Counted from the first letter of the stretch, positions 1-64,000 are shown. The stretch is 64,000 nucleotides of DNA from Desulfobacteraceae bacterium Eth-SRB1 (GCA_004193555.1 RPGP01000001.1:1042790-1106789), one strand, 5' to 3'. Notes: generated from the sequence alone by a model not told the origin. Translations and numbers: made by a program.

Positions 1-331
1 GTTGTCTGTGAGTGAATTTAATGTTTGTGAAATCCTGATAGATAAAAATACATAATCTGTTCTTGACTTTATGCAAAACATATGTTGAACATAATAGTTT
101 AAATTGTTGTAGCCGTTCACGGCTTGAAATTGGAAATTAGAATTTTGGGAGAGATGTCTGCGTGCGGGCACGCAGAGGCAGGGATGAAACGAGCCGCTCC
201 CACAGTGAGAAATGCGTTTATCAACAGCACAACAGCTCAACAGCATGAATGCCCAATTTCCAATTTCCAATTTCTATTTTCTATTTTCTAATTTCAGCGT
301 TCAGTGAACGCTTACATAGAGGATCTGTATT
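1..331. other. Intergenic region upstream of rpmH with short text-like repeats
   Basis: No gene was found here. Around 111-133 there is a CCGTTCACGGCTTGAAATTGG-like stretch and around 250-297 a run built of CAATTTCC and TTTCTATT units. The same words recur around 60340-60650 in the other orientation, so this is part of the genome's intergenic repeat families. No DnaA-box cluster could be recognised, and dnaA itself is not in the window, although the genes that follow are those usually near oriC. An AGAGGA ribosome-binding site ends the region. Confidence 0.5.
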
Positions 332-466
332 ATGAAAAGAACATTTCAGCCAAGCAGAATTAAGCGTGCCAGAACACACGGTTTTTTGAAAAGGATGTCA
401 ACAAAACAGGGGAGAAAAATAATTAACAGGCGGAGAGCTAAGGGCAGAACCCGTTTAACGGTTTAA
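332..466 (+). CDS. rpmH: 50S ribosomal protein L34
   Basis: This short gene encodes a 44-residue, very basic protein starting [18 protein letters not shown] and ending GRTRLTV, the canonical L34 sequence and length. L34 is a structural protein of the large ribosomal subunit. The start is preceded by AGAGGA at a good distance. rnpA starts 9 bases downstream, the usual rpmH-rnpA pair found near bacterial replication origins. Confidence 0.97.
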
Positions 467-475
467 GGGTAATAT

Positions 476-835
476 ATGTCTGTGCGCTTCTTTTTTCCCA
501 AGGCAGACAGGCTGTTAAAAAGCCCGGAGTTTTATAAACTATCAACATTTGGCAACAAAGTGCAAAACAGGCATTTTGTTGCGACATTTGCTCCCGGTTG
601 TTTTAAAAGAACGCGCCTTGGCATCACGGTGACGAAAAAGGTTGGACATGCTGTAACTCGCAACAGGATCAAGCGTTTGTCACGTGAATATTTTCGGCTA
701 AACAAGCATATTATTACTGGTAATTGGGATATAAATATAATTGCCAGGCATGAGGCTGCGGAATTGTCATCAAATCAGGCATTTTTATCCCTGCGCAATA
801 TTTTTGACAAAATATCCAGGAGTATTAATTATTAA
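476..835 (+). CDS. rnpA: Ribonuclease P protein component
   Basis: The 119-residue basic protein has the RnpA signature: an N-terminal F-x-K-x-x-R-L segment ([15 protein letters not shown]) and the central [21 protein letters not shown] helix (about residues 54-73), which contacts the P RNA and leader of pre-tRNA. It is the protein cofactor that helps RNase P remove tRNA 5' leaders. It lies between rpmH and yidD. Its stop codon overlaps the probable start of yidD, so the two are likely translationally coupled. Confidence 0.96.
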
Positions 836-1052
836 AAGAATATTTACAATTCCTGCCTTATTTCTTATCAGGGCATATCAATATATATTATCTCCTGTTT
901 TAGGCCCCTCATGTCGGTTTTACCCAACCTGTTCTGAGTATGCATATCAGGCTGTTTTGCGTTATGGTTTGTTTAAGGGATCTTTTCTTGCCTTAAAGAG
1001 AATTTTGCGGTGCCATCCGTTTAATCCAGGAGGTATTGATCCTGTTCCATAA
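831..1052 (+). CDS. yidD: Membrane protein insertion efficiency factor YidD
   Basis: The product is a small cationic protein with the YidD core: an N-terminal amphipathic segment ([20 protein letters not shown]), the Cys motif [11 protein letters not shown] and the [12 protein letters not shown] tail. It assists YidC and Sec in inserting inner-membrane proteins. No ATG, GTG or TTG precedes the conserved part in frame at a sensible place. The best start is ATT at 831, which overlaps the rnpA stop and follows CCAGGAG (816-822), giving 73 residues, the family's usual length. The next upstream ATG (741) would add about 30 residues encoded by rnpA in another frame. Confidence 0.9.
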
Positions 1053-1302
1053 GCCATATAAACGGGACCTTTGCAAAGCGCCCCCTTTTGCCCGATTATT
1101 GCGCCTGCCCCGTAGCTCCAGCAGATGGTACTGGGGTCAGGCTCAGATTTTAATCCTCGAAACATTCAACATATTCCTCCGGTTAAAGTCTGCGCCTTCC
1201 TTGAACTTGAATCCCGCTTTTAGCAGGAAACAGTTTTCAAGGGTTTCTTTTTACGATACCGTCAAATCTGAACATACATTAATATCGTTTTAGGAGTAGT
1301 TC
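1053..1302. other. Intergenic region yidD-yidC with a dispersed repeat
   Basis: No convincing gene is present. An open frame crosses the stretch, but its sequence is arbitrary-looking and it has no ribosome-binding site. Bases 1103-1140 form a repeat that recurs at 40463-40500. A ribosome-binding site (TAGGAGTA) for yidC closes the region. Confidence 0.5.
1103..1140. repeat. Dispersed 38-bp intergenic repeat, copy 1
   Basis: The unit reads GCCTGCCCCGTAG, about 12 variable bases, then GTACTGGGGT. It occurs again at 40463-40500. The outer CCCCGTA and TACTGGGG are imperfectly complementary, so the unit may fold into a hairpin. Function unknown. Confidence 0.5.
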
Positions 1303-2982
1303 ATGGACAAACCTCGATTTTTAATAGCTATAGTTCTATCCTTTCTTGTATTTGTTTTATGGGAGTTCTTGTGGGTTGAGAAAGAACCGGTTCAGCAGAT
1401 ACAGCCGGAACAGCAAGGTCAACAGATACCAGAACAGGTAACGCTACCGATAATTGAAGAAAAACCTTTTATTAAAGATGTTAGTACGGATATTAAAGAA
1501 ATTATACATGATCAAGGTCTTACGCAACAGGAAAAAGCAGCTAGGATAATTACCATAAACACCCCTTTATACTCGGTGCTGATTTCAGAAAAAGGAGCCG
1601 TGTTTAAAAGTTTTATTCTAAAAAAGTACAAAGAAAGCGGAAAGCCTGATTCACCCTTACTTGAAATGATTCCTCCGGCAATAAGTGATGCCGGAATATT
1701 ACGGCTTGGATTGGACAAAAAGAGCATCCCCGGTTTGGAGAAAGCTGTGTTTTTAACAAAACTTGTCTCCGATTCCATTAGTATAAACGACACCGAGAAA
1801 GAGATTGTTTTTTCCTGGGTGTCGCCTCAAGGAATAATTGTTGAGAAAAGGTTCACTTTTTCACCGGAAACCTACATGATAGAGCTAAGTGTCGTCATAA
1901 AAAACAGATCCTACCAGACCATTCAGGACAGACCCGTATTGTCGTTAATGAAACCGCCTGCTGAGGGTAAAACCATGTATGGCTTTGAAGGGCCGAGCGC
2001 ATTAATAAATAATAAGCTCGAACAGATAAAACTAAAAAAAATAGAGGATAAAAATATATTTACCGGTGAACTGCAATGGATAGCCGTGCAGGATCGTTAT
2101 TTTATGTCCAGCATTATACCTGTCAGCGCTGTTGAGGCGAGCATGCGTCTTTTTTTAGATGAAAACGATGTGTTGGAGGCTCAGTATTTGGGTCCAGCCA
2201 TCATAATCAATTCGGCCGGCCGGCATGTTTTTGAATATAAGCTGTTTTTTGGCCCCAAGAGCACGAAGATTCTTAAAGCTTTGGATTATAAACTGAGCAA
2301 AGCAATTAATTTCGGCATGTTTGATTTTCTTGCCAAACCGTGTCTCTGGTTTATGAATATAATTTATGGCGTTATTCCCAACTATGGTGTCGCAATCATT
2401 ATTTTGACTGTATTTACCAAAATAATTCTCTGGCCCTTAGGGACCAAGAGTTATAAGTCCATGGCTCAAATGAAAAAGATTCAGCCGCTGATGAAGGAGA
2501 TCAGGGAAAAATATAAAAACGACAAGAAAAGGATGAATGAGGAGGTTATGGGGTTGTATAAGACCTATAAGGTAAACCCCGTGGGCGGATGCCTTCCGAT
2601 GTTTCTCCAGATACCTGTGTTTTTTGCTCTGTATCGTATGTTATATGAAGCAATAGAACTAAGGCACGCTCCCTTTTTTGGCTGGATTACAGATCTGGCA
2701 GCTCCTGACAGACTTTTTCGTTTTGGTTTTTCCATTCCATTCATGCAGGAGCCGTACGGTATTCCTGTGTTAACAATTATAATGGGCGGAACTATGTTTT
2801 TACAGCAAAAAATAGCGCCCCCCATGGGTGATCCGGCGCAGGCAAAAATGATGATGTTTATGCCCCTTATTTTCACGGTAATTTTTATTAATTTTTCTTC
2901 GGGGCTTGTCTTATACTGGCTTGTAAACAATGTGCTGTCTATTTCGCAGCAGTACTATATAACAAAGAAAGCTTTAAAATAA
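1303..2982 (+). CDS. yidC: Membrane protein insertase YidC/Oxa1
   Basis: The 559-residue protein has the Gram-negative YidC plan. It has an N-terminal signal-anchor (residues 6-25), a large periplasmic beta-sandwich domain (about 40-340), and the conserved Oxa1 core with NYGVAIIILTVFTKIILWPL, the charged KKIQPLMKEIREKYKNDKKR cytoplasmic loop, VNPVGGCLPMFLQIPVFFALY and the final LVLYWLVNNVLSISQQYY segment. It inserts and folds inner-membrane proteins alone or with SecYEG. It sits between yidD and jag, the usual order. The ATG follows TAGGAGTA. Confidence 0.97.
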   Translation: MDKPRFLIAIVLSFLVFVLWEFLWVEKEPVQQIQPEQQGQQIPEQVTLPIIEEKPFIKDVSTDIKEIIHDQGLTQQEKAARIITINTPLYSVLISEKGAVFKSFILKKYKESGKPDSPLLEMIPPAISDAGILRLGLDKKSIPGLEKAVFLTKLVSDSISINDTEKEIVFSWVSPQGIIVEKRFTFSPETYMIELSVVIKNRSYQTIQDRPVLSLMKPPAEGKTMYGFEGPSALINNKLEQIKLKKIEDKNIFTGELQWIAVQDRYFMSSIIPVSAVEASMRLFLDENDVLEAQYLGPAIIINSAGRHVFEYKLFFGPKSTKILKALDYKLSKAINFGMFDFLAKPCLWFMNIIYGVIPNYGVAIIILTVFTKIILWPLGTKSYKSMAQMKKIQPLMKEIREKYKNDKKRMNEEVMGLYKTYKVNPVGGCLPMFLQIPVFFALYRMLYEAIELRHAPFFGWITDLAAPDRLFRFGFSIPFMQEPYGIPVLTIIMGGTMFLQQKIAPPMGDPAQAKMMMFMPLIFTVIFINFSSGLVLYWLVNNVLSISQQYYITKKALK

Positions 2983-2994
2983 CGGAGGTTATGC

Positions 2995-3753
2995 ATGTCT
3001 CCTGATTTGGAATTTGAAGGAAAAAATGTAGAACAGGCGCTGCAAAAAGCCTGTGAAGAGTTAGGCATATCGAAAGAAAAGCTCAAACATGATGTGATTT
3101 CGTATGGTTCTACCGGTATTTTTGGTCTTGTTGGGGCAAAGAAAGCAAAAATTCGCGTGGTTGTACCCAAACAGGCAATGGAAACAGTTCCTCCATCGGA
3201 GCCTCCATCGAAGCCTCAGGCAAAACCCCAGACAGAGCTTGGGGCGGATTTAGATGCCGGCAAAACTTATGATGAAGCCGTCGATCTTGGAAGAAATGTT
3301 TTGCAGCGGATTATCGATTTTATAACTACAGATGCTTCAATATCGATTGAAAGAAGCTCTGGTAATGTGTGTTTCAACATTACGGGCGGCACACCTGCTC
3401 TTCTTATTGGTAAGCACGGACAGACCCTTGAGGCAATGCAGCATCTTACCGAAAAAGCAATAAACAGCAACATCAAGCAGAGAATACGCATTCGAGTAGA
3501 TGTTGAAGGTTATCTGGAGACTCGACGCGCCAGTCTGAAAAAACTGACTAAACGGCTTTCGGAGAAGGTAAGAAGCACAGGAAAACCTGTTAAGATAGGT
3601 CAAATGAATGCTTATGACAGGAGAATTGTACACATTACTTTAAAAAATGATGCTAATGTAACGGTAAAGAGCACCGGTGACGGTTTTATAAAGAAGATGA
3701 TGATGTTTCCGAAGAAAAACTCTGTGCGGAATAGAAAAACAAAATCGCCTTAA
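2995..3753 (+). CDS. jag: Jag/KhpB-type RNA-binding protein (Jag-N, KH, R3H)
   Basis: This 252-residue protein begins with a Jag-N domain (EFEGKNVEQALQKACEELGI, ending SYGSTGIFGLVGAKKAKIRV). A Pro-rich linker (about 63-78) follows, then a KH-II domain with the GKHGQTLEAMQHLTEKAIN loop, then an R3H-type segment (YDRRIVHITLKND). It binds RNA and is linked to cell-envelope and division control in other bacteria. GGAGG precedes the start. It sits between yidC and mnmE, as in many genomes. Confidence 0.93.
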   Translation: MSPDLEFEGKNVEQALQKACEELGISKEKLKHDVISYGSTGIFGLVGAKKAKIRVVVPKQAMETVPPSEPPSKPQAKPQTELGADLDAGKTYDEAVDLGRNVLQRIIDFITTDASISIERSSGNVCFNITGGTPALLIGKHGQTLEAMQHLTEKAINSNIKQRIRIRVDVEGYLETRRASLKKLTKRLSEKVRSTGKPVKIGQMNAYDRRIVHITLKNDANVTVKSTGDGFIKKMMMFPKKNSVRNRKTKSP

Positions 3754-3767
3754 TCTCTGAACAGAAC

Positions 3768-5189
3768 ATGTATTTCAATAAAATGGACAGTTCAACAATT
3801 GCCGCCATCGCCACCCCGATTGGTTGCGGCGGTATAGGTATTATCAAGATTTCCGGCCCCAATGCATTATCCATTGCAGATCATATCTTTAGAAAAGCAG
3901 GCTTTAAACAGGAAGGGCCGGATACTGCTCATAGCTTCTCTTTTAAAACACACCGGCTGTATTATGGACACATTGTTGATCCGAAAAGCGGGCAGGTTCT
4001 TGATGAGGTCGTTTTGGCGGTTATGAAGGCTCCACATTCATATACTTGCGAGGATATTGTGGAGATACAGGCTCATTCAGGTTATGCTGTGTTAAGCGCC
4101 ATTTTGTCGCTGACATTAAAGCAGGGAGCGAGACTGGCAGAGCCGGGGGAATTTACAAAAAGGGCATATCAAAATGGTCGTATAGACTTGACCCAGGCTG
4201 AGGCGGTTATTGACATTATCAATGCAAGGACCGACAAAGCGCTTGAAATAGCCACTTCCCAGATTAAGGGGGATATGAAAGCAAGAGTCGAGGCCATAAG
4301 AAATATACTTGTAAATATCATGATCCGCGCAAATGCGGCTATAGATTTTCCCGATGATGCTGGAGAAACAATTGATATTGATTCAGCATTGGAGACATTG
4401 TATAGCAGGGTGGGCAACCCGTTAAGGAAACTGATTGAACAATATGACAATGCTCATGTTTTAAGAGATGGTCTGAATCTGGTTATTGTTGGTCGACCCA
4501 ATGCGGGCAAGTCGAGCCTTATGAACCGTTTGATTAAAAAGGATCGGGTTATTGTTACATGTGTGCCTGGAACAACAAGAGATTTAATCGAAGAGACTTT
4601 AAATATCCACGGGATTCCGGTTGTTGTTACCGATACCGCAGGCCTTCACGAAACTGAAGATCCTGTTGAGGTAGCCGGCATAAAAAAGACCTATGAACAT
4701 GCTTCCGGTTGCGATCTGGTTTTGTTTGTCGTTGATGCAAGCTGTTCGCTGACAAGCGAGGATGTTACAATCTTCGAAAAAATAAACAACAAGAAAACGA
4801 TTCTTGTAATAAACAAGTCGGATCTCGTAGATGAAAAGTTTGTCATGGACATTCCGGACGGTTGGGCTGATATGCCGCAGGTAATAATATCAGCGCTTTA
4901 TAATCGCGAGATCGACACTCTTAAAAATTTAGTGGCAAAGATCGTATTGTCTGAACCAGGCCTTGATCTGGCCGGTAAAATTATTCCAAACCTGCGACAT
5001 AAGATAGCCCTTGATAGAAGCCTTGGGGCAGTCTCTTCAGCCATTGATGGGCTTCGGGCGAAAGTTCCGTTTGAGTTGATTGCCATTGATGTTCAGGAGG
5101 CTATTGACTCGCTTGGAGAAATTACCGGTGTTGCGGCAGGGGAAGAAATTCTTGATAAGATTTTTAGCAGCTTTTGTATTGGGAAATAA
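3768..5189 (+). CDS. mnmE: tRNA uridine-5-carboxymethylaminomethyl modification GTPase MnmE
   Basis: The 473-residue protein has the N-terminal tetrahydrofolate-binding domain (TIAAIATPIGCGGIGIIKISG), the GTPase domain with P-loop GRPNAGKSS, DTAG and NKSD motifs, and the C-terminal C-x-G-K ending (SSFCIGK) that carries the catalytic Cys. With MnmG it modifies the wobble uridine of certain tRNAs. Translation may start at 3768 or at the second ATG at 3783, which matches the family N-terminus better. A parS site begins at the base following its stop codon. Confidence 0.97.
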   Translation: MYFNKMDSSTIAAIATPIGCGGIGIIKISGPNALSIADHIFRKAGFKQEGPDTAHSFSFKTHRLYYGHIVDPKSGQVLDEVVLAVMKAPHSYTCEDIVEIQAHSGYAVLSAILSLTLKQGARLAEPGEFTKRAYQNGRIDLTQAEAVIDIINARTDKALEIATSQIKGDMKARVEAIRNILVNIMIRANAAIDFPDDAGETIDIDSALETLYSRVGNPLRKLIEQYDNAHVLRDGLNLVIVGRPNAGKSSLMNRLIKKDRVIVTCVPGTTRDLIEETLNIHGIPVVVTDTAGLHETEDPVEVAGIKKTYEHASGCDLVLFVVDASCSLTSEDVTIFEKINNKKTILVINKSDLVDEKFVMDIPDGWADMPQVIISALYNREIDTLKNLVAKIVLSEPGLDLAGKIIPNLRHKIALDRSLGAVSSAIDGLRAKVPFELIAIDVQEAIDSLGEITGVAAGEEILDKIFSSFCIGK

Positions 5190-5205
5190 TGTTTCACGTG
5201 AAACA
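5190..5205. promoter_or_regulatory. parS centromere-like site
   Basis: The 16-base perfect palindrome TGTTTCACGTGAAACA matches the bacterial parS consensus (TGTTNCACGTGAAACA) at every position. ParB loads at such sites to organise origin segregation. It starts one base after mnmE. No parAB genes are in the window. Confidence 0.93.
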
Positions 5206-5212
5206 GAGGATT

Positions 5213-5285
5213 AAGAGATCCAAGAGATCAGAAGTCGGAAGTCGGAGGTCAGAACGAGCAACCAGTAACGAGTAACCAGTAACTC
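5213..5285. repeat. Short tandem text-like intergenic repeat
   Basis: The stretch is built of near-tandem words such as AGTCGGAAGTCGGAGGTCAG and GCAACCAGTAACGAGTAACC. Similar words appear near 32036-32175, 45291-45310 and 62254-62295. They are not CRISPR units, since there is no constant repeat and spacer spacing. Confidence 0.6.
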
Positions 5286-5334
5286 GGGTTTTTCACTTTG
5301 TTCCAACCGGCATGTCCGGGGTAGGAGTATAATT

Positions 5335-6036
5335 ATGGATATAGATTTTTCACCTTTTTTCAGAAAATATGAAGAGATTGTGGCAATGGCGGACACCGTT
5401 TTTGAGCGCGTAAAAAAGGAGTACCCGGAATGTGTAACATGCAAACAGGAGTGCTCCGACTGTTGTTATGCACTTTTCGATCTTAGCGTGATTGAAGGGT
5501 TATATATAAATCATCATTTCAATAAAAAATTTAAAGGAAAAGAAAGGCACAGGCTTATTGATAAGTTAAACAGAGCTGATCGGGAGGTACACAGGATAAA
5601 GAAAAAAGCCTTCACAGATCTGAAGGCCGGTAAAAAAGAGGACGACATATTAACGAATATGGCAGAGCAACGGATCAGATGCCCGCTATTGAACGAGCAG
5701 AACCTTTGCGATATGTATGAATACCGGCCTATAACATGCAGGCTGTACGGGATTCCAACCATTATTGGCGGAAAAGGCCATACATGCGGCAAATCCGGCT
5801 TTGTTGAGGGCAAGCAGTATCCTGCGGTAAATCTGGATATGCTCCAGAACAATCTTTACAAAATATCCGTTGAACTTGTAAAAGAAATTAAATCCAGGCA
5901 TGTTAAAATGGCTGACATGCTTGTGCCCTTATCTATGGCGCTTCTTACCAGTTATAATGAAGAGTATTTTGGATTAAAAGCCCCTAAGCAAGACAGCTCC
6001 AAAGAAGAGCAGAAGGTCAAAAGGAGGAATAAATGA
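5335..6036 (+). CDS. YkgJ family cysteine-cluster protein
   Basis: The 233-residue protein has the cysteine pattern of the YkgJ / zinc- or iron-chelating domain: CVTCKQECSDCCYALF (residues 35-50), then CPLLNEQNLCDMYEYRPITCRLYG and a late C. The Cys residues probably bind Zn or an Fe-S cluster; the exact role of the family is unknown. It overlaps the next gene by four bases (ATGA), so the two are translationally coupled and probably act together with the methyltransferase that follows. Confidence 0.8.
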   Translation: MDIDFSPFFRKYEEIVAMADTVFERVKKEYPECVTCKQECSDCCYALFDLSVIEGLYINHHFNKKFKGKERHRLIDKLNRADREVHRIKKKAFTDLKAGKKEDDILTNMAEQRIRCPLLNEQNLCDMYEYRPITCRLYGIPTIIGGKGHTCGKSGFVEGKQYPAVNLDMLQNNLYKISVELVKEIKSRHVKMADMLVPLSMALLTSYNEEYFGLKAPKQDSSKEEQKVKRRNK

Positions 6037-6401
6037 CAAAAATTTCCCCTGAAACAGGCATTTCCCTTGAAGAAGAGGAACGGAGAAAAAAGTATATTTT
6101 TGACAGCATGGCCCCGCGGCGTCAAAAGCATATCCTGAAAAAAGGGTATAAAGAATGGGATCCTTTTATCAAACCAAAAGATCCGATAGATATCAGAAAA
6201 GATGCCACAAACCGCACAACCCAGATGCTGGTGAGTGAATTTCTGCAAACAAGCGATGCAGAATCATATACCAACGAGTATGGCCGGGGCGCCTTTGAGC
6301 TTTGCAGCGGAATAATTAATAAGAATGATAAATATAGAGGCATGCTTGAGTTTGCATGCTGGTATGTTGATCTGTTAAAAAGGGAAGGGAAGCTTGAATG
6401 A
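6033..6401 (+). CDS. Conserved hypothetical protein in a YkgJ-methyltransferase unit
   Basis: The product is a 122-residue soluble protein rich in charged residues, with a MAPRRQKHILKKGYKEWDPF stretch near residue 29. No domain was recognised and no membrane segment is seen. Its start overlaps the stop of the YkgJ-like gene (ATGA) and its end overlaps the TTG start of the methyltransferase. This three-gene coupling is the only clue to its role. Confidence 0.75.
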   Translation: MTKISPETGISLEEEERRKKYIFDSMAPRRQKHILKKGYKEWDPFIKPKDPIDIRKDATNRTTQMLVSEFLQTSDAESYTNEYGRGAFELCSGIINKNDKYRGMLEFACWYVDLLKREGKLE

Positions 6402-7308
6402 CAGGTGCGATTTAAATTTAATTAAACAGAAAGTAGCCGAAACCGTATTTGAATCGGCCAAACACCTGACCCCGCAGGACATAGAAAATGAATTAGCAAA
6501 CAGGTGTTTTTATCCTAAAAAACAGATAAAACAGGCGATTAAAGCTTTAATTGCAGAACAGACACTTGTATATACTTATAAATATGGCCATAATTTTCTG
6601 GAAAAATCCTTTAACAGGCCTATGCGAATATCAAAGCGAGTTGTACTGAAGCCGCCTGGGATTCAATATAGCGGAATGCCCGATGATGTTGTTATTGAAA
6701 TGCAGCGTGGAGCATCATTTGGCATCGGCGACCACCCGACAACCAGGCTGGCTGTAAAGGGCATCGAACATATTTTATACACAAAGCGGTTTCTTGCAGG
6801 TAAAAAGGATACTGTAGCGCTTGATATAGGAACAGGTTCAGGCATTCTTGCGATGACTGCGGTTTTGTTTGGAGTTGATAAAGCAATCGGCACAGATATT
6901 GACCAGATTGCAAGGAAAGAGGCTAAAGAAAATATAATAATTAATGGACTGAACAATCGGATCGAAGTCAATGACCGGCCGCCTGATAATATAGGTGGGC
7001 GCTTTTCCCTGATAACCGCAAATCTGCGTTATCCTACCCTGGCAAGTTTATATTCCCGTTTAAATCATATTACAGAAGATCGAGCAGCAGTTGTAATTTC
7101 AGGCCTTAAAACGTCTGAAATGTCAGACATAAAAGAGCTTTATACACAGACATTTCTTAAGCTGGAAAAAAGTGAGGTAGAGAAAGGATGGGGCGTAATG
7201 GTGTTTGAAAAAACAGCCCAAGGAGATATTAGAACGCAGAAGTCAGGTGCAGCCAAGGTTACAACAACCTGTCAAAGCGGCGTAGACCCTGGCTGTCACC
7301 TGAACTGA
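6394..7308 (+). CDS. PrmA-like class I methyltransferase
   Basis: The 304-residue protein has an N-terminal helical, HTH-like segment (about 1-60), the G-x-G-D-H-P-T-T motif typical of L11 methyltransferases (FGIGDHPTTRLA, near 110), and the SAM-binding motif LDIGTGSGILAM followed by GTDIDQIA. It probably methylates a protein lysine, but L11 as substrate is only an analogy. The TTG start at 6394 overlaps the previous stop and follows AGGGAAGGGA. The last 25 or so residues look unlike the family and are encoded by a hairpin-forming sequence ending near 7318 (AACCTGTCA/TGACAGGTT), so the natural 3' end may have been replaced. Confidence 0.8.
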   Translation: MNDRCDLNLIKQKVAETVFESAKHLTPQDIENELANRCFYPKKQIKQAIKALIAEQTLVYTYKYGHNFLEKSFNRPMRISKRVVLKPPGIQYSGMPDDVVIEMQRGASFGIGDHPTTRLAVKGIEHILYTKRFLAGKKDTVALDIGTGSGILAMTAVLFGVDKAIGTDIDQIARKEAKENIIINGLNNRIEVNDRPPDNIGGRFSLITANLRYPTLASLYSRLNHITEDRAAVVISGLKTSEMSDIKELYTQTFLKLEKSEVEKGWGVMVFEKTAQGDIRTQKSGAAKVTTTCQSGVDPGCHLN

Positions 7309-7312
7309 CAGG

Positions 7313-7825
7313 TTATGAATTTTTTGACGACAATTCTAACTTCAACTCAAACCGTTGTTCTGTAACCGTTGCGCCCCACTGCTCACCGGAGCGTTCTTCG
7401 ACCAATTTAAACCCAAACTTCTCATAAAGATGCCTTGCTGGTCCAAGACCATGGAAAGTCCAGAGATACACTCTTTTAAACCCTGCTTTTTTGCAGAAAG
7501 AAATGGCCTGTTTCATTAGATAGTTTCCAGCACCTTTTCCTTTCAGTTTGTCCGAAATGATAAACCAGCGCAGATGTGCGATGTTTTTATTTTCAGAAGT
7601 ACCATCGATGGTAATCGCTCCTTCAATATTGTCATCAATAGACAATGACCATATACGATCTTTAATTTTGTTGTACTTATTTATGAAATTTGAAAGTTCA
7701 GTCGCTACCTTTGCTTCAAAAAAATGTCCGAAGTTCCAATGAACCGAATAGTACTTTGCATGCAATTCAGAGATTTTCCCTATTATTCCTGGCTTATATC
7801 CGATACTACTCTCAAAATCTGCCAT
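7313..7825 (-). CDS. GNAT family N-acetyltransferase
   Basis: The roughly 170-residue protein shows the GNAT acetyl-CoA loop region (ISDKLKGKGAGNYLMKQAISF, about 95-115) and a typical C-terminal LYEKFGFKLVEE. It would transfer an acetyl group to an unknown small molecule or protein. The ATG at 7825 has a GAGG nine bases upstream; a start at 7840 adds five residues. The gene is flanked by GTTATGA (7312) and TCATAAC (7849), complementary 7-mers like integron cassette ends, but no clear attC stem was established. Confidence 0.8.
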   Translation of the reverse strand: MADFESSIGYKPGIIGKISELHAKYYSVHWNFGHFFEAKVATELSNFINKYNKIKDRIWSLSIDDNIEGAITIDGTSENKNIAHLRWFIISDKLKGKGAGNYLMKQAISFCKKAGFKRVYLWTFHGLGPARHLYEKFGFKLVEERSGEQWGATVTEQRFELKLELSSKNS

Positions 7826-7968
7826 CAGCTTTATCCTCATTTAAAATCATAACCCATCACCTGTGGGCAGGGTAACAGTGCCTTTGTAAAAGGCAATTAA
7901 ACACAAAACTTGGTAAAAACTTCAAACCGCACGAACCTGCGCATCTGAGTGAATGGCGTTGGTTCTGC

Positions 7969-8097
7969 TCACTCCCTGTCCAGCCAGTAGTCTGGGCGAC
8001 GTCGAAGGTCGGCAACCGCGATGATGCGCACGAAGCCAGACTTGACTTGATAAATGACGCCAAACGGGGAGTTATTGTCAAATGTTGTGTATGGCAT
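7969..8097 (-). pseudogene. ParE/RelE-family toxin, C-terminal remnant
   Basis: Read on the minus strand, the 42 residues include PFGVIYQVKSGFVRIIAVAD and LRRRPDYWLDRE. This is the classic end of ParE-type toxins, in which a final beta strand and an LRRRPxYWxxR tail complete the fold. Everything upstream is missing, because the reading frame begins exactly at the left end of the adjacent IS256-type element. It is a toxin gene cut by insertion or deletion, with no antitoxin gene beside it. Confidence 0.75.
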
Positions 8098-8978
8098 TAG
8101 GCGGCGTTCCGATTTTTTTCTATTCCATTTACAAATTTAATTCCTTCAATTACCTCTGCCAGTCTTTCTGAATGATGGAGGCGTTGCCATCTTTTTTGAG
8201 CAGATTGGCAAAGTTTAAATGCCATAGTTACAACAGTCGTTGAAGAAAAACAGCCTCTCACTTTTGCTGTACGCAGCCTGACTGTTGAAAATGTAGATTC
8301 TATTGGATTTGTAGTGCGAATATGCCTCCAGTGCTCGGCTGGAAAATCATAAAATGTTAACAGCGCATCACTGTCCTTTTTCAAACACTCGGTTGCTTTA
8401 GGATATTTTGCCTCATAAATTTTGATAAAATCATCAAAATGTTTTTCTGCTTCATCTTTTTCAGGCGCCATCCAAATCATATGGAGTTTTTCCTTGGCTT
8501 TAGCCTGAATGCTCTTTGGTAATTTATTCAAGACATTGGCGGTCTTATGAACCCAGCATCGCTGCCATCGTGTATTATCATAGACTTTTGCAAGTGCTTT
8601 CCAAAATCCAAGGGAGCCATCACCTACAGCCAATTCAGGGCCGTCTTTCAGGCCTCTGCGCTTTAGATTAAGCAGAAGCTCTGCCCATGACAGCTCGCTT
8701 TCCCTGAAATCGCCTGATGATCTCGAATACGAGGAGCCTTAGCCGGTACAGGGCCGATTCCGGTCTGGATCTCACGCTCAAGGCAGATAGCCATTGCGGG
8801 TAACTCTCATATGCCCCTGATCATCTTTAAAATCGGCATACTGTGATAAAAAGCTTTCGATTTCTGCTTCTAATGCCTCAGCTAACAATTTCCTGGCTCC
8901 ATTGCGTAATATTTCAGTAATAGGGTCATCTATAAATGGTTCTGGATTTTTTAGTTCAATTACGTTATCTTTGCTCAT
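8097..8978 (-). pseudogene. IS256-family transposase, frameshifted and internally deleted
   Basis: The N-terminal part (8978 to about 8778) reads [19 protein letters not shown]...ARKLLAEALEAEIESFL...MRVTRNGYLP. One extra T after that shifts the frame of the EREIQTGIGPVP part. A deletion follows, and the frame resumes with GDFRESELSWAELLLNLKRR and the C-terminal half (AVGDGSLGFWKAL, then TTNPIESTFSTVRLRT, ending NRNAA). The total coding length is about 294 codons against roughly 400 for intact relatives, so part of the catalytic core is missing. It is inactive. Confidence 0.85.
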
Positions 8979-9060
8979 GGTGTGTGTATCCTTTCATTTT
9001 GATAATTCAAAGTGCCGGGTTATTGCCGGTAAACAATCACCCGGAGGATACACCACCTAA
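8097..9060 (-). mobile_element. Decayed IS256-family insertion sequence
   Basis: The ends carry imperfect inverted repeats: TTAGGCGGCGTTCCG at 8097 and, in reverse complement, TTAGGTGGTGTATCC at 9060. Between them lies one transposase gene on the minus strand with a frameshift and an internal deletion. No target duplication is visible (GTATGGCA on the left, TTCCTTAA on the right). The left end cuts a ParE gene and the right end cuts an rfbB-like gene. The element therefore marks a recombination or deletion junction rather than a simple insertion. Confidence 0.75.
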
Positions 9061-9562
9061 TTCCTTAAACACAACTTTTGATTATATCTCAACATTTAAC
9101 TTGCTTGAGTTAGTTAGATCCCATAAGGACAAAATACTTCTTTTTCATTATATCAGTACAGATGAAGTGTATGGCTCCATTGATGATGGCGGTTACTTTA
9201 CCGAGGATACTCCATACCATCCAAACAGCCCTTATTCTGCATCAAAGGCTGCTTCCGATCACCTTGTGAGAGCCTATGGAACAACATATGGCATGCCTGT
9301 AACAATCTCTAATTGTTCGAATAATTATGGGCCATATCAGTTTCCGGAAAAACTTATCCCCCTTATTATACTCAACTCTTTTGAAGGGAAAGCTCTTCCG
9401 GTTTACGGAAACGGGCTGAACATAAGAGACTGGCTGTATGTCACAGACCATTGCAAGGCAATCTGGCTCATCATGCAAAATGGAAAACGTGGTGAAACAT
9501 ATAATACTGGCGGCGGCTGTGAAATGCGGGATAGAAGTTTTTTCTGTTCAATTTTATTATGA
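9061..9562 (+). pseudogene. dTDP-glucose 4,6-dehydratase (RmlB/RfbB-like) internal fragment
   Basis: The readable part includes [15 protein letters not shown], the catalytic-type [15 protein letters not shown] segment and [20 protein letters not shown], all typical of RmlB. The N-terminal Rossmann G-x-x-G-x-x-G part is absent because the fragment starts at the IS256 end. The C-terminus is lost after YNTGGGCEM near 9520. The fragment would have belonged to a surface-polysaccharide locus. Confidence 0.85.
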
Positions 9563-9704
9563 GGAATATAATCAAAAAAACATAGGCAACCCTTCTGCCA
9601 GAGAACTTTTTCTTAATTTATCTGAAATGGAAAATGAACACGAAAAAACTTTTATTTCTTTTCCCTTTTGTGCTAACCATAAAAAGGTCAACCGGAATAC
9701 ATAA
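9528..9704 (+). pseudogene. Ferritin-like/rubrerythrin-like protein fragment
   Basis: In another frame directly after the RmlB fragment, the translation reads [14 protein letters not shown], then GNPSARELFLNLSEMENEH and EKTF. This resembles the helix pair of ferritin-like rubrerythrin-type domains, where E-x-x-H residues bind the metals. Both ends are lost and no start codon belongs to it. It is a second gene fragment in the same junction zone. The assignment rests on pattern only. Confidence 0.45.
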
Positions 9705-9728
9705 ACGAAATAAAAAATATAGATCGCT

Positions 9729-11621
9729 ATGGAATTAAAATCAAAAGTTTCGATTTTTCCATCGCCCCGCCCGATTCTGAAATGGGCAGGGGGAAAACAA
9801 CAATTATTACCCATACTCTTATCCAAAACCCCAGAAAAATTTAACAGATACATAGAACCATTCTTTGGTGGCGGAGCATTCTTTTTTGCATTACAGCCTG
9901 ATAACGCCATCATTTCAGAATCCAATCCGGAACTTATAAACCTATATCGTATAATCTCGAAAAATGTTGATAGCCTCATACAAAAACTTTATGAATTTCG
10001 GATAGATAAAGAAGAATATTATAATGTCCGAACATTGAATTTTAAAAAACTCCCTCCTGTTGAAGCCGCCGCAAGAACCATATATCTAAATCGGCTCTGT
10101 TTTAACGGTCTTTACCGTATAAATCGAAAAGGTATGTTTAATGTGCCGTACGGATATTATAAAAATCCCCGCATATGCAACCCTGATGGGTTAAAAAGCG
10201 CATACGAAGCCTTAAAAAACGCTACCATCATACACGGGGATTATAAAGATGTTCTACGAAACCATGCACAACCGGGGGATTATATATATATCGACCCTCC
10301 TTACCTGCCTATTTCGGAATACTCTGATTTTAAACGTTATACCAAAGAGCAGTTCTATGAAGAAGATCATGTTGAACTTGCAGAGGAAGTAAAACGACTT
10401 CATGAACTTGGATGTTACGTTTTATTGACGAATTCCAATCATCGGATGGTCTATGAGCTGTACAACGGTTTTGAAATCGAAGTTATTCAAACTCGCAGGA
10501 ATATCAATAAAAAAGGCAATAAACGTAGAGGGGAGGATGTTGTAATCTATATTCCTCCACGTCGGTATTTTCTCATAGGCATTGTTCCACCGGAATTGCC
10601 AAAGCAGGTAAAAGCATATCCGTCCACACGTTTTATGGGGAGTAAGCAATCTCTTTTAGAGCATATATGGAATGTAGCATCACAATTTGAATTTGAAACC
10701 GTGCTTGATATATTTAGTGGAAGTGGTGTTGTTGGTTATATGTTCAAATCGTTCAACAAACAGGTTATAAGCAACGATTACATGGCTATGTGCGCCACAT
10801 TTGCCGAAGCCATGATAGCCAATAACACCGAAACGCTTAATAAAGGCGAAGTCGAATTTCTCTTATCTCCTTCTGCAAAAACAGATAATTTTGTAAGCCA
10901 GACTTTTCAAGGACTTTATTTTATTGATGAAGAAAACGCATTTATTGACCAAATCCGGGCAAATATAAGAAAGCTGAAAAATAAAACCAAAAGGTCAATT
11001 GCCACATCCTCACTTATACGCGCCTGCCTGAAAAAACGCCCCAGGGGAATCTTTACCTATACCGGATATAGGTATGATGACGGACGGAAAGACCTTCGGT
11101 TATCTCTGAAAGAACACTTTTTAAAAGCCGTTACATGTATAAATCAGGCTGTTTTCGATAACGGCAAAGGGAATAAAGCCAGGCGCGGAGACGCCATGAC
11201 CATCCGGTTAAAACCGGATTTAGTCTATATTGACCCGCCTTATTACAGTCCATATTCCGATAATGAATATGTCAGGCGGTATCATTTTGTTGAAGGATTG
11301 GCTTGTAACTGGAAAGATGTGGAAATGCAATGGCATACGAAAACCCGCAAATTCAAAAGCTATCCCACTCCCTTCAATTCAAGAACAGGAGCATATGACG
11401 CATTTGATAAACTGTTTCGGAAATTTAAAGACAGTATTCTAATCGTTTCCTATTCATCAAATTCTTTACCGAATCAGGAGGAACTGACAAACATCATGGC
11501 AAAATATAAAAGCCAGGTCGAAGTTGTTTCTATAGACTATCGATACAGCGCAGGAAACCAGGGACACAGAATCAACAATAATAACAACAAGGTGCAGGAA
11601 TACTTGTTTGTAGGTTTTTAA
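9729..11621 (+). CDS. FokI-type double DNA adenine methyltransferase
   Basis: The 630-residue protein holds two complete D12-class (Dam-type) N6-adenine methyltransferase domains. Domain 1 (about 12-275) starts PILKWAGGKQQLL, has EPFFGGGAFFFA as SAM site and YIDPPYLPIS as catalytic DPPY. Domain 2 (about 290-630) starts TRFMGSKQSLLEHI, has LDIFSGSGVVGYMF and a second catalytic YIDPPYYSPYSDNEYVRR. M.FokI (about 647 residues) has this same plan, each half modifying one strand of an asymmetric site. A type IIS system is therefore likely. The endonuclease partner next to it is broken, so the methyltransferase is probably an orphan. Confidence 0.88.
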   Translation: MELKSKVSIFPSPRPILKWAGGKQQLLPILLSKTPEKFNRYIEPFFGGGAFFFALQPDNAIISESNPELINLYRIISKNVDSLIQKLYEFRIDKEEYYNVRTLNFKKLPPVEAAARTIYLNRLCFNGLYRINRKGMFNVPYGYYKNPRICNPDGLKSAYEALKNATIIHGDYKDVLRNHAQPGDYIYIDPPYLPISEYSDFKRYTKEQFYEEDHVELAEEVKRLHELGCYVLLTNSNHRMVYELYNGFEIEVIQTRRNINKKGNKRRGEDVVIYIPPRRYFLIGIVPPELPKQVKAYPSTRFMGSKQSLLEHIWNVASQFEFETVLDIFSGSGVVGYMFKSFNKQVISNDYMAMCATFAEAMIANNTETLNKGEVEFLLSPSAKTDNFVSQTFQGLYFIDEENAFIDQIRANIRKLKNKTKRSIATSSLIRACLKKRPRGIFTYTGYRYDDGRKDLRLSLKEHFLKAVTCINQAVFDNGKGNKARRGDAMTIRLKPDLVYIDPPYYSPYSDNEYVRRYHFVEGLACNWKDVEMQWHTKTRKFKSYPTPFNSRTGAYDAFDKLFRKFKDSILIVSYSSNSLPNQEELTNIMAKYKSQVEVVSIDYRYSAGNQGHRINNNNNKVQEYLFVGF

Positions 11622-11623
11622 TC

Positions 11624-11868
11624 ATGATTCAAGCTTGGCATATCGGAAACACAACAGTCAGAACTCCTTACCGTTTAAGAGACGCTTTAATTGCTTTGGC
11701 GCATTCAGAATATCATGGCAATATGGTTTTCGATCCATTTTGCGGAAGTGGCACAACAGGGGTTGTATGTAAAAATCAAAATCGAAAGTTGTCGGCGTTG
11801 ATAATAATATAGAATACTTAAATATAGCTAAAAAAAGATTAGCTTCAACAAGCAATAGAAATAATTAA
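11624..11868 (+). pseudogene. Restriction-endonuclease-like N-terminus fused to methyltransferase tail, frameshifted
   Basis: The start, MIQAWHIGNTTVRTPYRLRD, resembles, from memory, the N-terminus of AlwI-type type IIS endonucleases. It joins a beta-class methyltransferase SAM motif, VFDPFCGSGTTGVVCKNQNR. One base is missing near 11790. Restoring it continues the text as KLVGVDNNIEYLNIAKKRLA to a stop at 11868. So two different genes were joined by deletion and the result then acquired a frameshift. It starts two bases after the double methyltransferase, where the cognate nuclease would be expected. Confidence 0.6.
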
Positions 11869-11967
11869 ATAAATTCGGTTTTGGAGCATATTTATATACA
11901 GGGGAATTGTTCTAAAACTGCAAATGTGAAGGGCGTCCCATAAATCGCACAAGATAATGGTCGCCAT

Positions 11968-12069
11968 GTGAATTGCCAAACAGGAAATCAGGCATTAACA
12001 GAAGAGCAGCTAATTAGTGAAGTTGCCAAACGACTAGGCCTCAAATATACAACAGAGCCAATAGTCTAG
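11968..12069 (+). CDS. Very small open frame, possible gene remnant
   Basis: A GTG-started frame of 33 residues reads NCQTGNQALTEEQLISEVAK then RLGLKYTTEPIV. The composition looks protein-like (helical, alternating charge), but there is no clear ribosome-binding site and an in-frame stop lies 27 bases upstream. It is most likely the tail of a lost gene. It sits just ahead of the next small gene. Confidence 0.3.
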   Translation: MNCQTGNQALTEEQLISEVAKRLGLKYTTEPIV

Positions 12070-12102
12070 TTTATTTGCAAAAAACATATAGGGAGGGAGA
12101 GT

Positions 12103-12270
12103 ATGGCCATCAAAAAGATACACCCGCCAAAACCACCCAAGCCAGTTGATCGAATACAGAACATAAAAACTGTCCGCCCAATTGGCAAAACAAAATGGGT
12201 ACGGGCGCATTGGCGATGGAATTATGGTACCCGTAAGTGGGAGTGGGTATTGGGTCACTGGAGTAAATGA
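12103..12270 (+). CDS. Small Trp-rich protein (55 residues)
   Basis: The gene has a strong ribosome-binding site (GGGAGGGAGA, 12091-12100) directly before its ATG. The protein is basic, starts MAIKKIHPPKPPKPVDR and ends with a W-rich segment KWVRAHWRWNYGTRKWEWVL GHWSK, recalling W-x-x-G-x-W style repeats. No family was recognised. The good translation signal argues that it is a real small gene. Confidence 0.5.
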   Translation: MAIKKIHPPKPPKPVDRIQNIKTVRPIGKTKWVRAHWRWNYGTRKWEWVLGHWSK

Positions 12271-12308
12271 TATAAAACACATAATAATTGTTATGTGTAA
12301 TAAAATAA

Positions 12309-12613
12309 ATGGAGATTAGAGAGGGAGGCGTCCTTTAGGATATCCCCATCAACCTTATGCCGCTTATACCGGCAGAAAGGAGGTTCATCATGCGTAAGCT
12401 TGTTGCTTACCTACTGATGGGGAGGCGCTTGTTGAAGATGACTATGCTTTGCTGCCGGGATATGCTCACGTTCTTCTCACACAAGAACTTTGATAGCTTC
12501 AGCACCTATCGAGAGAGAATTTTATCCCTTTCAACGATGGCAACTCTCCAATCTGGGGTTGTGTATGGTTGCGTCATAAAGTACCATGCGGCGCCTCCCT
12601 CTGTGATCTCCAT
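12309..12613. repeat. Inverted repeat flanking a small open frame
   Basis: The left arm (12309-12333) begins ATGGAGATTAGAGAGGGAGG and the right arm (12590-12613) in reverse complement begins ATGGAGATCACAGAGGGAGG, a near-perfect match over about 24 bases. The arms enclose a roughly 305-bp unit inside candidate cassette 0. It could be a long-range RNA stem or a miniature element. Confidence 0.6.
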
Positions 12614-12629
12614 TTTCAAAGAACAATAA
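12390..12629 (+). CDS. Hypothetical small protein of candidate cassette 0 (possibly frameshifted)
   Basis: The ATG at 12390 has an excellent AAAGGAGG six bases upstream. The frame gives 79 residues (MRKLVAYLLMGRRLL...VISIFKEQ) of no known family. After MRKLVAYL another frame reads TDGEALVEDDYALLPGYAHV then LLTQEL and stops. That version looks more like a natural acidic small protein, so a one-base deletion near 12415 is possible. If so, the original product would have been about 35 residues. Confidence 0.4.
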   Translation: MRKLVAYLLMGRRLLKMTMLCCRDMLTFFSHKNFDSFSTYRERILSLSTMATLQSGVVYGCVIKYHAAPPSVISIFKEQ

Positions 12630-12641
12630 AATTGATTTTTC

Positions 12642-12697
12642 ACATAACCAATCACTCAACCCGACCGTTAAAACGGCGGGTTAGCTCGTCGTTGGGC
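12642..12697 (+). other. attC-like recombination site 1
   Basis: R''-like ACATAAC (12642-12648) and R'-like GTTGGGC (12691-12697, fits GTTRRRY) flank a stem CAACCCG-A-CCG / CGG-CGGGTT with one extrahelical A, as in folded attC sites. The DUF4238 gene starts 16 bases after it. GTTGGGC is matched exactly by GCCCAAC at 13806, the end of the same gene unit. Confidence 0.65.
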
Positions 12698-12713
12698 AGA
12701 CAAAGGATATGAT

Positions 12714-13781
12714 ATGTCGGGCGCACGACAACATTTCATTCCAAGATTTTTAAAGAAAGGTTTTGCAAGCAAAACAATCAAAAAGGAAGTATACACTTGG
12801 GTTTTTACTAAAGAGAAAGAGCCCTATGAGGCTAATACTAGAAACATTGGGTTAGAAAAGTTTTTCTATGGCAATCCAGAGGATTCACAAGCAGATAGCT
12901 TAATTACTGGCAAAGAGACTGAATTTGGTTTATTCATAGATGAGCTGAGAAATAATATTAGAGACATTGAGATAGAATCTCGTATTCCATCTGAACTTGT
13001 AACTCACCTAATTATAAGAACACAACATATTAGGGAATCACTTACAGACGTTGGTAAAACTCTTGTCGATTTAGCTCAAAATAACATTACTAGCTCACAG
13101 GATTTTAAAAAGTTACTTGTGAATATCATTCAAAACAATCCAGAATTAATTGAGGAATCTTTGAGAAAAGAAGTCCTTAAGAAAATACCTCCGAGTACTC
13201 CTCCTGACATTATTGAAAAGTTCATTGAATTGGCAAAAATGTTCATTCCTCAAATTATAGAACAGCAACATGAGGAGGGGCACATGTTTTTTTCCAACCT
13301 TTTAGCCAAAATGAATGATGAAATGCAATCATTAGTTAAAGGAGCACAGGTTAGAGTTTTGTCAGAAAGTGTGGTTCCTGAAAAACATCTTGAAAAATTC
13401 GAACATTTTAGATGGAAGCTTATCGTTGTTGACCATGCAAGATTCATATTGGGGGATATTGGGCCAATTGGCTTTTATAAAACTGAAGGTACATTTCAAC
13501 CATTTCTTTTTTCTAAGGGTGAATTAGCAAATGCACTGCTACCGATTTCTGATAAGCACATAATTGTTGGCAGCTCTCAAAGCCCAAGACTTGAACATTC
13601 TTGTAATGAAATAAATGAAGCAATAGCATCTCTCAGTAAATTTTATTTTATTTCCAGAACGAAGAATGAAAGGAATATGCAACTATCCAAACTTATAGGG
13701 TCAAGATCATTGAATATTTCAGAAACTGATTTATCAAGTGCAAAAACACAAATCAGAAAAGATTTTTATGGTGAAGCATGA
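12714..13781 (+). CDS. DUF4238 domain-containing protein
   Basis: The 355-residue protein opens with RQHFIPRFLKKGFAS, the hallmark of DUF4238 proteins (R-x-H-x-x-P-x-x-x-L-x-x-F). The rest is helical and soluble with no signal peptide. The biochemical role of DUF4238 is unknown; such genes often lie in mobile and defence-rich DNA. Here it is alone between two attC-like sites with complementary ends (GTTGGGC / GCCCAAC), so it behaves as a single-gene cassette. Confidence 0.8.
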   Translation: MSGARQHFIPRFLKKGFASKTIKKEVYTWVFTKEKEPYEANTRNIGLEKFFYGNPEDSQADSLITGKETEFGLFIDELRNNIRDIEIESRIPSELVTHLIIRTQHIRESLTDVGKTLVDLAQNNITSSQDFKKLLVNIIQNNPELIEESLRKEVLKKIPPSTPPDIIEKFIELAKMFIPQIIEQQHEEGHMFFSNLLAKMNDEMQSLVKGAQVRVLSESVVPEKHLEKFEHFRWKLIVVDHARFILGDIGPIGFYKTEGTFQPFLFSKGELANALLPISDKHIIVGSSQSPRLEHSCNEINEAIASLSKFYFISRTKNERNMQLSKLIGSRSLNISETDLSSAKTQIRKDFYGEA

Positions 13782-13805
13782 GGGTCTAATTTAGTATTTC
13801 AAAAT

Positions 13806-13871
13806 GCCCAACCATGCAAATTCAGCCGACGCAAAAAACGCGCGGCTGATTTGGTTAGCCTAAAGTTAGCT
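13806..13871 (+). other. attC-like recombination site 2
   Basis: GCCCAAC (13806-13812) is the exact complement of GTTGGGC at 12691, and GTTAGCT (13865-13871) is the exact complement of AGCTAAC at 15302. Between them lies a strong hairpin: AAAT-T-CAGCCG-A-CGC / GCG-CGGCTGATTT with extrahelical T and A on one strand, the asymmetry that integron integrases read in attC. Confidence 0.78.
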
Positions 13872-13886
13872 GCTTAATAAGAATGA

Positions 13887-14384
13887 ATGAAGGGAGATGA
13901 CTTGAAAGAATTACTCGGTAAGCTTTCATCCTACAACCTGTTCAATTACCTGCTCCCTGGAGTCATCTTTGTGGTATCAGCAAGCAAGATTACACGCTAT
14001 TCCTTTATACAAGACGATATTGTCATAGGATTATTTCTTTACTACTTTATTGGGCTTGTCATTAGCAGATTCGGATCCATCGTCATTGAACCCATCCTCA
14101 GGGGAGTCTCTTTTCTCAAATTCGCTGACTACGAAGATTTCGTCGCTGCATCAAAGAAAGATGAGAAGATAGAAGTGCTTTCTGAGGCCAACAATACTTA
14201 TCGAACACTATGTTCTCTTTTTGTCCTTCTTCTCCTACTAAAAGGTTACGAAATAATCGAGGATAGATTTATCTCCCTGAAGGATTACGATGGAATGATC
14301 GTTGTTGCTTTATTATTGGTTATGTTCCTGTTTGCATACAGAAAACAGACGCTCTATATAATAAAGAGAATTAAAGCAAATTAA
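13887..14384 (+). CDS. Hypothetical membrane protein of cassette 2
   Basis: The product has about 165 residues and three or four hydrophobic segments: LFNYLLPGVIFVVSASKI (20-37), DIVIGLFLYYFIGLVIS (45-61), LFVLLLLLKGYEII (110-125) and MIVVALLLVMFLFAY (138-152). No family was recognised. The ATG at 13887 has no clear ribosome-binding site, while a TTG at 13902 follows AAGGGAG at ideal spacing and may be the true start. It precedes a metallo-hydrolase by 18 bases in the same cassette, so the pair may form a two-component system. Confidence 0.7.
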   Translation: MKGDDLKELLGKLSSYNLFNYLLPGVIFVVSASKITRYSFIQDDIVIGLFLYYFIGLVISRFGSIVIEPILRGVSFLKFADYEDFVAASKKDEKIEVLSEANNTYRTLCSLFVLLLLLKGYEIIEDRFISLKDYDGMIVVALLLVMFLFAYRKQTLYIIKRIKAN

Positions 14385-14402
14385 AACAAATGGGTAAGTC
14401 AA

Positions 14403-15287
14403 ATGAGTATAATAAGATCGTTCTCCGTCGGTGAAGGGGACATGTTCTACATCCAACATGGCAATGACAATTTTACGATCATCGATTGCTGTATGTCTGA
14501 GGAGGATAGGGACTTTCTCGTTGAACAGCTAAAGTCTGCATCCAAAGACAAAAACATTGTCCGTTTCATCTCAACCCACCCCGACGACGATCACATTTTG
14601 GGCCTCTCCTTTCTTCATGAGAAAATGAATATTCGGAACTTCTACTGCGTCAAGAATGAGGCAACCAAGCCAGACTGGACTGTCGACTTTGATCAGTATT
14701 GCGCGTTACGAGACGACTCCGATAGAGCCTTCTCTCTTTCGCGAGGGTGTTCAAGAAAGTGGATAAACCAAAGCGACGAGGAACGCGGTGGCTCGGGAAT
14801 CTACATTCTCTGGCCAATTGTGACTAACGAGTATTACAAAGAAGCTCTGAAGCAAGCCAAACAAGGGAAGAGCCCCAACAATATCTCTCCCATTGTCAGG
14901 TACATGCTCAAAGACGGGGCAGCAGTATTGTGGATGGGTGATCTTGAAGACGATTTCATGGAAAACATCAAAGACGCATTCACCATGGAAAGGTCCAACA
15001 TTCTATTTGCACCCCATCACGGCCGGAACAGTGGGAAGGTTCCAGAGGAGTGGCTTGAAAGTATTAACCCAGGAATAGTCATAATCGGTGAAGCGCCATC
15101 GAAGGATTTGAACTACTATGATGGTTACAACACGATCACCCAGAATTCAGCCGGGGACATTATCCTGCAATGTGAGTCAGGGAAAACTCACATCTGGGTA
15201 TCCAATAGGGAATATTCTGTAGACTATCTGCACGATGAAAACTTGGCTGATGCTAACTGGAACTATATTGGTACGCTATATGTCTAA
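14403..15287 (+). CDS. Metallo-beta-lactamase fold hydrolase (ComEC-like domain)
   Basis: The 294-residue protein shows the metal-binding STHPDDDHILGL motif (H-x-D-x-D-H variant of H-x-H-x-D-H, about residue 58), VLWMGDLEDDF and APHHGRNSG, the pattern of ComEC/Rec2-type MBL domains that act on nucleic acids or nucleotides. No signal peptide is seen, so it acts in the cytoplasm. It is second in cassette 2 after the membrane protein and is followed 14 bases later by an attC-like site. Substrate unknown; a nuclease or cyclic-nucleotide hydrolase role is possible. Confidence 0.78.
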   Translation: MSIIRSFSVGEGDMFYIQHGNDNFTIIDCCMSEEDRDFLVEQLKSASKDKNIVRFISTHPDDDHILGLSFLHEKMNIRNFYCVKNEATKPDWTVDFDQYCALRDDSDRAFSLSRGCSRKWINQSDEERGGSGIYILWPIVTNEYYKEALKQAKQGKSPNNISPIVRYMLKDGAAVLWMGDLEDDFMENIKDAFTMERSNILFAPHHGRNSGKVPEEWLESINPGIVIIGEAPSKDLNYYDGYNTITQNSAGDIILQCESGKTHIWVSNREYSVDYLHDENLADANWNYIGTLYV

Positions 15288-15301
15288 CCAGAAAAGGACA
15301 C

Positions 15302-15376
15302 AGCTAACCACCGCATTAACTCGGACTGGCAATTCCGCTGCGCTTCATTACCAGCCGGTTATGCAGGACGTTCTGG
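15302..15376 (+). other. attC-like recombination site 3
   Basis: AGCTAAC (15302-15308) is the exact complement of GTTAGCT at 13865. The stem reads GCAT-T-AAC-T-CGG-A-CTGG / CCAG-CCG-GTT-ATGC, with three extrahelical bases all on the 5' strand. It ends GGACGTT, like the site at 52584. The two share the frame TAACCAC-x-GCATTAA ... TTATGC-x-GGACGTT. Confidence 0.75.
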
Positions 15377-15421
15377 TAAGTTAAACAGGCGATAAAAGAA
15401 AAATTTCAGCAGGAGGTAATT

Positions 15422-16351
15422 ATGGAAAAGGATTTTCATTATTATGTAACCTGTGCATTGGCCAATAAGGCGGGCTTCAGCAACGACGATTCATATATCA
15501 TTGCCTATGCCTCTCAATACGTAGACGACAATAACGAACATCAATATCCTAAGAAAGATGGCCTGCCACAATTTCCATTCGGGATAAAGTCTAATGGCGG
15601 ATTCTTCCGGCCCATTATGACGCAGTCCATGTCGGTGAAATCTCTTGTGTATGAGATTCAAAAATTCGTTTATGTTCCGTTTCATTTCCTGCCTGGCGAC
15701 AATAATCAGCCAATGAATAGCGAGTATAATAAGTACAGCACGACCCCTGACTCCCAAAACGCCCGAAAACTTCTGAGAACAGCGCTGGCCACCGGCGATC
15801 TTTATAGAATTGGAATTGCCATCCACACATTTGCCGATACATGGTCTCATCAAAATTTTTCAGGGTATGAGGAAGATTGTAACTCTGTTTTCCACTGGCG
15901 TAATCCATTTCGGGCTTTAGCGCCGAATATCGGTCATGCTGATGTTGGTCATTTGCCGGATGAAATATCCACGACCTGGAATGACTACCGCTTTAACAAG
16001 CCGTATCGTAAAAGAAACAATCAGAAAATAGCGATTCAGGCTTGCAAGCGCATTTTTCAGGAACTAAGAACCGCACGAAAAGGCAATATTTACTGGATGC
16101 ATGTAGAAAAAGACTTCAGAAGAATAATCAATTCTGAAGATTACGATGATAGAGCCAATAAGGTTAAAGAATATGTGAACAAACCGGACCTCAGCTATAA
16201 AAAAGATGAATGGGTTGATGAGGCCGTTAAAGACCGAAAAGGGGAAGATTTAGAAGCCTCTGCAAACTTTGAAAACACCCACTGGTATAAATTTCAGCTT
16301 GCTGCCAAAGCGCACTTAGTAATGGTTATGGATATGTTAAAGAGCTATTGA
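15422..16351 (+). CDS. DUF6765-like protein (predicted zinc-dependent hydrolase fold)
   Basis: The 309-residue protein starts EKDFHYYVTCALANKAGFS, with IIAYASQYVDD, then AIHTFADTWSHQNFSGY and GHADVGHLPDEI. This array of His and Asp recalls phospholipase C/S1-P1-type zinc sites and the DUF6765 family as remembered. There is no signal peptide. A good AGGAGGTAAT precedes the ATG. It follows attC-like site 3 and so may be the first gene of a further cassette, whose 3' end was not found. Confidence 0.65.
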   Translation: MEKDFHYYVTCALANKAGFSNDDSYIIAYASQYVDDNNEHQYPKKDGLPQFPFGIKSNGGFFRPIMTQSMSVKSLVYEIQKFVYVPFHFLPGDNNQPMNSEYNKYSTTPDSQNARKLLRTALATGDLYRIGIAIHTFADTWSHQNFSGYEEDCNSVFHWRNPFRALAPNIGHADVGHLPDEISTTWNDYRFNKPYRKRNNQKIAIQACKRIFQELRTARKGNIYWMHVEKDFRRIINSEDYDDRANKVKEYVNKPDLSYKKDEWVDEAVKDRKGEDLEASANFENTHWYKFQLAAKAHLVMVMDMLKSY

Positions 16352-16366
16352 AGAAACAAGAGAAAA

Positions 16367-16618
16367 ATGAAGTTGCCTAAAATCGGCGATATTATAACCG
16401 CAAAAGAAGCAGTAGAATTGTGCCGATATTTCAGTCTGGATTATCTGCTTGAACGAATTGAATCCGATCCAGAAAGCTATAAGAATTGGAAGTTCGATGG
16501 GTGTTCAGGCTTGCGCGAAAGCAAATCAAAGAGGGAGCAGAACAAGGGCATACACGCTGATCCCAAAAGTCTAGCGGCCTTTGGTCCAGGTGATGCCCAG
16601 CCTGCAAATTGCGGATAA
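16367..16618 (+). pseudogene. Small protein, probably truncated
   Basis: The first 50 or so residues (MKLPKIGDIITAKEAVELCR...YKNWKFDGCSG) look like a genuine protein. The remaining 30 (ESKSKREQNKGIHADPKS...) look like random sequence, suggesting the 3' part was deleted and replaced. W-K-F-D-G-C-S recalls the opening of a small Cys-rich domain family, but no assignment is claimed. It starts 15 bases after the DUF6765-like gene. Confidence 0.45.
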
Positions 16619-16773
16619 AACTCGGTCAAATGTAATGTATGGTGTAACTAATATTATTTACAGCGAATTTGTCCCGTTATATGGACATCATGGTCATCCG
16701 GTAGGTGGATCTACCCTGATGTGCGCTTGAAATGGCAGTAATTTTATCACCGAAATAATTGGGGGACTATAAT

Positions 16774-19700
16774 ATGTCTTTAAGAACTACTCCATCTGAA
16801 GCACTTCTTCAATCAATTCGGTCTCATAATTGCGTGCTCTTTATGGGTGCAGGTATGGGATACCACCTCAGAAATCAATTTGGTGAAACTTGTCCTGATG
16901 GTGGTGCACTTACTAAAAAGATGTGCGCTGAATTTAACTTAGATAATGCTGTCAAAGATTTATCAATAGCATCTGAGCTAGTGGAAATCAGAAGAAAACG
17001 CGGACATTTACTCGATTATTTAAGAAAACAGCTACTTGGCTTTGATCCTGATGAACATTATCTATGGTTACCGACTATTAATTGGAGGGCGATCTATACA
17101 ACCAATTTTGATGATGGTTTATTATCCGCATATCATAAATCCTGCGCTGCTGCTCAAAATATCGTACCCATTTATGTAACAGCTGATTTTAAGGATTTCA
17201 GCATTTATACAGATGTCCCGGCCTATTTTATTCATGGATGCCTTAATCAGCCAGGGCTGCCAATTGTCATAACGCAAACTGATTACAGTCGCTTTCGCGA
17301 AAAACGAAGAATGATGTTTGAACAACTGAAGATTCATCATGCTAAATGCACTTTTTTATATATAGGTTATTCTCATAAAGATCAGAATTGGCATATGATT
17401 CATTCTGAAATGCAATCAGAATTTCCAGAAGGAAATTTCCCACGTTCCTTTAGAATTGATCCTAACCCCGATCTATCTCAATCAGAAATACTCTTAAATA
17501 AAGGAATAGAGACTATAGCATGTGATCTTAATACGCTCATTGAAGCATATACGCAGTATGTGCGAGTTCAAGGAACGGTATCGCAGATATGGGAAATACC
17601 ACAGCACTGTCCGAATGCGCTTAACGATGCTTTTGAGAATGCACCAGCAATGTGCAAGCGCCTGCTATCGAGTTGGGAATATGTGGGATCTGCTGACATA
17701 CAAACGCAACCTAACATACAAGAATACTATAAAGGCACAAAAGCAAATTGGTCGTTGATTGATGCGGCTGGTTACTTTGAACGAGATATTGAAGAAGAAG
17801 TATATGACAGCATTCTTGATTTTGCAACTGATCCGAAGAGTAAATGCCGCGCCGAAATACTTCTTGGTTCTGCCGGATATGGAATAACCACTGTGTTAAT
17901 GTCCATTGCATGGAAATCAGTACAAACAAAATTGTTACACGTTTTCTTCCTAAAAGATGGAGCTGCGATATTAGAAGGGGATATTGAATTTGCACTTAAT
18001 AACTTAGATGGAAAGACTATTTTTGTCATAGATCAAGCAAGTCGGTTACATGACAGTTTAAGTGGCATCGTCCAAAGGTGCAGACAAGATCATAAAAATT
18101 GTTTCTTTCTCTTGGGTTCTCGATTAAATGAGTGGAGACAAGAACGACCCAAACTAAAATGCAAAGAACACCTTCTATTTCCGCTTTCTGAAGCAGAAAT
18201 AGATCGACTTATAGATGTATTGAAGAAAAATAGTTTATTAGGAGAACTAGAACATCTGGACGATATGTTAAGACGCAAAATATTGATTAACAAACATCAG
18301 AAAGAACTTTTAGTTATAATGAGAGAAACCATTGAAAATAATGCATTTGATGCAATTATTGAAAATGAATTTGAAGGCATTGATAATGACGAGGCAAAAG
18401 CATTATATGGAGTTGTAGCTGGTATGCATCAATATGGCATCCTATCAAGAATGTCGCTATTAAGTGGCATCATCCAGTACAACATCGCACAAGTGCCTTC
18501 ATTAATATCTCGCTATGCAGAAGGAATTATCCGAATAGTTGAAGACCCTTTTAAAGAGGACGTCCCATGCTTAATTACAAGACACCGGATCATTGCAAAA
18601 ATAGTATGGCATAAATGCTTTCTTAGCTCAAAAAGAGAAGGCATCTTATTGGACTTAATGCGGCATTTAAATTTAGCATACAGTCAGGATAAGAAAGTAT
18701 TTGATGAAATCACAAAAGATAATGAAATCGTTGATTCTATCCGGTCCTTTGAATCCAGGACTGGCTTTTTTGAATCAGCATGTAAGAAAGATGTCAACAA
18801 TCCTTACGTGCGCCAGCATTATGCTAGGATGCTTCTTCGTGATAAAAAATACAGCCTATCGCTGAGCCAAATTGAAGCGGGGTTGAAATTAGATAAAAGT
18901 GCAAGAATTCTATATCATACACAGGGGCAAATTCTTGCAAAAATGGCTTTAGACGCAGGTGAGCAGGCAATCGGAGAAAAATATTTCACTAGAGCGATCG
19001 ATAGTTTTAATACCTGCATAGAAATGTACAAGAGCGATGATTACGGATATGCATCGTTAGCTAAATTATACATAGATTGGGCAACACGTTGGGATAATCC
19101 AGAAACATATGCAAAAAATATAAGCAGATGTGAAGAGGTAATTAGTGAAGGACTAAGACATGTTACAAAAAGAGAAAGTCTATTATTAGTTTCGTCTAAT
19201 CTTGAAAGGATATTAGGGGATCAGCCCAAGCGTATAGAATTATTAAATAAAGCTCTTAAAGAGAATCCGGCTAGCGCTATTTGTAGATACTTGTTAGCGA
19301 GAGACGCCTATAACAAAAAAGATTATGACGGAGTGATTACGCTTTTAAGGCCAACTATTGAAAGCCGTTTCGACGAGATCCGTAGCTTTATTCTATATGC
19401 AATAGCTGTCTCAATATACGATAAAAATTACGCACGAGCCCTTGCAGTTTTGAAGCAAGCTGACCCAATAGCATGGGCTGATCCAATTTTCGTTGCCACT
19501 CTTGGAGGAATGATTTCGTTATCAGGAAATGCAAGCGAAGCCGAAAATATTTTTGAAAGGGCGAAAAAACAAAGATTCCCGGAAGAAGAAGCACGTCAAG
19601 TCGCATATCAGCCCACTGATTTAGCTGATCCAAATCTTTATATAACTACTACAGGAACGGTAATAGTTACTAAATCTGCATATCTGCTTATCCAATCAAA

Positions 19701-19830
19701 GCAATTCGGGAAATTCTTTTATCCTTCGCCTAAAGTAGAAGGGGTATATGTAAAAGCACAGACTATATTAAAATTTACTATTGCCTATACAGGAAAAGGT
19801 GGACTTGTTTTGAATCCAAGTATTGTTTGA
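16774..19830 (+). CDS. SIR2-like / STAND-like NTPase / TPR protein, predicted antiphage
   Basis: The roughly 1018-residue protein has three parts. Residues 1-260 are a SIR2-like domain (LFMGAGMGYHL, then YTTNFDDGLL, AYFIHGCLNQ, FLYIGYSHKDQNW), which in defence proteins degrades NAD. Residues 330-560 resemble a STAND-type P-loop region with GSAGYGITT (about 365-373) and IFVIDQA. The normal P-loop Lys is Ile371, so nucleotide hydrolysis may be altered or lost. From about 690 to 960 there are TPR-like helical repeats that would sense a trigger. The ATG at 16774 follows GGGGG; a TTG at 16759 is possible. SIR2-STAND proteins (Avs-type) abort phage infection, so this role is inferred. Confidence 0.75.
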   Translation: MSLRTTPSEALLQSIRSHNCVLFMGAGMGYHLRNQFGETCPDGGALTKKMCAEFNLDNAVKDLSIASELVEIRRKRGHLLDYLRKQLLGFDPDEHYLWLPTINWRAIYTTNFDDGLLSAYHKSCAAAQNIVPIYVTADFKDFSIYTDVPAYFIHGCLNQPGLPIVITQTDYSRFREKRRMMFEQLKIHHAKCTFLYIGYSHKDQNWHMIHSEMQSEFPEGNFPRSFRIDPNPDLSQSEILLNKGIETIACDLNTLIEAYTQYVRVQGTVSQIWEIPQHCPNALNDAFENAPAMCKRLLSSWEYVGSADIQTQPNIQEYYKGTKANWSLIDAAGYFERDIEEEVYDSILDFATDPKSKCRAEILLGSAGYGITTVLMSIAWKSVQTKLLHVFFLKDGAAILEGDIEFALNNLDGKTIFVIDQASRLHDSLSGIVQRCRQDHKNCFFLLGSRLNEWRQERPKLKCKEHLLFPLSEAEIDRLIDVLKKNSLLGELEHLDDMLRRKILINKHQKELLVIMRETIENNAFDAIIENEFEGIDNDEAKALYGVVAGMHQYGILSRMSLLSGIIQYNIAQVPSLISRYAEGIIRIVEDPFKEDVPCLITRHRIIAKIVWHKCFLSSKREGILLDLMRHLNLAYSQDKKVFDEITKDNEIVDSIRSFESRTGFFESACKKDVNNPYVRQHYARMLLRDKKYSLSLSQIEAGLKLDKSARILYHTQGQILAKMALDAGEQAIGEKYFTRAIDSFNTCIEMYKSDDYGYASLAKLYIDWATRWDNPETYAKNISRCEEVISEGLRHVTKRESLLLVSSNLERILGDQPKRIELLNKALKENPASAICRYLLARDAYNKKDYDGVITLLRPTIESRFDEIRSFILYAIAVSIYDKNYARALAVLKQADPIAWADPIFVATLGGMISLSGNASEAENIFERAKKQRFPEEEARQVAYQPTDLADPNLYITTTGTVIVTKSAYLLIQSKQFGKFFYPSPKVEGVYVKAQTILKFTIAYTGKGGLVLNPSIV

Positions 19831-20008
19831 TAATGTTTTAGTTAATAGCGGAGTAAGTTTTCAAAAAGGGAATGGGGTCACCCATTAAAGGGCCGGTCAA
19901 GAGAAAAAACACCTCTCCATCCAAAAAAATACACAAACGATCTCCGTTGTCCATTGCCGGCTGAATAGGAAATAGGATGCGAAATAACGGATAGAAGAAG
20001 GAAAATAA

Positions 20009-22459
20009 ATGGCAATAAAGAAATCTGAATTATACAGCTCACTTTGGGCAAGTTGTGACGAACTACGAGGCAGCATGGACGCCAGCCAATACAAGGATTA
20101 TGTATTGGTGATGCTGTTCATGAAATACGTATCCGACAAAAAAGACCCGCTGATTGAAATACCGGCAGATGCCAGCTTTTATGACATGGTAAAGCACAAA
20201 GGCAAGCCCGACATAGGCGATAGAATCAACAAGATTATCGGGGAGTTTGCCAAAGCCAATGGACTGACGGGCGTGATTACCGTTGCCGACTTTAATGACG
20301 ATGAAAAACTGGGTAAAGGGAAAGACAAGGTTGATAAATTAACTAACCTGGTTTCCATTTTTGAAAAACCGGAATTGGATTTTAGCGGCAACCGGGCAGA
20401 GGGCGATGACTTGCTTGGTGATGCCTATGAATACCTTATGCGACACTTCGCTACCGAAAGCGGAAAAAGCAAAGGACAATTCTATACGCCTGCCGAAGTA
20501 TCCCGCATCATGGCAAAAGTGATTGGCATCAGCAAATCTAAAAGCCAATCGGAAACTCTTTATGACCCTACTTGTGGTTCGGGCTCCTTGCTGTTGAAAG
20601 CAGCGGACGAAGCACCGTATGGTATTACCATTTACGGGCAGGAAAACGACAATGCCACACGAGCCCTGGCAGTGATGAACATGTGGCTGCATCGCAACCC
20701 CGATGCCGAAATTGTGCAGGGAAACACCCTGGCTTCACCGCAGTTCACCAACGACACCACAGGGGAACTCAAACAATTTGATTATGCGGTTGCCAATCCG
20801 CCTTTCAGCTATAAGGCATGGATGAATGGGTTAGACCCTGCCAATGATATTTACAAACGTTTTGAAGGGTACGATGCCGTTCCACCCAAAAAGAATGGCG
20901 ACTTCGCTTTTCTGCTGCACTTGATTAAATCGCTGAAATCAAAAGGCAAGGCGTGTATTGTTTTGCCTTTGGGTGTTTTGTTCCGTGGCAATGCCGAAGC
21001 CAACATCCGCAAAAAGATTATTCAAAAGGGTTACATCAAAGGCATTATCGCTTTGCCGCCCAACTTGTTTTATGGAACGGGCATTGCCGCAAGTTTGATT
21101 GTGATTGACAAAGAAAATGCCTCAGAGCGCAAAGACATCTTTATGATTGATGCCGGCAAAGGGTTTATTAAAGATGGCAACAAAAACCGTCTGCGTGAGC
21201 AGGACATTCATAAGATAGTGGACACTTTTAACAATCGCATTGAAACATCCAGGTATTCACGGATTATTCCGCTTGCTGAAATTGCCGACCCCAAGAACGA
21301 TTACAACCTGAACATTCCCCGCTACATTGACAGCCAGGAAGAAGAAGATATACAAGACATTGAAGCCCATTTGCTCGGTGGCATACCCAAAAGAAATATT
21401 GAAGCAATGGAGAAATACTGGATTGTGTATCCTTCATTGAAAAGTGAGTTATTTAAAGCCGTTGACAAGCGCCCAGAATATTATCAACTCAACATTGAAA
21501 ACGAAGAAATCAAAAACACTATTTTTCAACATCCTGAGTTTACCACCTTCGGTAAAAAGATGGATGCCGTGTATAACAAATGGGAAACCGCAACCACAGC
21601 CTGCACCAAAGCATTGGACAAAGGTTTAAAGCCTAAGCAGGAGATATACACCATTTCTGAAAACCTGTTGAAGCATTATGCCGACAAGCAACTCACCGAC
21701 AAATACGCCATGTATCAGCACTTGATGGACTATTGGGCTGAAACCATGCAGGATGATTTTTATGAACTGACGGCAGATGGCTGGATAGCAGGTAACGATT
21801 TGAAACGCATGGAAAAGAAAACCAAAAAAGGCGATAAGGAAGTGGTGAAACAAGTGGCAGGTATTGAAGGGCTGGAAGGCAGACTGATACCGCCCGCCCT
21901 GATGATACAGGAATATTTTGCCACAGAGCAAAAAGCCATTGACGATTTGGAAGCCCAGGCCGAATCCCTGACAGCCGGCATGGACGAACAGCGGGAAGAA
22001 CACGGTGGCGAGGATGGTTTGCTGGCAAATGCCATAGACGATAAAGGCAAAATCAGCCAGGGCAATTTGGGCAAAGCCATTAAAGAGTTAGGCAAACGAA
22101 ATGCCGACAATGCCGAAGAATACGACATGCTTGGGCAGTATAAAAAACTGATGGAGAATGAAAAGAAAGTGCAGGGCAAAATAAAAATAGCCAAAGCAGA
22201 TCTGGAAAAGAAAGTGATTGCCCAATATCCCAAACTGAGCATTGACGAAATAAAAACCATAGTGGTGGAAAAGAAATGGATGCACATCATGGGGCAACGC
22301 ATACGCATTGAAATGGACAACATCAGCCATCGTCTGACCCAACGCATTAAGGAACTGGCGGAACGCTATGAAAAGCCATTGCCGAACCTCAGCAGCGAAG
22401 TGGATGAACTGACCGCGAAAGTGGAAAAGCATTTAAGACGGATGAATTTTGTATGGTAG
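20009..22459 (+). CDS. hsdM: Type I restriction-modification DNA methyltransferase subunit
   Basis: The 816-residue protein has the HsdM N-terminal domain (ELRGSMDASQYKDYVLVMLFMKY), SAM motif DPTCGSGSLLLKAA (about 187-200) and catalytic NPPF (about 262-265), and therefore methylates adenine. After about residue 500 it carries a long charged, coiled-coil-rich extension, making it longer than typical HsdM (about 500-550). It overlaps hsdS by seven bases. With HsdS it gives the specific methylase, and with HsdR the restriction complex. Confidence 0.93.
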   Translation: MAIKKSELYSSLWASCDELRGSMDASQYKDYVLVMLFMKYVSDKKDPLIEIPADASFYDMVKHKGKPDIGDRINKIIGEFAKANGLTGVITVADFNDDEKLGKGKDKVDKLTNLVSIFEKPELDFSGNRAEGDDLLGDAYEYLMRHFATESGKSKGQFYTPAEVSRIMAKVIGISKSKSQSETLYDPTCGSGSLLLKAADEAPYGITIYGQENDNATRALAVMNMWLHRNPDAEIVQGNTLASPQFTNDTTGELKQFDYAVANPPFSYKAWMNGLDPANDIYKRFEGYDAVPPKKNGDFAFLLHLIKSLKSKGKACIVLPLGVLFRGNAEANIRKKIIQKGYIKGIIALPPNLFYGTGIAASLIVIDKENASERKDIFMIDAGKGFIKDGNKNRLREQDIHKIVDTFNNRIETSRYSRIIPLAEIADPKNDYNLNIPRYIDSQEEEDIQDIEAHLLGGIPKRNIEAMEKYWIVYPSLKSELFKAVDKRPEYYQLNIENEEIKNTIFQHPEFTTFGKKMDAVYNKWETATTACTKALDKGLKPKQEIYTISENLLKHYADKQLTDKYAMYQHLMDYWAETMQDDFYELTADGWIAGNDLKRMEKKTKKGDKEVVKQVAGIEGLEGRLIPPALMIQEYFATEQKAIDDLEAQAESLTAGMDEQREEHGGEDGLLANAIDDKGKISQGNLGKAIKELGKRNADNAEEYDMLGQYKKLMENEKKVQGKIKIAKADLEKKVIAQYPKLSIDEIKTIVVEKKWMHIMGQRIRIEMDNISHRLTQRIKELAERYEKPLPNLSSEVDELTAKVEKHLRRMNFVW

Positions 22460-23413
22460 AAACGATGGGAATAAAAACAGGGTATAAGCAAACGGAAGTC
22501 GGGGTTATACCGGAGGATTGGGGAATAAAATCCATTGTAGAAAATTCTACAATGAAAGCTCGCATAGGTTGGCAAGGATTAACTGTTGCTGAATACCTTA
22601 AAAATGGTGATTATTTTTTAATTACAGGAACAGATTTTGTCGATAGAAAAATTAAATGGGATACTTGTCATTATGTAAACAAGGTTAGATATGTTCAGGA
22701 TAAAAATATACAAATTAGGGTCGGTGATATTTTAATTACGAAAGATGGGACAATTGGAAAAGTAGCTTATGTAGATAGCTTGCCACTTAACGCAACTTTG
22801 AATAGTGGAGTTTTTGTTATCAGACCTAAAGATAATGCCTATAATCCCTTATATTTATTTTATATTTTCAATTCATCCTTTTTCCGTGACTTCCTGAATA
22901 AACTTGTTGCAGGTTCTACAATTAATCATCTTTATCAGAAAGACTTTGTAAGCTTTCAAATCCCCCTCCCCCCCACCAAAGCCGAGCAAACCGCCATAGC
23001 CACAGCCTTAAACGATGCCGATGCACTCATTACCCAATCAGGAAAACTCATTGCCAAAAAGCGAGCCATCAAGCAAGGGGCGATGCAGGAGTTGCTGAAA
23101 CCTAAAGAGGGATGGGAAGTTGAACCAATAAAAAACATAGCTTCTATTTGTACTGGTGCAAAAAATACACAAGATAAAATTAATGATGGTACTTATCCGT
23201 TTTTTGTCCGTTCACCCACTATTGAGAAAATTAATTCATACTCATTCGATGGTGAAGCGATATTGGTTGCAGGCGATGGTGTAGGCACAGGTAAAGTGAT
23301 GCATTATTTTAAAGGGAAGTTCGATTTTCATCAGAGAGTTTATAAAATAAGTGATTTTAAAAACAGAATTAATGGTTTCTATTTCTTTCTCTATTTTAAG
23401 AATAACTTCTTAA
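22453..23413 (+). pseudogene. hsdS: Type I specificity subunit, 5' part (disrupted by IS21)
   Basis: This is the first 320 codons of HsdS: target-recognition domain 1 (about 1-175), the conserved linker LPPTKAEQTAIATALNDADALI, and most of domain 2 (GWEVEPIKNIASICTGAKN...DFHQRVYKISDF). The IS21 element begins right after the codon phase at 23413. Removing the element and one copy of CTTAA joins this part in frame to 25895-26124, giving a normal 396-residue HsdS. In the present state the frame runs on into the element and stops at 23517. Confidence 0.92.
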
Positions 23414-25889
23414 TGTTAGCGGTCATTTATAATGACCCAGTAGCGGACAATAAAACTGACCCACCTCAAACAATTAACTTTTACAGGCAGCATAATAAGT
23501 ATTTGTATTATAATTAATATGTTGCTTAAAGTTCCTCATTTATTTTCAATAAGGAGGAACAGATGAAGAGGTGGAATGTGATTCATAAGATTAAATTGCT
23601 CTATGATGATGGCAACGGGTATTCTATCCGTGCCATTGCTAATGAACTTCAGGTATCGAGGAATACAATCCGAAGATACCTGCAAATGAATGAGGAAGAG
23701 ATCTGCAGATATCTTAAAAACAGGGAGCGGACGAAAGAACTCGATAAATATAAAGAATATATTATCTCCCTGCTTGAAAAATATGAAAAATTATCTGCTG
23801 TTAAAATCAAGAGAAAACTTAAAGCCAAGGGGATAGTTTTAACTGTCTCTAACAGGTCTGTAAGGCGCTACGTAAACAGAATCAGGCAAACTATAGCCGT
23901 GAAGCAGAAACGCTATTATGAACCTGTTATAGATATGGTTCCAGGAGTTCAGTGCCAGGTAGATCCCGGAGAAATCAGGAATGTTCCTGTTGGCGATAAA
24001 TTTATCACTGTCTATTTTGTAGTATTTGTTCTCTCTTTTTCACGACAAATGTATGTTGCGGCCTCTAATCGGCCAATTAATACAGAAATGTTTATCAGGA
24101 TGCATGATGAGGCCTTTAGATACTTTGACGGTGTTTGTGAAGAATGTGTCTATGACCAGACTAAGCTTGTTGCAATCCGCGAAGAGTTCCGGGAGGTCTG
24201 GTTCAATGAAAGGTTTTATCAATATGCTTCTGCGGCCCGCTTGGATATACGGGTATGTGAAGGATATGACCCGGAAAGCAAGGGCAAGGTCGAGTCCGGT
24301 GTAAAATATGTAAAGAACGATTTTTTCTATGGCGACACATTTGATTCTTTTGATCAGCTCAACACAGATCTTTGCAGTTGGGTGGATACGGTTGCAAACA
24401 AGCGTATTCACGGCACAACAAAGAAAAAGCCGGAAGAACTTTATTCTCTTGTTGAACAGTCAAAAATGAAGCCTTACCTGCAGCCGGAGATGATGTTTGA
24501 TGTTAATGGCGAGAAGCGGAATGTGGATAAAACATCTCTGATATCATACAAGTCAAACAAATACTCGGTTCCCATGATATATCAGTCATCAACTGTTATG
24601 ATAAGACAGGACGGCAGTAAACTGATAATTTACAAGCCTGAATCGAGCGATATAATTGCCAAGCACGATATTTGTGAGGGTAAAGGGCATATCATAAAAA
24701 ACACAAACCATTATCGTGATCATCAAAAACGCATAAAGGATTTTGAAGAGGATATAGCCGGTATTGTTGGAAATGAGCTTGGGCAAAAGCTTTGTACTAT
24801 TTTAAAGGCATCATCTCCCAAAATCTACAGAGATCAGGTCGCAGGATTAATCAAAATCATAAAACAGCATTCTGACAAACAGGATATCAATAATCCTCTT
24901 GGACTGTTGGCTGAGAGACCGCGTCTTAGAGTTACGTTCATAAGAGACTATCTTGAGGCTTTTTATACAAACAAGGAATATATGCCCTTTTCCTGGCCGG
25001 ACAATCAAGAACCTCGCTCCGATGCTTTAAGCAGATATAGTATAGTATCGATATCAGGACATCACAACAAGGAGGTTACAGCGCATGAATACATTTGAAA
25101 CAGTCATAAACAAATATAACTCTTTGCGTTTTAACTCCATCGCAGAGTCTCTGGAAATGCTGGTTAGCCAGGCTGAAGATAACGAAACCTCGTATCTGCA
25201 GTTTGCTGATATGCTTGTAAGCCATGAGCTGAGTAAAAGGGATAAAAACAGATTTAATCTCAATATGAAACGGGCCGGGTTTCCTGTTAAAAAACAGATT
25301 GAAGAATTTGATTTTGTATCTCAGACTACTATTACAAAAAAACAGATCAATCGGCTGCTTGATTTTTCTTATATCGACAACCGTGAAAATATCGTTTTTA
25401 TCGGGCCTCCAGGTGTCGGCAAAACTCATCTGGCCATCGGTATCAGCTATAAATCGGTTCATGCCGGATACAAGGTTCTGTTTACTACAGCCCTTGAACT
25501 TATTGAGATGCTTGATCTTGCTGAGACAAAAGGAGAATTGAAAAAGAAAATCAATACAATATCAAAGTTCGATACTCTTGTAATTGATGAGCTGGGATAT
25601 CTGCCTATGAACAAACAAAGCATGTTTAATTTCTTCCAGCTGATAAATGCTTTGTATGAATATCGCTCTATTATTATCACCACAAACAAGGACTTTACGA
25701 ACTGGGGTGACTTTTTCTTTGATGACAATGTGGCTGTTCCGATTGTAGACCGCATTATCCATTCATTCACATATTTTTATGATGGGTGGAGAAAGCTATC
25801 GGCTCAAACAAAAAATCAATTTAAACTAAGTGCAGGGGGTGGGTCAGTTTTATTGTCCGGTAGTGGGTCAAAATTATTGTCCATTGACA
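23414..25889 (+). mobile_element. IS21-family insertion sequence inside hsdS
   Basis: The element is 2476 bp long. Its ends are inverted: TGTTAGCGG... on the left and, in reverse complement, TGTCAATGG... on the right. A perfect 21-bp inverted repeat lies inside each end (23445-23465 and 25838-25858). It carries istA and istB in the family's usual overlapping order. The 5-bp target sequence CTTAA is duplicated on both sides (23409-23413 and 25890-25894). The clean duplication and reconstructable target gene indicate a recent insertion. Confidence 0.95.
23563..25098 (+). CDS. istA: IS21-family transposase IstA
   Basis: The 511-residue protein has an N-terminal HTH (YSIRAIANELQVSRNTIRRYL, about 20-40) and an integrase (rve) core with QVDPGEI, YDQTKL and the ESKGKVESGVKYVKNDFF segment that supply the D, D, E residues. 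It catalyses strand cutting and joining of IS21. It overlaps istB by 14 bases. AAGGAGGAAC precedes the start. Confidence 0.95.
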   Translation: MKRWNVIHKIKLLYDDGNGYSIRAIANELQVSRNTIRRYLQMNEEEICRYLKNRERTKELDKYKEYIISLLEKYEKLSAVKIKRKLKAKGIVLTVSNRSVRRYVNRIRQTIAVKQKRYYEPVIDMVPGVQCQVDPGEIRNVPVGDKFITVYFVVFVLSFSRQMYVAASNRPINTEMFIRMHDEAFRYFDGVCEECVYDQTKLVAIREEFREVWFNERFYQYASAARLDIRVCEGYDPESKGKVESGVKYVKNDFFYGDTFDSFDQLNTDLCSWVDTVANKRIHGTTKKKPEELYSLVEQSKMKPYLQPEMMFDVNGEKRNVDKTSLISYKSNKYSVPMIYQSSTVMIRQDGSKLIIYKPESSDIIAKHDICEGKGHIIKNTNHYRDHQKRIKDFEEDIAGIVGNELGQKLCTILKASSPKIYRDQVAGLIKIIKQHSDKQDINNPLGLLAERPRLRVTFIRDYLEAFYTNKEYMPFSWPDNQEPRSDALSRYSIVSISGHHNKEVTAHEYI

Positions 25890-25894
25890 CTTAA
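25085..25894 (+). CDS. istB: IS21-family helper ATPase IstB
   Basis: The 269-residue AAA+ protein has Walker A GPPGVGKTHLAIG (about 101-113), Walker B TLVIDELGYLP and the sensor region IITTNKDFTNWG. It assists IstA in target choice and transposition. The ATG follows AAGGAGG and overlaps istA. The last 25 or so residues (SAGGGSVLLSGSGSKLLSID) are encoded by the terminal inverted repeat. The stop codon TAA is supplied by the duplicated target CTTAA, not by the element itself. Confidence 0.95.
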   Translation: MNTFETVINKYNSLRFNSIAESLEMLVSQAEDNETSYLQFADMLVSHELSKRDKNRFNLNMKRAGFPVKKQIEEFDFVSQTTITKKQINRLLDFSYIDNRENIVFIGPPGVGKTHLAIGISYKSVHAGYKVLFTTALELIEMLDLAETKGELKKKINTISKFDTLVIDELGYLPMNKQSMFNFFQLINALYEYRSIIITTNKDFTNWGDFFFDDNVAVPIVDRIIHSFTYFYDGWRKLSAQTKNQFKLSAGGGSVLLSGSGSKLLSIDT

Positions 25895-26124
25895 ACAGGA
25901 TAATGCAGATGACAGCAAAATCTTCCGTTGATTCCGTCAGAATGGAGATGATTTCAGAAATGAATATTCCTTTTCCATCAATTCATGAACAAGTTCACAT
26001 TGCTCAAATCCTTTCCGATATGGGTACAGAGATAGAAGCCTTGGAAAACAAACTGAATAAATACAAAATGATAAAACAGGGCATGATGCAGAATTTATTA
26101 ACAGGGAGGATCAGGCTGGTATGA
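25895..26124 (+). pseudogene. hsdS: Type I specificity subunit, 3' part
   Basis: In frame with the upstream part once the IS21 element is removed, this encodes the end of target domain 2 and the C-terminal conserved helix: IPFPSIHEQVHIAQILSDMGTEIEALENKLNKYKMIKQGMMQNLLTG. The ending overlaps yhcG by ATGA. The fragment has an internal ATG but no ribosome-binding site, so a separate functional protein is unlikely. Confidence 0.9.
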
Positions 26125-27161
26125 CTTTGGAAATAAACAGTATTCAGCCCATCGCTGCCGACATAAAAAAGCTGATTGAAAAGAGTCGGCAAAATGTAGC
26201 ATTAGCCGTAAATGCAGAAATCACTTTATTGTATTGGCATGTAGGCAAACGAATTAATGGTGAAGTTTTAAAAAATAATCGAGCAGAATACGGCAAGCAG
26301 ATTGTCGCTACACTGGCACGACAATTGACAGAAGAATATGGCAAAGGCTGGGGAGAAAAACACCTCAGGCAATGTATGCAGTTTGCCAATGTCTTTCCTG
26401 ATGAGCAAATTGTATACGCACTGCGTAGAGAATTGAGCTGGACACATCTCCGAAGTCTGATCTACATGGAAGACCCGTTAAAAAGAGAGTTTTACATAGA
26501 AATAAGCAAGCTTGAAAAATGGTCGTCAAGGCAATTGAAGGAACGCATTCAATCCATGCTCTATGAACGCACAGCAATCAGCAGAAAGCCGGAGCAAACT
26601 ATCCTCAACGACCTTACCGAACTGAAAAACGAGCAAAAGTTAAGCGCTGATTTGGTTTTCAGAGATCCGTATTTTCTCGATTTTTTAGGTTTGTCCAATA
26701 CCCATTCTGAAAAAGATTTGGAAACCTCCATCATCGTTGAACTACAACGCTTTATTATAGAACTGGGCAGTGACTTTGCTTTTATGTCTCGTCAAAAACG
26801 CATTATAATTGATAATAGGGACTATTACATTGACCTTTTGTTTTATCATCGCAGGTTAAAATGCCTGGTAGCGATTGATCTGAAAATCGGTGAATTTGAA
26901 GCCGCATACAAGGGACAGATGGAGTTGTATTTACGCTATCTCGAAAAATACGAGCAGGTTGAAGGCGAAAACACCCCCATTGGCTTGATTTTATGCGCCG
27001 GTAAAAACGAAGAACACATTGAACTGTTGCGGTTAGATAAAAGCAATATCAGGGTAGCCGATTATTTAACCATATTGCCGCCAAAAAAATTGTTGCAGGA
27101 AAAATTGCATAAAGCCATTGAAATTGCCCAACAAAAAATAAGAGCGAAAGACCATGAGTAA
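26121..27161 (+). CDS. YhcG/DUF1016 family PD-(D/E)XK nuclease domain protein
   Basis: The 346-residue protein has the DUF1016 N-terminal domain (ITLLYWHVGKRINGEV, YGKGWGEKHLRQCMQFA) and a C-terminal PD-(D/E)XK nuclease-like fold: YYIDLLFYHRRLKCLVAIDLKIGEF supplies the D...D-x-K residues. Such genes are common inside type I restriction operons, where they are thought to be accessory nucleases. It overlaps hsdS and hsdR by a few bases on each side, so it is translated with them. Confidence 0.88.
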   Translation: MTLEINSIQPIAADIKKLIEKSRQNVALAVNAEITLLYWHVGKRINGEVLKNNRAEYGKQIVATLARQLTEEYGKGWGEKHLRQCMQFANVFPDEQIVYALRRELSWTHLRSLIYMEDPLKREFYIEISKLEKWSSRQLKERIQSMLYERTAISRKPEQTILNDLTELKNEQKLSADLVFRDPYFLDFLGLSNTHSEKDLETSIIVELQRFIIELGSDFAFMSRQKRIIIDNRDYYIDLLFYHRRLKCLVAIDLKIGEFEAAYKGQMELYLRYLEKYEQVEGENTPIGLILCAGKNEEHIELLRLDKSNIRVADYLTILPPKKLLQEKLHKAIEIAQQKIRAKDHE

Positions 27162-30100
27162 CATCGGAAAAAAAGAACGGGAAACCCAAAACCGTGTGGT
27201 GGCTTTGTTTCAAAAAGAATTGAAATACCGCTATCTCGGGCATTGGGAAGTGCGGGAAGAAAACAGCAACATTGAGGAAGAAATCTTAGCCGATTATCTC
27301 ACCAAAAAAGGATATAGCCCCAACCTGATAAGCAAAGCCTTGTATGAATTTGGTAAAACAGCCAATGACCAAAGCAAATCGCTGTATGATGTAAACAAGC
27401 AAGTGTATTCCATGCTTTGCTATGGCGTGAATGTTCAGCCCGAAATCGGACAAAACAAAGAAACCGTCTGGCTCATTGACTGGAAAAGTCCTTTGGAAAA
27501 CGATTTTGCCATTGCCGAAGAAGTGACCATCAAAGGCATCCACAAAAAGCGCCCTGATATTGTTTTGTACGTAAACGGTATTGCATTGGGTGTACTTGAA
27601 CTGAAACGAAGCACTGTATCTATTTCTGAAGGCATTCGTCAAAACCTGGATAATCAAAAACATATTTTCATCAAGCCGTTTTTCAGCACCATTCAGTATG
27701 TAATGGCAGGGAATGACATTGAAGGCCTTGCACATGCAGCTATTGATACTAAAGAAAAATATTTCCTGAAATGGAAAGAGGTAAACGAGGAAGTCAATAA
27801 AGACTATCCGTATTTGCTGCAACTCACCAAGCCCATCCGAGATAGAGCAGCCAAATACGATTATCCTTTGGATAAAAATGTGGTGGAGTTGCTGCACAAA
27901 GAACGGTTTCTGGAATTGCTGCATGATTTTGTTGTGTATGACAGAGGGCAAAAGAAACTGGCCAGACCTAATCAATATTTCGGCATTAAAGCCGCACAGG
28001 ATTTTGTGAAACGCAGAGAAGGCGGCATCATCTGGCACACACAGGGCAGCGGTAAGAGTTTGACGATGGTATGGCTCACCAAATGGATAAGAGAACACAA
28101 ACCCAACGCCAGGGTGCTGATTATTACCGACCGTGAGGAACTGGATGAACAGATAGAAAAAGTTTACAAAGGTGTTCAGGAAGACATTTACCGCACCAAA
28201 AGCGGAAAAGATTTGCTGAATAAACTCAATGACAATTCACCTTTGCTGATGTGCTCACTCATTCACAAATTCGGCGGCAGGGAAGAAGTGGACGAAAAAG
28301 ACATGGATGCTTATTTACAGGATTTACGCAACAGCATCCCGTCAGACTTTCAAGCCAAAGGCGATTTGTATGTATTTGTGGACGAATGTCACCGGACACA
28401 GACGGGTAAGTTGCATCTGGCCATGAAAAAATTTATACCCGATGCTTTATTTATTGGTTTTACCGGAACCCCTTTATTAAAATCCGATAAACAAACCAGT
28501 CTGGAAGTTTTTGGGAGATACATTCACACCTACAAATTTGACGAAGCCGTGAACGACAAGGTGGTGTTGGATTTACGCTATGAAGCCAGAGATATCGAGC
28601 AAAAAATCACATCATTGGAAAAGATTGACGAATGGTTTGAACTCAAAACCCGTGGATTGACTGATTTTGCCAAAGCCGAGTTGAAACAAAAATGGGGAAC
28701 GATAAAAAGAATATTCAGCTCTAAATCGCGATTAGAGAAAATCGTGATGGACATGATGCTCGACATGGAGAAAAAGGAACGCCTGCAAAACGGCAGAGGC
28801 AATGCCATGCTGGTTTCAGACAGTATATACAACGCCTGTCGTTATTATGAACTGTTTCAAAATGCAGGGTTAAAAAAAGCGGCTATTATAACATCATTCG
28901 TTCCTACCCATACCGACATTAAAGGAGAAGAAACAGGCGAAGGTTACACCGAAAAATTGCAGCGGTTTGAGATTTATCGGAAAATGCTGGCAGACTATTT
29001 TAACGAAGACCCCGATACAGCTATCAATAAAGTTGAACAGTTTGAGAAAGAGGTAAAGAAAAAATTTGTAGAAGAACCTGCCCAAATGAAATTGCTGATT
29101 GTTGTAAACAAACTGCTCACCGGTTTTGACGCACCATCGGCTACTTACCTGTACTTAGATAAAAAACTCAGAGACCACGGGCTTTTTCAGGCAGTTTGCC
29201 GTGTGAACCGATTGGATGGTGATGATAAGGAATACGGCTACATCATTGACTACATGGATTTGTTCAAGAGTTTGGAGCAAGCGTTTAATGATTATACTTC
29301 GGAAGTATTTAGTGGATATGAAAAATCGGATATTGAAGGCCTGTTGAAAAACCGATTGCAAAAAGGCAAAGAAAGATTAGATGAAGCATTGGAAGCCATC
29401 AAAGCATTGTGTGAAGCCGTTGACCCACCAAAAGACACATTAGCACATATTCGATACTTCTGTGGCAAAAACACCGAAAACCCTGATGAACTTAAAGACA
29501 CTGAACCAAGACGGGTTTCCTTATACAAACTCACCATTGCACTCATTCGGGCTTATGCCAACATAGCCGGTGAAATGAAAGAGGCGGGTTATACCGACAA
29601 AGAAACAGAGCAAATCAAAAACGACAGCAAACACTTTGAAAACCTGCGAAAAGAAATACAGCTTGCCAGTGGTGATTATATAGACCTGAAGCAGTATGAG
29701 CCTGCCATGCGCCATTTGATTGACAGCTACATAGGTGCGGAAGAAAGCCGTATGCTTGCAAATTTTGACGATATGAGTCTGGTGGAATTGCTGGTTGAAA
29801 AAGGAAAAGACGCCATCAAGGATTTGCCAAAAAATATCCGTGATAATAAAGATGCAATGGCAGAAGCCATAGAAAACAATCTGCGTAAATTAATCATTGA
29901 AGAAAGCCCGACCAACCCGATGTATTATGAAAAGATGAGTGTGCTTTTAGATGAACTCATTAAGCTGCGAAAAAAAGCCACTTTAGAATATGAAAAGTAT
30001 TTGCTGGAAATCATTGCCCTTTCAGGAAAAGTGAAGAGACCGGACACGACTTCTGAGTATCCTTTTTCATTAAATACAAACGCTAAAAGGGCGTTGTATG

Positions 30101-30300
30101 ATAACCTTGGCGAAAATGAATCAATCGCAAATGAATTAGACCATAAAATTATGACAACAAAGAAAGACGGATGGAGAGATAATATACAGAAATCAAAGGC
30201 TGTTAAATATACCATAACAGAGGTTCTGGACGAATTTAAAGTAAAAGAACCGGATACTGAATATATCCTGAATCTGGTAAGAAATCAGAGAGATTACTAA
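27154..30300 (+). CDS. hsdR: Type I restriction enzyme subunit R
   Basis: The 1048-residue protein has an N-terminal PD-(D/E)XK nuclease (RPDIVLYVNGIALGVLELKRS, about 130-150), then a DEAD-like translocase with Walker A HTQGSGKSLTMVWL (about 293), motif II VDECHRT, motif III FTGTP and the late helicase motif VVNKLLTGFDAPSATYLYLDK. A helical C-terminal domain joins it to the methylase core. It cuts unmodified DNA after ATP-driven translocation. Since HsdS is split, the complex may be unable to assemble specifically. Confidence 0.95.
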   Translation: MSNIGKKERETQNRVVALFQKELKYRYLGHWEVREENSNIEEEILADYLTKKGYSPNLISKALYEFGKTANDQSKSLYDVNKQVYSMLCYGVNVQPEIGQNKETVWLIDWKSPLENDFAIAEEVTIKGIHKKRPDIVLYVNGIALGVLELKRSTVSISEGIRQNLDNQKHIFIKPFFSTIQYVMAGNDIEGLAHAAIDTKEKYFLKWKEVNEEVNKDYPYLLQLTKPIRDRAAKYDYPLDKNVVELLHKERFLELLHDFVVYDRGQKKLARPNQYFGIKAAQDFVKRREGGIIWHTQGSGKSLTMVWLTKWIREHKPNARVLIITDREELDEQIEKVYKGVQEDIYRTKSGKDLLNKLNDNSPLLMCSLIHKFGGREEVDEKDMDAYLQDLRNSIPSDFQAKGDLYVFVDECHRTQTGKLHLAMKKFIPDALFIGFTGTPLLKSDKQTSLEVFGRYIHTYKFDEAVNDKVVLDLRYEARDIEQKITSLEKIDEWFELKTRGLTDFAKAELKQKWGTIKRIFSSKSRLEKIVMDMMLDMEKKERLQNGRGNAMLVSDSIYNACRYYELFQNAGLKKAAIITSFVPTHTDIKGEETGEGYTEKLQRFEIYRKMLADYFNEDPDTAINKVEQFEKEVKKKFVEEPAQMKLLIVVNKLLTGFDAPSATYLYLDKKLRDHGLFQAVCRVNRLDGDDKEYGYIIDYMDLFKSLEQAFNDYTSEVFSGYEKSDIEGLLKNRLQKGKERLDEALEAIKALCEAVDPPKDTLAHIRYFCGKNTENPDELKDTEPRRVSLYKLTIALIRAYANIAGEMKEAGYTDKETEQIKNDSKHFENLRKEIQLASGDYIDLKQYEPAMRHLIDSYIGAEESRMLANFDDMSLVELLVEKGKDAIKDLPKNIRDNKDAMAEAIENNLRKLIIEESPTNPMYYEKMSVLLDELIKLRKKATLEYEKYLLEIIALSGKVKRPDTTSEYPFSLNTNAKRALYDNLGENESIANELDHKIMTTKKDGWRDNIQKSKAVKYTITEVLDEFKVKEPDTEYILNLVRNQRDY

Positions 30301-31016
30301 TGGAACAAATTACAATCAGCAATATCAAAATTGATGTGGTTCGCAAAAACATTAAGAACATACATCTGGCTGTTTACCCTCCAACAGGCAGGGTTCGCAT
30401 TGCTGTTCCATTAACAGTAAATGAAGATGCTGTTCGTCTTTTTGCCATTTCAAAATTAGGCTGGATAAAACGACACCAAAGAAAATTTGAAGGACAGGAA
30501 AGAATTACGCCAAGAGAATACAAGAACAGAGAAAGCCATTATTTTCAAGGCACAAGATACTTGATGAATATCATTGAAGCTGATGCGCCGCCCAAGGTTA
30601 TTTTGAAAAACAAAACTTACATTGACCTTTATGTAAGACCTGAAACACAGGTTGAAAAACGACATAAAATATTGACTGAATGGTATCGGGTTGAACTAAA
30701 AAAACAAATTCCTGCAATGATTGAGAAGTGGGAAAAAGTATTGAATATTAAAGTTAACGAGTGGCAAGTAAAGCAAATGAAAACCAAGTGGGGTTCATGC
30801 AACATTGAAAAGAAAAGAATTTGGATAAACCTTGAACTGGCAAAGAGGCCGGATTATTGTTTAGAATATATCATCGTGCATGAAATGGTCCACTTAATGG
30901 AAAGGCTTCACAATGAAAGATTCCTCTATTACATGGACAAATACCTGCCAAACTGGAAGCAATTAAAAACAGAGTTAAGCAAACTACCAGTAAGTCATGC
31001 AAATTGGAGCTATTGA
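30300..31016 (+). CDS. YgjP-like metal-dependent hydrolase (SprT/M48-like)
   Basis: The 238-residue protein ends with the zinc motif VHEMVHLMERLHNERF (H-E-x-x-H about residue 196) preceded by TKWGSCNIEKKRIWINLEL, typical of the YgjP (DUF45) family of gluzincin-like hydrolases. Its start overlaps the hsdR stop (TAATG), so it is part of the restriction operon, a frequent arrangement. Its exact substrate in such loci is unknown. Confidence 0.9.
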   Translation: MEQITISNIKIDVVRKNIKNIHLAVYPPTGRVRIAVPLTVNEDAVRLFAISKLGWIKRHQRKFEGQERITPREYKNRESHYFQGTRYLMNIIEADAPPKVILKNKTYIDLYVRPETQVEKRHKILTEWYRVELKKQIPAMIEKWEKVLNIKVNEWQVKQMKTKWGSCNIEKKRIWINLELAKRPDYCLEYIIVHEMVHLMERLHNERFLYYMDKYLPNWKQLKTELSKLPVSHANWSY

Positions 31017-31290
31017 TTAAAAAATTTCATATCCGCACATAACTTTACGCTACCAGAGGGAATGGGGCCTTCGTGGTAAAAAATATATTTGTTCTTTCTT
31101 GATAAAATTGTTTTTTAAGGTTAATAATTAGTCATAAAGTACAATAAATCGACTAATTATTAGCCTTAAATTATTTCCAGTAGTAACATATAATCAGGAA
31201 AAAGTTTTTCACGAACAAGGGATTTCAGTCAAAGCCATACCTGCCTGGAAATGGATGCTGGATTTCGCCTAAGCTGAGGAAGTTGTTTTT
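31017..31290. other. Intergenic region after the restriction operon, with AT-rich inverted repeat
   Basis: No gene was found. Bases 31115-31133 and 31151-31169 form an 18-bp AT-rich inverted repeat (TTAAGG-TAATAATTAGTC, with one mismatch) around a 17-base loop. No T-run follows, so it is a weak terminator candidate, or possibly an operator or the end of the island. Confidence 0.5.
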
Positions 31291-32010
31291 ATGAAAGCTG
31301 CAAAAAATTATATAATTTTTCCACTTGATGTTCCTTCTGTTAAGGAAGCAAAGAAGTATATTGAACTGCTTTCAGACCATGTGGGAATGTTTAAGGTGGG
31401 GCTGGAACTTTTTATCAGCTCAGGGCCTGAAATAATAAGGCATATAAAAGATTGCGGATCAACGAGAGTATTTCTGGATTTAAAGCTTCATGATATCCCG
31501 GAAACTGTTTTTCGAGCCATGGAAAGCATTGCTAAGCTGGGGGTTGCATTTGCAACTGTTCATTGCGCCGAAAGCAAAGAAATGCTTGAAGCCGCTGTCG
31601 CGGGAAGCAAAGGAAAGGTTGGAGTGCTTGGGGTTACTGTCTTAACAAGTGTTTCAGATAAAGATCTTCTTGCCGCGGGATTCCGGCCGGAATTTACATC
31701 TGATTTGTCCGCCCTTGTTATTAAAAGAGCATCAATCGCAAAAAAAGCAGGCTGTGCAGGTGTTGTGTGTTCGGGGCTTGAAGTTGCAATGATAAAGAAA
31801 AATTTTGGAAAAGACTTTATTGCAATAACGCCTGGAATACGGCCTGATTGGGATGACCTGGTAAAAGATGATCAGCAGCGTATAACCACGCCTGCCATGG
31901 CAATAAAAAACGGCTCCGATTATCTCGTGATAGGAAGACCCATAAGAGACGCGAATAATCCAGAGGAAGCGGTTATCAGAATAACAGAGGAAATCGAGGC
32001 TGTTCTGTAA
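31291..32010 (+). CDS. pyrF: Orotidine 5'-phosphate decarboxylase
   Basis: The 239-residue protein has the OMP decarboxylase motifs: FPLDVPSVKEAKKYI with the substrate-binding Asp, VFLDLKLHDIPETVFRA (catalytic D-x-K-x-x-D, about 63-69) and ITPGIRPDWDD with the closing loop. It makes UMP from OMP, the last step of pyrimidine synthesis. pyrD of the same pathway lies at 57738. Confidence 0.96.
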   Translation: MKAAKNYIIFPLDVPSVKEAKKYIELLSDHVGMFKVGLELFISSGPEIIRHIKDCGSTRVFLDLKLHDIPETVFRAMESIAKLGVAFATVHCAESKEMLEAAVAGSKGKVGVLGVTVLTSVSDKDLLAAGFRPEFTSDLSALVIKRASIAKKAGCAGVVCSGLEVAMIKKNFGKDFIAITPGIRPDWDDLVKDDQQRITTPAMAIKNGSDYLVIGRPIRDANNPEEAVIRITEEIEAVL

Positions 32011-32035
32011 TAACAGCTTCAATGCAGTAAGCGGT

Positions 32036-32100
32036 AAGGAGTAACGAGTAAAAGATGAACGTCCAACATCGAACATCCAACGTCCAACATCGAATGAAAA
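32036..32100. repeat. Text-like intergenic repeat (AACATCGAACATCCAACGTCC words)
   Basis: The stretch is made of near-repeats of CGTCCAACATCGAACATCC and GTAACGAGTAA. The same words occur at 45231-45268 and inverted at 45412-45455. See the finding on intergenic repeats. Confidence 0.6.
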
Positions 32101-32127
32101 ACAAATACCAAATGAGACTTTTGTCTG

Positions 32128-32151
32128 GTTCCCATGCTCCAGCGTGGGAAC
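32128..32151. repeat. Palindromic repeat hairpin GTTCCCATGC...GCGTGGGAAC
   Basis: A 10-bp stem with one wobble and the loop TCCA. This GTTCCCACGC/GCGTGGGAAC hairpin is a palindromic intergenic repeat known, from memory, in many unrelated bacteria. It sits between pyrF and the UspA gene and could stabilise or end transcripts. Confidence 0.6.
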
Positions 32152-32191
32152 GAGAAAACGAGTAACGAGCAACCAGCAAAGGGAGGTAACA

Positions 32192-32635
32192 ATGGCTATA
32201 AAAAAAATCGCCTGTTGCACTGATTTTTCTGATAATGCCGAAGCAGCTTTTGTAACAGCGCTTGACATGGCAGAAAAATATCAGGCCAAACTGTTTGTGA
32301 TTCACGTATTGCCACCTGTTATAAATCCAATATCTACAGATATAGAATGGGCGCTGCCCGATGTCCCGGAGCAAAAATCCTTGATATTGAGTTTAGAAGA
32401 AAGAATGCAACAGGATTATGGCTCCAGATTAAAAGAAGATATTGATTGTGAGCTTATAGTTTTAAACGGGCATGTTTCATCTGAAATTATAACATTTCTG
32501 AAGGATAACTCCATTGATCTTGTGGTAGTGGGTTCTTACGGTATGTCAGGCATGGGGCTTGTTGTTTTTGGAAGTGTATCCAGGAGGGTAGCGCATAAAG
32601 CGCCGTGTTCTGTTGTGATTGTTCGCGGCATTTAA
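32192..32635 (+). CDS. Universal stress protein UspA family
   Basis: The 147-residue protein starts MAIKKIACCTDFSDNAEAA and ends with the ATP-binding G-2x-G-9x-G-S pattern (VVVGSYGMSGMGLVVFGSVSRRVAHKAPCSVVIV). Usp proteins bind ATP or act as stress-linked chaperones or regulators. GGGAGGTAAC gives a strong start at 32192; the frame upstream is repeat sequence. Confidence 0.93.
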   Translation: MAIKKIACCTDFSDNAEAAFVTALDMAEKYQAKLFVIHVLPPVINPISTDIEWALPDVPEQKSLILSLEERMQQDYGSRLKEDIDCELIVLNGHVSSEIITFLKDNSIDLVVVGSYGMSGMGLVVFGSVSRRVAHKAPCSVVIVRGI

Positions 32636-32642
32636 TTCAGCC

Positions 32643-32812
32643 TTTTTGTAACTACTCACGTAGTCAGACTGAAGCTATTTAGATTGAAGGCTGAAGGGAT
32701 CAGAAGAATATGATTGCTGTAGTTTGGTGGAAATATCTGATTCTTGCACCAAGCATGGCTTCAAAATGCGCTTTTTCCTAACAGTCTTCAGCCTATCCAC
32801 CTGAATAGTTAC
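32643..32812. repeat. Dispersed intergenic repeat, copies flanking the LOG gene (left)
   Basis: It contains TTTTTGTAACTACTCACGTA near 32645 and, at 32779-32812, TAACAGTCTTCAGCCTATCC followed by ACCTGAATAGTTAC. Both modules recur inverted at 33553-33636, and the second recurs at 58713-58753. No gene lies in the 32636-32851 gap. Confidence 0.65.
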
Positions 32813-32851
32813 TATTTAATAAGGCAAGCAGGAATCTGCGAAAACCCATAC

Positions 32852-33502
32852 TCAAATTATTACGACCCTTTTTACAGCTTTCACAATTTCTTCCGGATCG
32901 TCCATGACCTGCAGAATATCCAGGTCTTCCGGTGATATCCGTTTTTCCTCAAGCAAACGTTCTTTAATCCACCCTATAAGACCAGACCAGTAGTTAGAAC
33001 CCACCAGAATTACAGGAAAAGGTTTAATACGATGGGTTTGAATAAGTGTAACCGCTTCAAAAAGTTCATCAAGTGTTCCAAAACCTCCGGGCATTATAAT
33101 ATATGCGGTGGCATATTTAACGAACATGACTTTACGAATAAAAAAATATTTAAATTCAAGATTAATATTAGAATATTTATTAGGTTTTTGTTCAAAGGGC
33201 AGCTCAATATTAAGTCCGACCGAAGCGCCGCCAGCCTTCGCAGCCCCTCTGTTCGCCGCCTCCATGACTCCGCCGCCCCCGCCTGTAATTACAGCAAAAT
33301 TGTTTTTTACTAAAAGAAAGGCTATCTCTTCAGCCTTTTTATAAACGGGATCTTCACGCTTTATTCTGCCTGACCCGAAGATGCTTACTGCGGTTCCAAC
33401 ATCATGCATGGTTTCAATGCCGTCAACGAACTCACCCATTATTTTGAAAAGACGCCATGCTTCTCCAATTTTAAAATCGTCAATTAGAAATTGTTTTTCC
33501 AT
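32852..33502 (-). CDS. TIGR00730/LOG family Rossmann-fold protein
   Basis: The 216-residue protein carries the LOG signature PGGFGTLDELFEAVTLIQT (about 132-150) and ITGGGGGVMEAANRGA in the nucleotide-binding loop. Family members are cytokinin-type nucleoside 5'-monophosphate phosphoribohydrolases or related nucleotide hydrolases. It stands alone on the minus strand, with related repeat elements in inverted orientation on both sides. Confidence 0.9.
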   Translation of the reverse strand: MEKQFLIDDFKIGEAWRLFKIMGEFVDGIETMHDVGTAVSIFGSGRIKREDPVYKKAEEIAFLLVKNNFAVITGGGGGVMEAANRGAAKAGGASVGLNIELPFEQKPNKYSNINLEFKYFFIRKVMFVKYATAYIIMPGGFGTLDELFEAVTLIQTHRIKPFPVILVGSNYWSGLIGWIKERLLEEKRISPEDLDILQVMDDPEEIVKAVKRVVII

Positions 33503-33552
33503 TTGTTATCCATGCAGACCTCGCCGAGTGACGATCTCTGCTATAAAAAGTT

Positions 33553-33636
33553 GTAACTACTCAGGTGAATAGGCTGAAGGCTGAAGACTGTTAGGGTAAA
33601 GCGCTTCAGCCTGACTACGTAAGTAGTCACAAAAAG
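33553..33636. repeat. Dispersed intergenic repeat, inverted copy (right of LOG gene)
   Basis: Reads GTAACTACTCAGGTGAATAG followed by GCTGAAGGCTGAAGACTGTTA, then further on TGACTACGTAAGTAGTCACA. It is the reverse complement of the 32643-32812 modules. Confidence 0.65.
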
Positions 33637-33670
33637 TTTAATGGCCTACAGCCATTATCATTTAAACGCC

Positions 33671-33889
33671 TCACGCTCTTCCATTAAAGCCTATGCTTAT
33701 GTTGCCCTGATCCACAATGATCGGTACCTTGCGCGAACCATTAGAATATTTCAGCATGGTATTGAGTTTTTCCGAATCAGATAAAACATCAACATATTCA
33801 ACCTCTACGCCTTTTTTTATATAAGCTTCACGAGCCGCAATAGTATATGGTCAGGTATTCTTTCCAAAAATCAGAACTGTATCAGCCAT
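33671..33889 (-). CDS. UXX-star glutaredoxin-like selenoprotein (in-frame UGA)
   Basis: The minus strand encodes a 72-residue glutaredoxin-fold protein, MADTVLIFGKNT-U-PYTIAAR, then GVEVEYVDVLSD and YSNGSRKVPIIVDQGNISIG. Residue 13 is UGA (33851-33853), exactly where glutaredoxins have the active Cys of C-P-Y-x, so it reads U-P-Y-T. A stem-loop suitable for SECIS lies right after it. The VPIIV cis-Pro motif and YSNG motif are typical of the small UXX-star selenoproteins of anaerobes. GGAGGAAT precedes the ATG. A normal gene finder would break it at the UGA. It is the first gene after the glycosyltransferase on this strand. Confidence 0.85.
33819..33853 (-). promoter_or_regulatory. Bacterial SECIS-like stem-loop after UGA
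   Basis: Directly after the UGA the RNA can pair AUAUA with UAUAU and GGCU with AGCU, leaving the apical loop CGUGA, whose G-U is about 20 bases after the UGA. Bacterial SECIS elements have this place and a loop G bound by SelB. Base pairing was read by eye. Confidence 0.6.
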
Positions 33890-33905
33890 AATTGATTCCT
33901 CCGTA

Positions 33906-35219
33906 CTAAATTAATCTATCCGAATTTGTGTTTGTTTGATCTTTACAGGCAATATGTTCTAAAATTATATTTTTAAGTTTCTGATGAAGAATTGAATAAG
34001 AATAGTTACATCTGGCTATTTCATAGTTGTGATCAACCATTTTTTGGCGAAGTTTTTTATCTGTTAAAACCTTTTTTGTCAGGTTAAGCGCCCGTTCTGT
34101 AACATATCCATCAAGCTCTATTACAGAAAACCCTTTTGGCTTGATATCAATTGTGTATATTGAATATGAGTTTACAACTATCGGTTTGCGAAAATATATT
34201 GCCTCCAGAAAAGCATTGCCAAAACCTTCAAATGTAGAAGGATATGTGATAAGGTCTGCATGTGGATAAATGTCATTAAGAGTGTAAATTTTCTTCCCTG
34301 TTTTAGTATATCCCCGAAATTCATTAATAATGTCTGAAACAAAAACCGTATTAACATTCATCATCTTTGAATATTCCCGCACCCTTTGTTCGTAATCGTA
34401 GCCTTCATCACCGGAAGCGTGGGAAATCACCAGCTTGGCCTTCATGTTAAGACTGTGTACAAGCTCTATAGCATGTTCAATCCCTTTGCGCTTTACAACC
34501 CTTGTAGGCTGGAGAATAAAAAGCTCATCATCTTCTATGCCAAGAGACTCTCGAACATCCGAAGCATAATCGTCAACAGGAGCCGGCGGATTTTCAAAAT
34601 CCATTACATTGGGAATAATGGTTCCTGAAATGCCCGTTCTAAGGCTTAACTGGTTGGAAGCGGATGAGTTGATGACAATATGCTTGATTGACGGCAGATG
34701 GGGGGGGAATGCCATATTAATATATTCCCAGACTGCGCATATCTTAAAACATTGTCTTTCCCAGAAAAAATCGTGGTGATGGGCAATTACAGGCATCCCT
34801 GTTTCTGAAATCACCTCTGTAATAGCAATGCCAAGAGGGAGGTTTAGAGGAATTGCCAGAGCATTTTCAGGGATCAGAATATCTATTTTGAATCTATCTA
34901 TAAATTGATAAATATAATCTTTTAATTTCTGTTTAATTGTGTGAATTTTTTTTGTAATAAACCGGCTTCGCCCGGTTACGCCGAAAGCGTGCTTATGAAC
35001 ATCCCAGATATCTTTATGTTTGAAGTGCGCCAGCTCCGCAAGATATGAACATTCCGGAGGGCGATCAATCTCTCCGGCAAAATAAAAGCACCTAAGCCCC
35101 TCTTTTTCAAAAACATCGGCCCATTTTGCTATCTCAAGAGAAACGCCATCTGTCCCTGCAATTCTGGTCGAAACAAATCCAATGTTACGAGTCTTGCCGC
35201 AGGGCGTAAAAAAATTCAT
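33906..35219 (-). CDS. Glycosyltransferase, GT4-like
   Basis: The 437-residue protein is a GT-B type transferase. The N-terminal acceptor domain has IGFVSTRIAGTDGVSLEIAKWA. The C-terminal donor domain has QPTRVVKRKGIEHAIELV and THe E-x7-E-like segment TYPSTFEGFGNAFLEAIYFRKPIVV, typical of GT4 enzymes that use nucleotide sugars. The product is unknown. It lies upstream of the selenoprotein and is read in the same direction as the tag and DRTGG genes. Confidence 0.88.
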   Translation of the reverse strand: MNFFTPCGKTRNIGFVSTRIAGTDGVSLEIAKWADVFEKEGLRCFYFAGEIDRPPECSYLAELAHFKHKDIWDVHKHAFGVTGRSRFITKKIHTIKQKLKDYIYQFIDRFKIDILIPENALAIPLNLPLGIAITEVISETGMPVIAHHHDFFWERQCFKICAVWEYINMAFPPHLPSIKHIVINSSASNQLSLRTGISGTIIPNVMDFENPPAPVDDYASDVRESLGIEDDELFILQPTRVVKRKGIEHAIELVHSLNMKAKLVISHASGDEGYDYEQRVREYSKMMNVNTVFVSDIINEFRGYTKTGKKIYTLNDIYPHADLITYPSTFEGFGNAFLEAIYFRKPIVVNSYSIYTIDIKPKGFSVIELDGYVTERALNLTKKVLTDKKLRQKMVDHNYEIARCNYSYSILHQKLKNIILEHIACKDQTNTNSDRLI

Positions 35220-35230
35220 CCTTGTCTCCT

Positions 35231-35794
35231 TTATATCTCTCTATACCTGAAACAATCAACAATATGATCATTGACCATTCCAACAGCCTGCATAAACGCA
35301 TAACAGATTGTCGGGCCTGCAAATTTAAAACCCCTTTTTTTCAAATCAATACTTATAGTTATCGATTCATCTGTTTTTGAAGGAATCTCCTCCTGGGTTT
35401 CCCATGCGTTCTTTAGCGGCTTGCCGCCAACAAACCGCCAGATATATGTATCAAAGCTGCCAAACTCTTTTTGAACAGCTAAAAATGCCTTTGCATTTTG
35501 AACAGCCGCCTCAATTTTCAATTTGTTGCGGACAATTCCTTTATTAAGAAGCAGTTCTCTGATTTTACCTGAATCGTACTTTGCTATTTTATTATAATCA
35601 AAGCAGTCAAATGCTTTGTGGTAATTTTTACGTTTTTTCAAGATGGTTATCCAGCTCAATCCAGCCTGAACTCCTTCAAGGATAAGGAATTCGAATAATT
35701 TGCGATCATCATGTAACGGAACTCCCCACTCAGTATCATGATATGCAATATATAAAGGATCGGTGCCTGCCCATCTGCATCTTTGCTTCATCAT
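35231..35794 (-). CDS. tag: DNA-3-methyladenine glycosylase I
   Basis: The 187-residue protein matches Tag along its length: RCRWAGTDPLYIAYHDTEWGVP, LEGVQAGLSWITILKKR and RFVGGKPLKNAW, with zinc ligands near both ends (CRW... and H-x3-C). It removes 3-methyladenine from DNA to start base-excision repair. Its ATG overlaps the stop of the DRTGG gene upstream. Confidence 0.95.
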   Translation of the reverse strand: MMKQRCRWAGTDPLYIAYHDTEWGVPLHDDRKLFEFLILEGVQAGLSWITILKKRKNYHKAFDCFDYNKIAKYDSGKIRELLLNKGIVRNKLKIEAAVQNAKAFLAVQKEFGSFDTYIWRFVGGKPLKNAWETQEEIPSKTDESITISIDLKKRGFKFAGPTICYAFMQAVGMVNDHIVDCFRYREI

Positions 35795-36147
35795 TAACAG
35801 GATCCGTCAAGCCCCCTGAGCCCGTTTATGTATAGGCGCCCGCTTGCAACAAACATGGAACATCCAGTCAGCAAAACGGGTATGCCATAGGATTGTGCCA
35901 GATCCACGATGTGTTTATCCGGTTTTTTCCCTCTTACAAAAACAACAGCAACCACTCCTGCAACCCTGGCTGTCTGGATAACCTGCCCGGAAGTATCTCC
36001 TGTAAGCAGCACAGACCCTTCTGCCAGAGCAAGTTTTATATCATCCATCATATCGGAGCCGCCCGCGGCAACTACTGATTTGTCAAGATTATCATTTCCT
36101 GCAAAAACTTCTGCTTTTAATATGTCTTTTATCTCAGATATCTTCAT
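35794..36147 (-). CDS. DRTGG-domain protein
   Basis: The 117-residue protein (MKISEIKDILKAEVFAGNDN...) has the DRTGG fold, with the SVLLTGDTSGQVIQTARVAG and GIPVLLTGCSMF segments. The domain is found in phosphotransacetylase and in small stand-alone proteins near redox enzymes in anaerobes. Function unknown. The start at 36147 is chosen because the upstream extension to 36231 is AT-rich and lacks family likeness. Coupled to tag by a one-base overlap. Confidence 0.78.
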   Translation of the reverse strand: MKISEIKDILKAEVFAGNDNLDKSVVAAGGSDMMDDIKLALAEGSVLLTGDTSGQVIQTARVAGVVAVVFVRGKKPDKHIVDLAQSYGIPVLLTGCSMFVASGRLYINGLRGLDGSC

Positions 36148-36326
36148 TTTATTTATAATATAATGAAATGATTTTGTTTGGTATAACTTTCCATAATAAT
36201 AAGAAAATGTCAACGACATCGTCATTTGCAAACTCTACCAGGTTATTTTTTACAGAGCTCTTACCTTCTTGACTGTAAAACAAGTCTGAACTATCATAAT
36301 TATTCAGGCTAATAACCTAAGTAGTT

Positions 36327-36557
36327 ACGAATTATATTACTCAAGTTTCGCACCCTTTACTCTTTCCAAAGCGTTAGACGGTAAGGGCTAAAAATAAATT
36401 TTAAAGCGAAATATACTGCATCATAATCTATGTTGCACTTAGATATTGTTTACAAAATATAAGCAAATGATTTCGCTGTAAAAATGTTATTTTCAACCCT
36501 TACCGTCTTGATATTGATAGAAATCAAGGGTGCGAAACTTGAATTATATTATAACTC
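36327..36557. repeat. Large imperfect palindromic element (MITE-like)
   Basis: The left arm (36329-36412) and the reverse complement of the right arm (about 36470-36557) align over about 85 bases, sharing CAAGTTTCGCACCCTT, GACGGTAAGGG and AGCGAAAT. The whole 230-bp unit can fold into one long hairpin. It is AT-rich and contains no real gene. The punA promoter must lie in or after it. Confidence 0.75.
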
Positions 36558-36603
36558 CGGCGCCCTGATTTGTGGCAAAAACGTATTTAACAGGTTAACT
36601 ACA

Positions 36604-37428
36604 ATGAAAAATTATAAACAAAAAGCAGTGGAATCAGCAGAATTTTTAAAAACACAAATTGGTAAACTTCCTGAAATAGGGCTTATAGCAGGAACAGGTC
36701 ATGGGGAAAGCGCAGGCTCAATAAGGGTGTCGGCTTCTTTTGAATATAAAGATATTCCACATTTCCCCGTATCAACCGTTCAGAGCCACTTTGGAAAACT
36801 TCTCCTCGGAAGCATGCGGGGCAGGCAGGTTATTGCCATGCAGGGCAGGCTTCATCTTTATGAGGGATATAGCCCCGCAGAGGTTACCTTTCCCATAAGA
36901 GTAATGCAGGAGCTTGGCGTAAGATATCTGATTCTTTCAAATGCCTCCGGAGGCCTGGACCCTGATTTTAAAGCCGGAGATATAATGATTATTACAGATC
37001 ATATTAATCTTACAGGTGCAAATCCGCTTATCGGCCCCAATGAAGACAGTTGGGGTATCAGGTTTCCTGATATGACACGGGCATACGACACAAAGCTTGC
37101 ATCGATTGCTGAAAAAGCAGGAAAAGATACGGAAATTTCATTGGAAAAAGGTGTTTATGCCGGTCTGAAGGGCCCCTGCCTCGAAACACCTGCCGAAATA
37201 CGCCTTCTAAGAAGCATAGGCGCCGAAGCAGTCGGGTTCTCAACAGTACACGAGGTGATTGTGGCAGCGCATGCCGGGATGAAGGTCCTCGGTCTGTCAA
37301 CAATAACCAATGTACACAATCCTGAAAGGCCTGTTGAAACAACAATGGAAGAAATAATTGCCGTAGCAAAGGAATCTTCTTTAAAGCTTGCATCAATAGT
37401 AAATAATGTTATTGAGAATTTAACCTGA
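36604..37428 (+). CDS. Purine nucleoside phosphorylase (trimeric type)
   Basis: The 274-residue protein shows the PNP/MTAP motifs: LIAGTGHGESAGSI (phosphate site), the conserved MQGRLHLYEGYSPAEVTFPI, LILSNASGGLDPDFKAGDIM, GPCLETPAEIRLLRSIGAEAVGFSTVHEVIVAAH and STITN. It splits purine nucleosides with phosphate into base and ribose-1-phosphate. The ATG at 36604 gives the usual length; a longer frame from 36484 would start inside the palindromic element. Adenine deaminase nearby points to purine salvage. Confidence 0.93.
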   Translation: MKNYKQKAVESAEFLKTQIGKLPEIGLIAGTGHGESAGSIRVSASFEYKDIPHFPVSTVQSHFGKLLLGSMRGRQVIAMQGRLHLYEGYSPAEVTFPIRVMQELGVRYLILSNASGGLDPDFKAGDIMIITDHINLTGANPLIGPNEDSWGIRFPDMTRAYDTKLASIAEKAGKDTEISLEKGVYAGLKGPCLETPAEIRLLRSIGAEAVGFSTVHEVIVAAHAGMKVLGLSTITNVHNPERPVETTMEEIIAVAKESSLKLASIVNNVIENLT

Positions 37429-37435
37429 AAAACAT

Positions 37436-37585
37436 GGTGACCGTTCACGGTTTACAGTTATCGGTTTACGGTTGATCAAAACATATTAGTCAGAGGCTGA
37501 CAAAGATACCCCGTTTTATCGAAGCAAGCTTCGAGGACTTTCACCAGTAGAAATTTAAAAAACTGTGAACTGTGAACCGTGAACG
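37436..37585. repeat. Text-like repeats (CGGTTTACAGTTATCGG words, inverted pair)
   Basis: ACCGTTCACGGTTTACAGTTATCGG at the left and CTGTGAACTGTGAACCGTGAACG at the right end are inverted versions of one word family. The same words appear at 60390-60420 and 60538-60570. No gene is present. Confidence 0.6.
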
Positions 37586-37595
37586 ATTATAAAAT

Positions 37596-38381
37596 ATGAA
37601 ATTATTTGACACACATTGCCATCTTAACGACATGGTCTATGATAAAGATATTGATGCGGTTATTGAGCGCGCGCATGATGCCGGGGTAGCAGCATATATG
37701 GTCGTAGGAACAGACAAAACAAGTTCAATAAAAGCCGTTGCCCTGGCAAAATCCACAAATAATATTTATGCCTCTGTCGGCATTCATCCTCACGAAGCAC
37801 AAAGCTGCTCTGAATCAATCCTTGAGTGTCTGATAAATCTTGCTGAAAATCCCAAGGTTTGTGCATGGGGTGAGATCGGTCTTGATTTCAACCGTATGCA
37901 TTCACCACAGGATGATCAGGAAAAATGGTTTATAAGGCAACTTGAGATTGCCGACAAATGCAATTTTCCGGTTATCTTCCATGAAAGAGACAGCAAAGGC
38001 AGGCTGCTCGAAATAGTAAAATCCTGGCACAAAAAAGAAAAAAAAGGGGTCGTTCACTGTTTTAGCGGAAACAGGACGGAATTAGAGCAGTATATTAATC
38101 TTGGCCTTTATATCGGCATAACAGGCATTCTGACTCTAAAACAGCGTGGAGCTGATCTGCGCAGACTTGTGCGTTTAATTCCTCTTGAACAAATTCTTAT
38201 TGAAACTGATGCGCCATACCTGACACCTGCTCCTGAGAAAAACCGCACAAGACGGAATGAACCGGCATTTGTAAGAACAGTTCTACTCAAGCTGGCAGAG
38301 GTAAGAAATGAAGATCCTGAATATCTGGCATCTGTCACATGGGAGAATAGTTGCCGGCTGTTTAATCTCAAGAAGGTTTAA
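37596..38381 (+). CDS. tatD: TatD family metal-dependent deoxyribonuclease
   Basis: The 261-residue protein has the TatD motifs FDTHCHLND (metal H-x-H), GIHPHEA, WGEIGLDFNR, FHERDSKGR (ligand His), VVHCFSGNRTE and IETDAPYLTPAP. These enzymes are 3'-5' exonucleases or AP-endonucleases acting on DNA and RNA. It follows the purine phosphorylase in the same direction. Confidence 0.94.
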   Translation: MKLFDTHCHLNDMVYDKDIDAVIERAHDAGVAAYMVVGTDKTSSIKAVALAKSTNNIYASVGIHPHEAQSCSESILECLINLAENPKVCAWGEIGLDFNRMHSPQDDQEKWFIRQLEIADKCNFPVIFHERDSKGRLLEIVKSWHKKEKKGVVHCFSGNRTELEQYINLGLYIGITGILTLKQRGADLRRLVRLIPLEQILIETDAPYLTPAPEKNRTRRNEPAFVRTVLLKLAEVRNEDPEYLASVTWENSCRLFNLKKV

Positions 38382-38555
38382 CCCTAATTGAGCCAAAACT
38401 CATTACGCTCAACCCAACCTACCCAAAATCGAACTTTTCGTTCAAGCACTAATTATGTCATCCCCGAAAACCGCCCGAAAACCGTTAGATCAGGTGCGGC
38501 AATGTCATGTGTGCGAAATGTCCGAATTAAGAATATAGCGGGTTCTATACTCTTG

Positions 38556-40277
38556 CTAATCTGCAAAAAGCGGCACTATACAGAACTGCTTTACATCGAC
38601 AAGCCCCTTGTCTGTGATCTTCAGCTCAGGAATGACCGGAAGAGCCAAAAAGGACAGGGTCATGAAGGGGTCATTCAAGGTTGTTCCAAAATCTTGCGCA
38701 ACTTCAAGCAGTTTGTCCAGTTTTTCTTTCACAGCATAAACAGGTTCCTGAGACATTAGTCCTGCGACAGGAAGCGGAAGGGTGGCGCATATTTTACTGT
38801 CGCAGGAGGCTGCCAGACCTCCGCCCATTTTAATTAGAGCTTCTACTGCCGCTTTCATATCTTCATCATTTGTTCCTACAACTATTATGTTGTGAGAGTC
38901 GTGGGCAACACTTGACGACAGGGCTCCTTTCTTTAATCCAAAACCCCGGACAAAACCTTTTCCGATATTGCCCGACCCTGTGTGCCTTTCTACAACGGCA
39001 ATTTTTAAAATGTCCCTGGTAATGTCGGAAACAACCTTATTGTCGGACACTGCGACTTCTACAACACTCTGATTCGTTATTACCTGGTCAGGAACAATAT
39101 CGATAACTCTTAAAAACTTTGCCTGCGCCGGAATAGAAAAATCAATTTCTTTGTTGCCAATATTCCCAACATTCATGGACGGCTGAAAGGCCACGGGCTC
39201 CGGCTTTTTTATTTCCAGTGACATTTTTTCTTCCTGTGCGACCAGGATCCCGCCACAATAAACCTCTTCAATGCAGGGGCTGTGAAGGTCGGAAAAGACC
39301 ACCAAATCGGCGCGTCTTCCCGGACCAATGGCTCCAATATCGCTTATGCCAAAATAATTAGCAGGATTTATCGTTGCCATCTGAATGGCGATTACAGGAT
39401 CTATGCCCGCATGTATGGCCCTTCGAACCATTGAATCGATATGACCTTCTTCAAGAATATCATGCGGATGCCTGTCATCCGTACACCACATAATACGGCT
39501 TGAGGATTTTTCGTTTACAATAGGAATAAGGGATAATAAATTTTTAGCTGCTGTTCCCTCCCGGATCATTATATGCATCCCGGCATTAAGTTTTTCTTTG
39601 GCTTCTTTTGCTGTTGTGCATTCATGGTCGCTTGAAATTCCTGCCGCAATATATGCATAAAGATCTTTTCCCGTCAGGCCCGGTGCATGGCCGTCAACAG
39701 GTTTCCCGTGCGCTTTTGCCAGTTCGATTTTTCTTAATACTTCAGGGTCGTTATGTATTACTCCCGGATAATTCATCATTTCGGCCAGGGCAGCTATCCT
39801 GTCATTGCCCATAAAGGGGGAAAGATCATCCGCGTCTAATCTGGCTCCGGAGGTTTCCATATCGGTTGCCGGAACACATGAGGAAAGGGTGAAGTATATA
39901 TTCATGGGCTGGTTTTTGCTCGATTCAAGCATATAGTTTATTCCATCTACTCCAAGCACATTTGCTATTTCATGCGGATCGGCAAAAACCGTTGTAGTAC
40001 CGAATGGAATTATGGCCCGGGCAAACTCGGTGATACATGTCATGGAGCTTTCTATATGGACATGGGCATCGATAAAACCGGGGCTGACAAACCGGTTTTC
40101 CATGTCCACCGTCCTTTTTGCAGGATATGAGCCAAACCCAACGATATAACCGCCGGCTATCGCTATGTTGCTGTCAACGATTTCGCCGGAAAAAACATCG
40201 ACAATCCTGGCGTTAGTTAAAAGAATATCCGCCTCTTTTTCTGCCCGCGCCGATTTTATAATTTCATCAAGATTCAT
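38556..40277 (-). CDS. ade: Adenine deaminase
   Basis: The 573-residue amidohydrolase has the metal site FIDAHVHIESSMT (about 66-78), ADPHEIANVLG, DGHAPGL, SSDHECTT and MWCTDDRHPHDI, and the C-terminal segment with SVAHDSHNIIVVGTNDEDM. It converts adenine to hypoxanthine. The ATG at 40277 (MNLDEIIKSARAEKEADILL) is chosen over the longer frame because the extra 28 residues are not family-like. It is on the opposite strand to its neighbours and shares purine salvage with the phosphorylase. Confidence 0.95.
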   Translation of the reverse strand: MNLDEIIKSARAEKEADILLTNARIVDVFSGEIVDSNIAIAGGYIVGFGSYPAKRTVDMENRFVSPGFIDAHVHIESSMTCITEFARAIIPFGTTTVFADPHEIANVLGVDGINYMLESSKNQPMNIYFTLSSCVPATDMETSGARLDADDLSPFMGNDRIAALAEMMNYPGVIHNDPEVLRKIELAKAHGKPVDGHAPGLTGKDLYAYIAAGISSDHECTTAKEAKEKLNAGMHIMIREGTAAKNLLSLIPIVNEKSSSRIMWCTDDRHPHDILEEGHIDSMVRRAIHAGIDPVIAIQMATINPANYFGISDIGAIGPGRRADLVVFSDLHSPCIEEVYCGGILVAQEEKMSLEIKKPEPVAFQPSMNVGNIGNKEIDFSIPAQAKFLRVIDIVPDQVITNQSVVEVAVSDNKVVSDITRDILKIAVVERHTGSGNIGKGFVRGFGLKKGALSSSVAHDSHNIIVVGTNDEDMKAAVEALIKMGGGLAASCDSKICATLPLPVAGLMSQEPVYAVKEKLDKLLEVAQDFGTTLNDPFMTLSFLALPVIPELKITDKGLVDVKQFCIVPLFAD

Positions 40278-40462
40278 TTGGTTGAGCCCTTTATATGATA
40301 TTTTATTTAGATTTTTTACAAATTCATTACGATTTATATAGATGAAAATCGAAAATATCAATATTTTGGGTTGATTTCACAATGTTTCTTGGCAATTATA
40401 GATAATATGTTTTATGTTTCATACCTTTTTTTATGACTATGACGCTGTCTGTGTTTGTTCCG

Positions 40463-40500
40463 TGCCTGCCCCGTAGGTCAGGCTGATCGTACTGGGGTGA
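40463..40500. repeat. Dispersed 38-bp intergenic repeat, copy 2
   Basis: GCCTGCCCCGTAG, a variable centre, then GTACTGGGGT, as at 1103-1140. It lies in the 40278-40538 gap between divergent ade and the NuoE-like gene, which otherwise holds no gene. Confidence 0.5.
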
Positions 40501-40538
40501 GTCTGTGGCTAAAAACCAATTATATAAAGTGTAACATT

Positions 40539-40988
40539 ATGAAAAACACGATTAAAAATATTATCAAACCATATCAGGACGAAAAAGGAAGTCTTATACC
40601 AATACTCCAGGCTGTCCAGGAAAAAACCGGATTCATATCAGAGGATGCGGTTTCAGCGATCGCCCTGGAATTGAAAATGTCCGAACATGAAATATATGGC
40701 GTAGCCACATTTTATACACAGTTTCGATATACAAAGCCGGGCGATCATATGGTAAAGGTCTGTCTCGGGACAGCCTGTCACGTCAGAGGCGGCGAGCAAC
40801 TGTTGGACAGGACAGAAACAATTCTGAATATTAAGCCGGGGCAAACAACGCCGGATTCTGCTTTCAGCCTTGAGCGCGTCGCCTGTATGGGATGCTGCGC
40901 TCTTGCTCCGGTCATTGTTGTGGATAATAAGATATATCCAAATGTCACCGTTCCAAAGGTTGAAAAGATTATTTCCAAGAAGGAGTAA
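40539..40988 (+). CDS. NuoE-like [2Fe-2S] NADH dehydrogenase subunit
   Basis: The 149-residue protein begins with the helical domain (YQDEKGSLIPILQAVQEKTGFI) and ends in a thioredoxin-like domain. The four [2Fe-2S] ligands are in CLGTACHVRGG (about 80-84) and CMGCCALAPVIVVD (about 117-121). It is the 24-kDa-type electron carrier that pairs with NuoF. The start at 40539 is chosen because the upstream frame is the repeat. Two bases separate it from the NuoF-like gene. Confidence 0.93.
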   Translation: MKNTIKNIIKPYQDEKGSLIPILQAVQEKTGFISEDAVSAIALELKMSEHEIYGVATFYTQFRYTKPGDHMVKVCLGTACHVRGGEQLLDRTETILNIKPGQTTPDSAFSLERVACMGCCALAPVIVVDNKIYPNVTVPKVEKIISKKE

Positions 40989-40990
40989 AG

Positions 40991-42862
40991 ATGGATTTTG
41001 CTGAGATTCGAAAGAAAGCTATTGCCGGTTGGAAAGACCTGGTATCAAGCAAGACTCCTGTCATATATCTTGGCGCGGCAACATGCGGTCGTGCAGCAGG
41101 AATAGAAGCAGTAGCAGAAGAAATCAGAAAAATATCAAAGGAGCTCAGCCTGAATATACGTCTCGTGGAAGTTGGCTGCATAGGCCCTTGCTATCTTGAA
41201 CCTCTTATCTATATCCAGAAAAACGGATATCCGTCTGTCTGTTACGGAAAAATTACTCCCCGGAAAATCAAAAAGCTTTTGGAGGATTATCTTATAAATA
41301 ACGACCCAAGGCCTGACCTGGCTCTGGGAACATTAGGGGATGGCCAGATAAACGGCATCCCCGGGCTTTTTGAACATCCCATGCTTAAATATCAAACAAG
41401 GCTTGTATTAAGAAACTGCGGCATTATCGATCCGGAACAGATTGATCATTATATCGCAAGATATGGATATCTTGGCATTAAAAAAGCCCTTGGGATGAGT
41501 CCATCAGAAGTTATTGATGAAGTAAAGACTTCCGGCATCAGGGGCCGTGGAGGCGCAGGGTTTCCTACATGGAAAAAATGGGAGATCTGTCATAATGTTC
41601 AAAGTGACGATAAATATCTTATCTGTAATGCGGATGAGGGCGATCCCGGCGCTTTTATGAACCGCTCACTCCTGGAGGGAGATCCCCATGCAGTGCTGGA
41701 AGGTCTTCTCATAGGAGCTTATGCAATCGGCGCCAACCACGGCTATATCTATATCAGGGCTGAATATCCCCTTGCTATCAAAAGGCTGGAACATGCAATT
41801 TCTCAAATGAAATCTTACAACCTGCTTGGCAATAACATTCTTGGAAGCGATTTCAGCTTTGATATAAAGATAAAAAAAGGTGCTGGAGCCTTTGTCTGTG
41901 GCGAAGAAACAGCCCTTATTGCTTCTGTCATGGGGAAAAGGGGTATGCCTATGCCAAGGCCGCCTTTTCCCGCCATTTCCGGCGTTTGGGGGAAACCGAC
42001 AATTATTAATAATGTGGAAACGCTCGGGACCCTTGCCACGATAATCCGCAGAGGCGGTGAGTGGTTTGCCGGTTTTGGTTCAAAATTTTCTAAAGGAACC
42101 AAAACATTCTCCCTGGTAGGCAAGGTAAAGCGAACCGGGTTAATTGAAATTCCTCTGGGGACTCCTCTTAAAACAATTATTTTTGATATCGGAGGAGGGA
42201 CTTCAGGTGATAAGAAATTCAAGGCGGTTCAGACCGGAGGCCCTTCCGGAGGCTGCATTCCAGCCGAACTGATATCATTGCCGGTTGATTATGAGTCTTT
42301 AATGTCAGCCTACTCTATTATGGGGTCAGGCGGTATGATCGTCCTGGATGAAGATACATGCGTGGTTGATATTGCCAGCTATTTTCTTTCTTTTATCCAG
42401 GCTGAATCATGCGGGAAATGCTCACCCTGCCGGATAGGAACAAAGGTAATGCTCGATATCCTGGAAAAAATAAAATCCGGCAAAGGAGAAATGGCCGACA
42501 TAGACAAATTAATCAGCCTGGCTAAAACAATTAAAAAAGCTTCTCTATGCGGCCTTGGCCAGACAGCTCCTAATTCTGTTTTATCAACACTGCGTTACTT
42601 CCGCAGCGAATATGAAGCTCACATAATTGATAAAAGTTGTCCTGCCCTGGTTTGCAAAGACCTGATAAAATACACCATTTCCAAAGAAAAATGTGCAGGC
42701 TGCGGTATCTGCCGGGAAAAATGTCCTGCAGGCGCGATAACCGGTAAAAAGAAAAAGGCGCACATCATTAATGAATCCCTCTGTGTTAAGTGCGGGATCT
42801 GTTATCAGGTATGCCCTGCTAAATATGGAGCGGTTGAGAAGAAAACCGGTTTTTTGACGTAG
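40991..42862 (+). CDS. NuoF/HydB-like NADH-binding flavoprotein subunit
   Basis: The 623-residue protein has four parts in order. An N-terminal thioredoxin-like [2Fe-2S] domain (CGRAAG, CIGPC, 1-95) is followed by the NuoF core with NADH/FMN site GIRGRGGAGFPTWKKW and CNADEGDPGAF. The [4Fe-4S] site ESCGKCSPCRIGT comes next, and two ferredoxin clusters (CAGCGICREKCPAG, CVKCGICYQVCPA) close the C-terminus. The two extra domains are those of bifurcating-type HydB/HndC proteins rather than complex I. It oxidises or reduces NAD(H) through FMN. Confidence 0.94.
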   Translation: MDFAEIRKKAIAGWKDLVSSKTPVIYLGAATCGRAAGIEAVAEEIRKISKELSLNIRLVEVGCIGPCYLEPLIYIQKNGYPSVCYGKITPRKIKKLLEDYLINNDPRPDLALGTLGDGQINGIPGLFEHPMLKYQTRLVLRNCGIIDPEQIDHYIARYGYLGIKKALGMSPSEVIDEVKTSGIRGRGGAGFPTWKKWEICHNVQSDDKYLICNADEGDPGAFMNRSLLEGDPHAVLEGLLIGAYAIGANHGYIYIRAEYPLAIKRLEHAISQMKSYNLLGNNILGSDFSFDIKIKKGAGAFVCGEETALIASVMGKRGMPMPRPPFPAISGVWGKPTIINNVETLGTLATIIRRGGEWFAGFGSKFSKGTKTFSLVGKVKRTGLIEIPLGTPLKTIIFDIGGGTSGDKKFKAVQTGGPSGGCIPAELISLPVDYESLMSAYSIMGSGGMIVLDEDTCVVDIASYFLSFIQAESCGKCSPCRIGTKVMLDILEKIKSGKGEMADIDKLISLAKTIKKASLCGLGQTAPNSVLSTLRYFRSEYEAHIIDKSCPALVCKDLIKYTISKEKCAGCGICREKCPAGAITGKKKKAHIINESLCVKCGICYQVCPAKYGAVEKKTGFLT

Positions 42863-42877
42863 GAAAGGACGTTAACA

Positions 42878-45268
42878 ATGTTGACTATCGATGGAAAAGA
42901 GGTTGACTTCAAAGAAGGTGCCACAGTTCTTGAAGTTGCGACGGATAACGGAATCTATATACCCACTTTATGCACACATTCCGGGCTCCTGCCCTTTGGA
43001 GCCTGCAGGCTGTGCCTAATTAAAATAGAAAACATGCGCGGATTTCCTCCTGCCTGCACAACTCCTGCTGCCGAAGAAATGAAGATCATTACAAATGATC
43101 CCGAACTTAATAGTTTACGAAAAAACGTATTAGAACTCATCCTTTCAGAGCATCCGCACTCCTGTATTATATGCGATAAAAAAGAACTGTGCAGTTACTA
43201 TCATATAAGTCCTACAAAAAGCGGACATGTGACAGGGTGCGCTTTTTGTCCCAACAAGGACAGGTGTGAGCTGAAACAGGTGGCGGAATATCTTGGTATC
43301 AAAGAAATTCGGTTTCCTTTTACATATAAGAACCTTCCCCTTGAAAGAGAAGATCCCTTTTTTGATCGTGATTATAATCTTTGTATTCTTTGCGGGCGCT
43401 GTGTGCGTGTTTGCCAGGAAATAAGGGGGATTGGAGCTATTTCTTTTACAAAGCGCGGGCACGATACAAAGATAGGCACAGCATTCGGCAAATCGCATCT
43501 TGATGGGGGGTGCCAGTTCTGCGGAGCCTGTGTTGATGCCTGCCCGACCGGCGCGCTTTCAGCGAGGGGAAGCAAATGGCATGGCGTTCCCGACAAAGAG
43601 ACAACCACAACATGCGCCCTGTGCTCGGTTGGATGCAGTTTGAAGCTGGAAACAAAATGGGACAGGGTTATGGCCGCCCATCCTGATACAGAAGGTCCTG
43701 CCAACCAGGGACAGGCTTGCGTTAGAGGCCGCTTTTCCATCCCCGCTCTTGTTAACGGGGCAAACCGGCTGAAATACCCTCTTATCAGACGGAATGGCAG
43801 GCTTGTCCCTGCCACCTGGGATGAAGCGGCTGAACTGGCGGCCGTAAAACTTGGCAAATATCTTCCCGGGGAAACCGCATTTTTAACATCGCCTTTCCTC
43901 ACAAATGAAGCAGCCTATCTTCTGCAGAAATTTGCCCGTGTCTGTCTGGTGACAAACAATATTGATACAGCCTCATTTTTTTCAGTCCCGGTCATTGAAT
44001 CCCAGATGAAGTGCTCAGGCATGGGAGCCGGCACCGGTACAATTGAAAATATTGCAAAATCCGGATGGATAATTGTTATAGGCGACGATCTCCTTGCTTC
44101 ACATCCGGTCCTGACGGTTAATGTCAACCAGGCAAGAAAACAGGGAGCGACTGTTTCGTTAATAGGTTCTGAACGCGATATTAACTCCAGAATGTTTGAC
44201 ACCTGTGTTTCAGTTGAGCCGTCCGGTTATTTCCCGCTGCTCTCCGGCATATTAAAAACAATTGTGGAAAAGGGAGGCTTTGATAAAAATTTTGTAACCG
44301 GCAAATGCGATGATTTCGACAAATTGAAAAGCTCTCTCAAAAAGATTGATATTAAAACAGTTGCCGGGACTTGCGGTATTTCACAGAGTCTGATTAAAAA
44401 GCTGGCGACAACAATTGTTTCATCAGGCAGAGGTTCTATCCTTTATGGGCCAAAAATTTTAGAATGTGATGACCCGGCTCAGATTATTAGCCTGCTCTTT
44501 AATATACTTCTTCTTGCCGGCAGTCCTGCAGGTCTTGTTCCGTTGAGCGATGGAGCGAACAGCCAGGGAGTCGCTGATATGGGCGCTTTGCCGAACTTTC
44601 TCCCCGGATATCAACATGTTACAGATAAAGACAGTTTGACTGTATTTGAAAATGCCTGGTCTGCGAAGCTGCCGGAGAAACCGGGGCTGAGCTATCCCGA
44701 GATCCTCAATGGCGCTGCCGAAGGCTCTATCAAGGCCCTTTATGTTACCGGCGGAGAAATTCCACAGGAAACATCTCTTGAACGGCTTGATTTCCTGGTG
44801 GCACATGGCATATACCCTTCGCCCCTTTTTGAAACAGCCGATATTGTATTTCCTGCTGCGGCCTTTACGGAAGAAGACGGCACTATTACTTCTCTTGAGC
44901 GAAGGGTCCAGCCCCTGCAAGCTGGAGCAAAGCCTGTTGGAATGTCTATGCCGGACTGGAAAATAATATGTAAGATAGCTGAAAAGATGAATGTCAAAGG
45001 ATTTGAGTTTTCAAGCGCTTCGGAAGTATTTGATGAAATATGCAAAGTTAATCCTTTGATTTCCGGTCATGGCATCTGGGATTTAAAATTAAAAGACAAG
45101 TTTACACTGACTCCTGTTAAGAAAACAGCCCGGTCAAAGAAAAGCATGTTATACGAAAAACCGTTCTGGCATTACAGGGGCGTTGATTTAACCGAAAAGG
45201 TCTCTGATCTTAAGATTTTGCGTAAAAAGATGAACATCGAACATCGAACGTCCAACATCGAATGTTGA
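42878..45268 (+). CDS. NuoG-like iron-sulfur subunit with molybdopterin-oxidoreductase fold
   Basis: The 796-residue protein has an N-terminal [2Fe-2S] domain (CTHSGLLPFGACRLC, PACTTPA), the His/Cys cluster region (HPHSCIICDKKELC), two [4Fe-4S] clusters (CILCGRCVRVCQE, CQFCGACVDACPTGA), a further cluster site CALCSVGCSL and a molybdopterin-type domain. No in-frame UGA or obvious Mo-ligand residue is seen, so it is likely a NuoG-type conduit and not a formate dehydrogenase. The last 12 residues (MNIEHRTSNIEC) and the stop codon are encoded by an intergenic text-like repeat. Confidence 0.9.
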   Translation: MLTIDGKEVDFKEGATVLEVATDNGIYIPTLCTHSGLLPFGACRLCLIKIENMRGFPPACTTPAAEEMKIITNDPELNSLRKNVLELILSEHPHSCIICDKKELCSYYHISPTKSGHVTGCAFCPNKDRCELKQVAEYLGIKEIRFPFTYKNLPLEREDPFFDRDYNLCILCGRCVRVCQEIRGIGAISFTKRGHDTKIGTAFGKSHLDGGCQFCGACVDACPTGALSARGSKWHGVPDKETTTTCALCSVGCSLKLETKWDRVMAAHPDTEGPANQGQACVRGRFSIPALVNGANRLKYPLIRRNGRLVPATWDEAAELAAVKLGKYLPGETAFLTSPFLTNEAAYLLQKFARVCLVTNNIDTASFFSVPVIESQMKCSGMGAGTGTIENIAKSGWIIVIGDDLLASHPVLTVNVNQARKQGATVSLIGSERDINSRMFDTCVSVEPSGYFPLLSGILKTIVEKGGFDKNFVTGKCDDFDKLKSSLKKIDIKTVAGTCGISQSLIKKLATTIVSSGRGSILYGPKILECDDPAQIISLLFNILLLAGSPAGLVPLSDGANSQGVADMGALPNFLPGYQHVTDKDSLTVFENAWSAKLPEKPGLSYPEILNGAAEGSIKALYVTGGEIPQETSLERLDFLVAHGIYPSPLFETADIVFPAAAFTEEDGTITSLERRVQPLQAGAKPVGMSMPDWKIICKIAEKMNVKGFEFSSASEVFDEICKVNPLISGHGIWDLKLKDKFTLTPVKKTARSKKSMLYEKPFWHYRGVDLTEKVSDLKILRKKMNIEHRTSNIEC

Positions 45269-45455
45269 ATGGGAAAAGATGAAGAAACAGAGGTCAGATG
45301 TCGGAGGTCGGAACAACAGCAACCAAATATTCCTGAACCCTGAACCTTTGTTTATCATTGGGTGTTTTTTTTATTCGATTTTAGAATAATTTGAGGAGCG
45401 GAGCGACATCATTATTCGACGTTCGACGTTCAATGTTCGATGTTGGACGTTCATC
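45231..45455. repeat. Inverted text-like repeats between the NuoG-like and NfnA-like genes
   Basis: AACATCGAACATCGAACGTCC at 45234 and, inverted, GACGTTCAATGTTCGATGTT near 45424 form a pair able to fold together. AGGTCAGATGTCGGAGGTCGG near 45291 belongs to the family at 5213. The first copy runs into the 3' end of the NuoG-like gene. Confidence 0.65.
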
Positions 45456-45543
45456 TTTTAAAAGAAGCCCGTATGGTATAAATGCAACACGTTTACAAAA
45501 TAACTTAGCGCTTATGGGGCATAGGCCCCTACTGGAGGATAAG

Positions 45544-46374
45544 ATGTACAGGGTTGTCCGTAGAGATGAGATAGTGCCTAACGTACACATTATAGAAATT
45601 GAGGCGCCGGCTATTGCGGAAAAAGCAAGGCCGGGCCAGTTTGTGCTTATAATGCCGGATGAAACAGGAGAAAGGGTGCCTTTTAGCATGTCGGACTGGA
45701 ATATTGAAAAAGGCACAATTACGGTATTTTTTCTTGAAGTGGGCATATCGACCGCCAGGATGGCGCGTATTGAGAGCGGAGGCGCCTTGTTCAGCGTTTC
45801 AGGACCTCTTGGCAAGCCTACCCGTATTGACAAATTCGGTTCCGTTGTTTGCGGTGGAGGATGCTATGGTATCGGTGCTGTCTATCCTGTTGCACGAGCT
45901 ATGAAAAAAGCTGGAAACAAGGTTACAACAATTATAGAAGCCCGAAGCGCTTATCTCATCTATCTCGAAGAACAGTTAAAAGAGGTTTCTGACAAAGTGC
46001 TTGTCGGCACAGCCGATGGTTCCAGAGGATCAAAGGGCATGGTCCCGGATGTTCTCACAGAACTAGTGCAAAACGGCGAAAAAATCGACAGAAGTTATTT
46101 TATTGGCTGCACATTCATGATGATGAACTGTTCAAACATTACAAAACCATATAACATCAAAACCCTTGTGGCCTTAAATCCGATTATGGTGGACGGAACA
46201 GGAATGTGCGGATGCTGCCGCGTAACAGTTGGCGGAGAAACCAGATTTGCCTGTGTTGACGGCCCTGAATTTGACGGGCATCAGGTGGACTGGGAAGAGA
46301 TATTTAAAAGAAAGTCGATTTACCTGGAAAATGAAGCAATGGCCTACCAGAATTACAGGTGTCAGGAGTCTTAG
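45544..46374 (+). CDS. NfnA/SudB-like FAD/NAD(P)-binding reductase subunit
   Basis: The 276-residue protein starts MYRVVRRDEIVPNVHIIEIE, followed by a flavodoxin-reductase FAD domain (RPGQFVLIMPDETGERVPFSM), an NAD(P)-binding part (VCGGGCYGIGAVYPVARAM) and the C-terminal [2Fe-2S] ligands MCGCCRVTVGGETRFACVDGPEFDGHQVDW. This is the small subunit of NfnAB or sulfide dehydrogenase. A longer frame from 45391 begins in repeats, so ATG 45544 after GGAGG is chosen. It precedes its large subunit. Confidence 0.93.
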   Translation: MYRVVRRDEIVPNVHIIEIEAPAIAEKARPGQFVLIMPDETGERVPFSMSDWNIEKGTITVFFLEVGISTARMARIESGGALFSVSGPLGKPTRIDKFGSVVCGGGCYGIGAVYPVARAMKKAGNKVTTIIEARSAYLIYLEEQLKEVSDKVLVGTADGSRGSKGMVPDVLTELVQNGEKIDRSYFIGCTFMMMNCSNITKPYNIKTLVALNPIMVDGTGMCGCCRVTVGGETRFACVDGPEFDGHQVDWEEIFKRKSIYLENEAMAYQNYRCQES

Positions 46375-46512
46375 TTACAAGTGCCTAAAATGCCTAAAGT
46401 TAAGGTATTCTACCTATTTAAAAACCTGCTTTGGTACTAACTACCGGCCCGCATAGCAGGCTTGGTCAAGGCACTCAAAACAATGTTGAGTTAGTAGAAA
46501 AAGAGAAAGCAT

Positions 46513-47919
46513 ATGGAAAAAAAGAAAAAAAGTTATCCCCGCCAGCCCATGCCGGAGCAGTTGCCTGAACTAAGGGCAAGGAATTTTGAAGAAGTGCCCT
46601 ATGGTTACTCTCCTGATACGGCTGTTAAAGAAGCAAAACGCTGTCTTAACTGTAAAAAACCGGGCTGTATGACAGGCTGTCCGGTTCAGGTAAATATACC
46701 GGCATTTATTTCACTTATCGCAAAGGGTGATTTTGCCGGAGCTGCCAGAAAAGTCAAAGAAACAAATGCGCTGCCTGCGCTGACCGGCCGTGTGTGCCCT
46801 CAGGAGATCCAGTGCGAAGCCAAATGTATTCTTGGCAAAAAGGGAGAACCGGTAGCCATCGGCAATCTTGAACGTTTCTGTGCTGACTATGAACGTGAAA
46901 ACAATATGGTCAGCCTGCCTGAAAAACCTGTTGCAACAGGTAAAAAGGTTGCCGTAATCGGCAGCGGGCCATCCGGCCTGACCGTGGCAGGCGATTTGAT
47001 CAGGCTTGGGCATGAAGTTACAATATTTGAAGCCCTTCACAAGCCGGGAGGTGTTCTCTTTTACGGGATTCCCGAGTTTCGTCTTCCAAAGGCTATAGTT
47101 GAGGCGGAAATCGATTTCCTGAAAGACCAGGGAGTTAAAATTAAACTTGATTCTGTTATCGGCAACATACGTTCAATAGATGAACTTCTTGCAAAAGACG
47201 GATTTAACGCTGTTTTTATCGGTGTTGGAGCAGGTTTGCCGACATTTATCAAAATTCCTGGCATGAATCTTTCCGGAGTATATTCGGCAAACGAATATCT
47301 TACACGATCCAATCTTATGAAAGCCTATCTTTTCCCGGAATATGATACGCCTATTGTCAGGGGAAAAAATGTGGCTGTGTTTGGCGCAGGAAATGTTGCC
47401 ATGGATTCTGCCCGGACAGCAATGCGCCTTGGAGCGGAAACCGTTCGCATTGTCTATCGCCGGTCAAGAAAAGAGATGCCCGCCAGGGCAGCGGAAATTC
47501 ACCATGCAGAGGAAGAGGGTATTGAATTTCTTCTGCTTACAAATCCTGTGCGTTTTTTAGGCAATGGGCGGGGACGTCTTACCGGCATGGAATGTCTTAA
47601 AATGGAATTAGGCGAACCTGATGAATCAGGACGGCGCAGACCTGTCCCCATAAAAGGTTCCGAGGTTACAATGGATTGCGATCTGGCGGTCATTGCCGTG
47701 GGCTCAGGGGCTAATCCCCTGCTGACAAAGTCCACAAAGGGGCTGAATTTAACCAAATGGGGATATATCATGGCAGATCCGGAAACCGGTAAAACCAGCA
47801 AAAAAGGGGTATGGGCTGGAGGTGATATCGTAACCGGACAGGCAACGGTTATTCTTGCCATGGGAGCCGGAAGACAAGCCGCCGATTCAATGGATCAGTA
47901 TCTTACCTGGGGCTGGTGA
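46513..47919 (+). CDS. NfnB/GltD-like NADPH oxidoreductase large subunit
   Basis: The 468-residue protein has the GltD-type plan: two [4Fe-4S] sites (AKRCLNCKKPGCMTGCPVQV and RVCPQEIQCEAKCILGKKG), FAD site VAVIGSGPSGLTVAGDLIRL with GGVLFYGIPEFRLP, and an NADPH site VAVFGAGNVAMDSARTAMRLG followed by VYRRSRKEMPAR. With the small subunit before it, it would form NfnAB, which couples NADH, NADPH and ferredoxin, or a sulfide dehydrogenase-like enzyme. Confidence 0.94.
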   Translation: MEKKKKSYPRQPMPEQLPELRARNFEEVPYGYSPDTAVKEAKRCLNCKKPGCMTGCPVQVNIPAFISLIAKGDFAGAARKVKETNALPALTGRVCPQEIQCEAKCILGKKGEPVAIGNLERFCADYERENNMVSLPEKPVATGKKVAVIGSGPSGLTVAGDLIRLGHEVTIFEALHKPGGVLFYGIPEFRLPKAIVEAEIDFLKDQGVKIKLDSVIGNIRSIDELLAKDGFNAVFIGVGAGLPTFIKIPGMNLSGVYSANEYLTRSNLMKAYLFPEYDTPIVRGKNVAVFGAGNVAMDSARTAMRLGAETVRIVYRRSRKEMPARAAEIHHAEEEGIEFLLLTNPVRFLGNGRGRLTGMECLKMELGEPDESGRRRPVPIKGSEVTMDCDLAVIAVGSGANPLLTKSTKGLNLTKWGYIMADPETGKTSKKGVWAGGDIVTGQATVILAMGAGRQAADSMDQYLTWGW

Positions 47920-47939
47920 CCAGCGTCTCCTATCTCTCA

Positions 47940-49160
47940 TTACGGCAACAATGACAGCCAGTGATCCGCACTGATTATCATTATTTTCAAATTATTGTTG
48001 GAAACAAGTTTGCAGATACCGCTTTTATTGACGAGCTGAACTGCCGGGATGTTGAGAACCTTTTGAAATTTTATCAGACTCTTTGCTGCATGATCATCGG
48101 ACAATTTGGCTTCAATGAGCAGGAAAGGGTTGTGATTGTTTGAAAGTAGAAAGTCGACTTCTTCCTTTTCCCTGTTTCTTAGATAATGCAAAGAAAAATT
48201 CCCTAATCCGAGGTCATTCCAGTTTGATATAGCCCGAAGAAGTTCCAGGGCAACCATGTTTTCAAATTTTGCTGCCTGGGATTCAATTCCGGCATAATCG
48301 AAGAGATATAGTTTCTTCTCTTTGGTTATGGCTCTGGATATCTTTTGGCTCCACGGAGGTATTCTAAAAACCATAAAAAAGTTCTCAAAAATCTCAATCC
48401 AGTTTCTGACGCTGTCAAATGACACATGAATATCTCTGGCAAGACTTGCCATTGACAGCGGGCTACCGATTTTGGAAGGCAGGAGAGAAAAGAGTGTTGC
48501 CACGTTTTCAAAACTGCGAAGTGATGCAAGATCACGGATATCTTCGCGTAATAACTGTTTTTTGTAAGTGGTTGACCAAATTTGATAAAATTGATCTGTT
48601 TTGCTAAGGTATGGATCAGGAAATCCGCTTAATTGACTTAATCTATTCCAGATAGGCTGCGTTTTATTTGGACAGGTACGAACTTTAATGGGATTAGACA
48701 TAAATTGCTTAAACGAAAGATTATTCCCTGCAAGCTCGGCAAGGGTAAACGGCCACAGATAAAAAATAAAATATCTTCCGGCTAATGAATCCCCTCCTTT
48801 TTGATACATATCCAGCCTGCCGCTGCCTGATACGATAAATTTATAATTGCCCTTGTCCCGGTCATATACACTTTTAAGGTAATTCTTCCAGTTTGAATGT
48901 TTGTGCAATTCATCAAATATTATAAGCGGCAAAGAATTGTCTTTGCGATAAACTTCTTCATAAAAAGAGGGGTTTTCGATCAGCTTTCGCTTTTCATCAA
49001 GGATATCCCAGTTAAAATAAAGTGAATTGTTGAAATCTTCGGCCAGAATCTGTGTAAATGTGGTTTTGCCTGCTTGTCTCGGCCCGGCAATAAAAACCAT
49101 TTGCTTATGCGCGGAAAGCATTTCCCAGATATTTTCGTAGAATATCCTTTTCTTCTTCAT
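47940..49160 (-). CDS. AAA ATPase with DUF4143 domain
   Basis: The roughly 406-residue protein has Walker A FIAGPRQAGKTTFTQIL (about 22-38), Walker B LPLIIFDELHKHSNWKN, sensor FIVSGSGRLDMYQKGGDSLAGR and a C-terminal DUF4143 region ending with a nuclease-like EVDFLLSNNHNPFLLIEAKLS. Such ATPases are common accessory genes of unknown function. The ATG at 49160 coincides with the predicted transcription start, so the mRNA may be leaderless; 49196 is an alternative start. Confidence 0.85.
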   Translation of the reverse strand: MKKKRIFYENIWEMLSAHKQMVFIAGPRQAGKTTFTQILAEDFNNSLYFNWDILDEKRKLIENPSFYEEVYRKDNSLPLIIFDELHKHSNWKNYLKSVYDRDKGNYKFIVSGSGRLDMYQKGGDSLAGRYFIFYLWPFTLAELAGNNLSFKQFMSNPIKVRTCPNKTQPIWNRLSQLSGFPDPYLSKTDQFYQIWSTTYKKQLLREDIRDLASLRSFENVATLFSLLPSKIGSPLSMASLARDIHVSFDSVRNWIEIFENFFMVFRIPPWSQKISRAITKEKKLYLFDYAGIESQAAKFENMVALELLRAISNWNDLGLGNFSLHYLRNREKEEVDFLLSNNHNPFLLIEAKLSDDHAAKSLIKFQKVLNIPAVQLVNKSGICKLVSNNNLKIMIISADHWLSLLP

Positions 49161-49164
49161 GTCT

Positions 49165-49226
49165 GACAATATAATGCCACAACCTGATATTGTCAAGACA
49201 AAACTCTGTTACAGCACAATATTGTC
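49165..49226 (-). promoter_or_regulatory. Promoter with repeated GACAATAT half-sites
   Basis: On the minus strand TTGACA (49196-49191) and TATATT (49173-49168) are 17 bases apart, a near-consensus sigma-70 promoter. GACAATAT at 49165-49172 and its complement ATATTGTC at 49187-49194 and 49219-49226 lie over and upstream of it, an arrangement typical of repressor binding or autoregulation. Confidence 0.65.
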
Positions 49227-50015
49227 TTACTCCTCCTGTTTGACCTCAAAAGTTCCACCAGGCATAAACGTGAATTTTATTACGTATTACAGAGTTGTTA
49301 CTTCTGTATATTAATGCCGCCCTGCTTTTTAGGATGCCTTCAAAATTGCATAATTCTTAAAAATTTGACATCAAGGCTACTGCCTGATAATAAATATAAT
49401 TATTTAATTGTACTAAACCTGAAATAAAAACGAGTATTCCGGTTCAAATTGTCGGCCATAATATATTGATATCTACATCCTCATCTCAAGCTGAGCATTC
49501 TCATTCTCCACTGGAAACTGATCTATACCGACTGTAAACTTTGGCAAGAAGTGTTCATTCTTGAAGATCTGTTAGTTATCTCAATCTTCCGGCACATTGT
49601 GATATTGGCAAGGTATCTGTAAGGAATTAAATTCTCAGCTATTGAAAATTCCTTTCGCTGGATTAAAAGTGTATCAAAACATTAAAGTTTAAGATTATAT
49701 AGAATCGGTATTATTTTGATAATATAAGTGAAAAGTGGGAAAAATTACATTTATGTTATAATGGTAAATTAATAAATTCTTGTTTAATCACTTGTTATTT
49801 GGGTAAATTTAGATCGAACAACTGTTTTCTGCGTTTTTTTAAAAATGTCTCATCAAAGATCGGGACGATAAAAAGACAAATCTATATAATGTTAAACAGA
49901 CCTGCTGGAAGCAGGGGAAGCAAATTAGAAAATATTTTCCAACAGGATAAATTGCAGTGGAAGCGACTATCCAGATGATATTTTTGTTAGGATACGCATA
50001 CTATGATCATACGCA
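49227..50015. other. AT-rich region without recognisable genes
   Basis: Both strands were read without finding a gene, RNA or clear gene remnant. It is very AT-rich between 49640 and 49900. It probably represents decayed accessory DNA next to the inverted cassette copy. Confidence 0.45.
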
Positions 50016-50459
50016 TAGATTGTCTTGAGAAACAGCTTTTAGCTGTTGCATAACCCCACATATTCGATCTGGTGCGCATTCCCTTCAGCGTTCCAATTTT
50101 CAATGATGTTGTTTTGGGGGTCTATTAATTTTATACGAAGTTTCGTCGAAGCATTCCAGTTTCCAAGTGTAAAATGAACGATGCTCAATAATATCAATCT
50201 GCAAATTATACAAAGACGATAACTCCGCTATTTTTCAGGCGATAAGGCGCTCAAGATTTGACCTTTATTGCTTGGATTAATTGCTCGGAATTTCTTTCCG
50301 CGCAAATCATTTACCTGCACCCGAACAATATCCGATGGCATTCCTCCCAACCTATACTGTGTTCCAATAGGGCTGTGGGTGTATTGTTTTGTTTGAGCGC
50401 ATCCTGTGGCGCCACGATTAGGGATGAAAAGAATGAAAAGCGAGGAAAGTATTTTTCAT
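50016..50459 (-). pseudogene. Lipoprotein gene, inverted truncated pseudogene copy
   Basis: The minus strand matches the lipoprotein gene at 51564. The start ATG is at 50459, but the A-run after it is one base shorter (ATGAAAAATAC versus ATGAAAAAATAC), which shifts the frame at the second or third codon. The 3' end is lost at the edge of the duplication. It therefore gives no functional protein. Confidence 0.8.
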
Positions 50460-50635
50460 TGCCAATCTTACAATTGTATTGCTCGGCACAAGCATTACAA
50501 ACGTTTTAGTTAACCTCCTGTAACGGGTCAAAAGAAAATCCCCTTTAACCTTCACAGAACTTGATTTATCCCTCTGAAAGACTCAAATGATTCTGCTGCC
50601 AGTTGTCTCGGTTCAATCGAAAGTTTGTTGAACAG
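50016..50635. repeat. Inverted duplication, left arm
   Basis: Reverse complement of 51396-52009 with scattered differences and small indels, by eye about nine of ten bases identical. It includes the upstream segment and most of the lipoprotein gene. The right arm is the intact copy. Confidence 0.85.
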
Positions 50636-50911
50636 ACCTGCGGGTCTGTGGCGGTTAAAGTTGTATTTTGCTTAGAATTGTCTATGGATATTGTAGAATC
50701 GTTTCCTACTTTGAATTCATTGATTTAACAGGTAAAACAGTCGCTATTCTTGGCTTTATAAAGTGTGTTCAATTGACTCAAAAGCTTTGAAGTAATTTAT
50801 GCATAATTTGCTTGTAAAAAGAGCTCTGATCTCTTTTTCAAAGAGCCTTTCACTGATAGAATATTCATGCGCCTAACAAAATATTGATAACTACAAATAT
50901 AAAAATGGTTT

Positions 50912-51365
50912 TCATGCCGCAAGAAGCAAGGTTTTATCATGCCAATCTTCGGTAAACTGGCCCTTTGAACGTTTCAGGCATGGAATGGTTTTAAGAACAA
51001 TCAGACGTTTGCCGCAGACAGGACAACGCCTGTGGTGTTTTCGCCTTGCTGGCCGTACATAATGTCTGCCAGCCTATAGCTGGCTCAACCGAGTTGACCA
51101 AAAGCTGTCGGCATAGCGCAAGTTCTTCTTTATGGCTGTGATGGTACAACCATAAGAACGGACTCGGATAGACCCTGAGATCGGCACATGCTGTAAATAT
51201 CTGCCGATAAACTGAAAATTGGTAGTAAACCGCGTTCAATCTTTCGCGGCCATAGTTGAAGGTTACCTTGCCATCTTTAATTGAGAATATCCGCTTGTTG
51301 ATATAGGCCCGCCTCGAAGGTAGCGTGCCAGGTATATCAGTAATCTACGCCGTGAGAATATGTCT
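50912..51365 (-). pseudogene. IS91-family (Y2) transposase, C-terminal remnant
   Basis: Read on the minus strand with shifts between frames: LLIYLARYLRGGPIS, NKRIFSIKDGKVTFNYG, FIGRYLQHVPISGSIRVRSYG and the zinc-finger-like CPVCGKRLIVLKTIPC before a stop at 50912. These are the ordered landmarks of IS91/IS801-type rolling-circle transposases. Several frameshifts make it inactive. It lies in the centre of the inverted duplication and may have caused it. Confidence 0.75.
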
Positions 51366-51395
51366 CTTTCAAGCATTACCGTTCACTTTTCCCGC

Positions 51396-52009
51396 CAGTT
51401 CAACAAACCGTTGAACCAGACAACTGGCAGCAGAATCATTTGAGTCTTTCAGAGGATAAATCAAGTTCTGTGAAGGTTAAGAGAGTTTTCTGCTTTTGAC
51501 CCGTTGCAGGTTAACTAAAACGTTATGTGCTTGTGCCGAGCAATACAATTGTAGGAGGTGGCAATGAAAAAATACTTTCCTCGCTTTTCATTCTTTTTCA
51601 TCCTAATCGTGGCCCTTACAGGATGCGCTCAAACAAAACAATACACCCCACAGCCTATTGGAACACAGTATAGGTTGGGAGGAATGCCATCGGATATTGT
51701 TCGGGTGCAGGTAAATGATTTGCGCGCGGAAAAAGAAAATTCCGAGCAATTAATCCAAGCAATAAAAGGTCAAATCTTGAGCGCCTTATCGCCTGAAAAA
51801 ATAGCAGGTTATCGATCTTTGTATAATTTGCAGATTGATATTATTGAGCATCGTTCATTTTTTACACTTGGAAACTGGAATGCTTCGACGAAACTTCGTA
51901 TAAAATTAATAGACCCCCAAAACAACATCATTGAAAATTGGAACGCTGAAGGGAATGCGCACCGATCGAATATGTGGGGTTATGCAACAGCCAAAGCTGT
52001 TTCTCAAGA
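51396..52009. repeat. Inverted duplication, right arm
   Basis: Partner of 50016-50635, with the intact lipoprotein gene and the cassette boundary GTTATGT. The arms are separated by the IS91 remnant, so the whole is a 2-kb inverted structure. Confidence 0.85.
51522..51528 (+). other. Integron-type R' core GTTATGT (start of lipoprotein cassette)
   Basis: GTTATGT is the exact complement of ACATAAC at 52584, the R'' of the attC-like site ending this unit. The full upstream attC stem could not be defined. In the inverted copy the same position reads GTTTGTA, so only this copy is intact. Confidence 0.6.
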
Positions 52010-52076
52010 CGCATATAATATTGCAGTCGCTGATATGATGTCCACTCTGTCAGCAGTATCTTTGAAAAAGCAATAA
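51564..52076 (+). CDS. Hypothetical lipoprotein of an integron-like cassette
   Basis: The 170-residue protein has a lipoprotein signal peptide: MKKYFPRFSFFFILIVALTGCAQ, with lipobox LTGC and Cys near position 21. It would therefore be anchored in a membrane. The mature part (GGMPSDIVRVQVNDLRAEK...FTLGNWNASTKLRIKLIDPQ) looks like a small periplasmic beta domain of unknown function. ATG 51564 follows AGGAGG. A decayed inverted copy lies upstream. Confidence 0.8.
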   Translation: MKKYFPRFSFFFILIVALTGCAQTKQYTPQPIGTQYRLGGMPSDIVRVQVNDLRAEKENSEQLIQAIKGQILSALSPEKIAGYRSLYNLQIDIIEHRSFFTLGNWNASTKLRIKLIDPQNNIIENWNAEGNAHRSNMWGYATAKAVSQDAYNIAVADMMSTLSAVSLKKQ

Positions 52077-52097
52077 TAAAAAATTAAGGACTTACCT

Positions 52098-52589
52098 TTG
52101 GCGAAAGACCACAGAAAAGAATATCATGTTCGACTGATCGATAAATATCTTCAATCGGTGAATATCTACTGGAGCGCACTAATCACGATAAACGGTCTGT
52201 TGTTGACTTTTTTCTCTATCGATGTCTTGTCGTCTAATGAAAATACAACCCTCTTCAATTATCTTCTCATTGGGGTGTGCATTACCTCATTATGGTTATT
52301 GATATGGAATTTCCGAACCATAAAGACGAATTATTATAAAATAGGTAAACTGACAGTGGACGATCTGCCGGATGTGCCGGAAGATGTACGTGAGACAGCC
52401 CGTACTATGGAAGACACGAGACAACTCATTGATGAGTACACCGCAGAGTATAGACAGAAGGAAGTTAATAGATCTGCCAACCAGCAACGGTATATGATGA
52501 TTCGAGAGTCTATAGTAGAAGGCTTATTTGTCATGGAAACGATACTTGTCGTAATAATTATAATTACAAGAGCTAAATGGGGCACATAA
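52098..52589 (+). CDS. Hypothetical membrane protein of the lipoprotein cassette
   Basis: The 163-residue protein has hydrophobic segments at about 25-45 (IYWSALITINGLLLTFFSI), 53-70 (FNYLLIGVCITSLWLLIW) and near the C-terminus (GLFVMETILVVIIIITR), with a charged soluble part between. It resembles the small SLATT-like membrane proteins linked with defence effectors only in general layout. Start TTG at 52098, after AAGGA. Its stop lies inside the attC-like site at 52584. Confidence 0.65.
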   Translation: MAKDHRKEYHVRLIDKYLQSVNIYWSALITINGLLLTFFSIDVLSSNENTTLFNYLLIGVCITSLWLLIWNFRTIKTNYYKIGKLTVDDLPDVPEDVRETARTMEDTRQLIDEYTAEYRQKEVNRSANQQRYMMIRESIVEGLFVMETILVVIIIITRAKWGT

Positions 52590-52645
52590 CCACGGCATTA
52601 AGGGCGACGGCAAAAAGCCGCCGCGCCTTATGCCGGACGTTGGAC
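52584..52645 (+). other. attC-like recombination site 5
   Basis: R'' ACATAAC (52584-52590) and R' GTTGGAC (52639-52645, fits GTTRRRY) bound a strong hairpin GGCAT-T-AAGG-GCG-A-CGGC AAAAA GCCG-C-CGC-GCCTT-ATGCC with extrahelical bases. It shares the sequence frame of the site at 15302. ACATAAC pairs with GTTATGT at 51522; GTTGGAC pairs with GTCCAAC at 54713. Confidence 0.82.
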
Positions 52646-52691
52646 TGAAAAAACAATCAATAATATCATCAATGCGGAGAGAATATATATT

Positions 52692-53252
52692 TTGAAAATA
52701 GCACAGTCTATTCAACGTTATGGAGACGAATTGCAGGAAATCTTTTCTCAGGAACGAGCTGCTGTGTTTCTCTGTGGCCCAGCAATTGATAAGCTTGATA
52801 AACCAGGTGAACAATTAAGGCAAAAACTTGAAAAAGCACTTAAAATTGAGGGGTTTGATGTAATACTTGGCGAGGATGATGGCCTTGAACAAATTAGAAA
52901 CAAGTATAGTTCTTATGCTCATGAAAATGAATTGCTATTCGTAGAAAAACATTGTCTTGCTACTGTTTTAATTGCGTCAAGTGTGGGGTCATTTTGCGAA
53001 CTTGGCTTATTTTCCTACAAAAAGGTTCATACCTTAAAATCTGATTTTATTTTGATTATAAGTGATCAATTCAAAAAGGACAAATCTTACCTTAATGAAG
53101 GGCCAGCTGCAGCTATAGAAGATTTTGGCAAGGTATATTACGGGGATCTGCAAAATTTCGATTATTCTGATCTTATGCGCCGCCTAAAAAGAAGACGTTC
53201 TATTTGGGTTACCAGTTACAAAGGACGCTCGCCAAAAGAGATAGTCAAATAA
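52692..53252 (+). CDS. Retron-associated nucleoside-deoxyribosyltransferase-like effector
   Basis: The 186-residue protein has the NDT-like layout of the Retron-Eco1 (Ec86) toxin effector: AAVFLCGPAID (24-33), a variable middle, ASSVGSFCELGLFSYKK (95-111, with Glu103 where the catalytic Glu is expected) and KSYLNEGPAAAIEDFG (131-146). Eco1's effector continues into a winged-helix domain, but here the protein ends and that domain is in the next gene. The TTG start follows GGAGAG. The stop overlaps the ATG of the reverse transcriptase gene. It likely attacks nucleotides or NAD when the retron senses phage. Confidence 0.8.
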   Translation: MKIAQSIQRYGDELQEIFSQERAAVFLCGPAIDKLDKPGEQLRQKLEKALKIEGFDVILGEDDGLEQIRNKYSSYAHENELLFVEKHCLATVLIASSVGSFCELGLFSYKKVHTLKSDFILIISDQFKKDKSYLNEGPAAAIEDFGKVYYGDLQNFDYSDLMRRLKRRRSIWVTSYKGRSPKEIVK

Positions 53253-54730
53253 TGAAAATTAATTTCAATGAAGATATTTTGCTCTGGGCGATTGGTGTTC
53301 TCCAACCAGCATCAGCGAGCGACGCTTTAAAATTCATTTCATACATTTATCCAGAAATTAAGCCTTTACCCCTTGTTAAAGAAATTGATCAAGTTCTATC
53401 AAGATATAGAGATCTTGGTATTGTCGTAAGAGTTCATGGAAAATCACGTTTATATTCGCTTACATATGCAGGAAACGCAAAATTATCATTAAAACTTAGG
53501 AGGCATAGAGATAAAGCTCGTTTATTCTTGCTAAAGGATACAAGAAAATGTAATATGGTTTTGTCGGGGGAGGAAAAAAAGGAATCGGTTGGCGCTTCGC
53601 CAACCTCAGATGGTAGCAGTACTTTACAAGATTTTGCGCGGCCAATAAAATCGGCCGCCGCACCTCGGTACCCTCGGCACAACGGCCGATTTTATTGGTC
53701 GCGGATCTCAAAGCAACTGAATTTTCAAGTTGGTCTTAATTTTTCCTCCCCCGACATTTTTCTTAAATATTATTCTTTCCCATCGTTAAAAGCTATCCAC
53801 AACATCAGTCCAGACCCAGCAGAGGGCAATGATTTAAGCGTTACTGATTTTGCTCTATCAGTTGGTGTTAGCCCCCGATTAATCACATCTTTACTACATG
53901 CCACACATAAATATTACAGACAGTTCAATATTGGTAAGCGGGGCGGTGGCAAACGAACAATAAGCGCCCCAAGGACCTTTTTGAAAGTTATTCAATATTG
54001 GATACTCGACTACCTACTGTATACTCTGAAAAGCCACCCTATTTGCCATTCATATCAAAGGGGAAAGTCTATTATAACAAACGCGTCCCCTCATATAAAC
54101 TCTGAGTATGTCGCAAATATTGACATAAGTGACTTTTTTGGCTCAATAAATCAGACAATGATAATTGATCTTCTTAGAAAGAATGGTTTTGGTGAGCAAT
54201 TGTCAAAAACAATCGCCAGACTTACATCGCTCAATAACGGTCTCCCCCAAGGCGCACCAACAAGTCCGATACTCTCAAATGCTTATCTCTATTCTTTCGA
54301 CGAAACAGCAGCGCAAATCGCCCAAAACACAGGGTTACATATCACAAGATATGCCGATGATATTGCCATAAGTGGAAAGAAAAAAGATTCAATCATCAAT
54401 GTAATCACACTTTTTAAACAAGAATTATCCGCCAAGGGCTTGGAACTCAACGCTAAAAAAACGCGGGTCGCAAGCCGAGGTGGCCAGCAACGCGTGGCAG
54501 GGGTAGTGGTCAACGATAAAGCATTACCCCCGAGAAAGCTCCGTAGACGGGTTCGGGCAATGTTTCATCAAGCAGATAATTACCCTGAAGAACATGTTGA
54601 AAAATATAATACTTTGAGAGGTTACTTGAGCTATTTTAATTCATTCCCTGCCCTAAAAGGTGGTCCAGAGCTTGAAAGTTATAAAGAGATTTTGAAGAGT
54701 TTGAGTAACAATGTCCAACCAGGCGCTTAA
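53252..54730 (+). CDS. Winged-helix-reverse transcriptase fusion (retron RT)
   Basis: The 492-residue frame has three zones. Residues 1-100 (ILLWAIGVLQPASASDALKF...GIVVRVHGKSRLYSLTYAG) resemble the winged-helix part of the Eco1 effector. Residues 104-168 are encoded by the retron non-coding RNA itself. Residues about 170-492 are a group II-like retron RT with NIDISDFF (about 289, catalytic Asp291), LPQGAPTSP (331), the YADD box (367-370) and VAG (415-417) in place of the usual retron VTG. There is no ATG, GTG or TTG in frame between the RNA and the RT, so the RT must be translated through the RNA or from a rare ATT at 53756. The 3' end overlaps an attC-like site. Confidence 0.88.
   Translation: MKINFNEDILLWAIGVLQPASASDALKFISYIYPEIKPLPLVKEIDQVLSRYRDLGIVVRVHGKSRLYSLTYAGNAKLSLKLRRHRDKARLFLLKDTRKCNMVLSGEEKKESVGASPTSDGSSTLQDFARPIKSAAAPRYPRHNGRFYWSRISKQLNFQVGLNFSSPDIFLKYYSFPSLKAIHNISPDPAEGNDLSVTDFALSVGVSPRLITSLLHATHKYYRQFNIGKRGGGKRTISAPRTFLKVIQYWILDYLLYTLKSHPICHSYQRGKSIITNASPHINSEYVANIDISDFFGSINQTMIIDLLRKNGFGEQLSKTIARLTSLNNGLPQGAPTSPILSNAYLYSFDETAAQIAQNTGLHITRYADDIAISGKKKDSIINVITLFKQELSAKGLELNAKKTRVASRGGQQRVAGVVVNDKALPPRKLRRRVRAMFHQADNYPEEHVEKYNTLRGYLSYFNSFPALKGGPELESYKEILKSLSNNVQPGA
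53562..53756 (+). ncRNA. Retron msr-msd non-coding RNA inside the RT reading frame
   Basis: The outer arms a1 TGTCGGGGGAGGAAAAA (53562-53578) and a2 TTTTTCCTCCCCCGACA (53740-53756) are perfectly complementary over 17 bases. Inside are an msr hairpin with a perfect 8-bp stem, GGTTGGCG-CTT-CGCCAACC (53587-53605), and a long msd stem of 21 bp with one G-U pair (53637-53657 with 53683-53703, core CCAATAAAATCGGCCG) around a 25-base loop. Order, size (195 nt) and position before the RT domain fit retron RNAs. A G in the A-rich run after a1 is expected to be the branching base. Confidence 0.88.
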
Positions 54731-54828
54731 CTCAGACGGCTAACACCGAGCGATTTTGAGATATTTTACTGTCATTACTTTTTGAGCTTTCTGGCAGGCT
54801 TTGGCTGTCAATCCGCCGCTGGTTAGCT
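54713..54828 (+). other. attC-like recombination site 6, overlapping the RT 3' end
   Basis: GTCCAAC (54713-54719) lies in the last codons of the RT gene and is the exact complement of GTTGGAC at 52639. GTTAGCT at 54822-54828 is the proposed R'. The interior (CCAGGCG ... GACGGC, and GGCTGTC ... CGCCGCTGG) pairs only imperfectly, as in long attC sites. It closes the retron cassette; the zeta-toxin gene follows 32 bases later. Confidence 0.65.
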
Positions 54829-54860
54829 CTTCGGTGAGAAAAATATAGGAACATAGCACA

Positions 54861-55376
54861 TTGAAAAATAAATGTTACATCATAGCTGGACCTAACGGTG
54901 CAGGGAAAACAACATTTGCTAATGAATTCCTTCCAATTGAGGCCGAATGTCTGAACTTCATAAATGCAGATTTGATCGCTCAAGGCTTATCTCCTTTCCA
55001 ACCAAACAAAATGGCCATCGAAGCAGGAAGATTAATGATTCAGAATATTAATGAATGTGTTAAAAAGAGTGAATCGTTTGCTTTTGAAACAACACTTAGC
55101 GGCAAGGGATACATGAATAAAATAAGAAATTGGAAAACGAAACAATATGAAATCATAATTTATTATCTCAAGGTTCCAACAGTGAAATTTGCAATTGAAC
55201 GTGTGAAACTGAGAGTTTCCCAAGGTGGGCATAATGTCCCAGAGCAGGACATCATACGTCGATTTGAAAGAAGTTGGAGCAATTTTCAACAGATATACAA
55301 ACCTCTGGCTGATTCATGGATTGTGTTTGACACTTCTGGAAACCAGCCGATTATCCTTGATGAATCGGAGCAATAA
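54861..55376 (+). CDS. Zeta-toxin-like P-loop kinase
   Basis: The 171-residue protein has Walker A IIAGPNGAGKTTFANEFL (about 7-24), the NADLIAQGLSPF and FAFETTLSGKGY segments and a C-terminal R-x-x-R-F-x-R-S pattern (IIRRFERSWSNF). These are features of zeta-toxin-type kinases, which phosphorylate UDP-sugar precursors of the cell wall in the best-known members. A 63-residue gene follows after two bases and is a probable partner. Confidence 0.82.
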   Translation: MKNKCYIIAGPNGAGKTTFANEFLPIEAECLNFINADLIAQGLSPFQPNKMAIEAGRLMIQNINECVKKSESFAFETTLSGKGYMNKIRNWKTKQYEIIIYYLKVPTVKFAIERVKLRVSQGGHNVPEQDIIRRFERSWSNFQQIYKPLADSWIVFDTSGNQPIILDESEQ

Positions 55377-55378
55377 GA

Positions 55379-55570
55379 ATGAAAAAACACAATAAGTATG
55401 CATTGTTAGGGTTAAAGGCATTAGAGCGAGCCGTTGCAAAGGTCGCGGAAAATGCAAGAAAAAATAAATATAAAATTCCTGTATGGAAAAATGGGCGTAT
55501 TGAATATGAAATTCCAGGAATAATCACCGAACAAGCCAGTGCACCTGATGCCAAAAGTCGGGGCATTTAA
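55379..55570 (+). CDS. Small protein paired with the zeta-like toxin
   Basis: The 63-residue basic protein (MKKHNKYALLGLKALERAVA then KVAENARKNKYKIPVWKNGR) has a helical N-terminal half. It starts two bases after the toxin gene. This close pairing of a zeta-like kinase with a small basic protein suggests an antitoxin, but no family is recognised. Confidence 0.6.
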   Translation: MKKHNKYALLGLKALERAVAKVAENARKNKYKIPVWKNGRIEYEIPGIITEQASAPDAKSRGI

Positions 55571-55720
55571 GAAATTATGTGACTTTGCTAATGTTTTTCA
55601 TTTTTTGAATTTATGTGGCAACTTTTGGCACAGGTGACCGGCGACGTTTCTGTTTCAATATTTATCTTCTGAGTCGCATTATCTGTTGACAAAAGGCAGG
55701 CATTAGCACATATATATAAT
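55571..55720. other. Short intergenic region before the BrnT-like module
   Basis: No gene was found. It carries the promoter-side sequence of the next toxin-antitoxin pair, without a clear operator. Confidence 0.4.
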
Positions 55721-55990
55721 ATGAAATATTTAAACTGGGATTTTGAGAAAAACGAGATTTTGAAGCATGTGCGTGGAATTTCTTTCGAAGAAATTGCATA
55801 TCTAATTGAATCAGGTCAGATACTTGGAATTGAGGAGAATCCAGGACGATCTAATCAAAAAATTTATATTCTGGAAATAGAGAACTATGCTGTTGTTGTC
55901 CCTTTTATAGAAAACAATGATGAAATTTTTCTCAAAACTGCCTTTCCAAGTCGTAAATATACCAAACGTTACGGTTTAAGGGGGAAATAA
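55721..55990 (+). CDS. BrnT-like toxin (RelE-type fold) of a type II module
   Basis: The 89-residue protein starts MKYLNWDFEKNEILKHVRGISFEEI and ends FLKTAFPSRKYTKRYG. The W-D-x-x-K-N...H-x-x-S-F-E-E start and the late FPSRK are typical of BrnT/DUF4258-like ribonuclease toxins. Its stop overlaps the antitoxin start by one base (TAATG), with toxin first as in brnTA. Confidence 0.75.
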   Translation: MKYLNWDFEKNEILKHVRGISFEEIAYLIESGQILGIEENPGRSNQKIYILEIENYAVVVPFIENNDEIFLKTAFPSRKYTKRYGLRGK

Positions 55991-56286
55991 TGAAAAAATT
56001 AAGTCGAAAGGCTTTTAAGCCACTTGATCAGGAAGAAAAAGAGTTGATGGAATCAATTGAGCATGAAGAGTGGCAGTCTGTTAAAAATATCAAAATAGAA
56101 AAAGAGAAGGCAATCGCTGCAGCCCGAAATACCCTAAAAAAAGACAAGCGTATAAATCTTCGTTTTACTCAAAAAGACTATCGCCGAATTCAAATAAAGG
56201 CTATTGAAGAAGGGATTCCATATCAAACACTTATTTCCAGTATAGTTCATAAATATTTAAATGGTTCCTTAGCTCCAAGATCATAG
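55990..56286 (+). CDS. CopG/BrnA-like antitoxin
   Basis: The 98-residue protein has a helical, acidic N-terminal half that would mask the toxin, and a ribbon-helix-helix at the C-terminus: KRINLRFTQKDYRRIQIKAI and EGIPYQTLISSIVHKYLNG, a recognised antitoxin pattern. It probably represses its own promoter. Translationally coupled to the BrnT-like gene. Confidence 0.82.
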   Translation: MKKLSRKAFKPLDQEEKELMESIEHEEWQSVKNIKIEKEKAIAAARNTLKKDKRINLRFTQKDYRRIQIKAIEEGIPYQTLISSIVHKYLNGSLAPRS

Positions 56287-56375
56287 GAGTGAGAGAACAG
56301 AACAAATCAAGGGGAATAGGGTACATTCTTCACATTGTAAGTTGCTAATATATAGAAAGAGTGACATAAAAAAAT

Positions 56376-56540
56376 ATGCCAAGAAAAGTCAGGATAGATG
56401 CATCTGGTGCTCTTCACCACATTATTGCCAGAGGCATTGATAGAAATACAATCTTTCAGGATGATTTTGACCGAAAGAACTTTATAGACAGGCTGGGTAT
56501 CCGCCGGATATGCAGAAATTGGCAACTGAAACTGTTTTAA
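56376..56540 (+). pseudogene. REP-associated tyrosine transposase (TnpA-REP/RAYT), N-terminal remnant
   Basis: The first 42 residues (MPRKVRIDASGALHHIIARG then IDRNTIFQDDFDRKNFIDRL) match the start of Y1 REP-associated transposases, including the H-H-I-I-A-R-G segment. The text then turns into unrelated sequence and stops at 56540. Most of the catalytic domain is lost. It stands between two toxin-antitoxin modules. Confidence 0.78.
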
Positions 56541-56654
56541 AACAAGCTGAATTGATAGCGGCTTGCGCTCCGCCTATCAAGTGCGTTGGAGCTGACTCCG
56601 CTTCTCAACAGCGGCGATATGCAAAAAAATAATCTCCACGTTGGCCTGTTGGCC
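56541..56654. other. Remnant intergenic DNA
   Basis: No gene was found. The stretch contains GATAGCGGCTTGCGCTCCGC and other odd GC-richer DNA, possibly debris of the lost transposase element. Confidence 0.35.
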
Positions 56655-56702
56655 TTGACAACGAACAAAAATGATGTATAACACCAATGTATACACCATT
56701 GG
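56655..56702 (+). promoter_or_regulatory. vapBC promoter and operator
   Basis: TTGACA (56655-56660) and TATAAC (56677-56682) are 16 bases apart. Overlapping the -10 downstream side is the perfect inverted repeat CCAATG/CATTGG (56684-56702), also a direct repeat GTATA-CACCA. This fits autorepression by the antitoxin that follows. Confidence 0.7.
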
Positions 56703-56711
56703 AGATGCCTC

Positions 56712-56945
56712 ATGATACGAACACAAATATACCTAACAGAGCGCCAACGTGCTGAATTAACAACTATTTCAAAAATTCATGGAAAAAAACAAAGTGAACT
56801 CATACGAGAAGCTGTTGATCGTCTCATTGATCAAGCGGGAAACAGCCGGCGTGAGGTAGTATTACGCGAGGCTGCCGGGATATGGAAGGGTCGTACTGAT
56901 CTTCCTGATTTCAAGAAAATTCGTACTGAATGGGACAGGATTTAG
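56712..56945 (+). CDS. Ribbon-helix-helix antitoxin (VapB-like)
   Basis: The 77-residue protein starts MIRTQIYLTERQRAELTTIS, KIHGKKQSELIREAVDRLI, the RHH fold of CopG/Arc-type regulators. The C-terminal EAAGIWKGRTDLPDFKKIR segment is the usual toxin-binding tail. It ends two bases before the VapC start and would bind the operator upstream. Confidence 0.88.
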   Translation: MIRTQIYLTERQRAELTTISKIHGKKQSELIREAVDRLIDQAGNSRREVVLREAAGIWKGRTDLPDFKKIRTEWDRI

Positions 56946-56947
56946 CC

Positions 56948-57331
56948 ATGAAGAGATCATTTCTCCTCGACACAGATGTTTTAACTGATTTTTTCCGAGG
57001 TTTCAACAAGGCGGTGAGTTTTGTAAACAGGTACTCATCACGAATTATCCTTTCGTCCATCTGTGTTGCAGAGTTGTATGCTGGAGTTAAAGAAGGGGCG
57101 GAACAAACTTCATTGGAGAATTTCGTTTCGCTTTTTCGTGTTGTACCTGTAACTGCTGAAATTGCAAAAGCTGGAGGATTCTACAGGCGCGATTATGTAA
57201 AATCTCATGGCGTTGGGCTTGCAGATGCAATAATAGCCGCTACATCTGAATCCGAGGATGCAGAGTTGAAGACTCTAAACATTAAGCATTACCCAATGAT
57301 AAAGGGTCTAACACCTGCTTACAAAAAGTAG
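56948..57331 (+). CDS. PIN-domain toxin VapC
   Basis: The 127-residue protein has the PIN acidic residues: FLLDTDVLTDFFRG (Asp near 8), SSICVAELYAGVKEG (Glu) and GVGLADAIIAATSESEDAEL (Asp). It is a ribonuclease that attacks tRNA or rRNA when freed from VapB. The ATG at 56948 gives the standard N-terminus; 56930 is a possible longer start that overlaps vapB. Confidence 0.9.
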   Translation: MKRSFLLDTDVLTDFFRGFNKAVSFVNRYSSRIILSSICVAELYAGVKEGAEQTSLENFVSLFRVVPVTAEIAKAGGFYRRDYVKSHGVGLADAIIAATSESEDAELKTLNIKHYPMIKGLTPAYKK

Positions 57332-57497
57332 GAAGCCAATCGGGCAGCCGGGGGTCTTTCTCCCCAAGCCCCACAATACCACGGCTTGCGGGTCCCCGCC
57401 AACGGCGGGATCATAGCGGTTTGTGTGGCAAGAGTCCGGGAAAGCCGGATTACTGCGGTCTTCGCCTTATTCAAAAAGCATTTTATCGCCCCGCCTT

Positions 57498-57668
57498 TTA
57501 TTTGATAACTATGCGCTGTCCTTTGATTGTATCGATAATAGGTTCTCCCGCATCGGTTTCAGGTTTTATCGGATCTTCAGGGGCTTCAAATTTTCTGAGA
57601 GTGAATTTGCCTTCGAGTGTCCGGCATTTCTCATCAAATTTCAGTGTTGCCCTGAGTCGCAATAGCAA
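57498..57668 (-). pseudogene. Short coding remnant on the minus strand
   Basis: The minus strand reads RATLKFDEKCRTLEGKFTL, RKFEAPEDPIKPETDAGEPI, IDTIKGQRIVIK and a stop at 57498. The balanced composition looks like real protein. Only TTG codons are available as start, with a stop just upstream, so it is more likely the C-terminal end of a lost gene. No family is recognised. Confidence 0.35.
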
Positions 57669-57737
57669 TTTTTAATAATGGCTGTCCCTAATTTTCTACT
57701 TGCTATAATCGCATATCGAAAGTAAAAAACTGGTATT

Positions 57738-58658
57738 ATGATGAACAAGGCCGATCTGAAAGTAAATATTGGAGGGATAGAGCTAAAAAATCCGGTAATA
57801 ACGGCATCCGGCACATTTGGGTATGCACGAGAGTTTGATGATTTTGTTGATTTGAACCGGCTGGGGGCTATTATTGTCAAGGGCCTGTCACTTAAACCTT
57901 CCAAGGGTAACCCGCCGCCAAGGATAGTTGAAACTCCATGCGGCATGCTTAATGCCATTGGCCTTGAAAATGTCGGTCTTGCATCATTTGTTGAAGAAAA
58001 GCTCCTGTTCCTCAAACAACTCTCAACCCCCATCATTATAAACATTTACGGAAAAGATATCCGGGAATATGCGGAATTGGCGTCACGCATTAATGATATT
58101 GAAGAAATATCGGGCATTGAAGTCAATATTTCATGCCCCAATGTAAAGGCAGGAGGGGTCGCATTTGGAACCGATCCCGACGCAGCCTACAAGGTGGTAA
58201 AGGCTGTAAGAGACAATACCGGCAAACCTGTTATGGTAAAACTTACTCCCAATGTGACCGATATTACAGTTATTGCTCGCAGCGTGGAGGATGCGGGCGC
58301 TGATTCCATATCATTAATTAATACAATAACGGGTATGGTTATCGATATTGAAACACGGCGCTCAAAACTTGCAAATATAACCGGAGGTCTTTCCGGACCG
58401 GCCATCAAACCGATAGCCCTGCGGATGGTCTGGCAGGTTGTACAGCAGGTTAAAATTCCGGTTGTCGGGGTTGGAGGCATAATGACGCCGGAAGATGCTC
58501 TGGAGTTTTTAATAGCAGGAGCTGTCGCAGTTCAGATCGGCACAGCTAATTTTATAAACCCGCATGTTACAATTGACATTATTGAAGGAATCGAAGCCTT
58601 TCTTATTAAAAGAAACATCCCGCGGATAACAGATATTATCGGAACACTTCAAATCTGA
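57738..58658 (+). CDS. pyrD: Dihydroorotate dehydrogenase, catalytic subunit (PyrD class 1B)
   Basis: The 306-residue TIM-barrel flavoprotein starts LKVNIGGIELKNPVITASGTFGYA, contains EVNISCPNVKAGGVAFG with Cys in the catalytic base place (class 1B), VKLTPNVTDIT and the FMN-phosphate loop VVGVGGIMTPEDALEFLIAGA VAVQIGT. It oxidises dihydroorotate to orotate. Class 1B enzymes need a PyrK partner; the NfnA-like gene at 45544 is a relative of PyrK but is unlinked. pyrF of the same pathway is at 31291. Confidence 0.95.
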   Translation: MMNKADLKVNIGGIELKNPVITASGTFGYAREFDDFVDLNRLGAIIVKGLSLKPSKGNPPPRIVETPCGMLNAIGLENVGLASFVEEKLLFLKQLSTPIIINIYGKDIREYAELASRINDIEEISGIEVNISCPNVKAGGVAFGTDPDAAYKVVKAVRDNTGKPVMVKLTPNVTDITVIARSVEDAGADSISLINTITGMVIDIETRRSKLANITGGLSGPAIKPIALRMVWQVVQQVKIPVVGVGGIMTPEDALEFLIAGAVAVQIGTANFINPHVTIDIIEGIEAFLIKRNIPRITDIIGTLQI

Positions 58659-58712
58659 TAGCATTGTCATGCATCTGATTTTTGCGGCAAACATGGCTTT
58701 AACGCTTTTTTC

Positions 58713-58753
58713 TGACAGTCTTCAGCCTTCAGCCTATCCACCTGAGTAGTTAC
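58713..58753. repeat. Dispersed intergenic repeat, third copy
   Basis: TGACAGTCTTCAGCCTTCAG followed by CCTATCCACCTGAGTAGTTAC, as at 32779 and (inverted) 33553. It overlaps the leuA stop codon by a few bases and lies between convergent pyrD and leuA. Confidence 0.65.
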
Positions 58754-60288
58754 AATGCTTCCGGTGAAATTACAGGATGAGCTTTTAAGTATTCCAGCCT
58801 GTTCAGCCCGTTAATATATGCTTTTGCGCTGGCTGTGATGATGTCAGGGTCAGCCCCTCTGCCAAGGGAAATAAGCCCATCTTCATTTAAGCGCACAGTT
58901 ACCTCGCCCTGTGCATCTGTGCCGCCGGTCAGGGCGCTTACTGAAAACCTTAAAAGTTCCGATCCCGTCCCGGTGAGTTTTGCTATTGTATTAAAAGCCG
59001 CATCAATCGGGCCGTTTCCATAACCAGCGCCCTGCGCAGACCGGCCATTTATCGTAAGCTTAACACTCGCCATGGGAAGAACCGTTGTCCCGCTTATCAC
59101 GTGCAAATATTCCAGGCAAAAAATGTCGGTAGTCCGAAGGATACCTTCAGTGACAATAACTTCAAGGTCCTCATCAGTAATGGTCTTTTTCTTGTCAGCA
59201 AGCTCTTTGAATTTTTTAAAGACAAGTTGTAATTCTTCGTCTGAAAGATCGTATCCCAAATCCTTTAAATGTGAGCGCAGGGCGTGTCTTCCTGAATGTT
59301 TGCCCAATACAAGCTTGCTGGCGCTGAGACCTATGGTATCAGGCTTCATAATCTCATATGTCATGGGGTTTTTCAGCATACCATCCTGGTGAATACCGGC
59401 TTCATGCGCAAATGCGTTGGCTCCGACTATCGCCTTATTCGGCTGCACAATAATTCCTGTTATCATACTGACAAGCCGGCTTGTCGGATAAATCTGCTCG
59501 GTGTTAATACTGGTTGATAACGGGATATAATTGGGTCTTGTATGCAGAGCCATTACCATCTCTTCAAGAGATGTGTTTCCCGCCCTTTCTCCGATTCCGT
59601 TTATTGTAACTTCGGCCTGTCTTGCTCCGGCGCTTATTGCCGCGAGAGTATTGGCTGTGGCAAGGCCAAGATCGTTATGGCAGTGTATGCTCACAATTGC
59701 TTTGTGGATATTGGGTGTATGCGCCATGACATATTTAATAAGATCCGCAAATTCCTGTGGAATAGCATAGCCTACAGTATCAGGAATATTAATAGTTGTG
59801 GCGCCGGCCCCTATTACGGCCTCAAAAACCCTGCACAGAAAATCACGATCACTCCTTGATGCATCCTCCGCGGAAAATTCTATGCTGTCGGTAAAAGATT
59901 TGGCATATTTTACCGCTTCAACCGCCTTTTTTACAACCTCATCCCTTGTCATTCTCAGCTTGTAATCCATGTGGATATCTGATGTGGCAATAAAAGTATG
60001 AATTCGCGGTTTGGCGGCATTGCTGATAGCGCCCCAGGCACGCTCAATATCTTTCTTTGATGTTCGCGCCAGCGCGGCAATTTCTGTATTTTTCAACCTG
60101 CCGGCTATGCTGGAAACAGCTTCAAAATCTCCTTCAGATGCGGCAGGAAACCCGGCTTCCAGTACATCTACACCGAGTTTTTCCAGTTGCATTGCAATTC
60201 GCAGCTTTTCTGCGGCATTCATGCTTGCTCCCGGAGACTGCTCACCATCTCTTAAGGTAGTATCAAATATTATTACTCTCTCATTCAT
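58750..60288 (-). CDS. leuA: 2-isopropylmalate synthase
   Basis: The 512-residue protein has the HMGL-like TIM barrel with [18 protein letters not shown] (metal Asp and Arg), [19 protein letters not shown] (H-x-H metal site) and [20 protein letters not shown]. It has the C-terminal LeuA allosteric domain ([24 protein letters not shown]) for leucine feedback. It makes isopropylmalate from 2-ketoisovalerate and acetyl-CoA. The ATG at 60288 follows AAGAGGC. Last gene of the minus-strand BCAA group. Confidence 0.95.
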
Positions 60289-60339
60289 GATTTTGCCTCT
60301 TAATCCTTTAATGATCTTTCCCGTTCTGTAAGCATTCAC

Positions 60340-60621
60340 GGAACGTTGAAATTAGAAACTGGAAATTTGGCCTTCATGCTTTGTATCGGTTTACAGTTGT
60401 CGGTTCACAGTTCACGGTTATCCTAATAAACTATGCAACAACTAAAGCATTTTGGATGTTGATCTAACTCCTTGAATTAATAGTTTTAAAGCTTCAAAAG
60501 AGGGCTGCATAATTCTCTTATGCTTTTTGTCTTTTTCAACCGTGAACCGATAACTGTAAACCGTAAACATTCACCAACTCGTAAACTCGTTTCATCTCTC
60601 CCCAATTTCTATTTTCCGGTT
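60340..60621. repeat. Intergenic text-like repeats between leuA and cimA
   Basis: The region contains TGGAAATTTGG, CGGTTTACAGTTGTCGGTTC and, inverted, GTGAACCGATAACTGTAAAC and CAATTTCTATTTTCC words. These are the same families as in 1-331 and 37436-37585. No gene is present. Confidence 0.6.
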
Positions 60622-62244
60622 TCAAGTTTCAAGCCGTGAACGGCTACCACGTTTCTTAGCCAATTTATATTGAAAGCTGTCTGCCAGGGCTTGCCAGCTT
60701 GCCTCAATAATATCTTCCGACACTCCAACCGTACCCCAGATATGATCATGGTCACGTGATTCAATTAAAACGCGCACCCGGGCTCTTGTTCCTTCCCTTC
60801 CATCTATTACCCGCACCTTGAAATCAACAAGACGCATGGAATCAAGATCAGCCACATAAAATTTCTCCAGAGCCTTGCGCAAAGCATTGTCCAGAGCACT
60901 GACCGGGCCACGCCCTTCGGCAGCGGTGATTTCCTCCCTGTCGCCGACAGAAATTTTGATTGTAGCATGAGACGAACACGGACAATCTTTTTCCTTTTCA
61001 ATGTGAACCCTGAAAGATTTTAGTTCAAATAGAGGTTTGAACTGTTCGGTAAATTTTTCCATCATGATTTTGAAAGAGCCGTCAGCCAGATCAAACTGAT
61101 ATCCCTGCTGTTCCAGATGTTTTATCTCTGAAACGATCTTGCGGCTGTCAAACCGGCTTGTGTCAAGCTCGACTCCAAGTTCTTTGGCCTTGTATTCCAC
61201 ATTGCTTTTTCCTGAAAGATCGGAAATCAGGACACGGCGGCTGTTTCCCACTAATTCAGGATTCATATGTTCATATGCCTCCGGCGCCTTCATAATAGCG
61301 CTTACATGAATCCCTCCCTTATGTGCAAATGCGCTTTTGCCGACAAAAGGCCTTGAGCTTAATGGAATCATATTTGCAGTCTCGCTGATAAATCTTGAAA
61401 GTTTCTTAAGTTTTGCAAGGTTCTCCACGGACATACACGAACAATTCATTTTTAAACAGAGAATCGGGATAATTGAAGTAAGATCGGCATTGCCGCACCT
61501 TTCACCATATCCATTTATAGTGCCCTGAACCATAACAGCGCCTGTGTTCATCGCTGACAGGGAATTGGCAACAGCCAGACCGCAGTCGTTATGTGTGTGA
61601 ATGCCTATTTTAACAGGCAAACTATCTGTCTTGGTATTGTATTTGTCTGCAAGATCTTTTTGCACTTTATTTATGACAGCTTCAATTTCAAAAGGAAGGC
61701 TCCCCCCATTTGTGTCACAAAAAACAAGAGTCTCCGCACCGCCGTCAACAGCAGCGATCAATGTCCGCAATGCATAGTCAGGATTTGCCTTGTATCCGTC
61801 AAAAAAATGCTCGGCATCATATATAACCTCCCGGTTATTTGCTTTCAGATACTCGACACTCTCGCGTATCATTGCAAGGTTTTCCTGTAACGTATTGCTC
61901 ATTACCTGCTCAACATGAAGATCCCAGGTTTTTCCAAAAATTGTAACCGAAGGAGTGCCGCTTTCTATAAGGGCTATTAAATTTTTGTCGTCAGCAGCGT
62001 CAACACCAGGTCTGCGGGTAGAACCGAATGCCGTTATGCGGGCATTTTGAAATTTTAGCCTTTTGGCCATGTCAAAAAACTGCACATCCCTTGGATTGGA
62101 ACCGGGCCAGCCTCCCTCAATATAATGCACACCAATGTGATCAAGCTTCTTTGCAATTTCCAGCTTTTCTTCGGCAGTAAAGCTGATATTTTCTCCCTGT
62201 GTTCCATCTCTTAGGGTTGTATCATATAAAAGTATTGGTTCCAT
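60622..62244 (-). CDS. cimA: Citramalate synthase
   Basis: The 540-residue LeuA-related protein starts LYDTTLRDGTQGENISFTAEEKL and has HYIEGGWPGSNPRD, GIHTHNDCGLAVANSL and INGYGERCGNADLTSIIPIL. That pattern (EGGWPGSNP, GNADL) marks the CimA branch, which condenses pyruvate and acetyl-CoA to citramalate for threonine-independent isoleucine synthesis. The C-terminal part is the allosteric domain. It lies between leuA and ilvC in the same direction. Confidence 0.94.
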   Translation of the reverse strand: MEPILLYDTTLRDGTQGENISFTAEEKLEIAKKLDHIGVHYIEGGWPGSNPRDVQFFDMAKRLKFQNARITAFGSTRRPGVDAADDKNLIALIESGTPSVTIFGKTWDLHVEQVMSNTLQENLAMIRESVEYLKANNREVIYDAEHFFDGYKANPDYALRTLIAAVDGGAETLVFCDTNGGSLPFEIEAVINKVQKDLADKYNTKTDSLPVKIGIHTHNDCGLAVANSLSAMNTGAVMVQGTINGYGERCGNADLTSIIPILCLKMNCSCMSVENLAKLKKLSRFISETANMIPLSSRPFVGKSAFAHKGGIHVSAIMKAPEAYEHMNPELVGNSRRVLISDLSGKSNVEYKAKELGVELDTSRFDSRKIVSEIKHLEQQGYQFDLADGSFKIMMEKFTEQFKPLFELKSFRVHIEKEKDCPCSSHATIKISVGDREEITAAEGRGPVSALDNALRKALEKFYVADLDSMRLVDFKVRVIDGREGTRARVRVLIESRDHDHIWGTVGVSEDIIEASWQALADSFQYKLAKKRGSRSRLET

Positions 62245-62253
62245 AATGTGTCT

Positions 62254-62295
62254 CTTTCTCGTTGCTTGTTTCTCGTTGCTCTGATTTCTGACCTC
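62254..62295. repeat. Text-like repeat before cimA
   Basis: TTCTCGTTGCTTGTTTCTCG and GATTTCTGACCTCTC words, the reverse complement of those at 5213-5285 (AACGAG, GAGGTCAGA). Short and without a gene. Confidence 0.5.
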
Positions 62296-63348
62296 TCATT
62301 TTTTCCGCTTTTCGGGTCTTAAGGAGCGAACCGCCGCGCCGGCTCGCCACATTTCAGAATTTTTGATTATATCGAGTTCCTTTTGCAGTTTCTCCCGGTA
62401 ATCCGGTGCGCTGTTAACTTCAAGAACCCTTTTTGTTTCTTTGCCCGATCTGACACTTTCATAAAGCTCGTCAAAAACAGGCGCTACAGCTTCACGAAAC
62501 CTTGGCGCCCAGTCCAGAGCACCTCTCTGGGCCGTAGTGCTGCAGTTTGAAAACATCCAGTCCATGCCCTTTTCAGCTACAAGCCTGATCAGGCTCTGGG
62601 TAAGTTCCTCTACTGTCTCGTTAAATGATTCGCTTGGGCTGTGACCTTGTTTTCGAAGAATATTATATTGTGCGTCCATTACTCCTGCAAGACATCCCAT
62701 AAGCACTCCACGTTCTCCGGTAAGATCGCTGTAAACCTCATTTTTAAATGTAGTGGGGAAAAGATAGCCTGAGCCTATTGCGATCCCAAGCGCCAGCGTC
62801 CTTTCTTTTGCTTTGCCCGTATAATCCTGATGTACGGCAAAGCTGGAATTGATGCCGCTGCCGGCCAGAAAGTTGGTTCGTACGGTACGGCCGGATCCTT
62901 TTGGAGCAACCAGAATAACATCAATATTCTCCGGTGGCACAATACCGGTCTGGTCTTTATAAACAATGGAAAATCCATGCGAAAAATAGAGCGCATCACC
63001 ATCGTTTAAACATTTTTTTATCTCCGGCCATGTTGCTGTCTGTCCTGCATCAGAAAGCAGGAACTGAACAATTGTCCCCTGTTTTGCCGCTTCCTCAAGG
63101 GGAAAGAGAGTTTCGCCCGGCACAAAACCGTCTGCAACGGCACGATCCCACGATGAGCCGCCTTTTCGCTGCCCCACTATAACTCTGATACCGTTATCCC
63201 TCATATTTAAAGCCTGCCCAGGACCCTGAACACCGTAGCCTAATACAACGACAGTTTCATCCTTGAGTACTTCCCTGGCTTTTATTAAAGAAAATTCTTC
63301 AGATGTAACCACCTCTTCTACAACCCCGCCAAAATCTATTTTTGCCAT
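62296..63348 (-). CDS. ilvC: Ketol-acid reductoisomerase (NADP+)
   Basis: The 350-residue protein has the dinucleotide motif VVLGYGVQGPGQALNMRDNG (about 33-52), the VSHGFSIV-type segment (LYFSHGFSIVYKD), VAPKGSGRTVRTNF and the metal-binding SDLTGERGVLMGCLAG and E-x3-E residues of the helical domain. It converts acetolactate or acetohydroxybutyrate to the dihydroxy acids of valine and isoleucine synthesis. It is downstream of ilvN. Confidence 0.95.
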   Translation of the reverse strand: MAKIDFGGVVEEVVTSEEFSLIKAREVLKDETVVVLGYGVQGPGQALNMRDNGIRVIVGQRKGGSSWDRAVADGFVPGETLFPLEEAAKQGTIVQFLLSDAGQTATWPEIKKCLNDGDALYFSHGFSIVYKDQTGIVPPENIDVILVAPKGSGRTVRTNFLAGSGINSSFAVHQDYTGKAKERTLALGIAIGSGYLFPTTFKNEVYSDLTGERGVLMGCLAGVMDAQYNILRKQGHSPSESFNETVEELTQSLIRLVAEKGMDWMFSNCSTTAQRGALDWAPRFREAVAPVFDELYESVRSGKETKRVLEVNSAPDYREKLQKELDIIKNSEMWRAGAAVRSLRPEKRKK

Positions 63349-63651
63349 TTCATTCTCTCCAATTTATAATTATATTTTTGTAATATTTTAGCTTTATGCA
63401 AAAAACTTTTACCACAGAGATCACAGAGCACACAGAGTAAATTAATTTGTTTTTTTTATGTAAGATTTTAGATTTTTTGAAAAAAATTTCAACCTTGCGA
63501 ACCTGTTTTGAACCGCTCGACTCAGCAAAACTTGACTCTTTCAACGAAAACAGCAAAATTTTCAAGGTGCTAAATTGTTACGTTTTTTATCCTTCTGTTT
63601 CTCTGTAATCTCTGTGATTTCTGTGGTAAAAAATAGCTGCTTCTCCTGATT
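63349..63651. other. ilvN-ilvC intergenic region with inverted CACAGAG repeats
   Basis: ACCACAGAGATCACAGAGCA near 63411 and TCTGTAATCTCTGTGATTTC near 63602 are inverted copies of a widespread CACAGAG-type intergenic word and can pair over about 200 bases. No gene was found. A gap this large inside the ilvN-ilvC group suggests that ilvC has its own promoter. Confidence 0.55.
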
Positions 63652-64000
63652 CTATTTTGATTCCCGGAAAAGGGCGATAATACCCGTTTTGGCGATTTCC
63701 TTAATTCCTATCGGCTTCAGAAGATTCAAGATGGCAGTCATTTTGCCTTCATCTCCGGTAACCTCCAAAGTATAATGATCCTGCCCCACATCAACCACTT
63801 TACACCTGAAGATATCAACAATTCTAAGGATTTCGGCACGGCGTTCCGGCTTGGCCTGTACCTTGATAAGGGCCATCTCCCTTTGAACATAACTTGTTCC
63901 TGTAAGTGCGTATACCTTTATCACATTAATAAGCTTGTGAAGCTGTTTTATGATTTGCTCGACAATCTGAGTATCCGCTATAGTAATCATAGTAATCCTT
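63652..64000 (-). CDS. ilvN: Acetolactate synthase small (regulatory) subunit, partial
   Basis: The protein (RITMITIADTQIVEQIIKQL, HKLINVIKVYALTGTSYVQR, EMALIKVQAKPERRAEILRI) matches IlvN/IlvH from about residue 40 onward. The ACT-domain start of about 40 residues (VLVENEPGVLSRV type) lies beyond the window edge, and the frame is open up to base 64000. The subunit gives valine feedback and activates the catalytic subunit, which is expected further upstream outside this window. Confidence 0.93.
   Translation of the reverse strand, partial: RITMITIADTQIVEQIIKQLHKLINVIKVYALTGTSYVQREMALIKVQAKPERRAEILRIVDIFRCKVVDVGQDHYTLEVTGDEGKMTAILNLLKPIGIKEIAKTGIIALFRESK

Follow-up and report, generated by a model that had tools for sequence, protein, structure and literature searches.

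Organization of the locus

The window analysed here is a 64,000-nt stretch of the genome of Desulfobacteraceae bacterium Eth-SRB1 (GCA_004193555.1 RPGP01000001.1:1042790-1106789), and all positions are counted from its first letter. Four consecutive units on the plus strand, each ending in an attC site, occupy positions 12290-16605. Cassette 1 opens with the R' box GTTATGTG (12290..12297), an exact complement of CACATAAC at 12641, with its predicted left crossover between 12290 and 12291, and is followed by a 56-nt attC (12642..12697; R'' ACATAAC, R' GTTGGGC) that was recognized both by a covariance model and by its fold. The cassette is filled by a predicted structured RNA of approximately 310 nt (12307..12615), in which about 12307-12332 pairs with 12590-12615 as a terminal stem; an open frame inside the RNA (12390..12629) is probably not a gene. 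Cassette 2 carries a gene for a 355-aa DUF4238 protein (12714..13781; PF14022, E 1e-15) and ends in the attC at 13806..13871, whose R boxes (R'' GCCCAAC, R' GTTAGCT) both match their partners exactly. Cassette 3 contains two genes. The first encodes a 165-aa PDC-M48A protein (13887..14384; PADLOC E 1e-65), described as a membrane protein by an earlier reader of the sequence, and the second encodes PDC-M48B, a metallo-beta-lactamase (MBL)-fold protein (14403..15287; PADLOC E 4e-139). Its attC (15302..15376) has R'' AGCTAAC and R' GTTCTGG, with the crossover at 15370/15371. Cassette 4 consists of a gene for a 309-aa DUF6765 protein (15422..16351; PF20551, E 3e-71), an apparently truncated 83-aa frame (16367..16618) that is 170 aa long in the copy of a relative, G014, and an attC (16537..16605) with R'' GCAGAAC and a decayed R' that has no GTT.

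A sequence-only reading of this DNA had proposed a dispersed, CALIN-like group of cassettes at 12290-15376. The cassettes that it named hold, whereas its right-hand limit does not, as a fourth cassette (15370-16605) extends the array to about 16605. The two complementary pairs on which it drew, GTTGGGC (12691) with GCCCAAC (13806) and GTTAGCT (13865) with AGCTAAC (15302), lie exactly where it had placed them, and the second is 8 bp long with the flanking base included. The pair at 12290/12642, which it had called weaker, turns out to be the longest of the exact matches. Genes were said to begin close to R', and the starts at 12714, 13887 and 15422 fall 22-52 bases past it. No attC adjoins 12290 on its left, which speaks against the array. 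A scan for promoters and terminators gave counts no higher than in shuffled sequence.

attC sites and integrases

A covariance model of attC (model R1) was built from 15 sites located beside integrases or integrase fragments elsewhere in the genome, none of them from the window. Alignment of whole attC sites with MAFFT misaligned the L'/R' side, and the loops were therefore trimmed ahead of modelling. In the window, the model matched 15302-15376 (46.7 bits, E 6e-8), 52584-52645 (45.3 bits), 7318-7229 on the minus strand (37.6 bits), 55526-55653, 12642-12697 (30.4 bits, E 2e-4) and 16537-16605 (26.5 bits, E 2e-3), as well as the site at 54713 and others. Few or no matches were returned at loci without expected cassettes. 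The anatomy R''-L''-loop-L'-R', with AAC and GTT at the ends and a stem bearing extrahelical bases, is found in the cluster, at the 13806 site by folding and not by the model, and at the 16537 site without the final GTT. Over 57 nt, the 16537 site shares 89% identity with an intact attC from another genome (G016). The 13806 site gave no match to the model at E<=5; on folding it forms a stem of 13 pairs that leaves two L''-side bases unpaired, and it is asymmetric, having a 12-nt spacer instead of the usual few bases ahead of R'. This attC is closed by two R'-like boxes 12 bases apart (13853-13871; GTTAGCC TAAA GTTAGCT), of which the second alone matches the next R''. A simpler scan for attC sites with one bulge proved too strict, recovering 52584 alone.

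Extrahelical bases had been pointed out by eye at 13806 and 15302, and DNA folding places unpaired L''-side bases in the L''/L' stems at 12642, 13806, 15302 and 52584. The sequence frame said to be common to 15302 and 52584 is likewise real (CACCGCATTAA and CACGGCATTAA, respectively). The earlier reader had also suggested a covariance search of the chromosome and a search for intI elsewhere, and both were run. Genome-wide, the independent model found at least 34 attC-like sites at E<=1 in addition to recognizing those in the window; this count is a lower bound, with 150 of 2068 candidates scored and the 52584 site absent from the list. The host genome (3.34 Mb in 52 contigs) holds five integron integrases above the curated TIGR02249 cut-off, three of them uninterrupted by stops, plus fragments. 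The claim that no integrase is present is therefore correct for the window, where the TIGR02249 profile had no match, but not for the genome. Four attC sites within 4 kb and no integrase in the window make the cluster a CALIN. Integrons are common in this order: an integrase above the cut-off occurs in 37 of 58 genomes, and attC matches occur in 31 of 38.

Further cassettes were observed in the window. At 51522-54828, a first cassette that encodes a 172-aa protein together with a PycTM-like one is followed by a type II-A retron with an NDT effector and an RT (padloc E 2e-46 and 2e-174). The retron is bounded by R' GTTGGAC at 52639 and R'' GTCCAAC at 54713, and is thus a retron in the form of an integron cassette; an inverted repeat within its 508-aa RT frame (GTCGGGGGAGGAAAAA...TTTTTCCTCCCCCGAC, 53560-53760) is perhaps the msr/msd RNA. 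Part of the gene at 51558-52076 is duplicated in inverted orientation about 1 kb upstream (50020-52076), and the duplicate surrounds a repeat that is also present on C40 (L013 5481-5611). At 54861-55653, a Zeta-toxin-like frame, identified by eye and without an NCBIfam match, precedes another attC (55526-55653, 30.8 bits). The minus-strand attC at 7318-7229 belongs to a GNAT acetyltransferase cassette (7229-7853) with R' GTTATGA at 7853 and R'' TCATAAC at 7318.

Complementarity of cassette ends

Complementarity was assessed by comparing each R'' with the R' one site to its left, over 38 consecutive pairs drawn from the window, the other arrays of the genome and one array of Desulfobacteraceae SURF_7. 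Perfect complementarity was found in 29 of the 38, against a mean of 2.1 by permutation and a maximum of 9 in 20,000 permutations. All four variable bases are complementary in 12697/13806, 13871/15302 and 52645/54713, and only three of four in 15376/16537, the pair of cassette 4. Three of the four pairs in the window are perfect, and 12290/12641 is exact.

The complementary 7-mers and hairpins could in principle be products of chance, or ordinary terminators or repeats flanking normal genes. The sequence-only reading had itself said that an abundance of such 7-mer pairs in random expectation and a genome empty of other attC-like sites would count against it. Other attC-like sites do exist in the genome. 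Pairs of the form GTTNNNN/NNNNAAC number 6 in this region against 2-6 in shuffled sequence, which is not significant alone (202 against 125-149 over the whole window). Neither outcome refuted the proposal. The case for cassettes accordingly rests on the position next to attC structures and on a homology breakpoint at the crossover, not on the 7-mer pairs. Independent covariance matches with E values of 6e-8 to 2e-3, the permutation result and the breakpoint at the predicted crossover refute the explanation by chance or by ordinary repeats, to which we give practically no credence.

The probable RNA of cassette 1

The sequence-only reading had seen a small frame in cassette 1 (12290-12641). This frame is better explained by a structured RNA of some 310 nt, and the cassette very probably encodes this RNA and not a gene. 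The 351-nt cassette has a folding energy of -123.7 kcal/mol, whereas shuffled sequences average -91.5 (sd 5.2), giving a z-score of -6.2. Homologues were found in two other Desulfobacterota-type genomes, SURF_7 and Ww165. The SURF_7 homologue is 81% identical over the core and constitutes a separate cassette within a dense array, with the same R boxes as in the window (GTTATGTG/CACATAAC) and a different attC, while the Ww165 copy lies downstream of an attC-like site. Minimum free energy z-scores for the three RNA copies were -7.0 (window), -5.8 and -8.9, and none of the other short cassettes tested from the SURF_7 array folds as unusually. The consensus fold retains 95.3% of its pairs, compared with 45-54% when slid, and 13 pairs show double-sided compensatory changes against 4.8 (sd 1.7) in shuffles, with 0 of 500 as high. 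A stable fold conserved through compensatory change is thus observed, from three sequences.

A small protein of 79-90 aa, with the RNA structure incidental, would be the obvious alternative, given that the frame is uninterrupted in both the window and SURF_7, that AGGAGG stands ahead of its ATG, and that the two translations are 64% identical. Substitutions between the window and SURF_7, however, number 17/13/16 at codon positions 1/2/3, without an excess at third positions, and the Ww165 copy has a stop at codon 35. The frame at 12390-12629 therefore shows neither purifying selection nor intactness in all homologues, and is not under coding selection. The 13 compensatory pairs, about half of which fall in the terminal stem with its 5' strand outside the frame, also speak against a protein, which we consider an unlikely product of the cassette. 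Inverted repeats of some 25 nt at the ends of the element might instead suggest a MITE or another remnant of a DNA transposon. The outer parts of these repeats nevertheless vary and covary between copies where a transposase would need conservation, the internal helices are conserved too, the element fills a cassette in two genomes, and it is present in a single copy in its own genome. A transposon origin is consequently even harder to credit than a protein.

No Rfam family matched the RNA at the gathering score. When a model of the RNA core was run against some 320 genomes of the order, only the two known homologues were returned, and no copies occurred in the plasmids, phages or viral contigs searched. 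Weak matches in three genomes (G108, G175 and G355) cover 25-32 bases and are probably due to chance.

In all three copies of the RNA, a single CGCCUCCC strand has two potential partners, identical GGGAGGCG segments, the alternative fold costing 7-11 kcal/mol. The CGCCUCCC strand is the invariant part of the terminal stem, and the outer stem covaries, as would be expected if both pairings matter. We infer that the RNA would be transcribed and would be able to adopt two states. Because a different gene lies downstream in each genome, a leader dedicated to one gene is disfavoured, and the remaining options are an RNA acting in trans or a general element. On balance, we lean towards a new family of RNAs of about 310 nt, spread by integrons, whose fold is kept as attC sites and neighbours change and which may act as a two-state switch.

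Cassette 4 and the origin of the array

Two relatives within the family, G014 and G008, carry cassette 4 DNA at 93-96% identity. Homology to both begins at 15371, immediately past the predicted G^TT crossover, and the sequence upstream of this point differs among the three genomes. In both relatives, the base ahead of TTCTGG is A and not G (CGGTATTCTGG), and the boundary is therefore exact to about 2 bases without proving G^TT. On the right, homology to locus L074 ends at 16518, which, with ORF 3514-4026 of L074, indicates that the 83-aa frame of cassette 4 is truncated. Cassette 4 in G014 and G008 and cassette 1 in the SURF_7 array are thus units that occur in other contexts.

The independent attC model, the permutation of R boxes and the homology breakpoint together support the CALIN-like cluster that had been proposed by eye. 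We place the probability at about 0.94 that 12290-16605 is a real four-cassette CALIN in one orientation, formed by serial insertions by an integron integrase in trans. The integrase (IntI) recombines attC as a folded strand, at G^TT, and each cassette therefore has complementary ends, R' on the left and R'' on the right. The integrase behind the successive insertions of cassettes 1-4 would presumably be one of the genome's own. The cargo delivered in this way would comprise the structured RNA, the DUF4238 gene, the membrane/MBL-fold pair, and the DUF6765 gene with its truncated frame. The last attC has lost its GTT, and the right end of the array is therefore now inert.

CALINs can form from integrons by rearrangement, and the cluster may have been built in place or may have been cut from a longer integron. 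Several integrons are present in the genome, including two on the same contig, and repeats are found nearby, as would suit a severed fragment of the genome's own integron in place of separate insertions at a secondary site. The window, however, has no integrase remnant, and its attC sites measure 56-75 nt, most of the sites beside integrases being longer (100-139 nt). We regard such a severed fragment as a possible but somewhat doubtful origin.

No empty site was found, and the upstream flank in the relatives is a mosaic. At 11727, an identity of 92-96% with three relatives in a DNA-methylase region stops abruptly, and from 11724 it resumes elsewhere in those relatives (about 2.5 kb further in G014), marking an insertion or deletion breakpoint. 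Repeats of approximately 55-65 bp at 19871-19933 and 11890-11947 occur in many genomes of the order.

Protein cargo and defence

Pfam DUF4238 covers residues 5-306 of the cassette 2 protein, and the PADLOC profile DUF4238-Pers gives a weak, partial match (residues 1-121, E 4e-6). In cassette 3, both PDC-M48 proteins match their profiles and are adjacent, and the pair is conserved in two other genomes (G113 and G147) at 54-60% identity. Assignment of the MBL-fold protein to 6A-MBL or Avs1a was rejected, as the NCBIfam scores of 32.6 and 31.2 bits fall below the respective cut-offs of 220 and 420. No attC was found near relatives of the MBL and DUF4238 proteins outside the window. These profile matches suggest that cassettes 2 and 3 would have a defence role, likely against phages. 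Adjoining the array at 16759-19830 is a gene for a 1023-aa SIR2-STAND-TPR protein, ThsA-like according to padloc and likely anti-phage, which is not within a recognized attC cassette.

Comparison with known systems

R'/R'' complementarity spotted by eye can reveal genuine, decayed cassette clusters. The present one documents a group with common integrons and dispersed cassettes, and adds likely phage-defence genes to the cargo. One DUF4238 protein protects against T7 as a single-protein anti-phage system (PMC9122126); the cassette 2 protein is alike in family by profile, although its match to DUF4238-Pers is weak and partial. The cassette 3 pair likewise belongs by profile to PDC-M48 (PADLOC), a predicted candidate system whose closest relatives were found outside attC arrays.

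A CALIN is a row of at least two attC sites within 4 kb with no intI nearby, mobilization in trans being possible, and cases distant from an intact integrase are on record, as in Xanthomonas (PMC12444791). The cluster is alike in its row of attC sites, single orientation and lack of a nearby intI, but differs in its conserved structured-RNA cassette and its decayed last attC.

The surprise lies in the RNA, since cassettes are usually regarded as carrying protein genes or promoters. ORF-less or gene-less integron cassettes, described from Vibrionaceae and an oral metagenome, act mainly as promoters (PMC11014356, PMC6557892). Cassette 1 is similarly without a credible protein gene, but carries instead a conserved 310-nt fold with compensatory changes, a concrete case for testing the role of gene-less cassettes. 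A parallel in cargo is sRNA-Xcc1, an integron-encoded sRNA of Xanthomonas (cited in PMC12444791) which shares its cassette with symE and runs opposite to the usual direction. It resembles the cassette 1 RNA in being non-coding, borne on a cassette and spread between genomes; the cassette 1 RNA is set apart by lying in the cassette direction and filling its cassette. The array thus adds a further case to a kind already described, in which the RNA cargo distinguishes cassette 1 both from gene-less cassettes and from sRNA-Xcc1.
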